Assembly: GCA_019044685.2 (NCBI GenBank)
Contig: JAGTXX020000008.1
Span: forward strand, 186,001-250,000
Origin: Nannochloris sp. 'desiccata'
Lineage: Eukaryota; Chlorophyta; Trebouxiophyceae; Chlorellales; Chlorellaceae
Direction of reading: 5' to 3'
Length of the DNA stretch: 64,000 bases
The translations under genes and the position numbers were made by a program. Position 1 is the stretch's first letter, and each line of letters opens with the position of its first letter. The notes under the pieces are model-generated. The model saw only the letters and a list, made by a program, of their open reading frames with translations, was not told the DNA's origin and did no database searches. Positions 1 to 64,000 of the stretch are shown in pieces.

Positions 1-595
1 TTCCCTAGGAGAAATCCTATAAGGACGTTGACAGGGAGGCATATGACCAGGCTCCAAAGGAATTTCATGCTGAACATTCCTTTCAGGAGGGAAGAAAGTA
101 CGCAAATCAAATACATCGAAATATTCTTTTTCATAAGTTTCATGAATATTAGCCCAAGGATCTTCATCTGTAGTAAGACGAGGGATTAGATCACCATCTT
201 CATCAAACTCTTCATCATCATCATCATTAGTAGCAGCCTAGAATTCACAGCAGAAGGTGGAGGAGAAGGTTCAACCAGATTCAGATTGATTAAGAAAACA
301 GGAGTATTTTTATTACGCAGAATTCTTGCCAGCTGAGTAGCAGAGATAAGAGAAGTCTCAGAAGTAGGGGCAGCAGGAGCAGCGTCCGCTCCAGAAGTGG
401 ACAACAAGATCTGCTGATCTTGATAAACAAATTCCACAGTATTAAGTCGCCAATCAATGTGGGGATTGTGGAATTCCAACCAATTCTTGCCAAGAATAAT
501 ACCTACAGCAGAATCAACATCCAAGACGAACATTCGTACAGACTGTCGATAAGTACTAATACGCAGAGGCACTGTGACTGTTTCACGACATTGAT

Positions 596-689
596 TGTTG
601 CAGATGGGGTTCGTAGCCCCATGGGAAAAAGACCCATGTAGTGGCGGATAATGCCACCCGAAGGCATGTTACCTTTTGGGTCTGCAATA
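596..689 (+). repeat. LTR-D (94 bp), forward copy
   Basis: Starts TGTTGCAGATGG and ends TCTGCAATA. Identical in structure to the LTRs at 38879-38972 and 39030-39123. The internal PBS follows one base after it. Confidence 0.85.
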
Positions 690-767
690 GTGGTTTCAGC
701 TTCTCGGTTCGAACCTTACCGGAGTCTTTCTTTAAGAAAGGGAGGATGTTGCAGATGGGGTTCGTAC

Positions 768-861
768 TATTGCAGACCCAAAAGGTAACATGCCTTCGGG
801 TGGCATTATCCGCCACTACATGGGTCTTTTTCCCATGGGGCTACGAACCCCATCTGCAACA
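768..861 (-). repeat. LTR-D (94 bp), inverted copy
   Basis: Reverse complement of the LTR at 596-689. It is followed at 862-918 by the reversed 57-bp internal part, including the reversed polypurine tract and PBS. Confidence 0.85.
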
Positions 862-919
862 TCCTCCCTTTCTTAAAGAAAGACTCCGGTAAGGTTCGAA
901 CCGAGAAGCTGAAACCACT

Positions 920-1111
920 TGTTGCAGACGCTAGTCTTATGTAGCTTCAAGGAAGCTACCCTAAAAGGTATTTGTCTATAAGAGATTACAGAGTGGTTAT
1001 TTATATAATAATAGGAATAATCCGAAGGTAAAGAGAAGTCAGAGTAAATAATATTGGAAAAAGAAACCAGTGGGCGAAATGAGGGCGTAATGAACTTTGC
1101 GCCCTGCAACA
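920..1111 (-). repeat. LTR-B at the outer end of the nested composite
   Basis: 192-bp LTR matching 3209-3400. It abuts the internal part of the mini-element (918) rather than Gyp-B internal sequence, so it forms a chimeric LTR-B/mini-element junction. Confidence 0.88.
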
Positions 1112-1350
1112 TTGATAGGTACTACCATTAGCCAGTCGTACAGTGATAGATCCAGCACGAGTACGCGGGTGAAGGTTAAGACGTTTTGCACACTTTCCAG
1201 TAATGAAAGTAGCACCAGCACCACCATCAATCATGACTTTGACAGGAAGAGTACTCACGGAACCTTCCATAATCAATAATTGATTAGCACAAGTAGGAAC
1301 ACCATCAGCAGAAGTAATCATGTCTGTGGACACAACACCCAAATCTATGA

Positions 1351-2037
1351 CTGCAAGATTGAGTAGGAGAAAGAAAGAAACATTTGAAATTAATCATTCG
1401 TACAATGAATACCAAATTTCAAATTACTTGATGCAAGCACAGCAGCAAAAAGTACGAAAGTACTGTATATCTTCTCAGTGCAAGTACACAGCAACAGAGA
1501 TCAATGATTTAGATGAGAGTTGCAGCATTTGATGCATATCAGCAATCAAATAAAGAGAGTTTTGGTGCAAGATCTTGAAGATCCTTGAAACAGCAACCAA
1601 ACAAATGATGATTTGAAGTGAGGAAGTTTCTTGGATCTCCTCCATTTACTATGAAAGGAGCCAGAATGGGTACCTAGGTTACATTACTGTTACAGCATTG
1701 TCATTTGTGTGCCAGATCAAATAACTATTAGGGCCAGTAATAGTTTATGCAGGCAAAAACACAAACCAATACACAGTAAAAAGGTGATGATATTCAGGCA
1801 TACGCAGAGTATGTACCATCATCAAAAGAAACATTGCTAAGAACAAGCAATAATCATCATCAAACAGCAACAAAAATATCATCTTTACGCATCATTAAGA
1901 AGAGATAAGAAAAAGAAAAGAAGAAAAACAAGATATTTTGCAGCAGCAAGAAATATCTTCAAGAGGAAAGACCAAAGTGACAGTAATGCCAGTTCATTGA
2001 ATTCAAGAAGAACTCGAAATGCAAGCTTATTACTTAC
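1351..2037 (-). other. Putative intron between Gyp-B gag and pol (copy 1)
   Basis: On the minus strand the gap begins GTAAGTAATAAG, directly inside the last gag codons, and ends in a pyrimidine tract plus CTTGCAG just before pol. Joining 2038 to 1350 keeps gag and pol in one frame. The same boundaries occur in copy 2 at 34309-34994. No other coding frame in the gap looks real. Confidence 0.75.
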
Positions 2038-3109
2038 TTTGAGCTTTCACGTCGACATCCATCATGTTGACACCAGTAGTTGCCTTAGGACAATCCTTCT
2101 TCAAGTGATCTGGACTGCCACAGCCCCAACACTTTCTTCCTGGAACAGAAGGCTTGACACCAGTTTTGGACGATTTCTGAACGCCGTTATTATTGTTGTA
2201 GGGAGACTTCCCTTGGCGTTGACCAGAGGAATGCTTTCCTTGACCAGAAGCAGACCCAGAAGCGTGTCCAGACTGGAATTTCTTGCGTTGACCAGAATTT
2301 TGACCATTATACTTCATTTTACGAGAAGAAGAAGAAGAAGCATAGTTGACAGCCATCGTGATAGCTTCAGAAAAGCTATGATGTCCCAACACAGTCCTCA
2401 TGAGCAATACATGCTCAGCCATTTCAGTTGGTAACAACCGAATAAAGCAGTCACACTGCTCAGAATCTGTGATGTCGGTGTGGGCTGCATGTTGTTGAAT
2501 GAGAGAAGCCAGTTTAACAACATTACCACGCCATTCCAACGAGCGAAGTTTATCACGAGCAAGCTGGTTACGTTCGCCAAAAGAGAAACGTTTGATGAAA
2601 AATTCGCAGAAGGTAGCAAAGGGATCATCAGAATAGGTCAAAAATTGCCAATCTTCAGATTTTTGAAACTGTTGAAACCAAGTGTCCGCAATGGAAGTAA
2701 ACTTCAAGGGAATGACTTCCATAAGCTGTACACTACTGAAGCTTGTAAATTTGGCCATTTTAGAAAACTGAACCAAATAATCTTCAGGTTGGACACCATT
2801 ATCACCAGAGAAAGTAGGAAAATCTTTAGCTAATTTCAAGAAATCAACTTTAGACATTTCTTCATCTCTAGGTGGTTGGCCAGAGTGATTAGACTCAGGA
2901 GATGGTGAAGGAAGACGAGGAGTAGGAGAAATAGGATTGCGTGGAGCGCTGCCACCACCACGGCCACCACGGCCACCACGTTGACTACCACGTTGACCAC
3001 GTTGACCACCACGGCCCGCCGTTTGACCGGCAGCCGTTTGACCGGCAGGAGCGGCACCACCAGGATTAATATCAGCCAAAGCTGGGCCTCGAGAGCGCGT
3101 TTGAACCAT
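2030..3109 (-). CDS. gag: Gyp-B gag (copy 1)
   Basis: A 359-residue Gag starts at the ATG at 3109; longer versions of the frame run back into the leader. It has a Gly/Arg/Gln-rich N-terminal region (residues about 30-55), a retrotransposon Gag core (about 90-270) and one C-terminal zinc knuckle of the form CX2CX4HX4C beginning CWGCG. Gag forms the particle and binds the element's RNA. The last codons overlap a consensus 5' splice site (GTAAGT from 2037 downwards), so the frame can either stop at TAA or be spliced into pol. Copy 1 is 4 residues longer than copy 2 because of one extra Gln-Arg-Gly-Gly-type repeat unit. Confidence 0.9.
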   Translation of the reverse strand: MVQTRSRGPALADINPGGAAPAGQTAAGQTAGRGGQRGQRGSQRGGRGGRGGGSAPRNPISPTPRLPSPSPESNHSGQPPRDEEMSKVDFLKLAKDFPTFSGDNGVQPEDYLVQFSKMAKFTSFSSVQLMEVIPLKFTSIADTWFQQFQKSEDWQFLTYSDDPFATFCEFFIKRFSFGERNQLARDKLRSLEWRGNVVKLASLIQQHAAHTDITDSEQCDCFIRLLPTEMAEHVLLMRTVLGHHSFSEAITMAVNYASSSSSRKMKYNGQNSGQRKKFQSGHASGSASGQGKHSSGQRQGKSPYNNNNGVQKSSKTGVKPSVPGRKCWGCGSPDHLKKDCPKATTGVNMMDVDVKAQSK

Positions 3110-3208
3110 ATTAAAGGTTAAACAAGTAAACAAGGGTGAGAGAGAGGGAGAGAGGTAGCAAACAGAACCAAAAAGGCGAAGAATCGACCTTCTCAAGCTG
3201 AAACCAGT

Positions 3209-3400
3209 TGTTGCAGACGCTAGTCTTATGTAGCTTCAAGGAAGCTACCCTAAAAGGTATTTGTCTATAAGAGATTACAGAGTGGTTATTTATGTAATAA
3301 TAAGAATAATCCGAAGGTAAAGAGAAGTCAGAGTAAATAATATTGGAAAAAGAAACCAGTGGGCGAAATGAGGGCGCAATGAACTTTGCGCCCTGCAACA
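3209..3400 (-). repeat. LTR-B, 5' LTR of Gyp-B copy 1 (192 bp)
   Basis: On the minus strand it starts TGTTGCAGGG and ends CTGCAACA, so the termini are inverted repeats (TGTTGCAG/CTGCAACA). The same 192 bp occur at 920-1111, 32958-33149 and 38681-38872. TGGTTTCAGCTT follows two bases after it, as a tRNA primer-binding site should. Confidence 0.93.
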
Positions 3401-4043
3401 TCAAGAAGAAGCATATGGAGCTGGTGCTGAAGGGAGTCATTGATGGCCTCCCGCCAGACCGAGAAGCAACAGGTGGAAACTTCAAGATTGATTTGAAGCC
3501 TGGTGCTGAAGCTTCTAAGCAAGCTCCATACAGAATGAGTGCTCAGCTTGTTCCTGAGCTGGATCGCCAGCTTGCTGATATGATGGCACGTGGTTATATC
3601 CGACACAGCACTTCTGAATTTGGCGCTCCTGTGCTCTTTGTTAAGAAGAAGAATGGTGAATGGCGTTTATGTGTTGATTACAGGGATTTAAACTCTAAGA
3701 CTATCAAAGATCGGTTTCCTTTACCTAGAATTGATGATCTGCTGGATACTTTGGATGGTGCTGCTGTTTTCACTAGCTTGGATGCAGTGCAAGGCTACCA
3801 TCAGTGTCGCATTCGTGCTGAAGATGTTCATAAGACTGCCTTTCGTACACAATATGGTCATTTTGAGTACTTAGTACTGCCTTTCGGTCTTGCTAATGCT
3901 CCTGCTCACTTCCAGCGATACATGAATCGTATGTTCAGGGAAGCTGGCCTGCTGGGTGTCACTGTGCTGGTCTATATTGATGACATTCTCATCTTCAGTG
4001 CAGATCCTGCTGAGCATGCAAAGCATGTTGATGCTGCTCTACA
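3401..4043 (+). pseudogene. pol: Gyp-A pol, reverse transcriptase fragment (left part)
   Basis: The open frame encodes Ty3/gypsy RT, from the segment before the palm ([17 protein letters not shown]) to the catalytic [12 protein letters not shown]. It begins directly at the end of the inserted Gyp-B LTR and ends at 4043, where unrelated sequence starts and adds a few codons to a stop at 4059. The remainder of the same pol resumes at 8902, with 271 bp of overlap. Confidence 0.9.
3773..4043 (+). repeat. 271-bp direct repeat, left copy
   Basis: Bases 3773-4043 match 8902-9172 along the whole length with one difference seen (T at 3932, C at 9061; Met versus Thr in RT). The two copies bracket the 4044-8901 block exactly. 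Confidence 0.93.
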
Positions 4044-4201
4044 CACTAGTATGTACTAATGGTCCTAAAAGTGTCCTAAATCTATCCTGACAAAAGATGA
4101 ATTCAGGATACTTTCAGGACACTTTCAGGTTTGCAATTATGATACTTACAGGAAAAGTGATAGGACAACTTCAGGATAAAAAAAGACGAGTAGGAACTTT
4201 T

Positions 4202-4310
4202 AGGAGAAAAGTCCAGGACAGTTTTAGGATAAAGAAAAGATGGCTAGGGAAGTTTCAGGAGAAAAGTCCAGGAACGTTTTAGGATAAAGAAAAGATGGCT
4301 AGGGAAGTTT
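4202..4310 (+). repeat. Tandem repeat, two units of about 55 bp
   Basis: Units 4202-4256 and 4257-4310 differ only around one short stretch (GGACA against GGAAC). Each contains GTTTTAGGATAAAG, the motif also seen near the right end of the block. The flanking 4044-4495 region is otherwise non-coding, with scattered TTTCAGGA and AGGATA motifs. Confidence 0.85.
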
Positions 4311-4495
4311 GCATGAAAAGTCAAGGATGGATATAGGATAGACAAAGGATACTTTCAGGAGGAAGAAATGACATTATTAGAAAGAAATAAAGACAAGTTG
4401 GGGAGAGTTCCAAGAGAGGATATACACACATCATTATTAAGGCGCTATGGGTAACTGTAATGCAGGACAACAACATAGCAACAACCTCAAGACTT

Positions 4496-5944
4496 CTATC
4501 TTTGACTTCCAGTACGTCTATTACGTTGGCTACCACTAGCAGCACCCACTGCTGTTGCGACGGCAGCTGCAGCACGCTGGCTACCACCAGCTGCACCTCG
4601 CTCCTTCCTGGCATCCTTTTTGCTTTGCTGCTGTTGCAAAGCAATTTCTTTTGCATTTAATTGTCCACTTTCCCAATCATATTGTTCCGCCTGCTGTTCA
4701 GCATCTTCCTGCCCTGCAGCCATTGCTTCCGCCAATTGTTCCTCGTCCATCTCTTCCTCTTCTTGCTCCTCTTCCTCTTGCATCTCTTCCTCTTCTTGCT
4801 CCTCTCCCTCTAAGTTTTCAAGATGGGATACGATTTCCTTGGCTTCAGCAAGTGTCATTGCCTTCCACTTTCTCTGCAAATAATTAATTGTGGAATAATT
4901 AGTCTAGGGCGGTAACAAAACAATAAGTACCACCTGCAATAATATTCACTCGCCCTCATCCCCTGTAGTTTGCCACTGATTAACTTCTCCCATTCTTTTG
5001 GGTACCCTTCTGCTTTGTAGTACACCAAGTAATCGTGAGTCCAGTTCTCCACTCTCCTTCTAACGCTCTCATCCCACGCTGCACTCTTAGACCCAATATA
5101 TCCAGGCTCGGCCGCGAACTTTACCATTTCGCTATTGAGATTCGACATTCGTGTTCTGACAGCGCTCTTTACGCGTTTTTCTGTGACACGGGGTTGACCT
5201 CCACGAGGTGTAGAGAAGTTAACGACGCTACAAATGGCAAAAAAGTAGCCAGGGGTCCAAAAAAGCTTTTCGACCTTGTTTTTCAATCTCTCGTTCTGTG
5301 GTTTGTCAAAACCAAAGCAACCATATGGGATGCTCCCATCCCTACCGTTGTATTGAGCGCAATATTTTTCAACCACCTCATTTAATTTCTCTGTCTCCTC
5401 CTTTGTCAATTTGTTCCTGTTGACTCCTCCCACACTCTGCAAGCAAGTAAATAGCGCCTGAGTATTAGTTACCTTGCATTGACAGCACAATCAGTTGCCA
5501 TGTTATACTTACCGTTGCACCAGTACCAGTGCCATTGCTTCCGCCATTCTCATCCATAGTGTCCAGACATTGGAAGCTGTGACTTGCTCCGTCCACGAAT
5601 GACACCTCCAGAGTAATTGTATCACTGGTGCAACCAGAAAAGAAAGCTTCGTGGGCGTCATTACCAGCTGCTAAGGACTTAATTCCGTCTAAAATTGCAG
5701 CAGGTGACATTAATGTGGCCACTCCGCTTGCATCTTTGCCGTGAATGCGGACGCATTTCCGCTTCCCCTCCAAGTCATTTGAGGTCTTGATGTCATCAAA
5801 TGCCGCCTTTAGGCGACGCTTTGGCGTCGCCAGCTGCCAGTTGGGGTCATTCTTCAACTCAATGGGGACGTTCACGCTGCCTTGTGCGCCGTCTTCCGTT
5901 GTTCTGAGTTGGAGTATTGTCTTAACCATAATTTTCTGATCCAA
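4496..5944 (-). CDS. Three-exon gene of unknown function in the inserted block
   Basis: Exons on the minus strand: 5944-5513, 5436-4934 and 4871-4496, with introns of 76 and 62 bp. Donors are GTAAGT and GTGGTA; acceptors are CTTGCAG and TTGCAGAG. The joined frame is 1311 nt (436 residues and a stop), exactly divisible by three. A start at 5929 (MVKTIL) is also possible. Residues about 45-75 are basic. The middle is hydrophilic with no hydrophobic segment long enough for a membrane helix. Residues about 340-400 are a Glu/Gln-rich low-complexity stretch, and the tail is Ala/Arg/Gly-rich. I recognise no family. It shares a 518-bp promoter region with the divergent gene at 6463. A DNA-binding or accessory role in a mobile unit is only a guess. 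Confidence 0.7.
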
Positions 5945-6462
5945 GAATAACAGTTAATTCTGTGAAAACCTCCATCCTTTGCATTCTTTTACGCGATTTC
6001 CTCTCTTGTTATTTTTTTTTTGAATCTTTCCTTAAAAAGCCTTCAGGAAATAAAGCCTCTTTCAATGAAAGCGGGTTGCTTTTCAACCGCTGGTTTTTTA
6101 CAGTTCCACAAGCGGCAGGGAGCGCTATACCTGTGTTCTCGCATCTTTAGAGCCAACACAATTCACATTTTAGAATAGAACGTCAACTTGAATCTTCGTT
6201 CGAACTTGGCTGGCACCCCATCGGCTTCATCAATACTCTACAAAGAATTCCCAGAAATTAGATTTCCTTGTAAAAGGCGCTTTCTCCAAAAACAAGTAAA
6301 TTGTAATCTTGAAGGTAGGATTCTCTTTGTGATGAACAAAAACTGACTGTTTTTAAGTTTCTATTTTCTGAGAAATGACGTACATAGGTGTATTCACTAG
6401 TTTCGCTCAGCGTATTGGGTTTTGTAGGTCTTGCGGAACTTCTCTATTGCTTTTTTGATCAC
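5945..6462. promoter_or_regulatory. Divergent intergenic region
   Basis: This 518-bp non-coding stretch separates the start codons of two oppositely transcribed genes and presumably holds both promoters. No clear TATA element or operator is visible. T-rich runs occur near 6010-6030. An in-frame GTG at 6388 would extend the rightward gene by 25 hydrophobic residues, but the ATG at 6463 is the more ordinary start. Confidence 0.4.
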
Positions 6463-7923
6463 ATGCCGCCAAAACGCTCTAATGCTAGCCGTGTGGCTAC
6501 CACTAATGCCATGCGTAAGAAGAGGTTAAAGACCTTGCATGACTATGGAAGCACCAGGTCGTCTATAGATGCAGAATCAAGGATGAAAGGGGCATCTGAG
6601 AAAGTGGTGGTGACGGAAGGCACTCCCGCTGTCGTTTATAAAGCCGGCGGGGCCCATTACTGGGAGTTGTTGACGGAAGCACAAAAGTATTTGTCTAAAC
6701 CGGTGGAACTACCCAATATCTACGTCGTAACCAAGGCAAACGTTTTGCCTTTTGGCAAGGACCTGCCCTTAAGCAAGGTATCTGAAACAATACCTACTGC
6801 TGCCACCAAAGCACGAATTAAAGGTACTATTACCGATACTAATAGTAAAATACAAGACTACCTTGTAGATAATGTGGTTGGGTACCACCAACTGGATTTA
6901 CCTTGTGTTGTTCTAGCGACGCATGAAGTGAATGAAGCTTTGCTAGCAGCCGCAAAGGAGGCAGGCTCTCAAGATCTCAAGATGCCGTCAGAGGAAAAAT
7001 ATTATTTATTATTTGCTAGCGTTGACCTTTGCCAATTGCGCTTGTTGACGTTAGAGGGAGCGAGCGTGTTGGGTCACGCCAACGAAGCGATAGCTGATTC
7101 AACATTAAGCGTACCGATAACATCACCAGCTACAAAGCGGGCTCATTGGAAGTTGTTGGGAACTGAAATCTTAAATCTACCAAAACAATTGAAGAGCAAG
7201 GTAGGAAGTAATTATAAGAAGATAAAACGTAGAATTCCCCCCGCTAACATGTTTTCTACGTTCCTTCGCTACTCTAGGAACCCTAAAGACTATAAAAACG
7301 GGACACAAGTTGGTGGTCGTACTGTAAATGGGGAACCCGTAAAGCAACAAACTGCCTGCTCCTCTGCTATCGCTAGCCGTGAAGTACATAACGTTATTAT
7401 GCAAGCGATGAAGCCGATAACTCTGTTACAAAGAGACTTTTTAGCTGCTAACAATCCTACTACCACGTCAGTAGTAGTTAATTGGATGAATATGAATGCC
7501 AAGGCTATCACGACGGGTGGTTGGGGCGTTCTACCTCACTTAGATGGTATGGATTCTGGGGGCGTAGCTTACATAATTCAGTACGGACTAGGAGATTTGA
7601 GAGAATTACACGGAGGACATATGTGCTTGCCGCAATTACACCTAATTTGCCCAGTAGGAGCCTGCACTGTGCATTTTTTAAGAACTGGCTCTTTATTACA
7701 CAATTCATTGCCTCACGTTGCAAGTGAGAAAGCACGGGTAGTTGGCACATCATTACACGTCAATAAAAGTTTTTTGATAATGTCTAACGCTCAAAGTAGG
7801 ATGCAGGGTCTTGATGGCGAGGGCTATGTGCAGTACGCTCAGGAAAGTTGCATTGACAGTGAAACTTTAAAGGACTGCACAGAGATGAAAAAGTTATTAA
7901 AATTTGGAAATTGGAGGGTTTAA
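6463..7923 (+). CDS. Candidate TET/JBP-like 2-oxoglutarate/Fe(II) dioxygenase
   Basis: 486 residues from ATG 6463. The N-terminus is basic (MPPKRSNASR...RKKRLK), as in a nuclear protein. The C-terminal third has the order expected of a double-stranded beta-helix dioxygenase: PHLDGMDSGG (HxD at about residue 366), a Gly-rich GGHMCLPQL strand, CPVGACTVHFLRTG, a distal His in LLHNSLPH and an Arg in KARVVGTSLHVN that could hold 2-oxoglutarate. Such enzymes oxidise 5-methylcytosine or thymine, and relatives are known inside fungal and algal DNA transposons. The first 300 residues match nothing I know. The family call rests on the motif pattern and is moderate; another 2OG oxygenase or an inactive fold is possible. 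Confidence 0.55.
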   Translation: MPPKRSNASRVATTNAMRKKRLKTLHDYGSTRSSIDAESRMKGASEKVVVTEGTPAVVYKAGGAHYWELLTEAQKYLSKPVELPNIYVVTKANVLPFGKDLPLSKVSETIPTAATKARIKGTITDTNSKIQDYLVDNVVGYHQLDLPCVVLATHEVNEALLAAAKEAGSQDLKMPSEEKYYLLFASVDLCQLRLLTLEGASVLGHANEAIADSTLSVPITSPATKRAHWKLLGTEILNLPKQLKSKVGSNYKKIKRRIPPANMFSTFLRYSRNPKDYKNGTQVGGRTVNGEPVKQQTACSSAIASREVHNVIMQAMKPITLLQRDFLAANNPTTTSVVVNWMNMNAKAITTGGWGVLPHLDGMDSGGVAYIIQYGLGDLRELHGGHMCLPQLHLICPVGACTVHFLRTGSLLHNSLPHVASEKARVVGTSLHVNKSFLIMSNAQSRMQGLDGEGYVQYAQESCIDSETLKDCTEMKKLLKFGNWRV

Positions 7924-8094
7924 AGGTGTATTTCTTAAATATGTTACATATTGCAGTATTTCAGATAATGGTAAATCTTCAAAGAAGGCAGAAGAAATAA
8001 ACATTTAGCAGCTTGCTGTCAACAATTAGCAGCTTGCTGTCGGGAGAGAAAGAAAGAAAGCAAAATAAAATGATTCCGCGCCACTTTTATTGCG

Positions 8095-8594
8095 ATGGCT
8101 ACCAATAAGACCCTAAATAATCCATTTAAATCACTCAACCCCATTCATTCGCACGGGAGCAAGGCAGTAGATAAGGAGCTGGACGCGATCAAAGGAGTAA
8201 TTAATTTAAAAAGTAATCTAATGAATTCATATTCTTCAAAGAAGTTCCCACACTTGGAATATCATCCAGAGAGTGATAAAATTCACGAAAAGCTTTGGGA
8301 CTTCCAAGTGAACACCCTGAAAAGAGCGACTTTTACAGGAGTAATTGCGACCGAGATGCTCTCTCATTGAAGCGGCTTAAAGAGGATGTTGCCAAGTACG
8401 CAAAGAAGCTGAAAACCACGTCTTGCCAAGGCGGATACATTGATATACATGCAATATCTCAGTTACTGAACAAAAAATCATTTTGCAAAAGCATTAGGAT
8501 GGGGACAAGTACGTTGAGTATGATCCCACCCATGGCGTTGCTGAGGATGGTTTGCCGCCATTGCATCTTGCTTTCAGGAAAAACCATTACGTAG
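8095..8594 (+). pseudogene. Short broken ORF pair of unknown function
   Basis: A 91-residue frame from ATG 8095 ends at 8370, and an overlapping frame (from about 8355) continues with a similarly hydrophilic Lys-rich sequence (RLKEDVAKYAKKLK) to 8594. A one-base shift near 8366-8370 would join them. No family is recognised. It could be the 5' part of a gene with an unseen intron. From 8595 to 8901 I see no gene, only the right end of the block with TTTTAGGATAG. Confidence 0.4.
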
Positions 8595-8901
8595 CTCTTG
8601 TGAAGGCGGAATAGGAGTATTACATGGTAGGAAGACTATCTCAAGGCACTAGCTTAAAGTAGTAGATGGGAAAGGAGAAAGGAAGGGCACTTTAGGTGAA
8701 CCAGTGGCGGTGCCCAGCGCTGGCATGGCGGAGGTCATTAAAGTAGGTCAATTGCGACTTTTTCTTAAATTTTTTTGTACAGGTACTTTTATGTAAGGTA
8801 TAGAAGGTATGTAGAACAGTAAATAAGGGCATTAGAGTCGTTTTAGAGAAATGCAATTTTACAAGATAGTTTTAGGATAGTTGCAAGAAGACTTGTTCCC
8901 C

Positions 8902-9172
8902 CTAGCTTGGATGCAGTGCAAGGCTACCATCAGTGTCGCATTCGTGCTGAAGATGTTCATAAGACTGCCTTTCGTACACAATATGGTCATTTTGAGTACT
9001 TAGTACTGCCTTTCGGTCTTGCTAATGCTCCTGCTCACTTCCAGCGATACATGAATCGTACGTTCAGGGAAGCTGGCCTGCTGGGTGTCACTGTGCTGGT
9101 CTATATTGATGACATTCTCATCTTCAGTGCAGATCCTGCTGAGCATGCAAAGCATGTTGATGCTGCTCTACA
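8902..9172 (+). repeat. 271-bp direct repeat, right copy
   Basis: Second copy of the RT segment at 3773-4043. Gyp-A pol continues without a break to the right of it. Confidence 0.93.
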
Positions 9173-11686
9173 AGTCGTAGCTGATAATCATGTTATTTGC
9201 AACCCTGCTAAATGTCATTTTGGATTATTGGAAGTGGAATTTCTTGGTCACATCGTGTCTGCTGAAGGCATTCGTGCTGACCCAAAGAAAGTTGCTGCTA
9301 TTGTGGATTGGCCTGAACCACGTAATGTCACTGAAGTGAAGTCATTTATGGGTGCTGTGAATTTCCATCGCAGGCATATTGAAAACTGTGCTCGGTTGGC
9401 AGCTCCACTGAATGATTTAATGAAGAAAGATAAGGCTTACGTGTGGGGAGAAGACCAGCAGGATGCTTTTGATGCTTTGAAACATGCTTTGGTAACTGCT
9501 CCTGTACTTCGTGCTCCCGTGTTTGGTGCTGATTTTGTTTTATATACTGATGCTAGTGGTACTGGTATGGGTGCTGCTCTGTATCAAGAGTTTGGTGAAG
9601 ATGGTCCTCACCCGATAGCTTATTGGAGTCGCTGTTTTACACCAGCTGAATTGAATTATATGACTACTGATCAAGAATTATGCGCTATCGTGAATGCTAT
9701 AAAGGCTTTTCAGCATTATCTGCGGAATGCCAGCGTCACTGTGTTGACTGATCATCAAGCCTTGACTACTTTCCTTACTAAGAAGACCTTGAAAGAAACA
9801 AGCCGCCATGTTCGCTGGGCTGATTACCTGGCAGAATTTGAGTTGGAGATCAAGCATTTACCTGGAAACAGTAATGTGGTTGCTGATGCACTGAGCAGAA
9901 AAGGTTTTGAGCAAGTGACTGTCACTGTAGTGGTCACTCCTACTGCTGGCGCTGGTCAACGTGGTACTTTTTTTAGAGCTGCTTTGGAAGCTGCCTGTGC
10001 TGCTGATGAATACATTCAAGCTCAGGTTGCTGCTCTTAAGGCTGGTAAATTATCTAGAACCAAGTATCATGAGCATGCTGGCCTGCTCTATCGTCGGTAT
10101 GGAAGTCACTGGTGTCTGGTTGTGCCTCACTCGCAGGTGCAGATGGTATTGCGTGAGATACATGATGCTCCTACTGCTGGTCATATGGGTGTTGAGCGTA
10201 CAGCTACATCTGTACGACGCCTGTTCTGGTGGAGTACTCTCGCTGCTGATGTCATAAAGTATGTTGGCTCTTGCCCTAGTTGCCAGCGCACTAAACCTCA
10301 CAACCACCCTGTTTATGGTACTTTGCAGCCTGTGCCAGTCCCTAAGACTCCCTGGGAAGTAGTTAATATGGATTTCTTTGGTCCTTTCCCTGCTGACTCT
10401 GCTGGTTTTGACTATGCAATGAGTGTGACTGATCGCTTTACCAAGATGCTGCACATTATTCCTTGCCAGCACACCCTTACTGCCAAGGATGCTGCTTCTA
10501 TGTTTATTAATGTTGTCTTCAGATATCATGGTATGCCTAAAGGTGTCGTTTCTGATCGTGATGCAAAGTTTACTTCACTGTTTTGGAGAGAACTCATGAG
10601 CAAGTTGGATACCTCGCTGCTGATGTCTACCGCGATGCACCCTCAAACTGATGGGCTGGCAGAGCGACAGCACCGTACCATTGAAGAAACGTTGACTAAT
10701 TGGATGCTGCTAGGCCTACTGACTGGTCTGCCTATGTTCCCTTGGTGGAATTTGCCATTAATAATTCTAAGCAAGCTGCTACTGGTGACACTCCTTTTTT
10801 CCTGAATTATGGACAACACCCTCGCACTCCTTTGGCTATTGTTGCTGACTCTTTGTTGCCTGCTGAATTGAACCCTGCTTCTGCTGATTATTTACAATCA
10901 CTGCAAACAGCATGGAAGTGTGCACACAAGAGTATTGAGCAAGCGCAGCGCAAGATGAAGGAGAGAGCTGATCAACACCGTCGTCCTAGTCCTTTCAAAG
11001 TGGGTGATAAAGTTAGTATTTCTAGGAAGGTATTGTCTTTGCCTGACACTACTGATCGCAAATTGCAGTATCGCTTCTATGGTCCTTTCACTGTTAAAGC
11101 TTTACGCGGTCCCAATGCAGTAGCTGTCGAGCTTGTTGATGGCAAGCCTTTGCGAAGTTTTAATGTTTCCAACCTGAAGCCCTGGATTGACGATGATGGA
11201 TCTTTCCCTGGTCGTGATTATGCCCCACCTGCTCCTGAATTGATTAACAATGAAAAGCATTTTGCTGTGGAAAGTTTTGCTCGCAACCGCTGGCGCAGAT
11301 TCCGTGGCTGGTATAAAGAACAGTTTTATGTGCGTTGGAAAGGCTACCCTGCCTCTGACAACACTTGGGAAGATGTTAAATCTCTGATGAAAGATATGCC
11401 TGATCATGGTTTCCTTGAGTTGCTGCCTACTTTGAAGAAAAGACTTGATCCTCCCAAGCCCCGCCCTGATGACTGGTTGTCGGAATCTGAAGAGGAGGAG
11501 GAAGAAGCTCCTAAGCCTGCTGCTCCAGTCCCTGAAGCGACTGAACCTGAGTCTACGGAAGAAGAAGTTGCAGCTGCACTGCCACCGCCGCCATTACGCA
11601 GAAGTAAAAGAAATTTAAAGTCGATTACTAACATGATTAAAAAGGTCTTGAATAATACCCTTGGGCCCCGTCTGAATTTGTCTTGA
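8902..11686 (+). pseudogene. pol: Gyp-A pol, RT to chromodomain (right part)
   Basis: The frame continues RT, with YIDDILIF repeated from the left copy, then RNase H (YTDASGTGMG, DHQALTTFL), integrase with an HHCC zinc finger and DD35E core (MDFFGPFP, SDRDAKF), and a C-terminal chromodomain around 11260-11370 (EQFYVRWKGYP...NTWED). A one-base deletion near 10700, just after ETLTN, moves the remainder into another frame, which runs to the stop at 11686. The tail is acidic, then basic. As it stands the enzyme is broken. Confidence 0.92.
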
Positions 11687-11814
11687 TTATGAATACCGCA
11701 CTTTTGTTATTAGTTGTTCTTCTGCAAGGTTTTGTATAGTACTGGGCTCAGTGCTGTTGGTGCACTGCCTTGTACGAAATCTCTAGTGTGCCTTCTGAAT
11801 AAAGGGGAGAAGAA

Positions 11815-11945
11815 TGTTACAGATATAAAGTGACATTTGACCCTGGTAATGGATGCAAGCTAGGAAAGCACTACATAACCTGCATTTGTTGTATAGAACG
11901 ACAGTTAATTGTAATATATAAATAGTAGTAGAAATACTTCTATCA
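11815..11945 (+). repeat. LTR-A, 3' LTR of Gyp-A (131 bp)
   Basis: Preceded by a polypurine tract (AAAGGGGAGAAGAA). It starts TGTTACAG and ends TCTATCA. It resembles LTR-F (60070-60201) in its TGTTAC start and a GACCCTGG segment. The 3' boundary is set by the CA end and by the start of the unrelated ORF at 11946, so TTCGG (11946-11950) should be the target duplication. The 5' LTR is outside the window. Confidence 0.72.
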
Positions 11946-12299
11946 TTCGGGCTGCCTTTCGAGGTTATCTTTGACAAGACCAAGCTGAACAGCTTTGATG
12001 CCGGCGAGAAATTCTTGGCGCTGCTGCTCGCCAAGGCCTCCAAGCAAGGCGGCAGCGCTCAAACTGCGTCTTCCCCGGGCGTCAGGTACGCCAACCTGCC
12101 AGAACTTCCTACTCCAGCTACCGAAAACCCAAGCCAGCCCTCCACCTCCGCCGACGGCGCCGCATCCGGAAGCAAGCACACCCCTCCCGCCGCCCCCGCC
12201 GCCAGGCAAAAGACTGTCGCACACATCTCCCTTGACATCTCTGAGGAAGACGTCGAAGAGGAGCCTAACCCCAAGCGCGCAAAAAAGGCAAAAAACTAG
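11946..12299 (+). CDS. 3' part of an ORF upstream of the GIY-YIG frame
   Basis: This frame is open from the Gyp-A junction to TAG at 12297 and has no good ATG, so its 5' end was probably cut off by the Gyp-A insertion. It begins FGLPFEVIFDK, then a Pro/Ala/Ser-rich stretch, an acidic patch (ISEEDVEEE) and a basic end (KRAKKAKN), which could be a nuclear signal. Its last three sense codons, GCA AAA AAC, contain a canonical -1 slippery heptamer, and the -1 frame leads straight into a GIY-YIG domain. Function of this part is unknown. Confidence 0.6.
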   Translation, partial: FGLPFEVIFDKTKLNSFDAGEKFLALLLAKASKQGGSAQTASSPGVRYANLPELPTPATENPSQPSTSADGAASGSKHTPPAAPAARQKTVAHISLDISEEDVEEEPNPKRAKKAKN

Positions 12300-12327
12300 G
12301 CGGGCGGCAGCCCTTCAAACTGCCGCC
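12290..12327 (+). promoter_or_regulatory. Putative -1 ribosomal frameshift signal
   Basis: Slippery heptamer A_AAA_AAC at 12290-12296 in the correct phase, followed immediately by the 0-frame stop TAG. After a 6-nt spacer (12297-12302) comes a perfect 8-bp GC-rich hairpin: GGCGGCAG (12303-12310), a 9-nt loop and CTGCCGCC (12320-12327). A -1 slip continues at CTA GGC GGG. Confidence 0.65.
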
Positions 12328-12724
12328 ACTCCCTCCGCCCTCTACTACGCACCCCTACACCGTCTACAAGCTCACCCACCGCACATCCAACAGAGTCTAC
12401 GTCGGTCAAACGACAGACCTGACTGAGAGAATAAAACGTCACTGGTACCACCCCAACAACAAAATGAAACAAGACATTGCATCGGCAAAATCCGCCGGCC
12501 TCACCTTCGCACAAACCTTCTCGGTGGAGGTACTCTACAAAGCAGCCACGCAGCAGCAGGCTGACTCCATGGAGAGCCTCCTCTCGCATCAGCACGGCTC
12601 CACCACAGGAGACAACTACGGAACGATAGCTGGCAACCCACGGCACCACAGCAACCTGCCTCTCTGGCTCAACGTCAAAAAAAGAAAGACAGCGTCCGCC
12701 GCATTGCCAGCGCTGAAACCATAA
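12297..12724 (+). CDS. GIY-YIG endonuclease domain, probably expressed by -1 frameshift
   Basis: The frame is open from just before 12297 and has no ATG before 12464, which lies inside the domain. It has a Pro-rich linker, then the GIY-equivalent TVYKLTH, the YIG-equivalent YVGQTTDLTERIKRHW with the conserved Arg, and a later SMESLLSHQHGS with the catalytic-type Glu. DNYGTIAGNP follows. The length from motif to end (about 120 residues) suits a single GIY-YIG nuclease domain, which nicks or cuts DNA in homing and repair enzymes. The upstream ORF would be its N-terminal part. An unseen intron or a simple indel are the alternatives to frameshifting. Confidence 0.7.
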
Positions 12725-13101
12725 TACTTACCTGCATGCACCCTTATCAACCTCTACTTTCATTGTGACTTTACGCTGTAAATTTACACTGAGAATACAA
12801 CAACACAGTTTTCAACACAAAATAATTCACACCCTCAACAAACCAGCGTCAAAATCTGCTAGTCTAGTTTTTATTTATAAATGTTTATGCCCAACTTGCC
12901 GGTTTTTCCTACATTAAGTTCACCCGCTTGTGTTACAATGTTAGCAGAGAGGGTATCCATATAATGGGGATAAAAGGGAAGGACAATAAAAATATAAATG
13001 AGTCAAAGGGAAGGGAAGATATTGCTGGCTTTTGGCAACAATTAAGAATTTAATTTTGGGTTAGAAGGGGAAAGATTATTTTTAGAGGGTTCGAAAGTCA
13101 T
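12725..13101. other. Intergenic region
   Basis: The 377 bp between two converging genes are AT-rich. I see no gene, RNA or repeat here; it should contain the 3' untranslated parts of both neighbours. Confidence 0.5.
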
Positions 13102-15420
13102 TTAAGCCTGCTTGTTAAGCTTCCATTGGATGGCAGAGCTGGAGCTTGCGGACGCCCACGTGAAGGCAGTCTGGCTAGAGCAAGAGCCGTAGCCGAGGTA
13201 CTTACCCTGGAAGGGGTTGTCGCCGACAGCCTGGATCCAGACAGTGTTGCATCCCTTGGCAGCGTCAACAGGGATGATCCTGTTCTTCCAGCTAGAGCCA
13301 GCAAGGCGAGGGGTGGGGGCACTGTTGGCAGCGGCCAAGTTTGTGTACTTGTCGTCGACGCACTTGCCAGAACGGCCGCTAGCAATCTGGGCAGAGGCAG
13401 TGGGCACAGTGCCGGAAACGGCGCTTGCATTAAGAGTCCAAATCTTGCGAGGTCCCTTGGACTGGCTATCAGTACGGAGCATCAGGGTAGAGTTCTTGCA
13501 AGCATTGTTGCTCTTGGGGTCATTGTTGAAAGCAATGAACTTGCCAGCGCAGGCAACAGACTCGATGGTGTAGGTGCCAGAGTAGGTGCAAGTGATAGTA
13601 GCGGGAGCGGGAGCAGGGGTGGGAGCAGGGGTGGGAGTGGGAGCAGGGGTGGGAGCGGGAGTGGGAGCGGGGGTAGGAGCAGGGGTGGGGGAAGCGGAGA
13701 CAGTGACAGTGAAGGCCTGGGCCACAACACCGCAAGTACTGGTCACAGTTGAACCGGGCTGGTTAATGAATGAGCTGACAACATTACAAGTACCAACGTT
13801 GATAGGCTTCCAGGAACCTCCATTAGGGGCAGCAGGGACGGAGCACACTTGGTTACTGTAGGTGTCGCGACCAAGAGGCTGGCAACCACCAGTGGTACTG
13901 ATGGTCTGGGGAACACTGTAAGCAATGGAGGAGGGGAGAGCAGCAATGGGGGAGGGGCTGCACAACTTGCCAACGTAGTTGGCAGTGGGAGCAGAGATGG
14001 TGACAGTGGGAGCAGCAAGGTAACCGGAACCACGAGAGACGATGTTAATAGCCTCGACCTTACCACCAGAGATGGTGGCGGTGGCCAGGGCAGTCACAGC
14101 GGGCTGGAGGGTGTTGGTAGAGAGGGTAATGACGGGGGTTTGGGTGCATAAGACAGTTGCAGCAGAGGGGAAAGTGAGGCCTCCAGTGATGGCACCGCTG
14201 GCGCTAAGAATAGGCTCGGCAATATCAGTAGCCAAGCAAAGGGCACCTTGCGCGGGCGCTCCATTGACCTGGTAGGTTACCTGGGAACCCTTGCAGTGAT
14301 TGACAGTAGTACCTCCGGTGTTTCCGGTGTCAACGCAAACATTGGTCAAGGAGGTCACCGCAGGCTTGGCAGAGTAGGGTCCGTTGGGGCTGGAGATAGT
14401 GGGTTGGCCAGGCACGAAGGCATTTAAGGTGTAAGTGGCCTGGGCAGCAAGAGGGCTAGGGGCAGAGATCGTCACCGTGGGGGCAGTAGAGTAACCATCT
14501 CCTTTAACCAGATCCGTGATACCACTAACAGAACCATCGTTGATAGTGGCTTTAGCAGTGGCCTGGGTTGTACCCTCGGCAGAGGCCTGGACACCGTACT
14601 GTTCGCAAGTACCAGAGCCAGGGACACCTACAACGCCACCAGCGACAGCGGGGGTAGAGCAGTACTTGCCAAGGTTGCCAAAGGTAACGGAACCATTATC
14701 GATACCGACCTGGTTGACGAGTGAATTGACAGATCCATCGTAGGTCAACTTGGCACCGCATTGCATGGGGCCGGGTACACCAGTGATGTTTGTGTTGTAA
14801 ACGAAAGCAGTTGTGCTAGGAGCAATGACGGCAGTGAGACCATTGCAAGCGCAGTTGGGCACGGCGCTGGGGAACACGCTGCCAAGGACGGAGTTGATGT
14901 TTGAGGTAAGTGCAACAACGCGGACATCACGGAGGGCAGAAGCAGTCTGGAGCTGAGTGACAGTGGGGACAGCGCTGTAGGTGAAGTAAGCATATCCAGA
15001 TGCCATCACGGAAGTGCCATTGAAAGAAGAGACGCTACCTACTGTGCAAGCAGTAGCACTGGTGGCAGAAGACCAACCGTTGGTGATGGCTCCGCAAAGA
15101 GCAGTTTCCTGGGCAGTGCCGAAGGAGGCAGTGGTGAATCCAGGGATGATAATGCTGAAGTCAAGCTGCATGGAGGAGCATGAAAATGAAGTAAATTTTG
15201 TTGCAAACTAGATTGCAAGGAGAGATAGAGGAAAACTAAGGGGGTATTTTCTTACACCGGGGGAGCTAAAGGTTGCAGGAGCAGGGGTACCAGGGGCAGT
15301 AGGGGGAGGGGGGGAAGGGATGGAAGGGACGATGGCAGGAGGAGAGAAAGTCACCTGGCGGGGGGCCGCAGAGGCGAGCCCTGCCACACAGGCAAGCAAC
15401 AAGATGCAAGCAACCTTCAT
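13102..15420 (-). CDS. Secreted Thr/Ser/Pro-rich protein with a C-terminal Cys-containing domain
   Basis: Two exons: 15420-15256 and 15165-13102, with a 90-bp intron (donor GTAAGA, acceptor CATGCAG, phase 0), giving 742 residues. The start MKVACILLLACVAGLASAAP is a classical signal peptide. A Pro-rich stretch follows, then a long Ala/Thr/Ser/Val-rich body with paired Cys and two copies of a G-x-G-Y-x-x-APTVTISAP motif about 165 residues apart. A PTPAPTPA linker (13601-13690) precedes a C-terminal domain of about 155 residues with Cys and Trp (KIWTLNA, IQWKLNKQA) that resembles a carbohydrate-binding beta-trefoil in layout. It is probably an extracellular matrix or cell-wall protein. No catalytic motif is visible. 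Confidence 0.8.
13601..13690 (-). repeat. Coding minisatellite (Pro-Ala-Thr linker)
   Basis: Short tandem units of the GGGAGCAGGGGTGGGAGC type on the plus strand encode alternating PTPAPTPA in the secreted protein. Unit number is probably variable between alleles. Confidence 0.85.
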
Positions 15421-16037
15421 CGTAATTATTAGAATATCGATGCTGAGGTGTCGTAGGAGCTAATGAAGGGGTTTGGCGCTGCGCACTGCATTTTTGACCC
15501 TGGCTGGTTTAATTTGACCCTGGTGGCATATTCGGTATTTTCCAAATAGATTTTCAATGGGGTGGAACTTTGTTCGGGGTCTAAAACCAGTTTGAAATTC
15601 CCTGTAGTGAAACTGGAAACCTTGGTCCAACTCGGTCAATGTGTATGCACGTTAATCCCAAGAATTCTGGTTACGTTTTGAATATGCCTTTGCTCTTCAC
15701 GGAGTTGTGTTCACGAATGCGATGCTCAGTAAAATTGATCATCCCTACTCAGGTTTTCCTCAACAATTGCTAGTCTGCATGCTTCTTTCAAGCTAGCATA
15801 TCCTTAGAAGGCACAGATGTGTGCTTCTTTGGCCGTTTTATTTACAGGTTGTTCATGCTAGAAGGATCCTCTCACTAATGCCGCGTCCGAAGAAAACTTT
15901 GCAATTTTCTATTACAGCCTGCGCAGAGACAGTGAGATGCTGTGAGTAAGATACTTTAAGAGAAAAACAAAAACGAAAACAGAGGACCCCGGCAGGGATC
16001 GAAATAAGCTTTTTGGCTTGGCATATTTTTGGCTTGC
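15421..16037. other. Intergenic region upstream of the secreted-protein gene
   Basis: No convincing gene. The part next to 15420 should hold the promoter of the minus-strand gene. Small ORFs here are short and compositionally random. Confidence 0.5.
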
Positions 16038-16345
16038 TGTTAGAGGCTGGGAAAATGCCGACCATGGCCGAACACTAATGCCATTTTCCTTACTTTACTT
16101 TACTGTTCACGTTCATCCCTTTGATCAATTACTTGACCGTTTGGATTATTTTCTTCAACGCCATCGCCAGACTCTCCTTGATTTCTTTCAGCCTCCATTT
16201 GTTCCTCAGTCGCCCCCGGCGGTTGTCTGCCTCCCCCCATGCTTTGAATTTCATTTTCATTCGCATCAATTCGAGCTTGACCAGTATTGGCTTGGTTTCC
16301 AGCCTTTCCTGCCTCCTCGGTCAAAACAGCGGCGATGTGTAAGAT
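16038..16345 (-). pseudogene. LTR-G scrap joined to a LINE ORF1-like scrap
   Basis: Bases 16038-16089 match the LTR-G element at 44454 (TGTTAGAGGCTGG... on the plus strand). They run into CCTTACTTTACTTTACTGT, the reverse of the AGTAAAGTAAAGTAAGG tail seen at 45410. From 16100 to 16324 a minus-strand frame resembles the N-terminal part of the ORF1 at 40281-40976 (ENNPNGQV, SGDG), so this is probably a deleted LINE copy. Confidence 0.55.
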
Positions 16346-16541
16346 AGTGACCTCTGTCGGTGGCTATAATCAGCAGTTCAGCTTACAGCAGTTACAGCAA
16401 ACAATAAAAGACCTTCATTAAGATCCCAATCAGCATTCTAGAAGCATCAGATAAAAATAATAAGATCAGCTTAAAGAAAGTAGGAAAGGAGGCGCTATGT
16501 TACACCACCCCCCGTTTAGAAATCAACGTCGTCCTCGACGT
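16346..16541 (-). repeat. Relic of a Gyp-G-like 3' end
   Basis: Bases 16517-16541, read on the minus strand, give the last codons of a pol like that of Gyp-G (QRRGRR, matching 41581) and a polypurine tract (GGGGGGTGGTG). An LTR-like TGTAACATAGCGCC then runs down towards 16346. Gyp-C copy 1 inserted into this relic at 16542. Confidence 0.55.
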
Positions 16542-16734
16542 TGTGATGATTAACCGTGTTTGGCTAAACACCACTACTTGTTCTAGTTGTTCTAAGTTCT
16601 AGTTACAGGTTCTAGGTAAATCAAAGTCCCTCTACAGAATGCAAAAGGTGTTCTTTATATTAGCTCACGCAGCGGAGGCGTGCTATGCATGATGTGACGA
16701 GGCAGCTTCTCGCTAGCTATGCCATATCATCACA
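16542..16734 (-). repeat. LTR-C, 3' LTR of Gyp-C copy 1 (193 bp)
   Basis: Ends are the inverted repeat TGTGATGAT/ATCATCACA. A polypurine tract (GAGAGAGGGGGGAAGAA) lies directly upstream on the minus strand. Matches 28062-28254 and 39259-39451. Confidence 0.92.
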
Positions 16735-16863
16735 TTCTTCCCCCCTCTCTCTGAAAACGTGTCCTCACGTTTATGATTCAGCAGAAAGAAAGGTGCAAGC
16801 AGTAGGGTAAAACTCAAAATGAAAATTAAAATTAACCTTGTAAAATTTACGCTAAATATTTTT

Positions 16864-19800
16864 TTAGGTAGCATCGTGCTGCTGATCTATCTCACGCAGC
16901 ATGCGTTTCACTTCTGTTCCAGCATCTCTAAAATTTGATTTAGGTTCCCAGGTAGAGTCACACAAAGGGTATCCTTCCCATTTAACATAGTATTCAACTT
17001 TAAAGCCACGACCCCACGGTGTCGAGCGACGGTCCAGAATTTTTTCAACGTTGAAGACATCAGGGCCTTGCTCCAGGTCTGGAGGAGGTCTAGCAGGGTA
17101 ACGATTAGGAAATTCAGTGCTTTGTACGAAAGGTTTGAGCTTCTCAACGTGAAAAATAGGATATCTTCTTCTCCATATAGGCGGCAGCGCCACTTGGTAG
17201 TTGAGCGGGCTAAGTTTCTTCACGACAGGAATGGGTCCAAACCACTTTGGTGCTAGCTTGCGAGGTCCCTTCAATGGTAAATCAGCAGTAGAAATGTAAA
17301 CTTGATCTCCTTCTTCAAAAGTAAGATGTCTTCTACCTTGGTCAGCGTAATATTTCTGTTTCCGCTGAGCTTCGGCAAGCATGCGCTGTGCTTCTTGAAT
17401 AGCTATTTGAGTGCGTGCAGCAAAATCTACAGAAGGTTGGTTGGGATTCAGCTTCGCTAAAGCTTGAAGGTTGAGGGTAGGAGGAGTAGGTACTTCTTCG
17501 CCATAGCAAAGGAAGAAAGGTGTTTTTCCAGTAGAAACATTTTTGCTGTTGTTGATGGCAAACTCGACGGCGGGTAAAATCTGAACCCAGTTTGGGTATT
17601 CTTGGTGCAAAGTACGCAGCATATCTACAACTATTCTAACTGTAATCTCTGATTGACCATCAGTTTGAGGGTGGTAAGCGGTAGAAAGCTTGTGTTTAAT
17701 CCCCAGCTGAGCAATCATTGATTTCCAGAAAATGCTCGTAAATTGAGTGCCTCGATCTGAAATAATAGTGCTAGGTACTCCTTGATTTCTAACGACATGC
17801 CTATAAAACAATGTTGCAGCTTCTTCAGCAGTAACTTTATCAGTGGTGGGAGCTAGGAAGACTCGTTTAGTCAGCTTGTCCACCATAATCATGATAGCGT
17901 TAAAATTGTCGACGTCCGGCAACGAGGTAACAAAATCCATAGTAATAACTTCAAAACGTCTTGTAGGGGTAGGTAAAGGTTGTAAAAGACCAGCTTTCTT
18001 CTGGTTAGAGCTTTTAGATGCACCACAACGTTCACATGATTGCACACCACGCCGAACATCACGCTGCAACTGTGGCCAGTAGTAGCAGCGGAGAAGTAGA
18101 GCGGCGGTTTTCGCAACGCCAAAATGTCCAGCTAGAAGGGAATCATGGTGTTCTTCTACGAGCTCTTTGCGTAAAGGTCCTTCAGGAACGTAGAGTTGAG
18201 TGTTTTCAGGGGTTCTACGTACGATGTAACCGTGGTCAAAGACGTAATCTCTACTTTGTTTTTCTTGGATTAATTGAATAATTTTCTTCGCTTCCGGGCT
18301 TTCTTTATAAGATTCCTTCAGCTGCAACAACCAATCGCTGTCTTGACAGGCAAAGACGACGGTCATAGCAAAATCAGGTCTCCTAGACAACGCATCAGCA
18401 ACTACGTTTGCTTTTCCAGTGATGTACTCCACGTACACGTTGAACTGAGACAATACTTCCATCCAGCGGGCTTGTCGGGGCGACAGCCGAGGTTGTGTCT
18501 GGAGGTATTTTAAGACGTTGTTGTCAGTGTAGGCTGTGCTTCTGTGCGCGCTCTGGATGTAGCAGCGCCACAACTTCAGGTGATGGATCTGGGAGAGAGC
18601 TTCCTTCTCGTAAATATCGTATTTTCGCTCAGCTTCGCTCAGCTTCTTCGAGGAGAAGGCCACCGGCTTCAAGCCTTGACCCTGGTCTTGCATTAAAACA
18701 CCACCAAAAGCAAAGTCAGAAGCATCGGTGTACATTTCAAAAGGAAAATCTGGACTGGGTAGTATTAAAATAGGTGCAGTAGTAAGTTTAGACTTTAAAG
18801 TTTCAAAAGCTTGTTGCTGTGTTGGGGTCCAAATAAAAGAAATATCTTTTTTTAAAAGTTCCGTCATCGGGGCGGCAATGTGGGAATATTTTTCTATAAA
18901 CTTGCGGTAGTATCCAGTAAAACCTAAAAACGACAAAATATCTATAGTATTCTTGGGAACAGGCCATTCTAAAATTGTAGAAATCTTGCTCTGGTCCACC
19001 TTTATTCCATTTTCTGAAATAATGTAGCCCAGCCAAGCAATTTTAGTTTGGAAAAACAAACACTTTTCTTTATTCACAAAAAGTTTATTCTTTCTTAATT
19101 TTTCAAAAACATGACGCACGTGCTGTATGTGCGCCTGCAACGACTTAGAAAAGATCATAATATCATCTAAATAACACAAAACAAACTGATGTAGCTCATC
19201 TCTAAAAACATTATTCATTAAAGTTTGAAAAGTAGCGGGAGCGTTGCATAACCCAAAAGGTAGCACAACAAACTCAAAATGCCCAAAAGGCGTTCTAAAT
19301 GCAGTTTTCTCAATATCTTCTTCTTTAATCTTAATCTGATGGTAGGCAGACTTAAGATCCAAGCTAGTAAAGTATTTAGCTCCAGCTAGCTTGTCCAGTA
19401 GGTCATCGATACGCGGCAGCGGGCAGCGATTTTTCTTGGTAATTCTATTCAGACCTCTGTAATCAACGCACATGCGCAAAGCTCCACTTTTCTTACGTAC
19501 AAATAAGATAGGAGCCCCGTAAGGTGACTTACTAGGCCGAATAAAACCTCGGTTCAGGTAATCTAGGATCTGGGTTTTCAGCTCCGCCAGTTCCTCGAAA
19601 CTCAGGCGGTACATCTGTTGAGCAACAGGGCTGGCTCCGGGTTCCAGCTCTATCTCGTGCTCAATTTCTCGGTCAACAGGTAATGGCAAATCAGGGTCAA
19701 AGACATCTACCAACTCATCTACAAGCATATCTACGTGTTTTTCTAAACCATTTTTTTCTAAATTTTTCCCGTCACTGCCATACTCGTAGTTCTCGTACTT

Positions 19801-20166
19801 TTCTGGTATCGGCTTTATTACGCAAAAGTGAACGATATTCCCTGAGGATAGTTCAGCTTCCATTTCCACAGCGGAAATAAGGCCATTTTTCTTCAAATGT
19901 TTCTGGTCATGGTAGTCAGCTCTAAACGCTATCGTCTTACCGTCGTGTTGGAGAGTAATTAAATTATTTGGCCAGTCAATTTGGGGATTCTTTTCATCAA
20001 ACCAAGGCTTTCCAAGAACCAAATCAAAAGGACAGTCTCCTAGGAGCACGAATATGTTGGTAAGAGTGTCACTATAGCATGAAGCTCTAATTCTAGCAAA
20101 GGTCCAAGACTTTTTCGCAGCGGTGGTACCGCCCGTCAGCAGTACGAAAAGTAGGGCCATTTTCAA
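16864..20166 (-). CDS. pol: Gyp-C pol (RT, RNase H, integrase, chromodomain), intact frame
   Basis: 1100 codons without a stop. The true pol content starts around 20110, where the frame takes over from the protease frame (RIRASCYSDTL). Then RT with LCYLDDIMIFSK, RNase H with YTDASDFAFGG, an integrase zinc finger (HH then CERCGASK), a DD35E core (MDFVTSLP, SDRGTQF) and a C-terminal chromodomain (VEYYVKWEGYP). This copy keeps a Leu codon (TTA) where copy 2 has TAA. It copies the element's RNA and integrates the DNA. The chromodomain is thought to guide insertion to particular chromatin. Confidence 0.93.
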   Translation of the reverse strand: MKMALLFVLLTGGTTAAKKSWTFARIRASCYSDTLTNIFVLLGDCPFDLVLGKPWFDEKNPQIDWPNNLITLQHDGKTIAFRADYHDQKHLKKNGLISAVEMEAELSSGNIVHFCVIKPIPEKYENYEYGSDGKNLEKNGLEKHVDMLVDELVDVFDPDLPLPVDREIEHEIELEPGASPVAQQMYRLSFEELAELKTQILDYLNRGFIRPSKSPYGAPILFVRKKSGALRMCVDYRGLNRITKKNRCPLPRIDDLLDKLAGAKYFTSLDLKSAYHQIKIKEEDIEKTAFRTPFGHFEFVVLPFGLCNAPATFQTLMNNVFRDELHQFVLCYLDDIMIFSKSLQAHIQHVRHVFEKLRKNKLFVNKEKCLFFQTKIAWLGYIISENGIKVDQSKISTILEWPVPKNTIDILSFLGFTGYYRKFIEKYSHIAAPMTELLKKDISFIWTPTQQQAFETLKSKLTTAPILILPSPDFPFEMYTDASDFAFGGVLMQDQGQGLKPVAFSSKKLSEAERKYDIYEKEALSQIHHLKLWRCYIQSAHRSTAYTDNNVLKYLQTQPRLSPRQARWMEVLSQFNVYVEYITGKANVVADALSRRPDFAMTVVFACQDSDWLLQLKESYKESPEAKKIIQLIQEKQSRDYVFDHGYIVRRTPENTQLYVPEGPLRKELVEEHHDSLLAGHFGVAKTAALLLRCYYWPQLQRDVRRGVQSCERCGASKSSNQKKAGLLQPLPTPTRRFEVITMDFVTSLPDVDNFNAIMIMVDKLTKRVFLAPTTDKVTAEEAATLFYRHVVRNQGVPSTIISDRGTQFTSIFWKSMIAQLGIKHKLSTAYHPQTDGQSEITVRIVVDMLRTLHQEYPNWVQILPAVEFAINNSKNVSTGKTPFFLCYGEEVPTPPTLNLQALAKLNPNQPSVDFAARTQIAIQEAQRMLAEAQRKQKYYADQGRRHLTFEEGDQVYISTADLPLKGPRKLAPKWFGPIPVVKKLSPLNYQVALPPIWRRRYPIFHVEKLKPFVQSTEFPNRYPARPPPDLEQGPDVFNVEKILDRRSTPWGRGFKVEYYVKWEGYPLCDSTWEPKSNFRDAGTEVKRMLREIDQQHDAT

Positions 20167-20410
20167 TCGTTCTAGTCTTTAATTTGTGCTTTAAAACAAA
20201 ACTATCTGCTACTAAGTTAACTGACGAACCACTATCAAACAGTGTGTCAGCTTCAACACAGCCTACTCTAAATTTTGTTCTCAACAATTTTGCCGACTTC
20301 CACCTAGCTACCTCTTTAATTAAATCTACATCAACTACTTCATCAATCTCTTGTTCTAGGTTTTCTACTACAGGCAGCGAGTCTCCACTTTCAACAACAT
20401 CCCTGCTCAC
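20093..20410 (-). CDS. Gyp-C protease frame (copy 1)
   Basis: A 105-codon frame with the aspartic protease motif FDSGSSVNLV and RTADGRYH further on. It starts in the -1 frame relative to gag and overlaps its stop. It ends at TGC TAG, where the main pol frame lies one base ahead. The related Gyp-E lacks this second shift. Confidence 0.8.
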   Translation of the reverse strand: MSRDVVESGDSLPVVENLEQEIDEVVDVDLIKEVARWKSAKLLRTKFRVGCVEADTLFDSGSSVNLVADSFVLKHKLKTRTIENGPTFRTADGRYHRCEKVLDLC

Positions 20411-20428
20411 TGCCTCTGTCCGTTTGGG
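20372..20428 (-). promoter_or_regulatory. -1 frameshift signal at Gyp-C gag/pol (copy 1)
   Basis: Same elements as in copy 2: heptamer C_CCA_AAC (20422-20428 on the minus strand), 6-nt spacer, and a 10-bp stem with 24-nt loop reaching 20372. Confidence 0.75.
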
Positions 20429-21016
20429 TTGATCTTGTTCTTCTTGGGACAGTTAACTACAATGTGACCTGGTTCGCGGCAAAACAAACAACGCCCTTCC
20501 TTAATGCACTGCGCCCTAGTTTCAGGAGTAAGCTTTTCAATCTTTTTAAAGCTATCAATCTCCATAGGAGTTGTAGTACTAGCAGGATGTTGTGAAGAGG
20601 TACTAGCGTGACCAGCATGTTGCCCTTTCCAGCTTTTTCCATTTCCAGCACTACCGCCAGAATCGATTTTTTCAGCGCCGTTGTTTTTATCATTGCCAGC
20701 TTCATACGTAGCGTCATCTACAGCAATAGCGTAGGTCATTAATGCCTCAAGGCCATGTAATTCCTTCAATTTGTACTTTTCAAGGACCTTTGCTTTAATA
20801 CGAGGTTTTAATCCCTTCATAAAGAGGTACGCCATCTCTTCTTCCGTCAGTTCTGTTCTAACCGTCATTGTTAAAAATTTATCTGCATAGGCCTCAGCAG
20901 AGCCTGTTTGCTTCAAACTGTCTAGTTTTTGGCGAGCTTCATACGCTGGATCCTTAGGTCTGTAACGTTGAATTAAAGCGTGTTTAAATGCTTCAAAAGT
21001 AGTAGGAATATTAGCC
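20407..21016 (-). pseudogene. gag: Gyp-C gag, C-terminal part (copy 1)
   Basis: Matches residues from about 135 to the end of copy 2 gag, including the zinc knuckle CLFCREPGHIVVNC. It is cut off at 21016 within the NIPTTFEAF codons. Confidence 0.9.
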
Positions 21017-21294
21017 CTCGTCGCAATGGTCCCCCTGCTGATGCCCATGCTGCTAAAAGTTGTAAGAAACATGAAGGTGAGCTTGCACTCTCTTTAGGCC
21101 ACTTTAAAGATGTTGATGGATGGACACCTACAGCTACCGAGCTCCGCCGCCCTATTTCTGAGGTGCCAAAGCTCCTTGCTTTTCTCCAATCCAACAACTT
21201 ATGCACTCGTTGCCGTTGTCCTGGCCATTGGAAAAACCAATGCAATGGTGGCAATTATGTCGATCCTACAACTTATACCAGAAGATCCCCTTAA
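21017..21294 (+). pseudogene. C-terminal Gag fragment of an unclassified LTR element
   Basis: The plus-strand frame has a zinc knuckle CTRCRCPGHWKNQC (CX2CX4HX4C) near its end and stops at 21294. It is fused at 21016 to the truncated Gyp-C. No pol follows. From 21295 to 21751 only T-rich non-coding sequence is seen, ending in a polypurine-like GGCGGGGTGGTG. Confidence 0.5.
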
Positions 21295-21751
21295 ACCTGC
21301 TGTGTTGTGCTGTTTTTGCTGATAATGTTTGCTGATATATTTTTTTTTTTTTTTCCCGCTGCTGCTGACAATCTTTGCCGACATATTCCCCCTTCGTTGA
21401 CGCTCACTGTGATTGGGCCCCGGCACAAATGCGTCATTTTGCTGCTTGTTGTTTGTTCCTGTCGTTTTCTTGGTGCTCGTTGTTTGCTGATGTTGTTTCT
21501 TTTGCTGCGTGGTGAATGGGCACCCTTGGTTTTTGACCTTGTACAATGTTGGGTTTGTTACGTAGTTTGTTGTTTGTGCTGACGTTGATTTGGATGTGCT
21601 GTGCCACGTTAGTTGTACTTACGGGTCTGTATCGCCTTGTCTAGTCGCCTTAACCTTCTAAAAGTTGTTTGTCCTCGTTGTTTTATTTTTGTTTGCACCC
21701 ATTTTTGTTGTTTGAGCGTTGAGGACAACGCTCGGTCTAACGGCGGGGTGG

Positions 21752-22023
21752 TGTAATAGACTGGCTCCCTCTATAGCTACCTGTCTTCTATACTCTCCCC
21801 TTAGATTGATGTGCTATGTTGTGTTGTCTAGATTGGTTAAGTTACTCTTAATTACATTGCTGAGCTGTTTTGCTGCTATTTCAATGATTGTACCTCAGCA
21901 GTACACATCAGATTGTCTTCAGATAAGCTCTGAGTCTACTACTGAATCTTGGCTGTTTTATTGTTGTTTTAACGCTGTTTTCGCTGTAATTGCTGATATA
22001 ATTAATATATTGATAGACTGGCA
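21752..22023 (+). repeat. Possible solo or 3' LTR
   Basis: It follows the purine-rich GGCGGGGTGGTG and starts TGTAATAGACTGGC. ATAGACTGGC recurs at its right end, and a CA is at 22023. LINE coding sequence begins right after it. Boundaries are uncertain. Confidence 0.4.
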
Positions 22024-23609
22024 CGTCAATAGCAACCGAACTGTGACAGCAGGTAAAGGTTGGGTTGGGGGAACTCCAATAAAAAGTAGCTGCGTTTTGG
22101 CTGGCAATAAGTGCTGGCCAGACGCTGTAGCAAAGGTAGCCATTGCTGCTTTGAAAGCAGGGATCTGTTGTGGACCATCCAAGAGAGCCTTCAGATCATC
22201 AGCAAACTGGCTGCCACTGAGTAGAGAGCCTGCTATCTGAATTCCAATGCCTTGGTCTTTGATCCAACACAGCAGTGCCTGGCCAATGAGTAGATACAGC
22301 AAGGGAGCGAGGGGGCAGCCCTGCCTCACCCCAGCTAAGAGAAGCTTTGGTTCTGCTAAATAACCATTAATAATAGCTGCAGAGCGTGTGCCTTCGAGTA
22401 GTAGGCGAACCCACTGGACGAACCCATGCCCTAAGCCCATTTTTGTTGCCACGGCTAGCAAAAAGTATCTATCTACAGTGTCGTACGCTTTACGAAAATC
22501 ACACAATGCCAGCACAGCAGATCTACCTTCCTCTTTCAGTAGAGCTGCGACAAATTGTAGTAACATTGCATTATCTCCTATATATCGACCCTTTATGAAA
22601 GCAGTCTGAGCTGGATCCACCAGGTCAGGTAGGACCTCGCCAAGTCGTCCAGCCAGTACCCTAGCAAGCACTCGATAGTCAGTATTGGTGAGAGAAATGG
22701 GACGATAGTTTCCAGCATCGACACGATCACCTTTTTTATACAGCACAGTTATAACACCATCCAGGAATCCACAAGGTAGATTCTTCAGGACTCCTATAGC
22801 AGTAAACACACCTGCTAATATAGGTACAAACTGTGTTTTAAACTTTTTATAGAGTTCGACAGGGATTCCGTCTCTGCCGGGTGCCTTGCCAGGTTTGCTG
22901 CGACGTAGCGCCACGAGGACCTCCTGTTCTGTTACCAACACTTCAGCACGACCACTGTCCAGTACAGGGCTACCTTGGCGCTCCATTGCATCTAATACTA
23001 AATTTTGAGCTGCATTAGTTGTTGTAGGCTTGGCTGAGACTGCAGCGCAATGGGTAGTGACCACCCGAGCACAACCGATAGCGGTGCCGACAATTTCACC
23101 ATTGGCAGCACGCAATGCAGAGACCCCCTGGTGCTTCTTGGGATTGAGTTGCCCAGTGAGAGCACGTGTGGGTCTTTCATGGTTGTGGATCCAATCTCGC
23201 TTTTGCTTAAGTTGAAAAACCTCCTCTAACGCCTCTTCAGCAGCAGCTACTGCTTGTCGGGCTTCCGGCAGCGCTGCCAGCGATGTTGCAGCAGCAAGCG
23301 GGTCAGATCCTTCTATAAAAGTATATAACTCTTCTAACTCTTCACGTAATACTGCCACTGGAGCTCGTTGCCGGGCTCGTTGGATACCATTAAGGCGAAA
23401 CACTTTTCGGCTGATATCACGCTTGAGGCGCCGCCACCATTTTAAGCGGGCTTTGTAATTAATAGGCATGTGTGCTTTCTTACTGGCCAGCCAAGTAATG
23501 AATTCAGTGACCAGGTCGTTTTCAGAAGCAAAATACATCCTTAATCTAGGGGCAAAGGAAGCTCCACGATCTCCCTCTATAATTTTCTGGGCCAACGTCT
23601 GTGTTACTA
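22024..23609 (-). pseudogene. Lin-1 reverse transcriptase fragment
   Basis: Minus-strand LINE ORF2: a pre-RT region, then RT with GKAPGRDGIP, YRPISLTNTDY, FRKAYDTVD, GVRQGCPLAP and the catalytic QFADDLKALL (F-A-D-D, as in some LINE clades). It is cut at both ends: fused to Gyp-D pol near 23609 and to the LTR-like repeat at 22023. It may be the second half of the element whose endonuclease lies at 39452-40366. Confidence 0.85.
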
Positions 23610-25845
23610 ACGGGAGCGGGAGCGACAACTTTCTTGTACAAAGGATCTTTAACCAAAGCATCCTTCAATTCAGCTAACCAACCTTGGTTAGGTTCAAAAT
23701 GTACAATAGAATTCACACGAACACTATTAACACGAATACCTTGCACACGAAGCAGCTGTGGCAGCACAGTGTCAGACACAGGGGGCAGTTCAAAATCAGC
23801 GCGTCGACTCAAAGCATCAGCTACAACATTAGCTTTACCAGGGAGATACTTGATGAGCAAGTCATTACCGTACTCTAATAGAGTTTCAAGCCATCGTACT
23901 TGTCTCTTAGACAGTTCTTTTTGTTCCATGAAGTACTTCAAGGAATTATGATCAGTAAGAACAGTGATCGGCACGCCTTCGACATAGTGTCGCCAGCGTT
24001 TGAGAGCACAGACAATAGCATGAAGTTCGCGATCATGAGTAGGCCAACGACGTTCAGTATCACTCAGAGTTTGAGAAATGAAGGCAACAGGACGTTCACC
24101 TTCAGGCGTAGATTGACTAAGCACAGCACCAACAGCGAACTCAGAAGCGTCCGTAGTAATCACAAAAGGCTTGCCAAATTCAGGGTTTTTCAACACAGGA
24201 GCGGTGGACAAGGCAGTCTTCAAGGCTTCTAACGCTTGAGTTTGCTTGGTAGTCCAGAGAAAAGGGACATTCTTCTTAGTAAGCAAGGTAAGAGGGGCAG
24301 CCATGGTGGCGAAACCATGAACATAGCGACGGTAATAATTAGCTAGACCGAGAAAAGAGCGGACTTGCCGGACTGTTTTAGGTTGAGGCCAGTCAGCAAC
24401 AGCTTGAACTTTACGAGGGTCAGCTTTAACACCATCACCATTAATCACATGCCCAAGGAAGGACACTTCAGTTTGGAAAAATTCACACTTAGAGGCCTTG
24501 CAATACAGCTTATTCTGTCGGAGGACGTCAAGCGCGTGGCGAACGTGCTTTTCATGATCCTCAAGAGTATCACTAAAGATAAGGATATCATCTAAGTATA
24601 CCATAATGAATTTGTCCAAACTAGTGCGGAAGATGTCATTCATCAAGGTCTGGAAGGTGGCGGGAGCGTTCGTCAGACCGAATGGCATCACTAAAAACTC
24701 ATAGTGACCATATCTGGTACTAAATGCAGTCTTGTAGATATCTTCTTTAGCTACTCGTATTTGATAATAGCCGGATCTCAGATCAAGCTTGGTAAAGTAC
24801 TTGGCCTTACCAAGGCGATCCAACATTTCTTCAATACGAGGGAGCGGATACCTATTCTTCACAGTCTGTTTGTTCAGGGCTCTGTAGTCAATACACATAC
24901 GTAAGGAGCCATCTTGCTTCTTGACAAACAGCACAGGAGATCCATAGGGAGACACACTAGGCTGTATCTCACCATTTTCCAACATTTCGTTGATCTGTCG
25001 CTGCATTTCATCGTATTCAGGCAGACTCTTTTTATAGTCTGGGCGGGAAGTGGGTTGAGCACCAGGTTCAAGTTCAATACGATGATCTACAGATCGTTCA
25101 GGAGGCAGACCAGGAGGCAAGTTATCAGGGAAAACATCTTCATAATCTTTCATAATATCCTTCGCCATCTTTCGAGCGCCCGCGGCGGTGGTTTCTTTAA
25201 CTTCACTTTCGACACCGTCATCAGTTTGCCGTACATAGCAAGCATATACTTTAGCAGAGGGGCGCTTACGAAGAACTCTATTGAGTTGTACAGCACTCAA
25301 GGGCTTCAATGTAGTGGGTCGGTCTGGTCGCGGACATTGCCAAAAGTGGCGACGACGGCGGTGAGTAAAAGTTATTGTTTTCTCGGAGAAATCAATACTA
25401 GGATTAATTTTACTCAGCCATGGTTGTCCTAATATCATATGATAAGCCGAATCTAAAGGCACTACATCCAGAGATACCGAATCTCTGTAATTCTGGATTT
25501 TAATCGTGGCACGGTGAACAAACTTGTCCAAATCATAAGCGGTACCATCAGCCATCAGGGCTTGAGTCCAGTTCTGAGGATCTTTCTTTTTCGTAGTAAT
25601 TCCAAATGTTTCAACAAAGTCTTGAGAAATAAAATTACCAGCAGCACCACTATCTATAAGGATAGTGACGACCTGGCCATTGACACTTCCACGGAGGACC
25701 TGCAGCTCAGTCTCGGAGCGCACTGCGAGAATATATCGAGGGTCGCAGGCGGGAGCTGGGCCCGAATCAAGGGTGGAGGAGTCATCAACATCATCATCAA
25801 CAGATTCACCGGCAATAAAGACTCCGCTTACTGTCGGTGTCTCGC
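23610..25845 (-). pseudogene. pol: Gyp-D pol, protease to RNase H (3'-truncated)
   Basis: Open in the -1 frame relative to gag from the slippery site onwards. Protease motif [14 protein letters not shown] with [11 protein letters not shown], RNase H with [10 protein letters not shown] and TDHNSLKYF, then ADALSRR at the end of RNase H. The frame crosses into Lin-1 after VVAPAPV near 23610, so no integrase is present. No stop codon interrupts the retained part, so truncation looks fairly recent. Confidence 0.88.
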
Positions 25846-25852
25846 GTTTCCC
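25807..25852 (-). promoter_or_regulatory. -1 frameshift signal at Gyp-D gag/pol
   Basis: On the minus strand: heptamer G_GGA_AAC (25846-25852) in gag phase, a 6-nt spacer (25840-25845), then CACCGACAGTAA (25828-25839) able to pair with TTATTGCCGGTG (25807-25818) around a 9-nt loop, with one mismatch and one G-U pair. The gag stop lies inside the stem. Confidence 0.7.
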
Positions 25853-26715
25853 TGCTTCTTAGTAAGCTCGGGACACTGATTTTTACGATGACCACGTTCT
25901 TTGCAGTAGAAACAACGACCTTCACGACGCAAGGCGTCACGATCATAAGAACCAGAGGGACGAGAATCAATACTACCTATATCCATAGCCACAGGACGCG
26001 GAGCAGGAGCAAGAGAAGCCGGCTGGCGGGACTGCCAGTGTTGGCCAGAGTAATTGCCTCTGCCACGTTGTCCAGCAGGTACCAATTCTAATTCACCAAG
26101 AGTAGCCAAAGTAGCAATCTCGTCAAATTGAAGAGTTGTACGAACCCTATTGGCCGTAGCTTGGGTAATATAATCCTTAACCTTGTCCCAGTACAAGGTT
26201 TTCCGGAAGCGATGCACAATTTCATCCTGAGTGACTTCAGGCAATTCAAGCATAATAATACGGTACTCTCTAATGTAATCAATCACAGATTGAGTACGCC
26301 TCTGACGTAAGTTGTCAAGGCGTTCCCGTGCTTGAAGATGTTCCTCTAAGGGACCAAAAGCACCACGCAAAGCCGTACAAAAATCTTGCCAAGTCCCCCA
26401 AGGAGCGTTAGCCCATTCATCAACAGGGTAGACACGACGCAACCAAGTCTTGGCAGCACCTTGAAGGTAGGGCAAGGCAGTTTGCACCTTCAGCATATCA
26501 TCAGTAATACCAATAGAATGACAGTACAAGGATACAGCGTACAACCAATCTTGCAAAGCTTTACTATCACCGGTAAAGTCATTGGGCTTGCGGGGCTTGA
26601 TACGCTGTGCAGCAGGTGGTTGTTGCACGTTTGGTGGTTGTTGCTGTAACTCATTGAGTTGAGCAGTCAAGAACTGTAGTTGCTGCATCAACTGAGCAGC
26701 TTCTTCGGCGTTCAT
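25828..26715 (-). CDS. gag: Gyp-D gag
   Basis: 295 residues: a Gln-rich coiled-coil-like N-terminus, a Gag core ([16 protein letters not shown] through the IREYR region) and a C-terminal zinc knuckle [14 protein letters not shown]. It starts 24 nt after the stop of the upstream ORF. The C-terminus overlaps the frameshift signal that leads into pol. Confidence 0.9.
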
Positions 26716-26739
26716 CTTGTCGTACGAGCAATACGAATT

Positions 26740-27201
26740 TCAATTAAAATATATAACCCTGCCGTCGGGAAGAACCTTTAATTTATTTTCTTCTTCCCAA
26801 AGGGACCACCGTGCTTCGTCAACACGTCTAGGATTCCAGTACTTTAAGAAGCTTTGTTCTTCTTCACGTGCTTGAGAACAAGCTGTACTAGTTAGTACCC
26901 ACTTGTACTTACTAGGGTTCTTGAGATCAGCTGGAATGCCGTCTAGTGGCACTTGTTTCAATCCCCCTATGTAAGTAAACTTCCCGTAAGTACCTTTAAC
27001 TTTAGCCTCTACGTTAGCTTTCGCGTCAAGGTACTTCTTCAGTTGTGAACTTCTTTTACTCTTGTTGTATTGCCACGTAGTACGCTTACGAGTATCAGCA
27101 ATGACCTTCTTCTTCTTCTTCTGTTTGAACTTCTCTTTACGCTTCTCTTTCTTTACCTCTTTAACCAAGTCTTGATGTACTAGTGTAGTACTAGATGCCA
27201 T
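26740..27201 (-). CDS. Extra ORF upstream of Gyp-D gag
   Basis: 153 residues from ATG 27201. The N-terminal 60 are very basic (runs such as KEKFKQKKKKKV), and the C-terminal half is more balanced (YIGGLKQVPLDG, RWSLWEEENKLKV). It ends just before the gag start, in the same orientation, so both could be read from one mRNA by reinitiation. I recognise no family. Extra ORFs before gag are rare in Ty3/gypsy elements. A captured host gene fragment is the alternative. Confidence 0.6.
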   Translation of the reverse strand: MASSTTLVHQDLVKEVKKEKRKEKFKQKKKKKVIADTRKRTTWQYNKSKRSSQLKKYLDAKANVEAKVKGTYGKFTYIGGLKQVPLDGIPADLKNPSKYKWVLTSTACSQAREEEQSFLKYWNPRRVDEARWSLWEEENKLKVLPDGRVIYFN

Positions 27202-28061
27202 ACACTATAGTACAGTGGAATAGGACTAATACCGGACCACTTGAAGTACTAAATGACTAATACCTAGATCAGCCGTGGACAGTACAGTACTTCTCGCTGA
27301 TAGCAGCTACCTCGGTAGTCACGGATGAGGATTCAGTACTGTGGTGGTGGATGCTTCACTAGATCTTAATCAGATAATATCTTCAGAGATACCTGGACCA
27401 AGATATCAGGAACCGGGGTCAAGAGCCGCCAAAGAAAAATTTCAGAAACGCGTACGCCGGGGGTGTGTCGACTCGCCAAGTCTCAAAAACACACCTGTGA
27501 GAAGCCTATGAGCGGACTTTCGCCAAAGTCAAGCTTATATAGGGCTATCAAACAGATCAAAAGGCCACGCAGAGGAGTGGGGCCCAAAATCAAGAGGTCG
27601 AAGAACGCGGGATGCGAATCAGATGAGGTGCACGCTCACTTGCCAAGTGAGAATCAGAAGGTGCAACTTACGTATCCCGTTTCAAAAGCTGAGAACCAAT
27701 GTAGAACTATGCCTAACTGGGTGGAAGGCTAAGTTCTTAGGAACAAGATGTTCGATCGAATGCGCACAGTGGAGTCACAACTACACTGTCTTAGAGGTCT
27801 ATAGGGTATCTAGGAGTATCAGGTGTACCTGGTTACACGAATCAAGAGTTAATCATAATTAAGAATGTGGAAAAGAGCGATGGAGAGCTATTTAGGAATT
27901 GAGTATGTAGCTTCTCAAGCTATAACGTTATAGGGCACGCAGCCATAACGAGAGTGACTGTGTCAGACTGAGTCTGGCAGAGAATAGCTGTCCAGAGCGA
28001 CGGAAGAAAGAAAAGAGACCAAAATAGAAAAAGGCAAAATAAGGCGCAAAGTGCTACAGTC
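27202..28061. other. Leader/LTR remnant region between Gyp-D and Gyp-C
   Basis: 860 bp without a convincing gene. It should include the leader and perhaps a 5' LTR of Gyp-D, but I cannot find paired ends or a clear primer-binding site. The boundary at 28061 is the start of LTR-C. Confidence 0.4.
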
Positions 28062-28254
28062 TGTGATGATATGGCATAGCTAGCGAGAAGCTGCCTCGTC
28101 ACATCATGCATAGCACGCCTCCGCTGCGTGAGCTAATATAAAGAACACCTTTTGCATTCTGTAGAGGGACTTTGATTTACCTAGAACCTGTAACTAGAAC
28201 TTAGAACAACTAGAACAAGTAGTGGTGTTTAGCCAAACACGGTTAATCATCACA
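28062..28254 (+). repeat. LTR-C, 5' LTR of Gyp-C copy 2
   Basis: 193 bp from TGTGATGAT to ATCATCACA. Differs from the 3' LTR by at least two bases (T/C near 28160 and C/A near 28247). Confidence 0.93.
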
Positions 28255-28257
28255 TTT

Positions 28258-28275
28258 TGGCACCCAAGGCGCGGC
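28258..28275 (+). promoter_or_regulatory. Primer-binding site of Gyp-C
   Basis: TGGCACCCAAGGCGCGGC lies three bases after the 5' LTR and begins with the TGG that pairs with tRNA CCA. Gyp-E has a near-identical site at 48798-48815. Confidence 0.75.
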
Positions 28276-28413
28276 TAGAATCTCCTTGCTCGCTCTCCTA
28301 TTAGAGTCTACCGGTGTTAAGCAAGCCTGGGAACCGGTGTTTTACTGTTCTTAGTGAAATATCAAACTCCAAGGTTGTTTAGCTGAGCCTTGTTAACGAA
28401 TTATTTATTCAAG

Positions 28414-29415
28414 ATGAACGAAGAGCAGATTTTGGCAATGCAACAAGAAAATGCGAATTTGCAAAACGCAGTACAGCAATTGCAAGCGCAGGTTCTTGCT
28501 ATGCAACAACAACAACCACAGCAGCAGGCCATGGCATTTGACCAAGCTCCTGTACCTGCAGTTGTCCCTATACAAGTGGTGGAAAATGTTGACGATGAAG
28601 GTAAAAAGATTACCCGTTTTATCAAAACTAAACCTGACAAATTCTCAGGAAGTCGTAGCAAAGATCCTGAAGAATGGGCTTATGAAGTAGCAAATACGCT
28701 TGAAGCAGCAGGAATTACCTTGGAAGAAACCAAAATCTTGGCCGTGAAGCATGCATTAACAGGTCAAGCGGCGATTTGGTGGCGTTCAATTACCGAAGGG
28801 CATGTAGCTAATATTCCTACTACTTTTGAAGCATTTAAACATGCTTTAATTCAACGTTACAGACCTAAGGATCCAGCGTATGAAGCTCGCCAAAAACTAG
28901 ACAGTTTGAAGCAAACAGGCTCTGCTGAGGCCTATGCAGATAAATTTTTAACAATGACGGTTAGAACAGAACTGACGGAAGAAGAGATGGCGTACCTCTT
29001 TATGAAGGGATTAAAACCTCGTATTAAAGCAAAGGTCCTTGAAAAGTACAAATTGAAGGAATTACATGGCCTTGAGGCATTAATGACCTACGCTATTGCT
29101 GTAGATGACGCTACGTATGAAGCTGGCAATGATAAAAACAACGGCGCTGAAAAAATCGATTCTGGCGGTAGTGCTGGAAATGGAAAAAGCTGGAAAGGGC
29201 AACATGCTGGTCACGCTAGTACCTCTTCACAACATCCTGCTAGTACTACAACTCCTATGGAGATTGATAGCTTTAAAAAGATTGAAAAGCTTACTCCTGA
29301 AACTAGGGCGCAGTGCATTAAGGAAGGGCGTTGTTTGTTTTGCCGCGAACCAGGTCACATTGTAGTTAACTGTCCCAAGAAGAACAAGATCAACCCAAAC
29401 GGACAGAGGCAGTGA
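28414..29415 (+). CDS. gag: Gyp-C gag
   Basis: 333 residues from ATG 28414 (MNEEQILAMQQENANL). A Gln-rich heptad-like N-terminus suggests a coiled coil. A Gag core follows (FSGSRSKDPEEWAYEV ... LMTYAIAVDDATY), and the zinc knuckle CLFCREPGHIVVNC lies near the end. It stops at TGA 29413-29415, 13 nt beyond a slippery heptamer. Intact, unlike this copy's pol. Confidence 0.92.
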   Translation: MNEEQILAMQQENANLQNAVQQLQAQVLAMQQQQPQQQAMAFDQAPVPAVVPIQVVENVDDEGKKITRFIKTKPDKFSGSRSKDPEEWAYEVANTLEAAGITLEETKILAVKHALTGQAAIWWRSITEGHVANIPTTFEAFKHALIQRYRPKDPAYEARQKLDSLKQTGSAEAYADKFLTMTVRTELTEEEMAYLFMKGLKPRIKAKVLEKYKLKELHGLEALMTYAIAVDDATYEAGNDKNNGAEKIDSGGSAGNGKSWKGQHAGHASTSSQHPASTTTPMEIDSFKKIEKLTPETRAQCIKEGRCLFCREPGHIVVNCPKKNKINPNGQRQ

Positions 29416-29450
29416 GCAGGGATGTTGTTGAAAGTGGAGACTCGCTGCCT
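29394..29450 (+). promoter_or_regulatory. -1 frameshift signal at Gyp-C gag/pol (copy 2)
   Basis: Heptamer C_CCA_AAC at 29394-29400 in gag phase, spacer GGACAG (29401-29406), stem AGGCAGTGAG (29407-29416) with CTCGCTGCCT (29441-29450), one U-G pair and a 24-nt loop. The -1 frame is open into protease. Confidence 0.78.
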
Positions 29451-29729
29451 GTAGTAGAAAACCTAGAACAAGAGATTGATGAAGTAGTTGATGTAGATTT
29501 AATTAAAGAGGTAGCTAGGTGGAAGTCGGCAAAATTGTTGAGAACAAAATTTAGAGTAGGCTGTGTTGAAGCTGACACACTGTTTGATAGTGGTTCTTCA
29601 GTTAACTTAGTAGCAGATAGTTTTGTTTTAAAGCACAAATTAAAGACTAGAACGATTGAAAATGGCCCTACTTTTCGTACTGCTGACGGGCGGTACCACC
29701 GCTGCGAAAAAGTCTTGGACCTTTGCTAG
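29412..29729 (+). CDS. Gyp-C protease frame (copy 2)
   Basis: Same 105 codons as in copy 1, with FDSGSSVNLV. In expression it is the continuation of Gag after the -1 slip; the GTG at 29412 is only the first start-like codon. It ends at CTT TGC TAG, after which pol continues one base ahead. Confidence 0.8.
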   Translation: MSRDVVESGDSLPVVENLEQEIDEVVDVDLIKEVARWKSAKLLRTKFRVGCVEADTLFDSGSSVNLVADSFVLKHKLKTRTIENGPTFRTADGRYHRCEKVLDLC

Positions 29730-32700
29730 AATTAGAGCTTCATGCTATAGTGACACTCTTACCAACATATTCGTGCTCCTAGGAGACTGTCCTTTTGATT
29801 TGGTTCTTGGAAAGCCTTGGTTTGATGAAAAGAATCCCCAAATTGACTGGCCAAATAATTTAATTACTCTCCAACACGACGGTAAGACGATAGCGTTTAG
29901 AGCTGACTACCATGACCAGAAACATTTGAAGAAAAATGGCCTTATTTCCGCTGTGGAAATGGAAGCTGAACTATCCTCAGGGAATATCGTTCACTTTTGC
30001 GTAATAAAGCCGATACCAGAAAAGTACGAGAACTACGAGTATGGCAGTGACGGGAAAAATTTAGAAAAAAATGGTTTAGAAAAACACGTAGATATGCTTG
30101 TAGATGAGTTGGTAGATGTCTTTGACCCTGATTTGCCATTACCTGTTGACCGAGAAATTGAGCACGAGATAGAGCTGGAACCCGGAGCCAGCCCTGTTGC
30201 TCAACAGATGTACCGCCTGAGTTTCGAGGAACTGGCGGAGCTGAAAACCCAGATCCTAGATTACCTGAACCGAGGTTTTATTCGGCCTAGTAAGTCACCT
30301 TACGGGGCTCCTATCTTATTTGTACGTAAGAAAAGTGGAGCTTTGCGCATGTGCGTTGATTACAGAGGTCTGAATAGAATTACCAAGAAAAATCGCTGCC
30401 CGCTGCCGCGTATCGATGACCTACTGGACAAGCTAGCTGGAGCTAAATACTTTACTAGCTTGGATCTTAAGTCTGCCTACCATCAGATTAAGATTAAAGA
30501 AGAAGATATTGAGAAAACTGCATTTAGAACGCCTTTTGGGCATTTTGAGTTTGTTGTGCTACCTTTTGGGTTATGCAACGCTCCCGCTACTTTTCAAACT
30601 TTAATGAATAATGTTTTTAGAGATGAGCTACATCAGTTTGTTTTGTGTTATTTAGATGATATTATGATCTTTTCTAAGTCGTTGCAGGCGCACATACAGC
30701 ACGTGCGTCATGTTTTTGAAAAATTAAGAAAGAATAAACTTTTTGTGAATAAAGAAAAGTGTTTGTTTTTCCAAACTAAAATTGCTTGGCTGGGCTACAT
30801 TATTTCAGAAAATGGAATAAAGGTGGACCAGAGCAAGATTTCTACAATTTTAGAATGGCCTGTTCCCAAGAATACTATAGATATTTTGTCGTTTTTAGGT
30901 TTTACTGGATACTACCGCAAGTTTATAGAAAAATATTCCCACATTGCCGCCCCGATGACGGAACTTTAAAAAAAAGATATTTCTTTTATTTGGACCCCAA
31001 CACAGCAACAAGCTTTTGAAACTTTAAAGTCTAAACTTACTACTGCACCTATTTTAATACTACCCAGTCCAGATTTTCCTTTTGAAATGTACACCGATGC
31101 TTCTGACTTTGCTTTTGGTGGTGTTTTAATGCAAGACCAGGGTCAAGGCTTGAAGCCGGTGGCCTTCTCCTCGAAGAAGCTGAGCGAAGCTGAGCGAAAA
31201 TACGATATTTACGAGAAGGAAGCTCTCTCCCAGATCCATCACCTGAAGTTGTGGCGCTGCTACATCCAGAGCGCGCACAGAAGCACAGCCTACACTGACA
31301 ACAACGTCTTAAAATACCTCCAGACACAACCTCGGCTGTCGCCCCGACAAGCCCGCTGGATGGAAGTATTGTCTCAGTTCAACGTGTACGTGGAGTACAT
31401 CACTGGAAAAGCAAACGTAGTTGCTGATGCGTTGTCTAGGAGACCTGATTTTGCTATGACCGTCGTCTTTGCCTGTCAAGACAGCGATTGGTTGTTGCAG
31501 CTGAAGGAATCTTATAAAGAAAGCCCGGAAGCGAAGAAAATTATTCAATTAATCCAAGAAAAACAAAGTAGAGATTACGTCTTTGACCACGGTTACATCG
31601 TACGTAGAACCCCTGAAAACACTCAACTCTACGTTCCTGAAGGACCTTTACGCAAAGAGCTCGTAGAAGAACACCATGATTCCCTTCTAGCTGGACATTT
31701 TGGCGTTGCGAAAACCGCCGCTCTACTTCTCCGCTGCTACTACTGGCCACAGTTGCAGCGTGATGTTCGGCGTGGTGTGCAATCATGTGAACGTTGTGGT
31801 GCATCTAAAAGCTCTAACCAGAAGAAAGCTGGTCTTTTACGACCTTTACCTACCCCTACAAGACGTTTTGAAGTTATTACTATGGATTTTGTTACCTCGT
31901 TGCCGGACGTCGACAATTTTAACGCTATCATGATTATGGTGGACAAGCTGACTAAACGAGTCTTCCTAGCTCCCACCACTGATAAAGTTACTGCTGAAGA
32001 AGCTGCAACATTGTTTTATAGGCATGTCGTTAGAAATCAAGGAGTACCTAGCACTATTATTTCAGATCGAGGCACTCAATTTACGAGCATTTTCTGGAAA
32101 TCAATGATTGCTCAGCTGGGGATTAAACACAAGCTTTCTACCGCTTACCACCCTCAAACTGATGGTCAATCAGAGATTACAGTTAGAATAGTTGTAGATA
32201 TGCTGCGTACTTTGCACCAAGAATACCCAAACTGGGTTCAGATTTTACCCGCCGTCGAGTTTGCCATCAACAACAGCAAAAATGTTTCTACTGGAAAAAC
32301 ACCTTTCTTCCTTTGCTATGGCGAAGAAGTACCTACTCCTCCTACCCTCAACCTTCAAGCTTTAGCGAAGCTGAATCCCAACCAACCTTCTGTAGATTTT
32401 GCTGCACGCACTCAAATAGCTATTCAAGAAGCACAGCGCATGCTTGCCGAAGCTCAGCGGAAACAGAAATATTACGCTGACCAAGGTAGAAGACATCTTA
32501 CTTTTGAAGAAGGAGATCAAGTTTACATTTCTACTGCTGATTTACCATTGAAGGGACCTCGCAAGCTAGCACCAAAGTGGTTTGGACCCATTCCTGTCGT
32601 GAAGAAACTTAGCCCGCTCAACTACCAAGTGGCGCTGCCGCCTATATGGAGAAGAAGATATCCTATTTTTCACGTTGAGAAGCTCAAACCTTTCGTACAA

Positions 32701-32957
32701 AGCACTGAATTTCCTAATCGTTACCCTGCTAGACCTCCTCCAGACCTGGAGCAAGGCCCTGATGTCTTCAACGTTGAAAAAATTCTGGACCGTCGCTCGA
32801 CACCGTGGGGTCGTGGCTTTAAAGTTGAATACTATGTTAAATGGGAAGGATACCCTTTGTGTGACTCTACCTGGGAACCTAAATCAAATTTTAGAGATGC
32901 TGGAACAGAAGTGAAACGCATGCTGCGTGAGATAGATCAGCAGCACGATGCTACCTA
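29715..32957 (+). pseudogene. pol: Gyp-C pol (copy 2), one nonsense codon
   Basis: RT, RNase H, integrase and chromodomain as in copy 1. TTA has become TAA at 30967-30969, after PMTEL in the RT connection region. The rest, from 30970 onwards, is open. The last codons are displaced: GAT GCT ACC at the end is followed by the Gyp-B LTR, and the original stop TAA lies beyond it at 39127. Confidence 0.92.
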
Positions 32958-33149
32958 TGTTGCAGGGCGCAAAGTTCATTGCGCCCTCATTTCGCCCACT
33001 GGTTTCTTTTTCCAATATTATTTACTCTGACTTCTCTTTACCTTCGGATTATTCCTATTATTATATAAATAACCACTCTGTAATCTCTTATAGACAAATA
33101 CCTTTTAGGGTAGCTTCCTTGAAGCTACATAAGCCTAGCGTCTGCAACA
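32958..33149 (+). repeat. LTR-B, 5' LTR of Gyp-B copy 2
   Basis: 192 bp, TGTTGCAG to CTGCAACA. A TATAAATAA-like promoter element sits near its middle. Confidence 0.93.
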
Positions 33150-33151
33150 AC

Positions 33152-33163
33152 TGGTTTCAGCTT
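33152..33163 (+). promoter_or_regulatory. Primer-binding site of Gyp-B
   Basis: TGGTTTCAGCTT two bases after the LTR. The same 12 bases follow LTR-D, LTR-F and LTR-G, so four families would prime from one tRNA 3' end (AAGCTGAAACCA). Confidence 0.8.
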
Positions 33164-33248
33164 GAGAAGGTCGATTCTTCGCCTTTTTGGTTCTGTTTGC
33201 TACCTCTCTCCCTCTCTCTCACCCTTGTTTACTTGTTTAACCTTTAAT

Positions 33249-34316
33249 ATGGTTCAAACGCGCTCTCGAGGCCCAGCTTTGGCTGATATTAATCCTGGTG
33301 GTGCCGCTCCTGCCGGTCAAACGGCTGCCGGTCAAACGGCGGGCCGTGGTGGTCAACGTGGTCAACGTGGTAGTCGTGGTGGCCGTGGTGGTGGCAGCAC
33401 TCCACGCAATCCTATTTCTCCTACTCCTCGTCTTCCTTCACCATCTCCTGAGTCTAATCACTCTGGCCAACAACCTAGAGATGAAGAAATGTCTAAAGTT
33501 GATTTCTTGAAATTAGCTAAAGATTTTCCTACTTTCTCTGGTGATAATGGTGTCCAACCTGAAGATTATTTGGTTCAGTTTTCTAAAATGGCCAAATTTA
33601 CAAGCTTCAGTAGTGTACAGCTTATGGAAGTCATTCCCTTGAAGTTTACTTCCATTGCGGACACTTGGTTTCAACAGTTTCAAAAATCTGAAGACTGGCA
33701 ATTTTTGACCTATTCTGATGATCCCTTTGCTACCTTCTGCGAATTTTTCATCAAACGTTTCTCTTTTGGCGAACGTAACCAGCTTGCTCGTGATAAACTT
33801 CGCTCGTTGGAATGGCGTGGTAATGTTGTTAAACTGGCTTCTCTCATTCAACAACATGCAGCCCACACCGACATCACAGATTCTGAGCAGTGTGACTGCT
33901 TTATTCGGTTGTTACCAACTGAAATGGCTGAGCATGTATTGCTCATGAGGACTGTGTTGGGACATCATAGCTTTTCTGAAGCTATCACGATGGCTGTCAA
34001 CTATGCTTCTGCTTCTTCTTCTCGTAAAATGAAGTATAATGGTCAAAATCCTGGTCAACGCAAGAAGTTCCAGTCTGGAAACGCTTCTGGGTCTGCTTCT
34101 GGTCAAGGAAAGCATTCCTCTGGTCAACGCCAAGGGAAGTCTCCCTACAACAATAATAACGGCGTCCAGAAATCGTCCAAAACTGGTGTCAAGCCTTCTG
34201 TTCCAGGAAGAAAGTGTTGGGGCTGTGGCAGTCCAGATCACTTGAAGAAGGATTGTCCTAAGGCAACTACTGGTGTCAACATGATGGATGTCGACGTGAA
34301 AGCTCAAAGTAAGTAA
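33249..34316 (+). CDS. gag: Gyp-B gag (copy 2)
   Basis: 355 residues from ATG 33249 (MVQTRSRG). Gly/Arg-rich N-terminal segment, Gag core, Ser/Gly/Gln-rich linker, zinc knuckle CWGCGSPDHLKKDC, and a short tail. The final codons AGT AAG TAA contain the 5' splice site GTAAGT. Unspliced RNA gives this Gag; spliced RNA would continue into pol. Confidence 0.93.
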   Translation: MVQTRSRGPALADINPGGAAPAGQTAAGQTAGRGGQRGQRGSRGGRGGGSTPRNPISPTPRLPSPSPESNHSGQQPRDEEMSKVDFLKLAKDFPTFSGDNGVQPEDYLVQFSKMAKFTSFSSVQLMEVIPLKFTSIADTWFQQFQKSEDWQFLTYSDDPFATFCEFFIKRFSFGERNQLARDKLRSLEWRGNVVKLASLIQQHAAHTDITDSEQCDCFIRLLPTEMAEHVLLMRTVLGHHSFSEAITMAVNYASASSSRKMKYNGQNPGQRKKFQSGNASGSASGQGKHSSGQRQGKSPYNNNNGVQKSSKTGVKPSVPGRKCWGCGSPDHLKKDCPKATTGVNMMDVDVKAQSK

Positions 34317-34994
34317 TAAGCTTGCATTTCGAGTTCTTTTTGAATTCAATGAACTGGCATTACTGTCACTTTGGTCTTTCCTCTTGAAGATATTTCTGCG
34401 GCTGCAAAATATCTTGTTTTTCTTCTTTTCTTTTTCTTATCTCTTCTTAATGATGCGTAAAGATGATATTTTTGTTGCTGTTTGATGATGATTATTGCTT
34501 GTTCTTAGCAATGTTTCTTTTGATGATGGTACATACTCTGCGTATGCCTGAATATCATCACCTTTTTACTGTGTATTGGTTTGTGTTTTTGCCTGCATAA
34601 ACTATTACTGGCCCTAATAGTTATTTGATCTGGCACACAAATGACAATGCTGTAACAGTAATGTAACCTAGGTACCCATTCTGGCTCCTTTCATAGTAAA
34701 TGGAGGAGATCCAAGAAACTTCCTCACTTCAAATCATCATTTGTTTGGTTGCTGTTTCAAGGATCTTCAAGATCTTGCACCAAAACTCTCTTTATTTGAT
34801 TGCTGATATGCATCAAATGCTGCAACTCTCATCTAAATCATTGATCTCTGTTGCTGTGTACTTGCACTGAGAAGATATACAGTACTTTCGTACTTTTTGC
34901 TGCTGTGCTTGCATCAAGTAATTTGAAATTTGGTATTCATTGTACGAATGATTAATTTCAAATGTTTCTTTCTTTCTCCTACTCAATCTTGCAG
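34309..34994 (+). other. Putative intron that fuses Gyp-B gag and pol
   Basis: 5' end CAAA/GTAAGTAA, a perfect GTAAGT. 3' end TTTCTTTCTTTCTCCTACTCAATCTTGCAG/TC. Joining 34308 to 34995 gives codons CAA ATC ATA GAT TTG in one frame from gag to protease. Length 686 bp, with no credible coding in between. The sites are conserved in copy 1. Confidence 0.78.
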
Positions 34995-37900
34995 TCATAG
35001 ATTTGGGTGTTGTGTCCACAGACATGATTACTTCTGCTGATGGTGTTCCTACTTGTGCTAATCAATTATTGATTATGGAAGGTTCCGTGAGTACTCTTCC
35101 TGTCAAAGTCATGATTGATGGTGGTGCTGGTGCTACTTTCATTACTGGAAAGTGTGCAAAACGTCTTAACCTTCACCCGCGTACTCGTGCTGGATCTATC
35201 ACTGTACGACTGGCTAATGGTAGTACCTATCAATGTCGTGAAACAATCACAGTGCCTCTGCGCATTAGTACTTATCGACAGTCTGTACGAATGTTTGTCT
35301 TGGATGTTGATTCTGCTGTAGATATTATTCTTGGCAAGAATTGGTTGGAATTTCACAATCCCCACATTGATTGGCGACTTAATACTGTGGAATTTGTCTA
35401 TCAAGATCAGCAGATCTTGTTGTCCACTTCTGGAGCGGACGCTGCTCCTGCTGCCCCTACTTCTGGTTCTTCTCTTATCTCTGCTACTCAGCTGGCAAGA
35501 ATTCTGCGTAATAAAAATACTCCTGTTTTCTTAATCAATCTGAATCTGGTTGAACCTTCTCCTCCACCTTCTGCTGTGAATTCTAGGCCTGCTGCTGCTA
35601 CTAATGATGATGATGAAGAAGAGTTTGATGAAGATGGTAATCTAATCCCTCGTCTTACTACAGATGAAGATCCTTGGGCTAATATTCATGAAACTTATGA
35701 AAAAGAATATTTCGATGTATTTGATTTGCGTACTTTCTTCCCTCCTGAAAGGAATGTTCAGCACGAAATTCCTTTGGAGCCTGGTCATGTGCCTCCCTGT
35801 CAACGTCCTTATAGGATTTCTCCTAGGGAAATGGAAGAATTACGAAAGCAAATTCGAGAAATGATCGATGCTGGCATTATTCAACCCTCTTCTTCTCCAT
35901 ATGCTGCTCCTGTCATTTTTGTTCCAAAGCAAGATGGTACACTCCGTATGTGTGTTGACTACAGAGCTCTCAATAAAATTACCATTAAGGATAAATTTCC
36001 ATTGCCTAAAATGGATGAGTTGCTCAATTGCCTGGAAGGTGCTCGTTATTTTAGTAAGATTGACTTGAAATCTGCTTATTATCAAGTTCGAGTCAAGGAA
36101 GAAGACATCCCTAAAACGGCTTTTAATACTCGATATGGTCATTACGAGTTTCGTGTTATGCCTTTTTGGACTTACTAATGCTCCTGCCACCTTCCAAAAG
36201 CTGATGAATAGCATTTTTGCTGACAGCATGGAGAAATTTCTGGTCGTTTACCTTGATGATATCCTCATTTTCAGTAAAACTGCAGAAGAACATGACAAAC
36301 ATATTCGTTATGTTTTAGATCGTTTGCGTGAACATCAGTTACATGCTGGTCTGCAGAAGTGTCGGTTTTTCCAAACTGAAATTGAATTTGTTGGTTATTT
36401 GCTTACTGCTGAAGGCATTCACATGCTGCCAAAGAAGGTTGATGCTATTTTAAACTGGCCTGTACCTACTACTGCCAGTCAAGTCAAATCTTTCTTGGGA
36501 TTGGCTACTTTCTATCGCCATTTTGTTGAGCATTTTGCTCATAAAGCTATTCCCTTGTATCAGATTACCAGGAAAAATCAGATATTCACGTGGCTGCCTC
36601 GTCATCAAGAAGCTTTTGAGCAGTTAAAGTTGGCTTTAACTACTGCTCCTGTGCTTGCTCCTCCTGATTTCAATCTTCCATTTGAAATTCACACTGATGC
36701 TTCTGATTTTGCTGCTGGTGCTGTGCTTTCTCAAGAAGGGAATCATCCCATAGCTTTTCTTTCTCACGTTTTCAAACCTGCTGAACTCAATTATTCTACT
36801 TATGATAAAGAGTTTCTGGCTATTATTCTTGCTCTGCGTGCTTGGAGACATTACATTCATGGCCATCCTACTACAGTCTACACTGACCATCAAGCGTTGA
36901 TCTCTATTCAAACTCAAACCTTTGTGAATCGTCGTCACAATCGTTATTTGCAATTTCTTGCTGAATTTGGTAATGATCTGATTATCAAATACAAACCTGG
37001 TCGTTCAAATGTAGTTGCTGATGCTTTGAGCAGAATTCCTAACCTGAATTCTATCTCAACACTTGGTCCTTCTCCTGAGCTTCTGCATGAATTTGCTGTA
37101 GCTTACGTCTCTGACCCTCTTACTGAGACTTTCTTCACTGGAGGTGCTGGTCCAACCAAATGGTCTCTGCACGATGGCTTCATTTATGAAGAGAAGAATG
37201 GTGAAAAACTTATTTATGTCCCTGCTTCTAAATCTTTAAAAGATTTAATTATTCATGATCATCATGATGCCGCAATTGCTGGCCATCTTGGAAGAGATAA
37301 AACTATTGCTGCTATTGGTACTACATATACCTGGCCTGGTATGAGAGAAGATATTGCTCGTTATGTTGCTGAATGTCCTACCTGTCAAGTGGTCAAATCT
37401 TCAAATCAAGTAACTCCTGGGCTGTTGTCTCCTCTGGATATCCCTTGTAGACGCTGGGAGCAAATTCATATCGATTTGATTGGTCCTTTACCTGTCACCC
37501 CTCGTGGTTTTGATGCAATTGTCACCATTGTAGATCGTTTGAGTAAAGCTGCTGTCTTTATTCCCACTACTATGACTGTGACTGCAAGGCAATTAGCAGA
37601 GGTTTTCTTTAATAATGTCTTCAGACATTATGGTCTTCCTTCAATCATTATTTCTGATCGAGATCCTCGTTTTACCAGCAATTTTTGGCGTGCTTTGATG
37701 GATCATTTAGGCATTTCTTTGCATATGACTGCTGCCTACCATCCTCAGTCTGATGGACAAGCTGAACGCCATAATCGTACTATTCAAGATATGTTGCGTG
37801 CTTACGTCAATCCATCTACTAGGGATGATTGGGATGAGCATTTGGTTGCTCTTGAGTTTGCTTACAATAACTCTGTCAATAGGGCTACAGGCTTTTCTCC

Positions 37901-38534
37901 TTTTTTCATGCTGTATGGTCAAAATCCCAATACTCCTGCTTCCTTGCTGCGTGCTACTGTCAGCCTTTCTCCTGCTGTTGATGATTTTTTAGCTCGAATT
38001 ACTGAGACTCTGACTCAATCTCGTACTAATTTAGCTAAAAACCAGGAGCAAATGCAAAACCAAGTTAACAAACGCAGGCGCTTTGTGAGATATGAAGTTG
38101 GTGAACGTGTTTTGGTGGATGCTTCCCGTCTTTACCAGGCACCGCGTGGTAAATTGACTCACAAATGGGTTGGTCCTTTTGAAGTCGCTGAAGTGCTAAA
38201 TGATAATGCTTATGTTTTACACTTACCTCCTCGTCTTAAAAACACCTCTTCTACCTTCAACGTTACTCAATTGAAGCGTTATCAGGAAACGGATCGTGAA
38301 TTTCCTCGCCCACCTCCCATTGGCTACGAGAGCGGACAACCACTTTATGAATTCGAGAAAATTTTGGCTCATCGTGGTCCTAAAAACAATCGCTACTACC
38401 TCGTAAAATGGAAAGGTTGGCCTGTTGATGAAAATCTCTATGAACCTGCTAGTAATTTATCTGGTGTTCAAGCAGATGTTGATGCTTATGAGGCTTCCAT
38501 CCCTGTGCAGCGCCGCAAGCGCTCTCGTCGTTGA
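34995..38534 (+). pseudogene. pol: Gyp-B pol (copy 2), one frameshift
   Basis: Protease [12 protein letters not shown] with [12 protein letters not shown], RNase H with HTDASDFAAG and TDHQAL, integrase zinc finger (HH and CPTCQVVK), DD35E core (IDLIGPLP, SDRDPRF) and a C-terminal chromodomain (YYLVKWKGWPVDENLYEP). An extra T in the run at 36163-36167 splits the frame at the [10 protein letters not shown] motif. Otherwise complete, so this copy is only one base away from open. Confidence 0.92.
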
Positions 38535-38680
38535 TTGTCGCAGCACTCACCTACACATGGATTTAGTACGTCCTGTTTTTGCCCGTTGGGTTTTCAGGTT
38601 GCGTCACCGGTAGGACAGATGCGTACGACATGTTTAGTTTTTAGCCTCTAGATCTGGGTTCCTCTTTAAGAAAGGGAGGA

Positions 38681-38872
38681 TGTTGCAGGGCGCAAAGTTC
38701 ATTGCGCCCTCATTTCGCCCACTGGTTTCTTTTTCCAATATTATTTACTCTGACTTCTCTTTACCTTCGGATTATTCCTATTATTATATAAATAACCACT
38801 CTGTAATCTCTTATAGACAAATACCTTTTAGGGTAGCTTCCTTGAAGCTACATAAGCCTAGCGTCTGCAACA
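38681..38872 (+). repeat. LTR-B, 3' LTR of Gyp-B copy 2
   Basis: 192 bp, preceded by the polypurine tract CTTTAAGAAAGGGAGGA, which is identical to the tract in the mini-element. Confidence 0.93.
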
Positions 38873-38878
38873 ACTGGA

Positions 38879-39123
38879 TGTTGCAGATGGGGTTCGTAGC
38901 CCCATGGGAAAAAGACCCATGTAGTGGCGGATAATGCCACCCGAAGGCATGTTACCTTTTGGGTCTGCAATAGTGGTTTCAGCTTCTCGGTTCGAACCTT
39001 ACCGGAGTCTTTCTTTAAGAAAGGGAGGATGTTGCAGATGGGGTTCGTAGCCCCATGGGAAAAAGACCCATGTAGTGGCGGATAATGCCACCCGAAGGCA
39101 TGTTACCTTTTGGGTCTGCAATA
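38879..39123 (+). mobile_element. 245-bp miniature LTR retrotransposon (two 94-bp LTRs)
   Basis: LTR-D 38879-38972 and 39030-39123 enclose 57 bp that contain little but a primer-binding site and a polypurine tract. The PBS, TGGTTTCAGCTTCTCGG and onwards, complements about 25 nt of a tRNA 3' end, through CCA, acceptor, T-stem and a TTCGAAC loop. The tract is AAGAAAGGGAGGA. There is no coding capacity. Shared tract, PBS start and LTR ends point to Gyp-B as helper. Confidence 0.87.
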
Positions 39124-39258
39124 ACCTAAAAAAATATTTAGCGTAAATTTTACAAGGTTAATTTTAATTTTCATTTTGAGTTTTACCCTACTGCTTGCAC
39201 CTTTCTTTCTGCTGAATCATAAACGTGAGGACACGTTTTCAGAGAGAGGGGGGAAGAA

Positions 39259-39451
39259 TGTGATGATATGGCATAGCTAGCGAGAAGCTGCCTCGTCACA
39301 TCATGCATAGCACGCCTCCGCTGCGTGAGCTAATATAAAGAACACCTTTTGCATTCTGCAGAGGGACTTTGATTTACCTAGAACCTGTAACTAGAACTTA
39401 GAACAACTAGAACAAGTAGTGGTGTTTAGCCAAACACGGTTAATAATCACA
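39259..39451 (+). repeat. LTR-C, 3' LTR of Gyp-C copy 2
   Basis: 193 bp preceded by GAGAGAGGGGGGAAGAA. The region 39129-39258 is the 3' untranslated part of Gyp-C, matching 16735-16863 in reverse. Confidence 0.92.
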
Positions 39452-40366
39452 CTCCATCACGACAGGGCAGTGGTCAGAGAGGAAGCTTCCATTTTCTCTT
39501 CTGGGACGCTGGATTCGTGAATTAACACCAGCATAAGCTGTGCCATCATCCCCTATATAAAATCTATCCAGCCTGGCAGCAGAGCGACCCCCAAAGTGAG
39601 TCATCATTCTACCCGTCGGATGGCGGTGCCGCCAGATATCAGAGACCGAAGGTAGTTGGTCACACCAAAATTTTCCAACTGTGTGTTCTGTTTCAGGAGG
39701 ACGGTACATACCAGGGACCTCTCCAGGAACGGCAGCCCGTTTACTCAGCCTGTCCAGATTAGGATTATGAACAAAATTAAAATCACCACCCCACAGCGTT
39801 AAGCGTTGACCAGCAGCTGTTTTCATCGGGGCCAAACGTGATTCGATAAATATTTTTTGTGATGCCGCATCATTTGGCATATAAATAGAGGCTAGTTGAA
39901 GTTTATGGCCACCCCAATCAGCATTTATACTGAGGCAGCGGCCGTCGTCAGGGCCCCAAATCTTCAAACTATTCTCTGCTATTTTTAAAGCGCTAGAAGT
40001 AACCAAATTGCGCTTTACTACTATTAATACTCCACTAGTGGATGAGCCAGAAGAAGAACCTCCACCCACGTTGTTAAAAGCCCAAAACGCTTTCCAACCT
40101 CGCCTTGAAAGTCCTAATTCCATCTCATGCACTAGTCCACTAATATGATGTTCTTGAATAAACACCACGTCTAACTGAAGTCTGGCCCACTCCTTCATGG
40201 CCAGTGTGAGTTTCTTTCGTAGGCCATTAATGTTATGGGTACCAACCTTCAGTGTAGCGGCACCACGTCTAGCGTGATGCCTATTCCTGTTGTTTGTCAC
40301 TGGGCCCATCAGCTCCCTCTGGAGCAGGTGAGGCCTCATAATCCAACTCGGGAATCGTTGGATCAA
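39452..40366 (-). pseudogene. Lin-1 ORF2, APE-type endonuclease domain
   Basis: Minus-strand frame with the endonuclease/exonuclease/phosphatase motifs in order: THNINGL near the start, FIQEHH, GGDFNFV, RLDRFYI and SDHCPVVME at the end. The domain nicks target DNA to prime reverse transcription. The frame is cut at 39452 by the Gyp-C LTR, just after the last motif. It overlaps the end of ORF1 in another frame. Confidence 0.88.
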
Positions 40367-40976
40367 TTTCCATTTCCTCTTCTAACAGAGCAAAGCTATT
40401 ATTAGTAGGAGTATTTTGAACAGTGATACTGCCAGGTAATAAGCTAGATAGAGTGTGGGTTGGATATGTCACCCCCACTGTGGCTTGAGGCTGGGATCTC
40501 GTGCCATATTTTTTGGTAGGCGGCGAGTCCCGGCACCGAGCAGCCATCCTCGCCCTCTTGGTACTAGGAGAGACTTTTTCTTTGCTTTGGACCCGGGTGA
40601 GTAGCTGTAAACGGCGATCAGTAGCTTCAGTATGGCGCTGCTTTTGTTTTTGCACTACTTGGAAGTCTTCCACTATATCTACCTCCTCTTGTTCACCATA
40701 TGCAACATTACCGGCAACGGCAGCCGAGACACCAGCAACATCGGCAGCGCCTCGCGCAGTAGGGGATAGAGCTTCCCTCTGACCTTCTTTATCGCCTGTC
40801 ACGATCTCATCAGCAGTTTCAGAGTCTTCTGGCTCTGTTGTAACTCCAGATTCGCGTTCACTTTCATCCCTTTGATCATTTACTTGACCGTTTGGGTTAT
40901 TTTCTTGACCGCCATCGCCAGACTCTCTGTAGCAGGCTAGTAGGCTGTCAGGGCGCCAACCAGCAATAAAGTGCAC
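40281..40976 (-). CDS. Lin-1 ORF1 (partial)
   Basis: 231 residues, acidic and low in complexity, ending GADGPSDKQQE. No RNA-binding motif was recognised. It stops at TAG inside the 5' part of ORF2 (overlap 40281-40366). The 5' end is not defined; upstream sequence at 40977 onwards looks unrelated. A related scrap lies at 16100-16324. Confidence 0.6.
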   Translation of the reverse strand: MHFIAGWRPDSLLACYRESGDGGQENNPNGQVNDQRDESERESGVTTEPEDSETADEIVTGDKEGQREALSPTARGAADVAGVSAAVAGNVAYGEQEEVDIVEDFQVVQKQKQRHTEATDRRLQLLTRVQSKEKVSPSTKRARMAARCRDSPPTKKYGTRSQPQATVGVTYPTHTLSSLLPGSITVQNTPTNNSFALLEEEMEIDPTIPELDYEASPAPEGADGPSDKQQE

Positions 40977-41580
40977 AGAGCCAAAGCGCCATGCTGCGAG
41001 ATCGCCTCATGCTGGCAAGGATCCTTTAAGCCTGCTGCGCCTCCTTTTATATTGCTAGTCTATTGTTATATTTACACTTTATCTATAAAGTAGATTCCTG
41101 TAACTCAGTTCCTTCAATAGATCACTCAAGTGAACCTTGATCACTGGTTTCAGCTTCTGTTTCCGAACCGGAGATTAGATATCCTCCTCAGTCTGACACA
41201 CTTTAAAGCGATCTTGGAAGACCTAGAAGCCCAGCTTCAGGACTCAGATTTCTTATAAGCAGTCCTGAGTCAAGGATAGCCCCTTTTTGAACGCTACCGC
41301 TACCAGCAGTAAGTAAATTGCGTCTAAACCACGCATTTTGCAGAGTGCAGGAAGTGGAGTAGAAGCTATCCGCCTCACAGGCACCTTCTACCCCAGCTTC
41401 ATTGTTAGAGTTTAACTCTTCTAGCAACTTTCTATTCAGCAAATCAACGTTACAGCACTTTTAGATAACAATTAAAGAGTGTTCAGCAATCAACAGCATC
41501 GGATTCAAGAAGAGAATCTAAAGGAATCTCAAGGAAGAAAGGAGTGAGTCAGTCTGTGACACCACCCCCCGTTTAAAAAG
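40977..41580. other. LTR relics
   Basis: A plus-orientation PBS (TGGTTTCAGCTTCTG at 41143) follows LTR-like sequence. From 41562 downwards, a minus-orientation LTR of Gyp-G starts TGTCACAGACTGAC after the polypurine tract GGGGGGTGGTG. Ends cannot be fixed. No gene. Confidence 0.5.
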
Positions 41581-44264
41581 TCAACGTCGTCCTCGACGTT
41601 GCGTCAACTCAGCGAAATATTTAATATAAAATTCATTATTCAAAAAATTAGCTTCAGGTTCCCAAGTAGGGGTTGAATACCCTTTCCATTTAACACGCAG
41701 CGTCCGATTAGGCGGCTTGCCACGATGAGAAATAATTTTTTCAACTTCATAAAAAGCGTCGCCACGCTGAAAATACAACGGCGGCGGCTTAGAAGTTGCA
41801 GCACGCAAGGGAAACCTAGCATCAGTGTTAGGCGCTTTTTTCAAAACAGAAACATGAAAGGTAGTATGTCCTTGAAAAGAAGAAGGCATATCTAACGTGT
41901 AAGCAACAGGACCAATTTTTTTCAAAATTTTAAAGGGACCGACAAAAAGCGGTTTCAACTTTGGAGGATTAGTTCCGTCCAGAGATAAATTTCTGGAGTT
42001 CAACAAAACCTCATCACCAACATCAAAAGAAACATCAACACGTTTTTTGTTAGCATATAAAGTTTGTTTATCTTGCGCGATTGTAAGAAACTTAGTAACT
42101 TGTGAAATAGTTTGTTCATGGCGCTCTCGGAACCGCTCCACTGAAACAGGAACAGCACTGCTGGTTCCAGCGACATAGGAAGTAGGTAACCGTGGAGAGT
42201 GACCATGTACAACCTCAAAAGGGGACATTTTCGTTGAATTAGTAACAGCAGTATTATAAGCAAAGCGAGCTTGGGGAAGAAAATTCACCCAAGTCTCTGG
42301 CTCCAGCACACAAAAAGAACGAAGCATTTCTTCTAAGACGCGATTAACACGCTCAGTCTGGCCATCAGTTTGGGGGTGGTAAGAAGTAGACATCTTCAAA
42401 CGAGTACCCACAGAGGACCAAAGTGATTGCCAGAAAGAAGAAATAAACTTAGAATCTCGATCAGAAACAATAGAAGCAGGACAGCCGTAGCGGCACAAAA
42501 TTTCTTTGAAAAATAAAAATGCAGTTTCCTCTGCAGTAGCAGTAGTAAAAGTAGGAATAAATTCTACATATTTAGAAAATCTATCAACAACAACCATAAC
42601 AGCATCAAAACCTTCCTTGGTTTTAGGTAGCTTGACAATAAAATCGATAGAAACAGACTCCCAAGGCTCATTGGGGAGCTCCAGCGGTTGCAACAAGCCA
42701 GCGGGGAAGCGGGAGCGGGGCTTGCTTCTCCCACATTGGCTACAGCCTTCAACGTATGCTTGGACATCTTTAGAGATACCAGGCCACCCAAATTGATCTA
42801 TAATGCGACGCAAGGTGCGATTCCAACCTTGGTGTCCAACTATAGGTAGATCATGCATCTCAGAAATAATTAATTCGCGTAAATTTCCAACCTTTGGCAC
42901 GTATAGCTGCAGGCGGTTATTTACAAAACGATACAGCAACTCATTTTCCCAAAAATATTTAGAATCTATCTTATTAGCAATCTTCTCAGCTTCAGCTAAA
43001 GCAAATTCATCAACCTTTAACCCATCTCTGATCTGCTGCATCAACCAGCGACAAAGCGGACAAACAGTGTGAATGATCGGGGCGACGGCTCAATGCATCT
43101 GCTACAACATTTAATTTTCCAGGCTTGTAACGGATAGTAGGTAGACCACCAAGCCAACTAGTGATACTACTAAACCAGCCCATAAATTTAGGACTCAACT
43201 CAGTACTAGTATTTAGGTACTGTAAACTTTCGTGGTCGGTGAAAAATATTGGTGTTTCACCATTATTCAAATAGTGTCTCCATTTGTGAGCAGTCAGCTT
43301 GATAGCTAAGAACTCTTTAGTTCTAGCATCATAATTTAACTCGGCACCACGTAACTTCCTAGAAAAGAAAGCGACAGGCTTCGGCGCAACACCTGAACCA
43401 TCACTAGCAGCCTGCATCAAAACGGCACCGACAGCAATGTTTGATGCATCAGTGCAGACAACACATTGCTGGGTGGGATCGTATACTTGAAGTACAGGAG
43501 CTGTAGTAACAGCTCGTTTTAACTCATCAAAACGTTCAGCATGCAGGGGTGTCCAGATGTACCATATTCTTCTTAGTCAACTCGTTCAGCGGAGCAACGA
43601 TGTGAGCGTAGTTCCTGATAAAGTTTCTGTAAAACCCAGACAATCCAAGGAAACCACGTACTTCACTAGCATTTGAGGGCGTAGGCCATTCTAAAACAGC
43701 TTGAACTTTATCAGCAGCCATCTTAACACCATCAGCAGAGACTACAAAGCCCAAATAGTCAATATCAGTTTTAAAGAAAGAACATTTTGACTTTTTAGCC
43801 ACTAAACCTTTTTCTCTCAACCTATCCAGCACCAGCTTAAGATGTTTTTCATGCTCTGCTTCATCTTTAAAAAAGATTAAGATATCACCCATATACACAA
43901 GCACGAAATCATTGATATAATCTTGAAAGATATTCATCATCAGCCTACTAAAAGTAGCGGGAGCGTTGTTTAGACCGAACGGCATTACTAAAAATTCAAA
44001 GAGGCCATAGGGTGTAGTAAACGCTGTCTTCTCAACATCAGCAGCAGCCATAGCAATTTGGTAGAAACCATTAAAGCAATCAACTTTAGAAAACACTTTA
44101 GCACCAGTCAATCTGCGGATCTGATCTTCAACTATTGGCAGAGAATGCTCGTCTCGGACAGTGACTTTATTCAAACCTCGGTAATCAACACAAAAGCGTA
44201 GAGAACCATCTTTCTTAGGCACAAACAACACCGACCATGGCCGAACACTAATGCCATTTTCCAC
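41581..44264 (-). pseudogene. pol: Gyp-G pol (RT to chromodomain), broken
   Basis: Three pieces in different frames: RT (44264-43536, catalytic LVYMGDILIF with Gly in place of the first Asp, so inactive), RNase H (to about 43060) and integrase with chromodomain (43044-41581; CSQCGRSK, IDFIVKLP, SDRDSKF, VKWKGYSTPTWEP). Shifts lie near 43555 and 43065. The front of RT is fused to an LTR-G at about 44230. It ends QRRGRR and a stop, followed by a polypurine tract. Confidence 0.88.
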
Positions 44265-44540
44265 GGGTTCTTATAGTGTACTAACCGGTCTGTGACACCA
44301 CTTCCTCTTCAAATCAGCGACGTCCTCGGAGCGAACGACATAACAGCATTTCTTTTTCTTTCTTTCAAACAGCAAACTGTAATCTCAGCGGTAGCAGCAA
44401 CAGCGATAGAAGGATTGGAACCGATTCGAACCGCGACCCAAGCTGAAACCAAGTGTTAGAGGCTGGCAAAATGCCGACCATGGCCGAACACTAATGCCAT
44501 TTTCCACGGGTTCTTATAGTGTACTAACCGGTCTGTGACA
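44227..44540 (-). mobile_element. Small LTR element (TRIM-like), LTR-G
   Basis: Minus strand: LTR-G (44540-44454, 87 bp, TGTCACAGACC to CTCTAACA), PBS TGGTTTCAGCTT three bases later, about 140 bp of non-coding internal sequence, polypurine tract GAAGAGGAAGTGG, then a second LTR-G (from 44297) that is cut near 44230 and continues as Gyp-G RT. The LTR start resembles that of Gyp-G, its possible helper. Confidence 0.65.
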
Positions 44541-45194
44541 TATATCCGGTTTAACTTATTTGCTCTCCAAATTGGAGGCGGGCTTAGTAAGGATAAGGTA
44601 GTAGCGACATTAGGCAGATTGTGGATACTGCCTATAGATAATTCCCATAAGGAGATAGTATGGAGATTAGCTCTAGATGGGCTGCCCACTATTCAGCGTT
44701 TACACCGTCCTACTCAAGTGTGTGGCTGTGGTGGAGCAGTAGGCGATGCCGCTGGACGGCAACATGTTTATTTTAACTGTGCAGCTATACGCCCTATTAT
44801 AGATTCCATTGAACAACAACTTCAGGATGAGTGGGCGTTACCACCCCAAGCACCGTCCCTTCAGTGCCATCACCTATGGATGGCGGTACGCCCTACAGAA
44901 GCGATACACCAAGGAATCTGGGATGTGGTTTGTATTTCTGCCTTGAAAGCGATGGACAGCACTAGAGCGGGTTTGTTCAAAAGGCAATTTGCTGGTGCTC
45001 AGCCTAGAACAGCTCTAGCAGCCTCGGTGGGTGTTCGAGCTTGTGCTCAGTTTTGGGCAAACATTGCTAGTTTTTGTCTCCATAATTTAGCTGCTAGAGC
45101 CTGGCGTGGCCAAGTGTCCATGACACACCCCTTTATATCTTTTAATACAGACTCAGAAAAGTGGAATTTAAACCGCAGCTCTGGGTCTGGATAA
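44541..45194 (+). pseudogene. LINE ORF2 C-terminal fragment
   Basis: The plus-strand frame carries a post-RT zinc-binding region: WRLALDGLPTIQRLH, then CGCGG and HVYFNCA. It ends at 45194. RT and endonuclease are absent. The following sequence to about 45432 is probably its 3' untranslated region, ending in ACAGTAAAGTAAAGTAAGG, a short repeat tail. Confidence 0.75.
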
Positions 45195-46144
45195 CTCTGT
45201 AGCTATTTATAATGGCAAATTTTAATTCTTCATCTTCGCCACCGCCGCCACCGCTCCTTCTCCTCCCCCTCCTTTACCCTTGGGGGCGGTCTCGGCATCG
45301 TGTATGTATGTCATTTATCTTGCATTTGTGTTCTGCAGCACCAAGCTGAGGACTTATAAGAGTTTTATAGACGCCGCCAGCTGGCGGTGCATGGCTATGT
45401 AACCCACAGTAAAGTAAAGTAAGGTTTAACTTATTGGTGAATGGCATCATAAGGACGATCAGGGCCAGATTCGGTATAATAGGAGGTTGCGCGGCAGCGC
45501 AACCGACGGGGAAGAGTGCAAAAGTGTAGAATAGGAGGAGAGAGGAAAAAAATTGGGGCAGGTGCCCCGATCTTGGGATGGCACAAAAAATCTAGTGCTC
45601 TAACAAGGTTACCAAGTTGAGAGCTTTCTTGAAGCGCTTACTGCTATGTAAACAAGTTACAGATTGTAATAAGAGCTCAATGAATAACGCTAAATGAGAA
45701 TAAATGCAACGGTTTGGCAATGGTGTAATAAAGAGAGTATAGCTCTTATTGAATTGCCAAATGTGCATTTATCTGGATCTCCTGCGCCATACTAGCAGTA
45801 CTATTGAAAGAAAAAGGTAATTAGGATGTTATTGAAGGTTTTATTGCATTAAATAACACCATACTTCACAAGACCCTCCCGACGGCATTTGGGTCGAGGC
45901 ATCATTTCTTTTGAAGACTCCCAGAAACATTTTTGTGCGGAATTATTTGCTTTATTAAAAAGCTGTATAGCATAGAAGGAAAGATAGGTGATAAAACTGG
46001 CATTTAGTATCGATTTAAAAAAACTTATTGTTGGAGTCTTACTCACAAGACAGGTAGGCCACCCGATAATTTCTCCAAACCGTTTCTCATCACTAAGGAG
46101 GTCTGGGCCAGACTTGCGAAGCACAAAAGGGCAGGAAACATTAT
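45195..46144. other. LINE 3' region and unassigned spacer
   Basis: From 45195 to 45432, LINE tail. From 45433 to 46144, no convincing gene; a possible splice donor on the minus strand near 46042 may belong to the 3' untranslated region of gene X. A 91-codon minus frame (46124-45849) has no features. Confidence 0.4.
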
Positions 46145-48188
46145 TTATTTCACCTTGGCATTATCTAATATTTGCAAAGCATTGGAAAGGGCTGCTTGTA
46201 ATGTTTTATAAGTAGCCAAGTAGGAGGTGCTATTTGGATTATTCTTCCAATGTTGCAAGCGAGTATAGAAAGTTTTAACTTTTGTCTTTGTAAAACCTTC
46301 AACAAGGAATTCCCACTGCCCATCTGATCTTTGTTGCATTTTATCACCCATAAACTGTTTAATCCAAGCCACGCAATCTTTTCCAGGGGCCTCAACCGCA
46401 GGAGCATTGTAGCCCAACTCATCATCAAGTTTCTGTGCCTCCGCCTTTGCCGCCATCTCCGTTGCTTTTGCAGTCTCAGCAGCAATTACGTGTTCAAAAC
46501 CTAAATAACCAGAAAAAAAGGAAATAGATAAGTAAGTATCTACTAGAACAGTAGAGAAACGAGAAAGAAGTACCAAAGACAAAGGAACAATAAGTAAAGG
46601 ATAGAATGAAAAAATGCATGAACATGAACATGAAAACATGAACTCACCAGCAGCTGCATTACCACTGCCAAAGAGAGCTTTCATCTTAGAAAGGACTGCC
46701 TGACCATCACTCAATGCAAGTTTTATACGAGCATTCGCTTCAGGGTGTTTGTCGGCGGGGTACTCGTCCAACATCATCTCTCGAGCCAAGGTCGGGTACC
46801 CTTTCGCCATTTTGTTGGTTTCAATGTGATATTGAGCCTTGTGGGCATCAATAATGAACCCTTTCAACTTCTCTTTCTGCATAACAAGAAATGGTATAAT
46901 GACATCACATCAGCATTAATATCAGCTGACACCGTGGAAAAGGTTCAAATGCTCCATCTCCATGCAAGCGGGGGATGGGGGAGATCAGCAAAAAAATAAA
47001 AATCAATAAAAATAGCTGGAAACGTGCACCAGGCCAGGAGATAGGTAGTAGAAGGTAGTAATAACAAGAAACGAAGCTGGAAATGCGTAAAGAGCAAATA
47101 CCGAGGTAGAGCGAGAAAAGAGCATCCCGTCGCCACCACCACTATTTGACTAAAACAGCCTAGAAAGGGAAAAACAACAAGACAGGCAAACTCAGCACCC
47201 TAGAAATGTACAAAGCACCAAGTTTCAGGGGAAATTATGATCTTCAATTTTACCACCACCACCCATCCGAGTATCTCAAAGGGGGGTGGAGCGGGTGATG
47301 AGAAAGACCAACAAAAAAATAAAAAAATAAAAAAAATAGCTGGAAACGTGCACAGATGTAGGAGATAGGTAGTATTATGTAAATAAAAGAGTGGCGAAAG
47401 ATTAAAAAGAGAAATCCTAAGAAATTCTTACCTCCTCCTCATTAAGGGTCTTCTCCGCTCTTGGCGCCGGCCTTCAGAAAAGTAGAGAAGTGTAGGTTAG
47501 ACATTGAAGGCACCAAAAGGTAGTAAAATAGCAGGAAAACATGCACGATATCATCCGGTAATCAAACATTAATTTCTTACTTTGGTTTTTTAGCATTGGG
47601 CTGTTCTTCAACTTCAGCGCCAACGTAATCATTCATGGCCTGCAAAAATTAATTTAATAAAAGTGTGAAGTAATCGTGTTCCAAGAAGATGAAGCAAACT
47701 TGTGTAATTCACCAAAGCTTAAATTTATAAAACTTACTTCTTTGAACGAGCAGACCTTTTGGTGCCAGCAGGGGCACTAGGACTAGCCACAGCAGGGGCA
47801 ACGGCCGTTGCTGGCGCCTCTATTTCAGGTGCTGGAATCGCTTGGACAGCCCCAACTGCTGCTGCCGGAGCCTCAACGGGCGCAGCCATAGATGCTGCAG
47901 GTACTTGCTGCAGTAATGAAGCATCCACTTCAGATGGAGCAGCTGTTTCCGCTGCCTCCACAGCTGTACCAGCTTGAGTTGCAGGTGGCGGGGCGGCAAC
48001 ACCGCTGGCTGGTGCAAGTTCCTCTAGACCTTCAGCAGCAGCAGCTGCTGCTTCAGCAGTAGCCTGGGCGTCCACTACCACTGCAGGTTCCTCGAACGTG
48101 CCTGCAGCTATTACGTTGCCATCCATCTCATCATTATCATCCTCTGCAGCAGCAGGACTATCCTCCAAAGAGTGCTCGAGGTCACCAG
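46145..48188 (-). CDS. Gene X, multi-exon host gene, cut by Gyp-E near its start
   Basis: Minus strand exons: 48188-47738, 47471-47432, 46876-46648 and 46500-46145, joined by GTAAGT, GTAAGA and GTGAGT donors and AG acceptors, all in frame. The first part is acidic and Ala/Pro-rich, low complexity, ending in a basic KRSARSK. The rest is helical and charged (TLNEEEKEKLKGFIID...), with no known domain; the C-terminus ends DNAKVK. The initiator ATG and first six codons lie at 58537-58520, separated by the 10.3-kb Gyp-E. A second possible first exon is at 47581-47639. Function unknown. Confidence 0.72.
47581..47639 (-). other. Alternative first exon or cassette exon of gene X
   Basis: 59 nt with an acceptor (TTTTTGCAG) upstream and a GTAAGA donor. 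It contains an ATG (47636) whose frame, MNDYVGAEVEEQ..., joins the next exon in phase. When spliced after the long first exon it would give an immediate TGA. Confidence 0.5.
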
Positions 48189-48794
48189 TGTGATGATACT
48201 AGCAGTCAAGGTAGCTACCAAGCAGCTGACCTTGAGCACAGCACACGTTTCATGAACAGTTTGCCAGAATATAGAGGGGAAAATACACAAGTGCAAGTAA
48301 AAACTGAGAGCGAGAAAAAACAGCAGACCAAGAAATAAAACTTACCCTAGAAATCGTTGCTGATCAACGCTGGCTATCCCCAATCTATAGTATACCCCTC
48401 TCCCCTCAAAAATAAGAATGTCTTTGCAAAAATTACCTGTATATAGCACGGTGAAAACCAGAAGAATGGTGTCAGTAATTGCATCTAAGAGCAATAGCAA
48501 GTGATATTGCCCTCCCAAGAGTCCCTAGCCAGCGTTGATAATTAATTATTTTAATAGTGTATGTCGGTGGAGCGGAAGAACCACAATCAATTAATTGTTT
48601 TTTCGTAAGCTGCAGGGGGAAAAGATTGCTGGCAGTGTATCTTTAAAAGAATCCTTTTTAACCTTGTTGTTGCACAGATTTGAGGACTTTTTTTGATTAC
48701 CAGAAATACTAGACTACTTGTAAATAACTACTAGAAACTCACTAGAACCCAGCTAGAAGCCGTGCTGAATAGTCTGTCAAGGTTATTCACTACA
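48189..48794 (+). repeat. LTR-E, 5' LTR of Gyp-E, split by an insertion
   Basis: Parts 48189-48270 and 48653-48794 sum to 224 bp, the exact length of the 3' LTR (58296-58519). Starts TGTGATGAT like LTR-C and ends CACTACA. Confidence 0.9.
48271..48647. mobile_element. 377-bp unclassified insertion in LTR-E
   Basis: AGAAT is duplicated at 48266-48270 and 48648-48652 and single in the 3' LTR. The insert starts ATAGAGGGG and ends TCTTTAAA, with no TG/CA ends and no ORF. Inside it a 14-bp inverted repeat ATCAACGCTGGCTA (48363-48376 and 48526-48539) frames a 177-bp segment that may be a small DNA-transposon derivative. Confidence 0.7.
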
Positions 48795-48797
48795 TTT

Positions 48798-48815
48798 TGG
48801 CACCTAAGGAGCGGC
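48798..48815 (+). promoter_or_regulatory. Primer-binding site of Gyp-E
   Basis: TGGCACCTAAGGAGCGGC, three bases after the LTR. It differs from the Gyp-C site at two positions. Confidence 0.72.
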
Positions 48816-48941
48816 CCTTATTCGCTCTAATCACTTGCTTTGAAAGTTTTGTAGTTCTTAGCAAGCAGCAAACACTGCTATTTTGCTGTTCAAAGCGAAT
48901 AGTGGGTCGAGAAATTGCTTGCCTCGAGTTACTGAGCAAAA

Positions 48942-49456
48942 ATGGAAGTCCAAGAACCAACATTGGAGGAACGTATGCTGGCCATGCAGCAACAAAAGCA
49001 CTTGCTGCAGCAAGAAATGTTGAACATGCGAGCTTTGATGGAAGCAATGCAGCAGCAATAGAAACCTCAAATGGCGGTAGATCCTCCTGCTCCGGTGGTG
49101 GTGCATGTTCACGACAACGAGAATGAAGATATTGAAGCGAAGAAGCTCAAATCTTTTATGAAGATGAACATTACAAAGTTCAGTGGGTTTACTAAAAAGG
49201 ACCCTGAAGAATGGTTGTACGATGTTGAGAATGCTTTAGAAATAGCGCAGATCACTCTGGAAGCAACTAAGCTGAGCGCTGTCAAGAATGTGTTGGAGGA
49301 ATAAGCGGCTCGTTGGTGGCGTTCGCGTCTTGTAGCACCAGATGCTCCGGTGACCTTCGAGGGGTTCAAAGCTGATTTAATTAAACGTTTTAGACCTCAA
49401 GATCCGGTGTTAGTTGCCAGGCAAAAACTTGACGATCTCAAACAGACTAAAGACGA
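48942..49456 (+). pseudogene. gag: Gyp-E gag, N-terminal part
   Basis: From ATG 48942 (MEVQEPTLEERM), Gln-rich, matching Gyp-C gag. Stops at TAG near 49059 and TAA near 49302 interrupt it, and Lin-2 interrupts it near 49457, after LKQTKD. Confidence 0.85.
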
Positions 49457-49626
49457 TTTTTTATTGTAACTGCCAATTAACTGCCAATCATCTGCCAATA
49501 GCTTGGGTTTCCGAATTCAGGTTGCCAATTTGTCATTAGATCATCAATTTTGCAAAAAAATTAAAATCATTTAAAACAACAAGCCCGCTGTACCCTACAT
49601 AATATACGTATAATTTTACGGATTTA

Positions 49627-50862
49627 ATGAGCGAAACACCAAGGTTGTTGCGTGGACGAGGTGGAAAAGCATGTCTCCAACCGAAAAAACTGAATTTTGA
49701 CCACCCTACAAATCATTCCTATTCCCACGGGTTTACACCTCATAAATATTACTATGATGAGTATTATCAATTACGATCATCGTTACCACAAAAAGATCTT
49801 GCTGAAATTGTAGTCTTAGGATTGCCAATTCCCGCTCACGCCATTCTCGGCCCCGGTCTAGTAAATATTTTTATTGAGCTTTGCTCAAAGTATTTAGGCT
49901 TACAGTTTCATCGTGAAAACGTTACCTATGGAGATTATAGGCCAGCACTTGAAAATAGTCGCTCTGTCACATGGCTGCAAATGGACCGAGCGGTGGTGAT
50001 GGCGGTATTGAGATTAAAGGATAAATTACCTTCCGGGGTCTCTATTGACACACCCAGATCTAAAGGTGCTCTCATGGTGAAGTTTTATGGCAGAAGATTA
50101 TGCACTGAACCACTATCACTGGATTACACTCCCCCTCGTTGTCAATCAACGAATCACACAGCGGTGGCGGTGGCGTGTGCGAGCGGTGCGGAGACGCCTT
50201 GTGGAATAAATACTACTGGCTCCATGCGCAGGAGTGTATCTTTTGAAGACCTAATGAAGAGAATGGTAGCTTACAGAGCTATGGTAGAAAAAAGGGAGAG
50301 AGAGCATACAGCTTCTGCTCCTGATGTCACAGCACCAGCAGCACCGGTGCCGACTGCAAGCACCACCGCCGCTGCTGAAAATATTATTTCAGCTGTGGTT
50401 TCTTCACCAAGCCTTGCTGGATTTTCGGAATTCTTGAATGAATTAGCCGATGGACTAGATGCTGATCCTGCTATTTGGTCAGATAATGCAGTGTATTCTC
50501 CCCCCCAAGCTCCGACACCGATGTTGGTGGCTGATGCTGCTGGTACCACCGGTGTTGCTGGGTCTACTGGTCCTACAAGTATTTCCAGTGCTGTTGAAGT
50601 TGACCATTTACCCTCTACGTCTACTTTTATTCCAATAAATCGAGTAGTCATTGAAACAGCTACTTCAAGCTATGTGGAAGAAAGTGAGAGTGAAGAAGAA
50701 AGTGAGTATGGCAATGAACAAAAGTGCATTGAAATAGTGCTGGAAACGGCTACTAAAGAGGGTGAACCAGTGTATTGGGCAGTATATGAAGAATACTATG
50801 GAAAGATGAAGATGCTGAGACTCTTATTCCCTTCCGTCTTGCCGAGGCAGAGGAACCCCTGA
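49627..50862 (+). CDS. Lin-2 ORF1
   Basis: 411 residues from ATG 49627. The N-terminal 150 residues look folded and basic (KYYYDEYYQLRSSL, DRAVVMAVLRLKDKL). The middle is Ala/Pro/Thr-rich, with an acidic Ser/Glu patch later (EESESEEESEY). No CCHC zinc knuckle or RRM was recognised. LINE ORF1 proteins bind the element RNA. The stop TGA (50860-50862) shares its A with the ATG of ORF2. Confidence 0.75.
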   Translation: MSETPRLLRGRGGKACLQPKKLNFDHPTNHSYSHGFTPHKYYYDEYYQLRSSLPQKDLAEIVVLGLPIPAHAILGPGLVNIFIELCSKYLGLQFHRENVTYGDYRPALENSRSVTWLQMDRAVVMAVLRLKDKLPSGVSIDTPRSKGALMVKFYGRRLCTEPLSLDYTPPRCQSTNHTAVAVACASGAETPCGINTTGSMRRSVSFEDLMKRMVAYRAMVEKREREHTASAPDVTAPAAPVPTASTTAAAENIISAVVSSPSLAGFSEFLNELADGLDADPAIWSDNAVYSPPQAPTPMLVADAAGTTGVAGSTGPTSISSAVEVDHLPSTSTFIPINRVVIETATSSYVEESESEEESEYGNEQKCIEIVLETATKEGEPVYWAVYEEYYGKMKMLRLLFPSVLPRQRNP

Positions 50863-53808
50863 TGATAAAATGGAATGGAAGAAAGGAAGAAATGCTGGAG
50901 AAATCAAGGATCAATTTCTTGAAATACCAAGCTGAGCAAGCCCGTATAGTGCTGAGAAATCCAAACGTTGAGAATTACATTACACAAGCTATTAGGAGAC
51001 AACTGAATACAATCATCAAAAATGGTGATAGGGCTGAAAGAGAGGCTGCTAAGAGCAATGCTACAAATGCAGCAGCGCTGCGGCGGAGCGCTCGCTTGGC
51101 TGGAAATGGTGGAAATAATAAATAGGAAGGGTGGGATCAGGTGGAGAAAGGTAATCTAAAGATAGTGCTTCAGAATTTAAAAGGTGGTTTTGGAGAAGAA
51201 GAAGCAATATACTTGGAGATTGAAGACGATATAGATATTGTGATGTTGACAGAAACTCATTTACACGACGTTGAAGACCCGCCGCTGATTCGTGGCTTTG
51301 ATGTTTCCTTTAAAGCATCAAGGCCTAGAAATGCAGCGGCAGCAGGATATGGTGGTGTAGCTGTATATTTTAAACAAGAATTATTTGGAAAAATAAGCAT
51401 ATGGAAAAAAAGAGAAAAAGATGGAGTAATTTGGATCTGCGGCAAGAAGACGGAGCAAGCGGTGGCACAGTTTCTCTGTTGCTGCTATGTAGCTCCGGAT
51501 AAGTGTACAGGACGTCCAAAAAATGAAGAAGAATGGTTTAGCAAGCTCGAAAAAGAAGTATCTGAAGCTAAAGATTTAGGAGAAGTGCTGGTGGCTGGTG
51601 ATTTTAATGCCCGCATCGGTGCTGCATCTGAATTTAACCGCCTCGATGTTGATGGTTCTAACGCTGACGCTGAAGTTGATACCACAATCATGGAAAATGA
51701 TTTATCAAATACATCTGATCTAAGATTTAGTGTAGATGGTACAGTTTCCTCTAGAGATGGTATTCTGCTTGATATGTGCGAGATGACTGGGTTACGAGTC
51801 GTCAACGGCAGAGTGGCGGGAGATATCCCTGCTGCTGTGACCAGCTTAGGTAATGGTGATGGTAAAAGTAAATCAGTAATTGATTTATTTTTGGCTTGCC
51901 CTACTGTGTTTGGACGCATTGACTCGTTAAAAGTTGGTGGTAAGCTCAGAGCAAAATCAGATCATTTGGCGGTAACGCTTACGATGGCAAGAACCATTGA
52001 AATCGGAGCAGAAGAGCAGGAAGCAGCAGCGACTACTGATATGTTGGATTCTACTTCAACATCAACAATAGAAACTGGTGATGAGTATATTATCGATGCT
52101 GCCCTGCTGCCTGTGTTTGCTGAAAAAATTTGCAGCAGCAGCGCCACTGCTTGAACAGATTTGCATTGCAGCAACGGCCGCTGCTGAATTAAAAGACGCA
52201 GATATGCTGGATAAGGCTGTGGATGACTACAATAGAGTAGTATCTAATGCATGTGCAGATGCTGGAATGAGAAAAAAGGGTGTTGTCACAGATAAAGATC
52301 GCTGGGCAAATACAATAAACAAGTCACCGCTTCCAATACGACAACAAGCAAGAGCAGCCAAACGAGCTCGGAAAAGGATGCTGAGAAAGTGTGATATAGG
52401 GGCATTAGCTAATGCACAAAAGAAACTGCGTAAAGTGACAGATAAATCCAGAAAAGCTCGAAGGGAAATTGGAGTAAAGCGCCTCGAGCGGTTGCTAAAA
52501 GATGACCCTAGGCGTTTCTATAAATATTATAGAAAGCCTCCCTCTCCTACTCTGGTGTCAAATGGTGAATTAAGTAAACACTCTGAAGACCTTTTAGGTG
52601 CTGAACCACCTGATCTGCCTGTACCTCCAGTTGTACCTGGCACCGTTCCGCCTCCAGAGAATATAGAAGGGTTGCTACAAACTCCTTTCTCAATGGAAGA
52701 ACTTTCACCAGTGCTGAAAAAGATTAAGAATCAAGCTGGTATGATTGGTACATTGAGGCCTGAGCTGTTGAAAGCATCAGCAGAGCATCTTGGTCCAGCT
52801 ATAGTAGAGCTGCTAAACGCCTCGGTGGCAATAGGCAAGCTGCCCAAAGTTTGGGCACTGAGCGCCATTACACCTATAGCCAAGCCAGGGAGTGACAATA
52901 GAACGTGTGATGGATATCGTGGAATAGCAGTAGGTACTCTAGCTGCCAAACTGTATGGTTCTATGCTTGATCACAGAATTGATGGCTGGGCGGAGGCGAG
53001 CGGTATTCGAGCAAAGGGTCAGTTTGGTTTTAGAAAAGGCAAAGGAACTGCCTCAGCGTCCTTTATAGTGCGCACTCTATTTGATCAAGTAAGAACCCAG
53101 AAAGGTGGTAGGCTGTACACATGATTTGTTGATTTTAAGAAAGCATACGATTCAGTTCCCCGCCACTTGCTCTGGGCTAAACTTGAGCGCAGAGGAGTGA
53201 CTGGCTGGGTTCTGGATGCTATAAAAGCCATGTATGCTGATGTTCCTATGTGTGTGAAGTCGTCTACAGGTCTAGGAAAAGTTTTTTAATCAAATTTAGG
53301 GGTGAAGCAGGGGTGCCCACTAAGCCCACTTTTATTTGGTCTTTACCTAGATGACTGGGATGCTGAGCTTAAAGCAGCTTCTGAAGCTCCTGATGATGAA
53401 TCAGACAAGTTTGATTTCCCTAATTTAGCTGGAGAAGATCTTCGCAGCTTGATGTATGCTGATGATTTGATGCAGGCGGCAACGTCGATTGACGGTCTCC
53501 GCAAGCAAATGGCACTGCTGGAGGACTTTTCTGCTCGCTGGGGCCTCACTATTAACGCTTCTAAAACTAAAGTGATGGTTTTTAGCAGACTCAAATGTGC
53601 TGAAAAAGAAGTTAAAACCGTCGAGACGGCCGAACATTTGTTTTTCCACTGTCCTAGTTATGATGATATTAGGGCAGATTTTCCTTGTTTAGACTTCACA
53701 CTAACTAATTTACACGAGTTCTCAATGCAGCAGCCAACCCAAATTACCAGGTTTGGCAAGAAATGTTTTGAACTGCATCAAGAACTCAACCCGCTGTCGA
53801 GGCGGTAA
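50862..53808 (+). pseudogene. Lin-2 ORF2, endonuclease and reverse transcriptase, decayed
   Basis: It starts at ATG 50862 in a UGAUG overlap with ORF1. A TAG at 51123 separates an 87-codon leader from the endonuclease in the same frame (VMLTETHLHD, VAGDFNARIG, IDLFLACP, KSDHLAVTL). A shift in an A-run near 52124 leads to RT (ITPIAKPGS, GFRKGKGTA, FVDFKKAYDSV, GVKQGCPLSPLL, SLMYADDLMQAA). Stops occur at 53122 and 53287, and a deletion after FSRLKCA joins RT to the distal ETAEHLFFHCP zinc-binding end. Confidence 0.88.
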
Positions 53809-54123
53809 TATCGTTTTCATGAAATCCTTTTTCTATTTGATCCCATAATTCAAGGGTGATTACTAGACCATTGTGGTCTATTTGTTTTGTTTTGATTAAT
53901 TTTATAGATGATTTAGTGATGTGGAAGCTGTGTGGTGGGTAGCTTCTAGGGGTTCTCAATTAACGGAGCGGTTTCTTCCTCTTTTTAGCTTCATTTTCTC
54001 TGCCCTTTTTCCCCCTTGATGAAGCCAAAGAAACTTGCATACCTCCGTAGCAGAATTTGAGAGGTTGTACTGCTAGAGCCCTGAGTGATAAAATGATATG
54101 AAATCATGAGAGATCACTTATGT

Positions 54124-54144
54124 AACAAGTTCAAGTTCAAGTTC
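54124..54144 (+). repeat. 3' tail of Lin-2
   Basis: About three AAGTTC units, a microsatellite tail in place of poly(A). The upstream 53809-54123 stretch is its untranslated region. Confidence 0.7.
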
Positions 54145-54145
54145 T

Positions 54146-54604
54146 GGAGCCGCTGAAAGCTACGTTGATAAATTTTCTGCGCTGGCGCTCGCCGCAGAAT
54201 TGACTGATCCAGAGAAGATACATCGTTTTATAAATGGTTTAAAGGAATATGTGAAGAAAACTACTAGTATCGAGCATGAAATGGGAAAATTACCCACCTT
54301 TGAGCTGATAACACGCTATGCTGTAGCTGCAGATAACGCTCTTTACCAAAGCAGAAACAGAGGAAGCAACATGCGCTGGAAGGGGTCTTCTGGTGGCCAA
54401 GCTAGTGGTTCGTCGCAAGCTTCTACTAATACCTCTGGTGCAGCTCCTATGAATGTTGATACTTTTGAACGTTATAAGAAACTTGATGAAACATCCAAGG
54501 CTCAGTGTTTCCGAGAAGGGAGGTGCTACTTTTGCCGTCAAAAAGGGCACATCGCTGAAAACTGCCCCAAGAAGAATAAAGACCCAAACGAGAGAAGGCA
54601 GTGA
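54146..54604 (+). pseudogene. gag: Gyp-E gag, C-terminal part
   Basis: Continues gag after Lin-2 (GAAESYVDKF) to the zinc knuckle CYFCRQKGHIAENC and the stop TGA at 54602-54604. This segment is open. Confidence 0.88.
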
Positions 54605-54635
54605 GAGGTGAAGATGAAAGTGGTTTCTCGCTGCC
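54583..54635 (+). promoter_or_regulatory. -1 frameshift signal at Gyp-E gag/pol
   Basis: Heptamer C_CCA_AAC (54583-54589), 7-nt spacer (54590-54596), stem GGCAGTGAG (54597-54605) with CTCGCTGCC (54627-54635), one U-G pair and a 21-nt loop. Stem arms match Gyp-C although the loop sequence differs. Confidence 0.78.
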
Positions 54636-57600
54636 AGTTGAAGAAGAAATTAGTATTAGTGTAGAGTATGAGGTAGATTTACTTGCTATGGGAGCTGTGT
54701 GGAAGCAGGCCTCGTCAGCAAATTTATTGATTACTAAAGGTAGATTAGGATACGCTCAAGCTGAAACTTTATTAGATACTGGAGCTTCAGTTAACTTAGT
54801 TGCCGCTAGGTTTGTTGAAAAGCACAAGTTTATAACTAGATTTATTCCTACTGGTCCTATCTTCCGCACCGCTGATGGTCGTCTTCACCGTTGCGACAAG
54901 ATTTTGGATGTTGCTAGATTCAGAGCTGGACCCTATCAGGACACTCTTACTAATGTGTTTGTGATTCCTTGAGATTGTCCTTTTGATCTCATTGTTGGAA
55001 AACCGTGGTTTGATGAAAAGAATCCTGAGATTGATTTTCCTAACAATTTAATTTCCATGGAGCACGGCGGCGAGAAAATAGCGTTCAGGGCTGATTACCA
55101 CGAGAAGAAAGTTTTACGAGATCACGGTATTATTTCTGCTGTGCAAATTTACAACGAGATTATGGATGGCAATATGGTGAACATCTGCTTGATGAAGCCG
55201 TTCATTGAAGACGAGAACTGCGAGATTGGCCAAAACAACGAGAACAACGAGAACCACGAGACTACGAGAGAAGAACTTCTGGAGAAGTACGTTGATGAGC
55301 TAATATCTGATTTTGTAGAAGTATTTGATCCAGATCTCCCACTACCGGTAGAACGAGAAATTGAACACGAGATTGAGCTGGAGCCTGGGGCTAAGCCTGT
55401 GGCGCAGCAGCTGTACCGCTTGAGCTACGAAGAATTAGCAGAGCTGAAGAAACAGATTCTAGAATTGCTTGAAAAAGGTTTTATCCGACCTAGTAAATCA
55501 CCCTATGGCGCTCCAATTTTATTTGTACGTAAGAAGAATGGTAGCCTCCGTATGTGCGTTGACTACAGAGGGCTTAATAGAATCAGCAAGAAGAACCGGT
55601 GCCCGCTTCCGAGAATCGATGAGCTGCTCGACCGCCTGAATGGAGCAAAATACTTTACCAGCCTAGATCTCAGAAGTGGTTATCACCAAATCAAGATTAA
55701 AGAAGAAGATATTGAGAAAACAGCTTTTAGAACGCAGTATGGTCACTTTGAATTTATTGTTTTACCTTTTGGGTTGTGCAACGCCCCAGCGACGTTCCAA
55801 ACTTTGATGAATAGTATTTTTAGGCAAGAGCTTGATCAGTTTTTTTAGTTTACTTAGATGATATAATGATTTTTTCCAAAACGTTAGAAGAACATTTGAA
55901 GCACGTACGTCATGTTTTTGAGAAGCTGAAGCAGCATAAACTTTTTGTCAACAAAGAAAAGTGTTCCTTTTTCAAGAACAAAATCTCTTGGCTTGGCTAC
56001 ATTATTTCTGATAAAGGAATAGAAGTAGACCAAAGCAAAATTCGTACTATTTTAGATTGGCCTGTACCAAAGAATACTACTGATATATTATCTTTTTTGG
56101 GTTTTACTGGGTGGTATCGAAAATTTATTGAAAAGTATGCCCACGTGGCAGCTCCAATGACTGAGCTTTTGAAAAAGAAAGTTGATTTTGTTTGGGGTCC
56201 ACAGCAACAAGAATCTTTTGACTTTTTGAAAGAGAAACGTATTCATGCTCCTGTACTAACCTTACCTAGTCCTGATTTTCCTTTTGAGATGTTTACTGAT
56301 GCTTCTGATTTTGCTATAGGTGGTGTGCTCATGCAAGATCAAGGCCAAGGTTTGAAGCCGGTGGCATTTTCCTCGAAGAAGTTGACCGAAGCTGAGAAGA
56401 AGTACACCATTTACGAGAAAGAAGCTTTGTCGCAGATTTATCATTTGAAACTTTGGCGTTGTTATATCCAAGGTGCTCCTAGAAGCACTGCTTTTACTGA
56501 CAATTCAGTCTTAAAGCACCTTCAGACCCAGCAGCGGCTGAATCCCCGACAAGCCCGCTGGATGCTGATTTTACAAGAATACAACCTGTACGTCGATTAT
56601 ATTACTGGAAAAGCTAACGTAGTAGCTGATGCTCTTTCTAGAAGACCTGATCTTGCTATGACCGTCGTCATTGCCTGTCAAGACAGCGACTGGTTGCTGC
56701 AGGTGAAGGAAGCTTACCAAGAAAATGAACAAGCGTTGAAAATTATTAAATTGATTCAGAATGGTACTAGCAAAGATTACGCATTTGACCAACGTTACAT
56801 CGTACGTAGAACTGCTACTGGTACCCAATTATACATTCCTGATGTTGGTACTCTACGCCAAGATCTCATGGCTGAGCACCACGACTCTCTTCTGGCTGGA
56901 CATTTTGGTATCAAGAAAACCGCCGCTCTGCTCGCTCGCAGCTATTTTTGGCCCAGCATGCAGAAGGATGTCCGCAACTTTGTTCAGTCCTGTGAACGTT
57001 GCGCTGAATCTAAAAGTAGCAATCAGAAGAAACCTGGTCTTTTACAGCCTTTGCCTATCCCTACCAGAAGATTTGAAGTCATCACGATGGATTTTGTCAC
57101 CGCCTTGCCGAAAACTCCCGAAGGCTTCACAACAATTATGATCATGGTGGATAAGCTGACTAAGCGCGTCTTTTTAGCTCCTACTACTGAAAACGTGACT
57201 GCGGAAGAAGCTGCTACTTTGTTTTACGAGCATGTTATTAGAAATCAGGGTGTACCTTCAGTTATTATTTCTGACCGAGGACCCCAGTTTACGAGTACTT
57301 TTTGGCAATCCATGGTGGCTCAGCTTGGCATCAAACACAAGCTTAGTACTTCCTACCATCCTCAAACAGATGGTCAGTCTGAAATTACTGTCAGAATAGT
57401 CATAGATATGCTCCGTACCTTGAACAACGAGTACAAGAACTGGGCTCAGATTTTGCCCGCTGTCGAGTTTGCTATTAATAACAGCAAGAACGTTTCTACT
57501 GGATTCTCTCCTTTCTATTTGTGCTATGGAGATGAAGTACCTACACCACCTACTATTAATATGAAGAACTTAGAAAAATCCAACCCTAACCAGTCTTCTG

Positions 57601-58253
57601 TTAACTTTGCTGAGCGCACTCAAGTTGCAATTGAGAAGGCGCTGCAGCGTGCCCAGCAGCAGCAGAAAACTTTTGCTGATAAACGTCGAAGGCACCTTAC
57701 TTTTGAAGAAGGTGACCAAGTGTATATTTCTACGCAAGATTTACCTTTGAAAGGCCCGCGCAAGCTTGCCCCAAAGTGGTTTGGTCCTGTTCCCATTACA
57801 AAAAAGTTCAGCGACGTAAGCTACCGAGTGGCGCTGCCTGAGGCTTGGAAGCGCAGATTCCCTACTTTTCACATTGAGTAATTGAAACCTTTCGTTCCTA
57901 ATAAATACCCTAATCGTTTTCTGGCCAGACCTCCTCCAGACTTGGATCAGGATTCTGACGTATTCATTGTTGAGAAGATTTTGGACCGACGCTCACAGCC
58001 TTGGGGCCGTGGCGAGAAAGTCGAGTACTATATTAAATGGGAAGGTTACCCACTTTGCGAATCTACCTGGGAAAGTAAAAGTAAATTAAAAGATACAGGA
58101 AGTGCAGTACAAGATATGATGAAAGCAATAGATGAACATAATAAAAAAAATAATAAAAAAAAAAAAAAAAAAAAATCAACGTCGATTTTTGATTTCTTTG
58201 GTTTTTTTTTTGTTTTGATTCCTGAATCGTTTTTACCTCATTTTCCCCTCTAG
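54601..58253 (+). pseudogene. pol: Gyp-E pol (protease to chromodomain), broken
   Basis: Protease LLDTGASVNLV, then RT, RNase H (FTDASDFAIGG), integrase (CERCAESK, MDFVTALP, SDRGPQF) and chromodomain (VEYYIKWEGYP). Defects: TGA at 54970 (after VFVIP), a deletion near 55845 that removes part of the YLDD region's frame, and TAA at 57880 (after HIE). The protease and main pol frames are the same here, unlike Gyp-C. A poly(A) run lies at 58157-58175 near the C-terminus. Confidence 0.9.
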
Positions 58254-58295
58254 AAACAGCGTGAGGACACGCTTACAAGAGAGAGGGGGGAAGAA

Positions 58296-58519
58296 TGTGA
58301 TGATACTAGCAGTCAAGGTAGCTACCAAGCAGCTGACCTTGAGCACAGCACACGTTTCATGAACAGTTTGCCAGAATCCTTTTTAACCTTGTTGTTGCAC
58401 AGATTTGAGGACTTTTTTTGATTACCAGAAATACTAGACTACTTGTAAATAACTACTAGAAACTCACTAGAACCCAGCTAGAAGCCGTGCTGAATAGTCT
58501 GTCAAGGTTATTCACTACA
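58296..58519 (+). repeat. LTR-E, 3' LTR of Gyp-E (224 bp)
   Basis: Preceded by polypurine tract GAGAGAGGGGGGAAGAA, the same as in Gyp-C. Uninterrupted, so it shows the empty site of the 377-bp insertion in the 5' LTR. Confidence 0.92.
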
Positions 58520-58537
58520 ACCAGCAGTGGATTTCAT
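58520..58537 (-). other. Initiator exon fragment of gene X, stranded by Gyp-E
   Basis: ATG AAA TCC ACT GCT GGT on the minus strand, followed directly by the Gyp-E LTR. CTGGT (minus) is the 5-bp target duplication also found at 48184-48188. With one copy removed, GAC CTC GAG follows in frame. Confidence 0.75.
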
Positions 58538-58651
58538 ATATGAAATAGGCGGCTCCTAGATATCCAATCTGGGAACCAGGGGAGGCACCATATGTTTATA
58601 TGCATAATTTAAACGCTAGTTCCCTGATTCCGGTTCCTAGATTCACTTGAG

Positions 58652-58716
58652 CAATCTAGGAACTCGGAGAGCCAATCTAGGAAACAATCTAGGAAATGGA
58701 GGCGTCAATCTAGGAA
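58652..58716 (+). repeat. Cluster of CAATCTAGGAA repeats
   Basis: Four copies of CAATCTAGGAA within about 65 bp, irregularly spaced, and CCTAGATT in reverse just upstream. It lies between the gene X start and the next minus-strand ORF. The 58538-58651 stretch shows no gene. Confidence 0.7.
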
Positions 58717-58967
58717 GAACCAGCCGAGGATACTAGTGCACCCACTAAATCTCTCTCTGCTTCTGTTGCACTCACTGCTGCGCCACCTCCAACCTTTATC
58801 TTCTTATTTGCTCTCCTTTGCATAGCTTCCAACAATACAATGCCACCACCTGCTGCTGCAGTCACACCACCTACACCTCTTTTGCTCAGCTCTGCCAATA
58901 AGCTTCCTTGCTCTTCCTGTTGCTTCAGGACTTGCTGCAGCATCAACAACACCTGCAAAGCATGCAT
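58710..58967 (-). CDS. Small ORF, possibly an exon, unknown function
   Basis: 85 residues, starting MHALQVLLMLQQVLKQQEEQ, a probable amphipathic or coiled-coil helix, then a Gly/Ala/Val-rich part with a basic RRANKKIKVG. GCTTTGCAG/GTG at 58955-58945 could be a 3' splice site, so the ORF may be an internal exon. No family recognised. Confidence 0.4.
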   Translation of the reverse strand: MHALQVLLMLQQVLKQQEEQGSLLAELSKRGVGGVTAAAGGGIVLLEAMQRRANKKIKVGGGAAVSATEAERDLVGALVSSAGSS

Positions 58968-59479
58968 CGTACTAAGTTAGTGGTTTTCCTTTTTATTGCA
59001 CCGTTTTGGGTGGGTGGGTGTTGTGATGTCGGCCAGCCTTCATCCCAATGCGGGGGTTTGGAGGGAGTTAATCTGAGTTCAAAATGAGAAAATGAGATCA
59101 TTAGGGCTCAGAAAAACAGCAATCTCGCCAAACAAGTGAAGGTTGGTCTCGGTCAAAGTCAATTTGTACCGCTGAGGTACAGCCCACTGGGCATTCCAAC
59201 AAATAAATCAACGCCAGTTAAAGAAAGATAAAGACAAAAACATTAAATTTCTAGCTTACACTAATTTAGAGAAATTATGACACGTGCTGTGAACGGAGCA
59301 GCTGCTTCAACTATCAGCTGGAGCTGCAGGTAGCAGCTGACATGCGGCTCTTGATCTGTTTAAATTAGGATTGATCTCAGGCATAAATATGAATTCAAGT
59401 GCTTGAAGAAATGATGAATTGCGTTGACTAATTTTACTTTCATGCTGATAACTAACGATATATTTCTAAATTTGTGTAG
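58968..59479. other. Spacer with possible upstream exon of the next gene
   Basis: No clear gene. CAGCTGGAGCTGCAG/GTAGCA near 59330 could be a 5' splice site of the gene ending at 59791, but no frame joins convincingly. Confidence 0.35.
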
Positions 59480-59791
59480 GAAAATGTGAAGCCTTCTGCT
59501 GCTGGTAGCCAATCCCTGTATCCCATGAAGCTGGCGTTGCTCGCATCTCAAAAAGTTGGCAATGTGAGCGGGAATGATGGAGCATCACCCGGTATGAAAG
59601 AAGCAAGGAAGGTACGTGGCGGTAAGAAAAGGGCAGCGCAGGAAGATAAACAATCTAATGGTGCTACTGTAGGGGTGAAAAGAACGCAGAGGGAGAGGAC
59701 AGCAACGAATAAAGCAAAAGTATCACCGCCGCCGGCGTCGGAAACGGAGGTAGAATCCGAGGAAAATTCCGGCTTCGATAGCGACTATTAA
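59480..59791 (+). CDS. Terminal exon of a small basic/acidic protein
   Basis: TTTGTGTAG/GAA marks a 3' splice site. The frame from 59480 encodes 103 residues: a basic middle (KVRGGKKRAAQ, GVKRTQRERTATNKAK) and an acidic end (ETEVESEENSGFDSDY), as in many chromatin-associated proteins. The 5' exon is not found. Function unknown. Confidence 0.5.
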   Translation, partial: ENVKPSAAGSQSLYPMKLALLASQKVGNVSGNDGASPGMKEARKVRGGKKRAAQEDKQSNGATVGVKRTQRERTATNKAKVSPPPASETEVESEENSGFDSDY

Positions 59792-60069
59792 TAGTTTTAA
59801 ATGTATCCTGAAGGTGTATATGTACCGTATAACTGCTGTAACAAGCTAAAAAGGCATTTTTACAACTAGAGCACAAGACCCCCTCTTGTGGATTTTTCTC
59901 AAAAGAACAAGGGGGCAGCACAAGAGCCCCTTGTAAAGTCATAGTGGAAGCGCAGTCTCTGCACTGCAAAATAGCTGCTTTGCGTATAAAGTGATATTAC
60001 ATCGAGGCAGAAATAAGGCATTAAGATTTTACTGAGCACTTCAAGCCAGCTTCAGTCATGGTGCAGGTG
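59792..60069. other. Spacer up to Gyp-F
   Basis: No gene. Contains an imperfect inverted repeat around 59875-59940 (CAAGACCCCCTCTTGTGG and AAGGGGGCAGCACAAGAG). Confidence 0.4.
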
Positions 60070-61354
60070 TGTTACGTGTATTTAGTAGCATTAGACCCTG
60101 GAGTGGCCCCTGCCCTCTCACACTATATAGCTAAGCTCCAATCCCCTGTTAGATAGTTGAATATATGTAATTATATATTATAATACGTATAACACTCAAC
60201 AATTGGTTTCAGCTTATTTCTTCAGTCGAATTTGCTATCAACAACTCCAAGCAGGGTGCTACTGGTCAAACTCCTTTCTTTCTTAATCATGGTCTGCACC
60301 CTCATACTCCTGCTTCCTTATTGGCTGATTCAGTTTTACCCGCTTCTTTATCTCCTCATGCTGATGATTATCTCAAGAAATTAAAGACAGCCTGGAAGTG
60401 TGCTCATCAATGTGTCTTAGCAGGCGAAGAAACCATGAAGAAGCGAGCCGACCACCACCGCCGACCGAGTCCGTTTAAAGTTGGTGATAAAATTTTAGTA
60501 TCTTATAAAGTTTTAAAGATGCCTGATGTGACAGCAAGGAAGCTGCAGCATCGGTATTTTGGTCCTTACCCTGTCACGCAGCTGTGTGGTGAGAATGCAG
60601 TTGTGGTGGAGCTGAGTGCCGGAAAAACAAGGTCTTTTAATGTTTCTACTCTTAAGCCTTGGAAGGAAGATCCAGACACCTTTCCTCATCGTGATTACTC
60701 TCAACCTGGTCCTGTACAAGTTATTGGTGATGAAGAATATTTTACAATAGACAGATTCATCAAGAATAGGTGGGTGAGAAGTGGTCGTGGTTATAAAGAA
60801 CAGTTTTTGGTGCATTGGGAAAATTACCCGCCAGAAGACGTATCTTGGCTTCCAGTGCAGCAGCTTGAATCAGAGATGGAAAAGGATAGTTTTACCAAAT
60901 TATTGAAAACATTACAGACAAAGAAGCCTAGACCTGCGCCTAAGCCTAAAAGGAAAATGAATAATAATAGTCAGCAGCAGCAGGCAGCGCCTCGAGCTCA
61001 GCGGCCACAGCAGCAGCAAGAGCCTACTCGAGTTAGGACTAGGGCACAGCGATAGTAACTTTCTTAGATTGATTATGGGTTGTTACACCTTACGTAATTC
61101 TTTGTCTTGCTTTGTGTACTCTACAAGTGATTAACGATGGGGCTATCCGAGTGTTCCCGACCTGTAGTACAGTTTTGATCCTTTTGCAAAAAGTGTGTGT
61201 TTTGGTATAAAGAAGGGGAGAATGTTACGTGTATTTAGTAGCATTAGACCCTGGAGTGGCCCCTGCCCTCTCACACTATATAGCTAAGCTCCAATCCCCT
61301 GTTAGATAGTTGAATATATGTAATTATATATTATAATACGTATAACACTCAACA
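60070..61354 (+). mobile_element. Gyp-F, internally deleted LTR element with both LTRs
   Basis: LTRs 60070-60201 and 61223-61354 (132 bp, apparently identical, TGTTACG to CTCAACA), PBS TGGTTTCAGCTT at 60204, polypurine tract AAAGAAGGGGAGAA. AGGTG is duplicated at 60065-60069 and 61355-61359. Only the end of pol remains, so it cannot move alone. Identical LTRs suggest a recent insertion. Confidence 0.92.
60222..61055 (+). pseudogene. pol: Gyp-F pol, integrase end and chromodomain only
   Basis: The frame starts directly after the PBS region at EFAINNSKQGATGQTPFFL, in the integrase C-terminal half, and contains a chromodomain (EQFLVHWENYPPEDVSW) and a Gln/Arg/Pro-rich tail. Closest in the window to Gyp-A. 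There is no start codon of its own near the beginning. The deletion joined the leader to integrase. Confidence 0.9.
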
Positions 61355-61701
61355 AGGTGCCGCCGGAGGCAGGAGCAGAGCTCCTTGCATGCCACAAGGC
61401 GCTACCGTAATGGCAGAATTGTCTTTTCTTGCGATCCTTCACCCCCGATTAAACGATTAAACGATTTAACTCGAAAAATATCCCCCTGGGAGTACAATCG
61501 GCCGTGGTGGGATTCATATTTTTTGATGGTTTCAAGCCTTGTGTCACATGAGGCCGCCGCAAAGAAGTTGAATTGCATTTAACGAAATATATTGGGGCTG
61601 CAAAACAAATTTAAAAACGAAGTTGTTTGAATAGACCCACTGCAATCATTGTGCGTATTAAATAGACTACAGAACAGCTTCTTGTCATAAATCGTCCCAA
61701 G
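61355..61701. promoter_or_regulatory. Promoter region of the helicase gene
   Basis: 347 bp with no ORF of note between Gyp-F and ATG 61702. No recognisable TATA or other box could be assigned. Gyp-F inserted about 350 bp upstream of the start. Confidence 0.4.
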
Positions 61702-64000
61702 ATGCAAGCAGATTTCAATCCTAGCTTCTCTTTCAATACATGCCAGGGAAATGACGATTATCAGGCCCCTTGGGAATTCAAAGGTAAGTTGCATTATTTG
61801 ATTTCCATCTTTAAATCCCGAATAGGAACACTTTATACGCATGCATGCTATTTTGTAATTTTCAAATACTTCGTTCCCTATAGGAGCTTTAGAGCAAGTC
61901 AATATATCAAACGGCACAAGCATTGACTTCAAAATTCAGAAACATGCCACTACAAAGCCAAATACGAACGGAGGCACTCGCAAAAGGGCTGCAGATGACT
62001 TTGCCATCATCGCCGACGACAGTGGTTCTGTTCAGCACGAGAAGGATGACGAGCAGCAACACAGATTGAAGAATATATACGGGAAGAAACCAAAGGAGAA
62101 ATTTAATAAGAAGCAAAAGCAAAGCCTCCACAGCAACACTAATGATAAAGAACAGCAGCAGCCTGACGCCGCTTCTTCCCCTTCTGATCAAGAGCAAGAT
62201 AATGAAGATGACGACGATGCGCTTGAACAACAACACAAGAATCACAAAGCTATCAAAAAGCAGTCAAAATCTTCGTTCTTCAATGCTGCTCCGGAAGGCA
62301 CTACCTTTGCTGCAGCTTCATTTGCCGACCTCAATCTCTCTCGTCCTCTTGTTCGTGCTTGTGCTGCACTGGGGTACTTGAAACCTACGCCAATTCAAGC
62401 AGCGTGTATTCCATTAGCTTTGACTGGACGTGACATTTGTGGTAGTGCTATCACAGGTTCTGGAAAAACAGCTGCATTTTCTTTGCCTCTTTTAGAACGT
62501 TTGATGCATCGTAGTCGACGTGTCGCTGCTACTTATGTGCTGGTGCTCACTCCTACAAGAGAGCTGGCAGTGCAAGTGCATTCTATGATACAGAAATTAG
62601 CTCAATTTACGGATGTTCAAGCTGCACTTGTTGTTGGTGGTCTCTCTCTCCAAGCTCAAGCTGCTGCCTTGCGTGCTGGCCCTGAAATTGTTGTTGCAAC
62701 ACCAGTGAGTTTTTAAGATGTTAAGAAGTATTTACTTAGTACTGGCATCTCTACATCATAATACAGTGCATCGTCTAACGTCCTCTGTTCTATTCTATCT
62801 CCATTCCAGGGTCGATTAATTGATCATGTACATAATTCTCAAGGATTTGGTCTTGAAGATTTAGCTGCATTGGTATTAGATGAAGCAGATCGGTTATTAG
62901 AAATGGGATTTGCCGAAGAAATAAAGGAAATTGTGCGTATGTCTCCAACAAAGCGTCAAACACTGCTCTTTTCTGCAACAATGACTGAAGAAGTCAATGC
63001 CCTTGTTGCTTTGTCGCTGCGGCACCCAGTCCGCCTTGCAGCTGATGCAGCAGCAGCATCCCCTGCCAACCTCCACCAAGAAGTCGTTCGTTTAAAAGGT
63101 TCTGGTGCTGCAATGAAGAAAGAAGCAACCCTTCTTGCTTTAGTTTCGCGTTCATTTGCCTCTTCTGGTCGCTGCATCATTTTCTTTTCAACAAAACAGC
63201 GAGCTCACAGAGCCAAAATTTTATTTGGTCTTGCTGGTCTCCCCACTGCAGCTGAACTGCACGGAGACATGACTCAAGCTGCTCGATTAGAAAGTTTAGA
63301 GCGCTTCCGTAAAGGAGAGGTTGCTTTCTTACTTGCAACTGATGTCGCTGCTCGTGGTTTGGACATTTTGGGTGTTGAAGTTGTTATAAATTATGATTGC
63401 CCAAAGACTCTGGCATCGTATTTGCATCGTGTTGGTCGTACAGCCCGTGCCGGATCTAATGGATTAGCGGTAACCGTCGCAGAAGATGGTGATAGAAATT
63501 TGTTAAAAGAGGTTGTTAAAAAAGGCGGTGTTGATCTGCAGCAGCGTGTTGTGCCTGTTCCTGCAGTTGCCAGTTGGTACGAAAAGATATCTGGCATGGA
63601 GAGCCAAGTAGGTGATGTATTAGGTGAAGAACGTGAAGAAAAAGAACTCCGTCGTGCAGAAATGGAAGCTCAAAAGGCTGCAAATATGATTGAACATGAA
63701 ACTGAAATTTATTCACGGCCAGCTCGGACGTGGTTTCAATCTGAAAAGGAAAAGAGAGATGTAGCAGCACAGGCAAAGGATGCTTCTTCTTTAGATTCTT
63801 CGATTCGAAAGAAGATTGATAAAAATACAGCAAAATCAGCACGTAGAATGGAACGGAAAATTGCAGCAAGTAAAGAAAAAGAAGCAGGATCAGAAAAGCA
63901 GCAAACGGGCATCAAAGTCAACGCTGGAATGGTGAGAGCGCTAAAGGCAAGAGAAGCTGCGCTACGAGAAGAAGGCATTCCTGCAAGCAGAGCTGGCCGG
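61702..64000 (+). CDS. DEAD-box RNA helicase, DDX27/Drs1 type (3' end outside window)
   Basis: Exons 61702-61783, 61884-62704 and 62810 to beyond 64000; introns of 100 and 105 bp with GTAAGT/CTATAG and GTGAGT/TTCCAG, frame kept throughout. Motifs in order: Q motif (F...PTPIQ), AITGSGKT (I), PTRELA (Ia), TPGR split by intron 2, DEAD (II), SAT (III), IIFFSTK (IV), ATDVAARGLD (V), HRVGRTARAG (VI). The later ARTWFQSEKEK and a long Lys/Glu-rich tail are typical of DDX27/Drs1, nucleolar helicases for 60S ribosomal subunit assembly. The acidic/Gln-rich N-terminal extension fits as well. Confidence 0.9.

Follow-up and report, generated by a model that had tools for sequence, protein, structure and literature searches.

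The Gyp-B element

Gyp-B, a Ty3/gypsy chromovirus of the chlorellalean green alga Nannochloris sp. 'desiccata', lies on contig C8 with its long terminal repeats (LTRs) at 32958-33149 and 38681-38872 of the window, the whole stretch of 64,000 nt that was analysed. The genome comprises 21.55 Mb in 18 contigs. The LTR ends were defined by the target-site duplications (TSDs) of the copies on C1 and C8, which are 5 bp long (TCGAG in the C1 copy, ATTCC in a deleted C8 copy), and this combination of LTRs and short TSDs is that of Ty3/gypsy elements. The features of the window copy are as follows, the splice signals being candidates:

32958..33149, plus strand: 5' LTR, 192 nt, TG...CA, identical to the 3' LTR
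33151..33163, plus strand: putative primer-binding site CTGGTTTCAGCTT, presumed from its sequence, directly 3' of the 5' LTR
33249..34316, plus strand: gag ORF, 355 aa, with a CCHC zinc knuckle and a weak Retrotrans_gag match
34309..34314, plus strand: 5' splice site GTAAGT, encoding part of Ser, Lys and the first T of the gag stop
34309..34994, plus strand: proposed spliceosomal intron, 686 nt, 41% T
34952..34956, plus strand: branch-point-like TTAAT, with the A at 34955, 39 nt before the intron end (a consensus match only)
34965..34994, plus strand: pyrimidine tract and 3' splice site ...CTTGCAG
34995..36178, plus strand: pol exon, first open frame, protease and first part of reverse transcriptase (RT)
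36069..38534, plus strand: pol, second open frame, rest of RT, RNase H, integrase, SH3 and chromodomain
38681..38872, plus strand: 3' LTR, 192 nt

Pfam matches across the ORFs 34952-36178 and 36069-38534 follow the chromovirus order of protease, RT, RNase H, integrase and C-terminal chromodomain. No additional RNase H family was matched in the Gyp-B pol (Pfam, E up to 0.001), the only one being the RT-linked RNase H. Between these two ORFs the pol frame of the window copy is broken inside RT; in the C1 copy pol is open over 1193 aa and gag is open too.

At the 3' end of the window copy lies a unit of 245 nt (38879-39123), made up of two identical 94-nt terminal repeats with 57 nt inside. It has in common with Gyp-B the sequences TGGTTTCAGCTT and TTTAAGAAAGGGAGGA, which we take to be the primer site and the polypurine tract, respectively. 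The unit yielded 22 matches in the genome, 14 of them covering at least 233 of the 245 bases and some overlapping, as at C8:128571-129117, where they follow one another in 151-nt steps. It looks like a tiny non-autonomous LTR partner and is shorter than the 292-bp element that passages of PMC3281118 give as the smallest LTR retrotransposon then known. The TSD ACCTA (32953-39128) encloses both Gyp-B and the 245-nt unit, which are separated by ACTGGA; the two look as though they had been inserted together as one unit. In a second Gyp-B copy of the window (copy 1), positions 596-1112 hold an insertion with one Gyp-B LTR and a few bases beyond, plus inverted pieces of the 245-nt unit.

The gag-pol gap and its candidate splice signals

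The Gag protein ends in ...VDVKAQSK, with GTAAGT at 34309-34314 and the stop codon TAA at 34314-34316, so that the end of the ORF reads ...CAA A/GT AAG TAA (the slash marks the proposed exon end) and its last two residues, Ser-Lys, come from the donor. At the other side of the gap CTTGCAG ends at position 34994, preceded by TTTCTTTCTTTCTCCTACTCAAT, and pol resumes just upstream of the protease. Excision of 34309-34994 (686 nt) results in a phase-1 in-frame join of gag to pol with the junction codon ATC (A/TC). A preliminary description of this DNA had placed the end of gag inside a perfect GTAAGT donor and the start of pol behind a pyrimidine tract and CTTGCAG, and had stated that removal of 686 nt joins the two in frame without any frameshift; all three statements hold. 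The gap contains 11, 11 and 15 stops in its three frames, which excludes a join by readthrough or by a single frameshift. The ORFs neither overlap nor adjoin as they do in a frameshift-type gag-pol arrangement.

Splice sites were scored with generic weights based on the general consensus and not trained on the Nannochloris host. On this scale the donor ranks first among the 334 GT sites of the element, where it is the only GTAAGT, the acceptor third among 236 AGs, and the pair first among 103 in-frame open GT-AG pairs. The best donor in the LTR and leader scores 3.9 vs 9.6 for the donor at the gag end. The donor follows an A, where exons usually end in G. Among 300 elements simulated by a first-order Markov model, an equally good donor occurred somewhere in 108, and in the 15 nt around the gag stop in none (0/300). 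The T content is 41% in the intron, 30% in gag and 34% in pol. When positions 32900-35400 were searched with Rfam covariance models (E up to 0.1), no match to group I or group II introns or to any other known RNA family was obtained.

Two side observations concern the intron itself. It folds better than 20/20 shuffles (z -2.5; 20 shuffles are few), and it is less diverged than pol in all six copy pairs compared in both. A packaging or export signal inside 34309-34994 is possible.

PMC12636532 lists the host genome at 21.6 Mb and 9,123 genes. As far as sampled, the host appears to be intron-poor: 12 of 14 Cpn60 matches cover 460 or more of the 490 positions within a single open frame, and 33 of 38 DEAD matches span at least 150 of 167 positions, one with an internal stop. 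A host intron is predicted in the window from homology on both sides and from the frame:

62705..62809, plus strand: intron of a DEAD-box helicase gene, 105 nt, GTGAGT...CCATTCCAG

This intron contains 38% T. A CCT gene shows a gap of 136 nt between two matches, and the 686 nt of the Gyp-B intron are long versus these few host introns seen (105 nt and the 136-nt CCT gap). Several CCT and kinase matches miss the first residues of the domain, a hint that host genes may have introns close to their 5' ends.

Genomic copies, protein relatives and other families

The second copy in the window carries the same gap on the opposite strand:

1351..2037, minus strand: Gyp-B intron in copy 1, 687 nt, same sites

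Across the genome we found the intron at six places, five times complete and once reduced to 40 nt by a deletion, and the start of pol at five places, in each of which the intron lies immediately 5' (5/5); these counts are lower bounds. Donor and acceptor are identical in 5/5 copies that hold both sides, copy 1 included, and the genome search for intron and pol start, again with lower-bound counts, revealed no intronless DNA copy. The claim that both window copies keep the splice sites is thereby borne out, and so is its extension to the other copies, with sites kept in 5/5 and no spliced DNA copy found. As the intron directly precedes the pol start in all five cases, no DNA copy looks like reverse-transcribed spliced RNA. 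The deleted copy L010 (C8:106.7k), which carries the 5-bp TSD ATTCC, was considered as a splice product and rejected: it is without element positions ~1393-4575, and the left edge of the missing part lies 40 nt inside the intron with no GT after it, as expected of a deletion.

The copies are very similar to each other. Pairwise differences amount to 0-0.87% in the intron (99-100% identity; 10 pairs of five copies, the 40-nt piece left out), 0.66-0.95% in gag (three pairs, not counting the truncated copies on C16 or the deleted one) and, over the initial 1300 nt of pol, 0.08-1.54% (six pairs, without copy 1, which is interrupted there). The copies are too alike and too young for the conservation of their sites to carry much weight. 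Synonymous and nonsynonymous differences are about equally frequent, e.g. 10 and 10 in pol between W2 and C1, a pattern that does not clearly point to recent selection on the proteins and is neutral for a reading by splicing.

A protein search with pol gave 299 matches, the best 120 of which are listed. Among the matches listed, P0001-P0004 are 88-99% identical to Gyp-B over the scored part, and identity falls to 50% in the next match. The exact junction peptide KAQ-IIDLGVV is present in each of the four. Named proteins of Nannochloris sp. 'desiccata' are P0002, P0121 and P0122 (88-99% identical to those of Gyp-B). The gene models P0001-P0004 may be predictions made without transcripts; P0004 shows further odd joins besides the proposed junction, and in P0121, apparently of the deleted copy L010, the gag end is joined to integrase instead. 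The models show only that gene finders accept the intron. In P0002 (KSW81_003791) a histone-fold protein (PF00125), which we take to resemble a divergent H3 or CenH3, is fused to a Gyp-B gag-pol piece, perhaps owing to an insertion beside a histone-fold gene or to a prediction error.

The search with Gag found six proteins, two from Nannochloris and four metagenomic ones (P0123-P0126), the latter 45-64% identical to Gag over 77-87% of the query. Within the Gag family zf-CCHC is matched in 5/5 members and Retrotrans_gag weakly in 4/5 (E up to 0.1). In 4/4 metagenomic relatives the C-terminus is Ser-Lys, and these two positions are the sole invariant ones in the 23 alignment columns that follow the zinc knuckle; pairwise identity in the other columns is 34%. 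At the protein level, such an invariant end is what a conserved A/GTAAGT donor would leave; a C-terminal protein motif would look alike. A wider Gag profile search, limited to the 8000 candidates with most words in common, yielded one further, weak match (E 9e-4) to an unrelated zinc-finger protein. Nothing was found when viral contigs and genome contigs were scanned for the DNA of the relatives, and no description of the Gyp-B element was found among the top-ranked open-access literature.

Regarding the gag-pol layout of other families in this genome, 8 of 18 loci were read in sense, 7 of which have an upstream ORF overlapping pol in another frame; the seven correspond to six distinct places (L025 and L055 being one place), L047, the eighth, was unclear, and the other 10 loci lie on the minus strand. 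Two candidates for a layout similar to that of Gyp-B were dismissed. L069 on C8, considered as a diverged relative with the same gag-pol spacing, consists of a short gag fragment and, after it, another element with gag and pol overlapping in different frames. GypA (28062-33030) has a gag-pol gap of 228 nt that might have been a second intron; its -1 frame continues through the gag end into the protease, which identifies it as a frameshift family with a broken frame. The statement that the other families here use frameshifting fits the loci read, i.e. seven of eight sense loci of the 18, plus L069 and GypA.

Proposed splicing to Gag-Pol and its alternatives

As judged from the sequence, splicing to Gag-Pol is the best explanation of the gag-pol gap, and we consider it quite likely. 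Gag and Pol would be encoded in two exons with an optional spliceosomal intron between them. With the stop codon overlapping the donor, translation of the full-length unspliced RNA would yield Gag alone, and this RNA would also serve as the genome for reverse transcription. A fraction of the transcripts would be spliced at 34308/34995 and give a Gag-Pol fusion whose pol part begins with the protease, the ratio of Gag to Gag-Pol being set by splicing efficiency rather than by ribosomal frameshifting. LTR retrotransposons move by reverse transcription. If Gyp-B does so as well, its genome RNA would be the unspliced one, since the informative DNA copies keep the intron; and as the genome RNA must stay unspliced, splicing would have to be partial for the element to have both Gag and Gag-Pol. 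The preliminary description had likewise assigned Gag and the genome to unspliced RNA and Gag-Pol to spliced RNA. With the intron kept in 5/5 informative copies this assignment is the best-supported reading, and the switch itself, like splicing in cells, its partial nature and the export and packaging of unspliced RNA, is what we infer from it.

Four other explanations are each less likely than partial splicing to Gag-Pol. The one that survives best is that Pol is made separately, from the ATG near 35024, by internal initiation, from an internal promoter or after a leader-to-pol splice as in spumaviruses, the gap then being a spacer and the donor coincidental or used otherwise. An in-frame pol ATG does follow shortly after the acceptor, P0005 (the pol relative with 50% identity) is listed with a Met start at a similar place, and the gap folds better than all of its shuffles (20/20, z -2.5). 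Nevertheless we regard a separate Pol as improbable: the start of P0005 may be the gene-caller's cut, there is no strong donor in the LTR or leader (best 3.9), and the GTAAGT at the gag stop, the in-frame acceptor, the Ser-Lys ends and the choice of the junction by the gene models would all be left unexplained.

A little less probable again is near-complete, unregulated splicing, in which the intron would be a passenger, Gag would arise by protease cleavage of Gag-Pol or by leakage, and no ratio switch would exist. The splice signals of Gyp-B are strong, which would suit such a passenger; it cannot, however, explain the intron in 5/5 informative copies, as the copied template must be unspliced and encodes Gag alone, and Ogre, with a similar design, splices only a subset of its transcripts according to passages of PMC6317226. 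That the gap is decayed or inserted debris in a dead element is very unlikely, for although the window copy is broken inside RT, the stretch is common to 5/5 informative copies, both flanking ORFs are open in the C1 copy, and Gag stops at the same residues in the relatives. Frameshifting, readthrough or ribosomal bypass, to which the overlapping gag and pol frames of other families in the genome might point, is extremely unlikely across 686 nt with 11-15 stops per frame between the ORFs, and bypass of this length finds no support here.

Comparison with known systems

Retroelements need much more Gag than Pol, which is mostly achieved by frameshifting or readthrough. In Drosophila copia, alternative splicing affects the ratio of Gag to Pol. 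Spumavirus Pol needs a spliced RNA and is translated separately from Gag; Gyp-B would resemble it in the use of spliced RNA for Pol and differs in that the two frames are joined. CRR is a chromovirus of rice. Like Gyp-B as proposed, this Ty3/gypsy element has a spliced transcript, in which splicing removes rt, as stated in sections of PMC3735527. For BARE1 and EVADE (Ty1/copia), passages of PMC3735527 and PMC12786077 describe alternative splicing that affects the Gag to Pol ratio. In copia, BARE1 and EVADE the spliced RNA encodes Gag only, whereas in Gyp-B it would encode Gag-Pol: here the gag ORF ends at the donor and the splice opens into pol. The description of Gyp-B as the reverse of the known spliced retrotransposons is wrong: it is apt with respect to BARE1 and EVADE, whose spliced RNA gives Gag, but not with respect to Ogre, which splices to the whole polyprotein (passages of PMC6317226, PMC3735527 and PMC12786077), so that this mode of action is already known.

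Ogre, a Ty3/gypsy element of the Tat lineage in plants, has two ORFs split by an intron, and this intron is spliced from a subset of transcripts, which allows translation of the whole polyprotein (sections of PMC6317226). In Gyp-B, too, an intron as read from the DNA lies between two ORFs and its removal joins them in frame. The differences are considerable. The first ORF comprises GAG and PROT in Ogre and Gag alone in Gyp-B, with the protease after the intron; Ogre is a non-chromovirus with an extra RNase H between RH and INT, whereas Gyp-B has a chromodomain and the RT-linked RNase H only; the separating region averages 274 bp in Ogre and measures 686 in Gyp-B; and the hosts are land plants on the one hand and a unicellular green alga on the other. 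Given its chromodomain and the protease after the intron, Gyp-B is not an Ogre. Bianca (plants) also has two ORFs, ~172 bp apart on average in the same passages (PMC6317226), but belongs to the Ty1/copia superfamily and was compared by ORF layout. Gyp-B shares with Tf1/sushi and other chromoviruses the order of protease, RT, RNase H, integrase and chromodomain, including a match to SH3_Tf2-1. The strategies named for chromoviruses in the sections of PMC10085805 at hand are a -1 frameshift, an in-frame stop or a single ORF; an intron is not among them.

What is new in Gyp-B is a chromovirus in an intron-poor alga with the protease on the pol side and the gag stop inside the donor. We lean towards the view that an algal chromovirus lineage has for a long time controlled Gag versus Gag-Pol by means of a host intron. 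As the gag stop forms part of the 5' splice site, one hexamer would end Gag when unspliced or open Pol, including the protease, when spliced. The arrangement would have an origin separate from that of Ogre and would have lasted, in at least one unicellular host poor in introns, across relatives that are only 45-64% alike in Gag. If true, it would be a second, apparently independent use of host splicing for Gag/Pol, and the solution would recur outside land plants. A small laboratory alga would then allow splicing rate, intron retention and genome packaging to be measured on one element, with the DNA copies as a natural record of packaged RNA, because a spliced genome copy would lose the intron.
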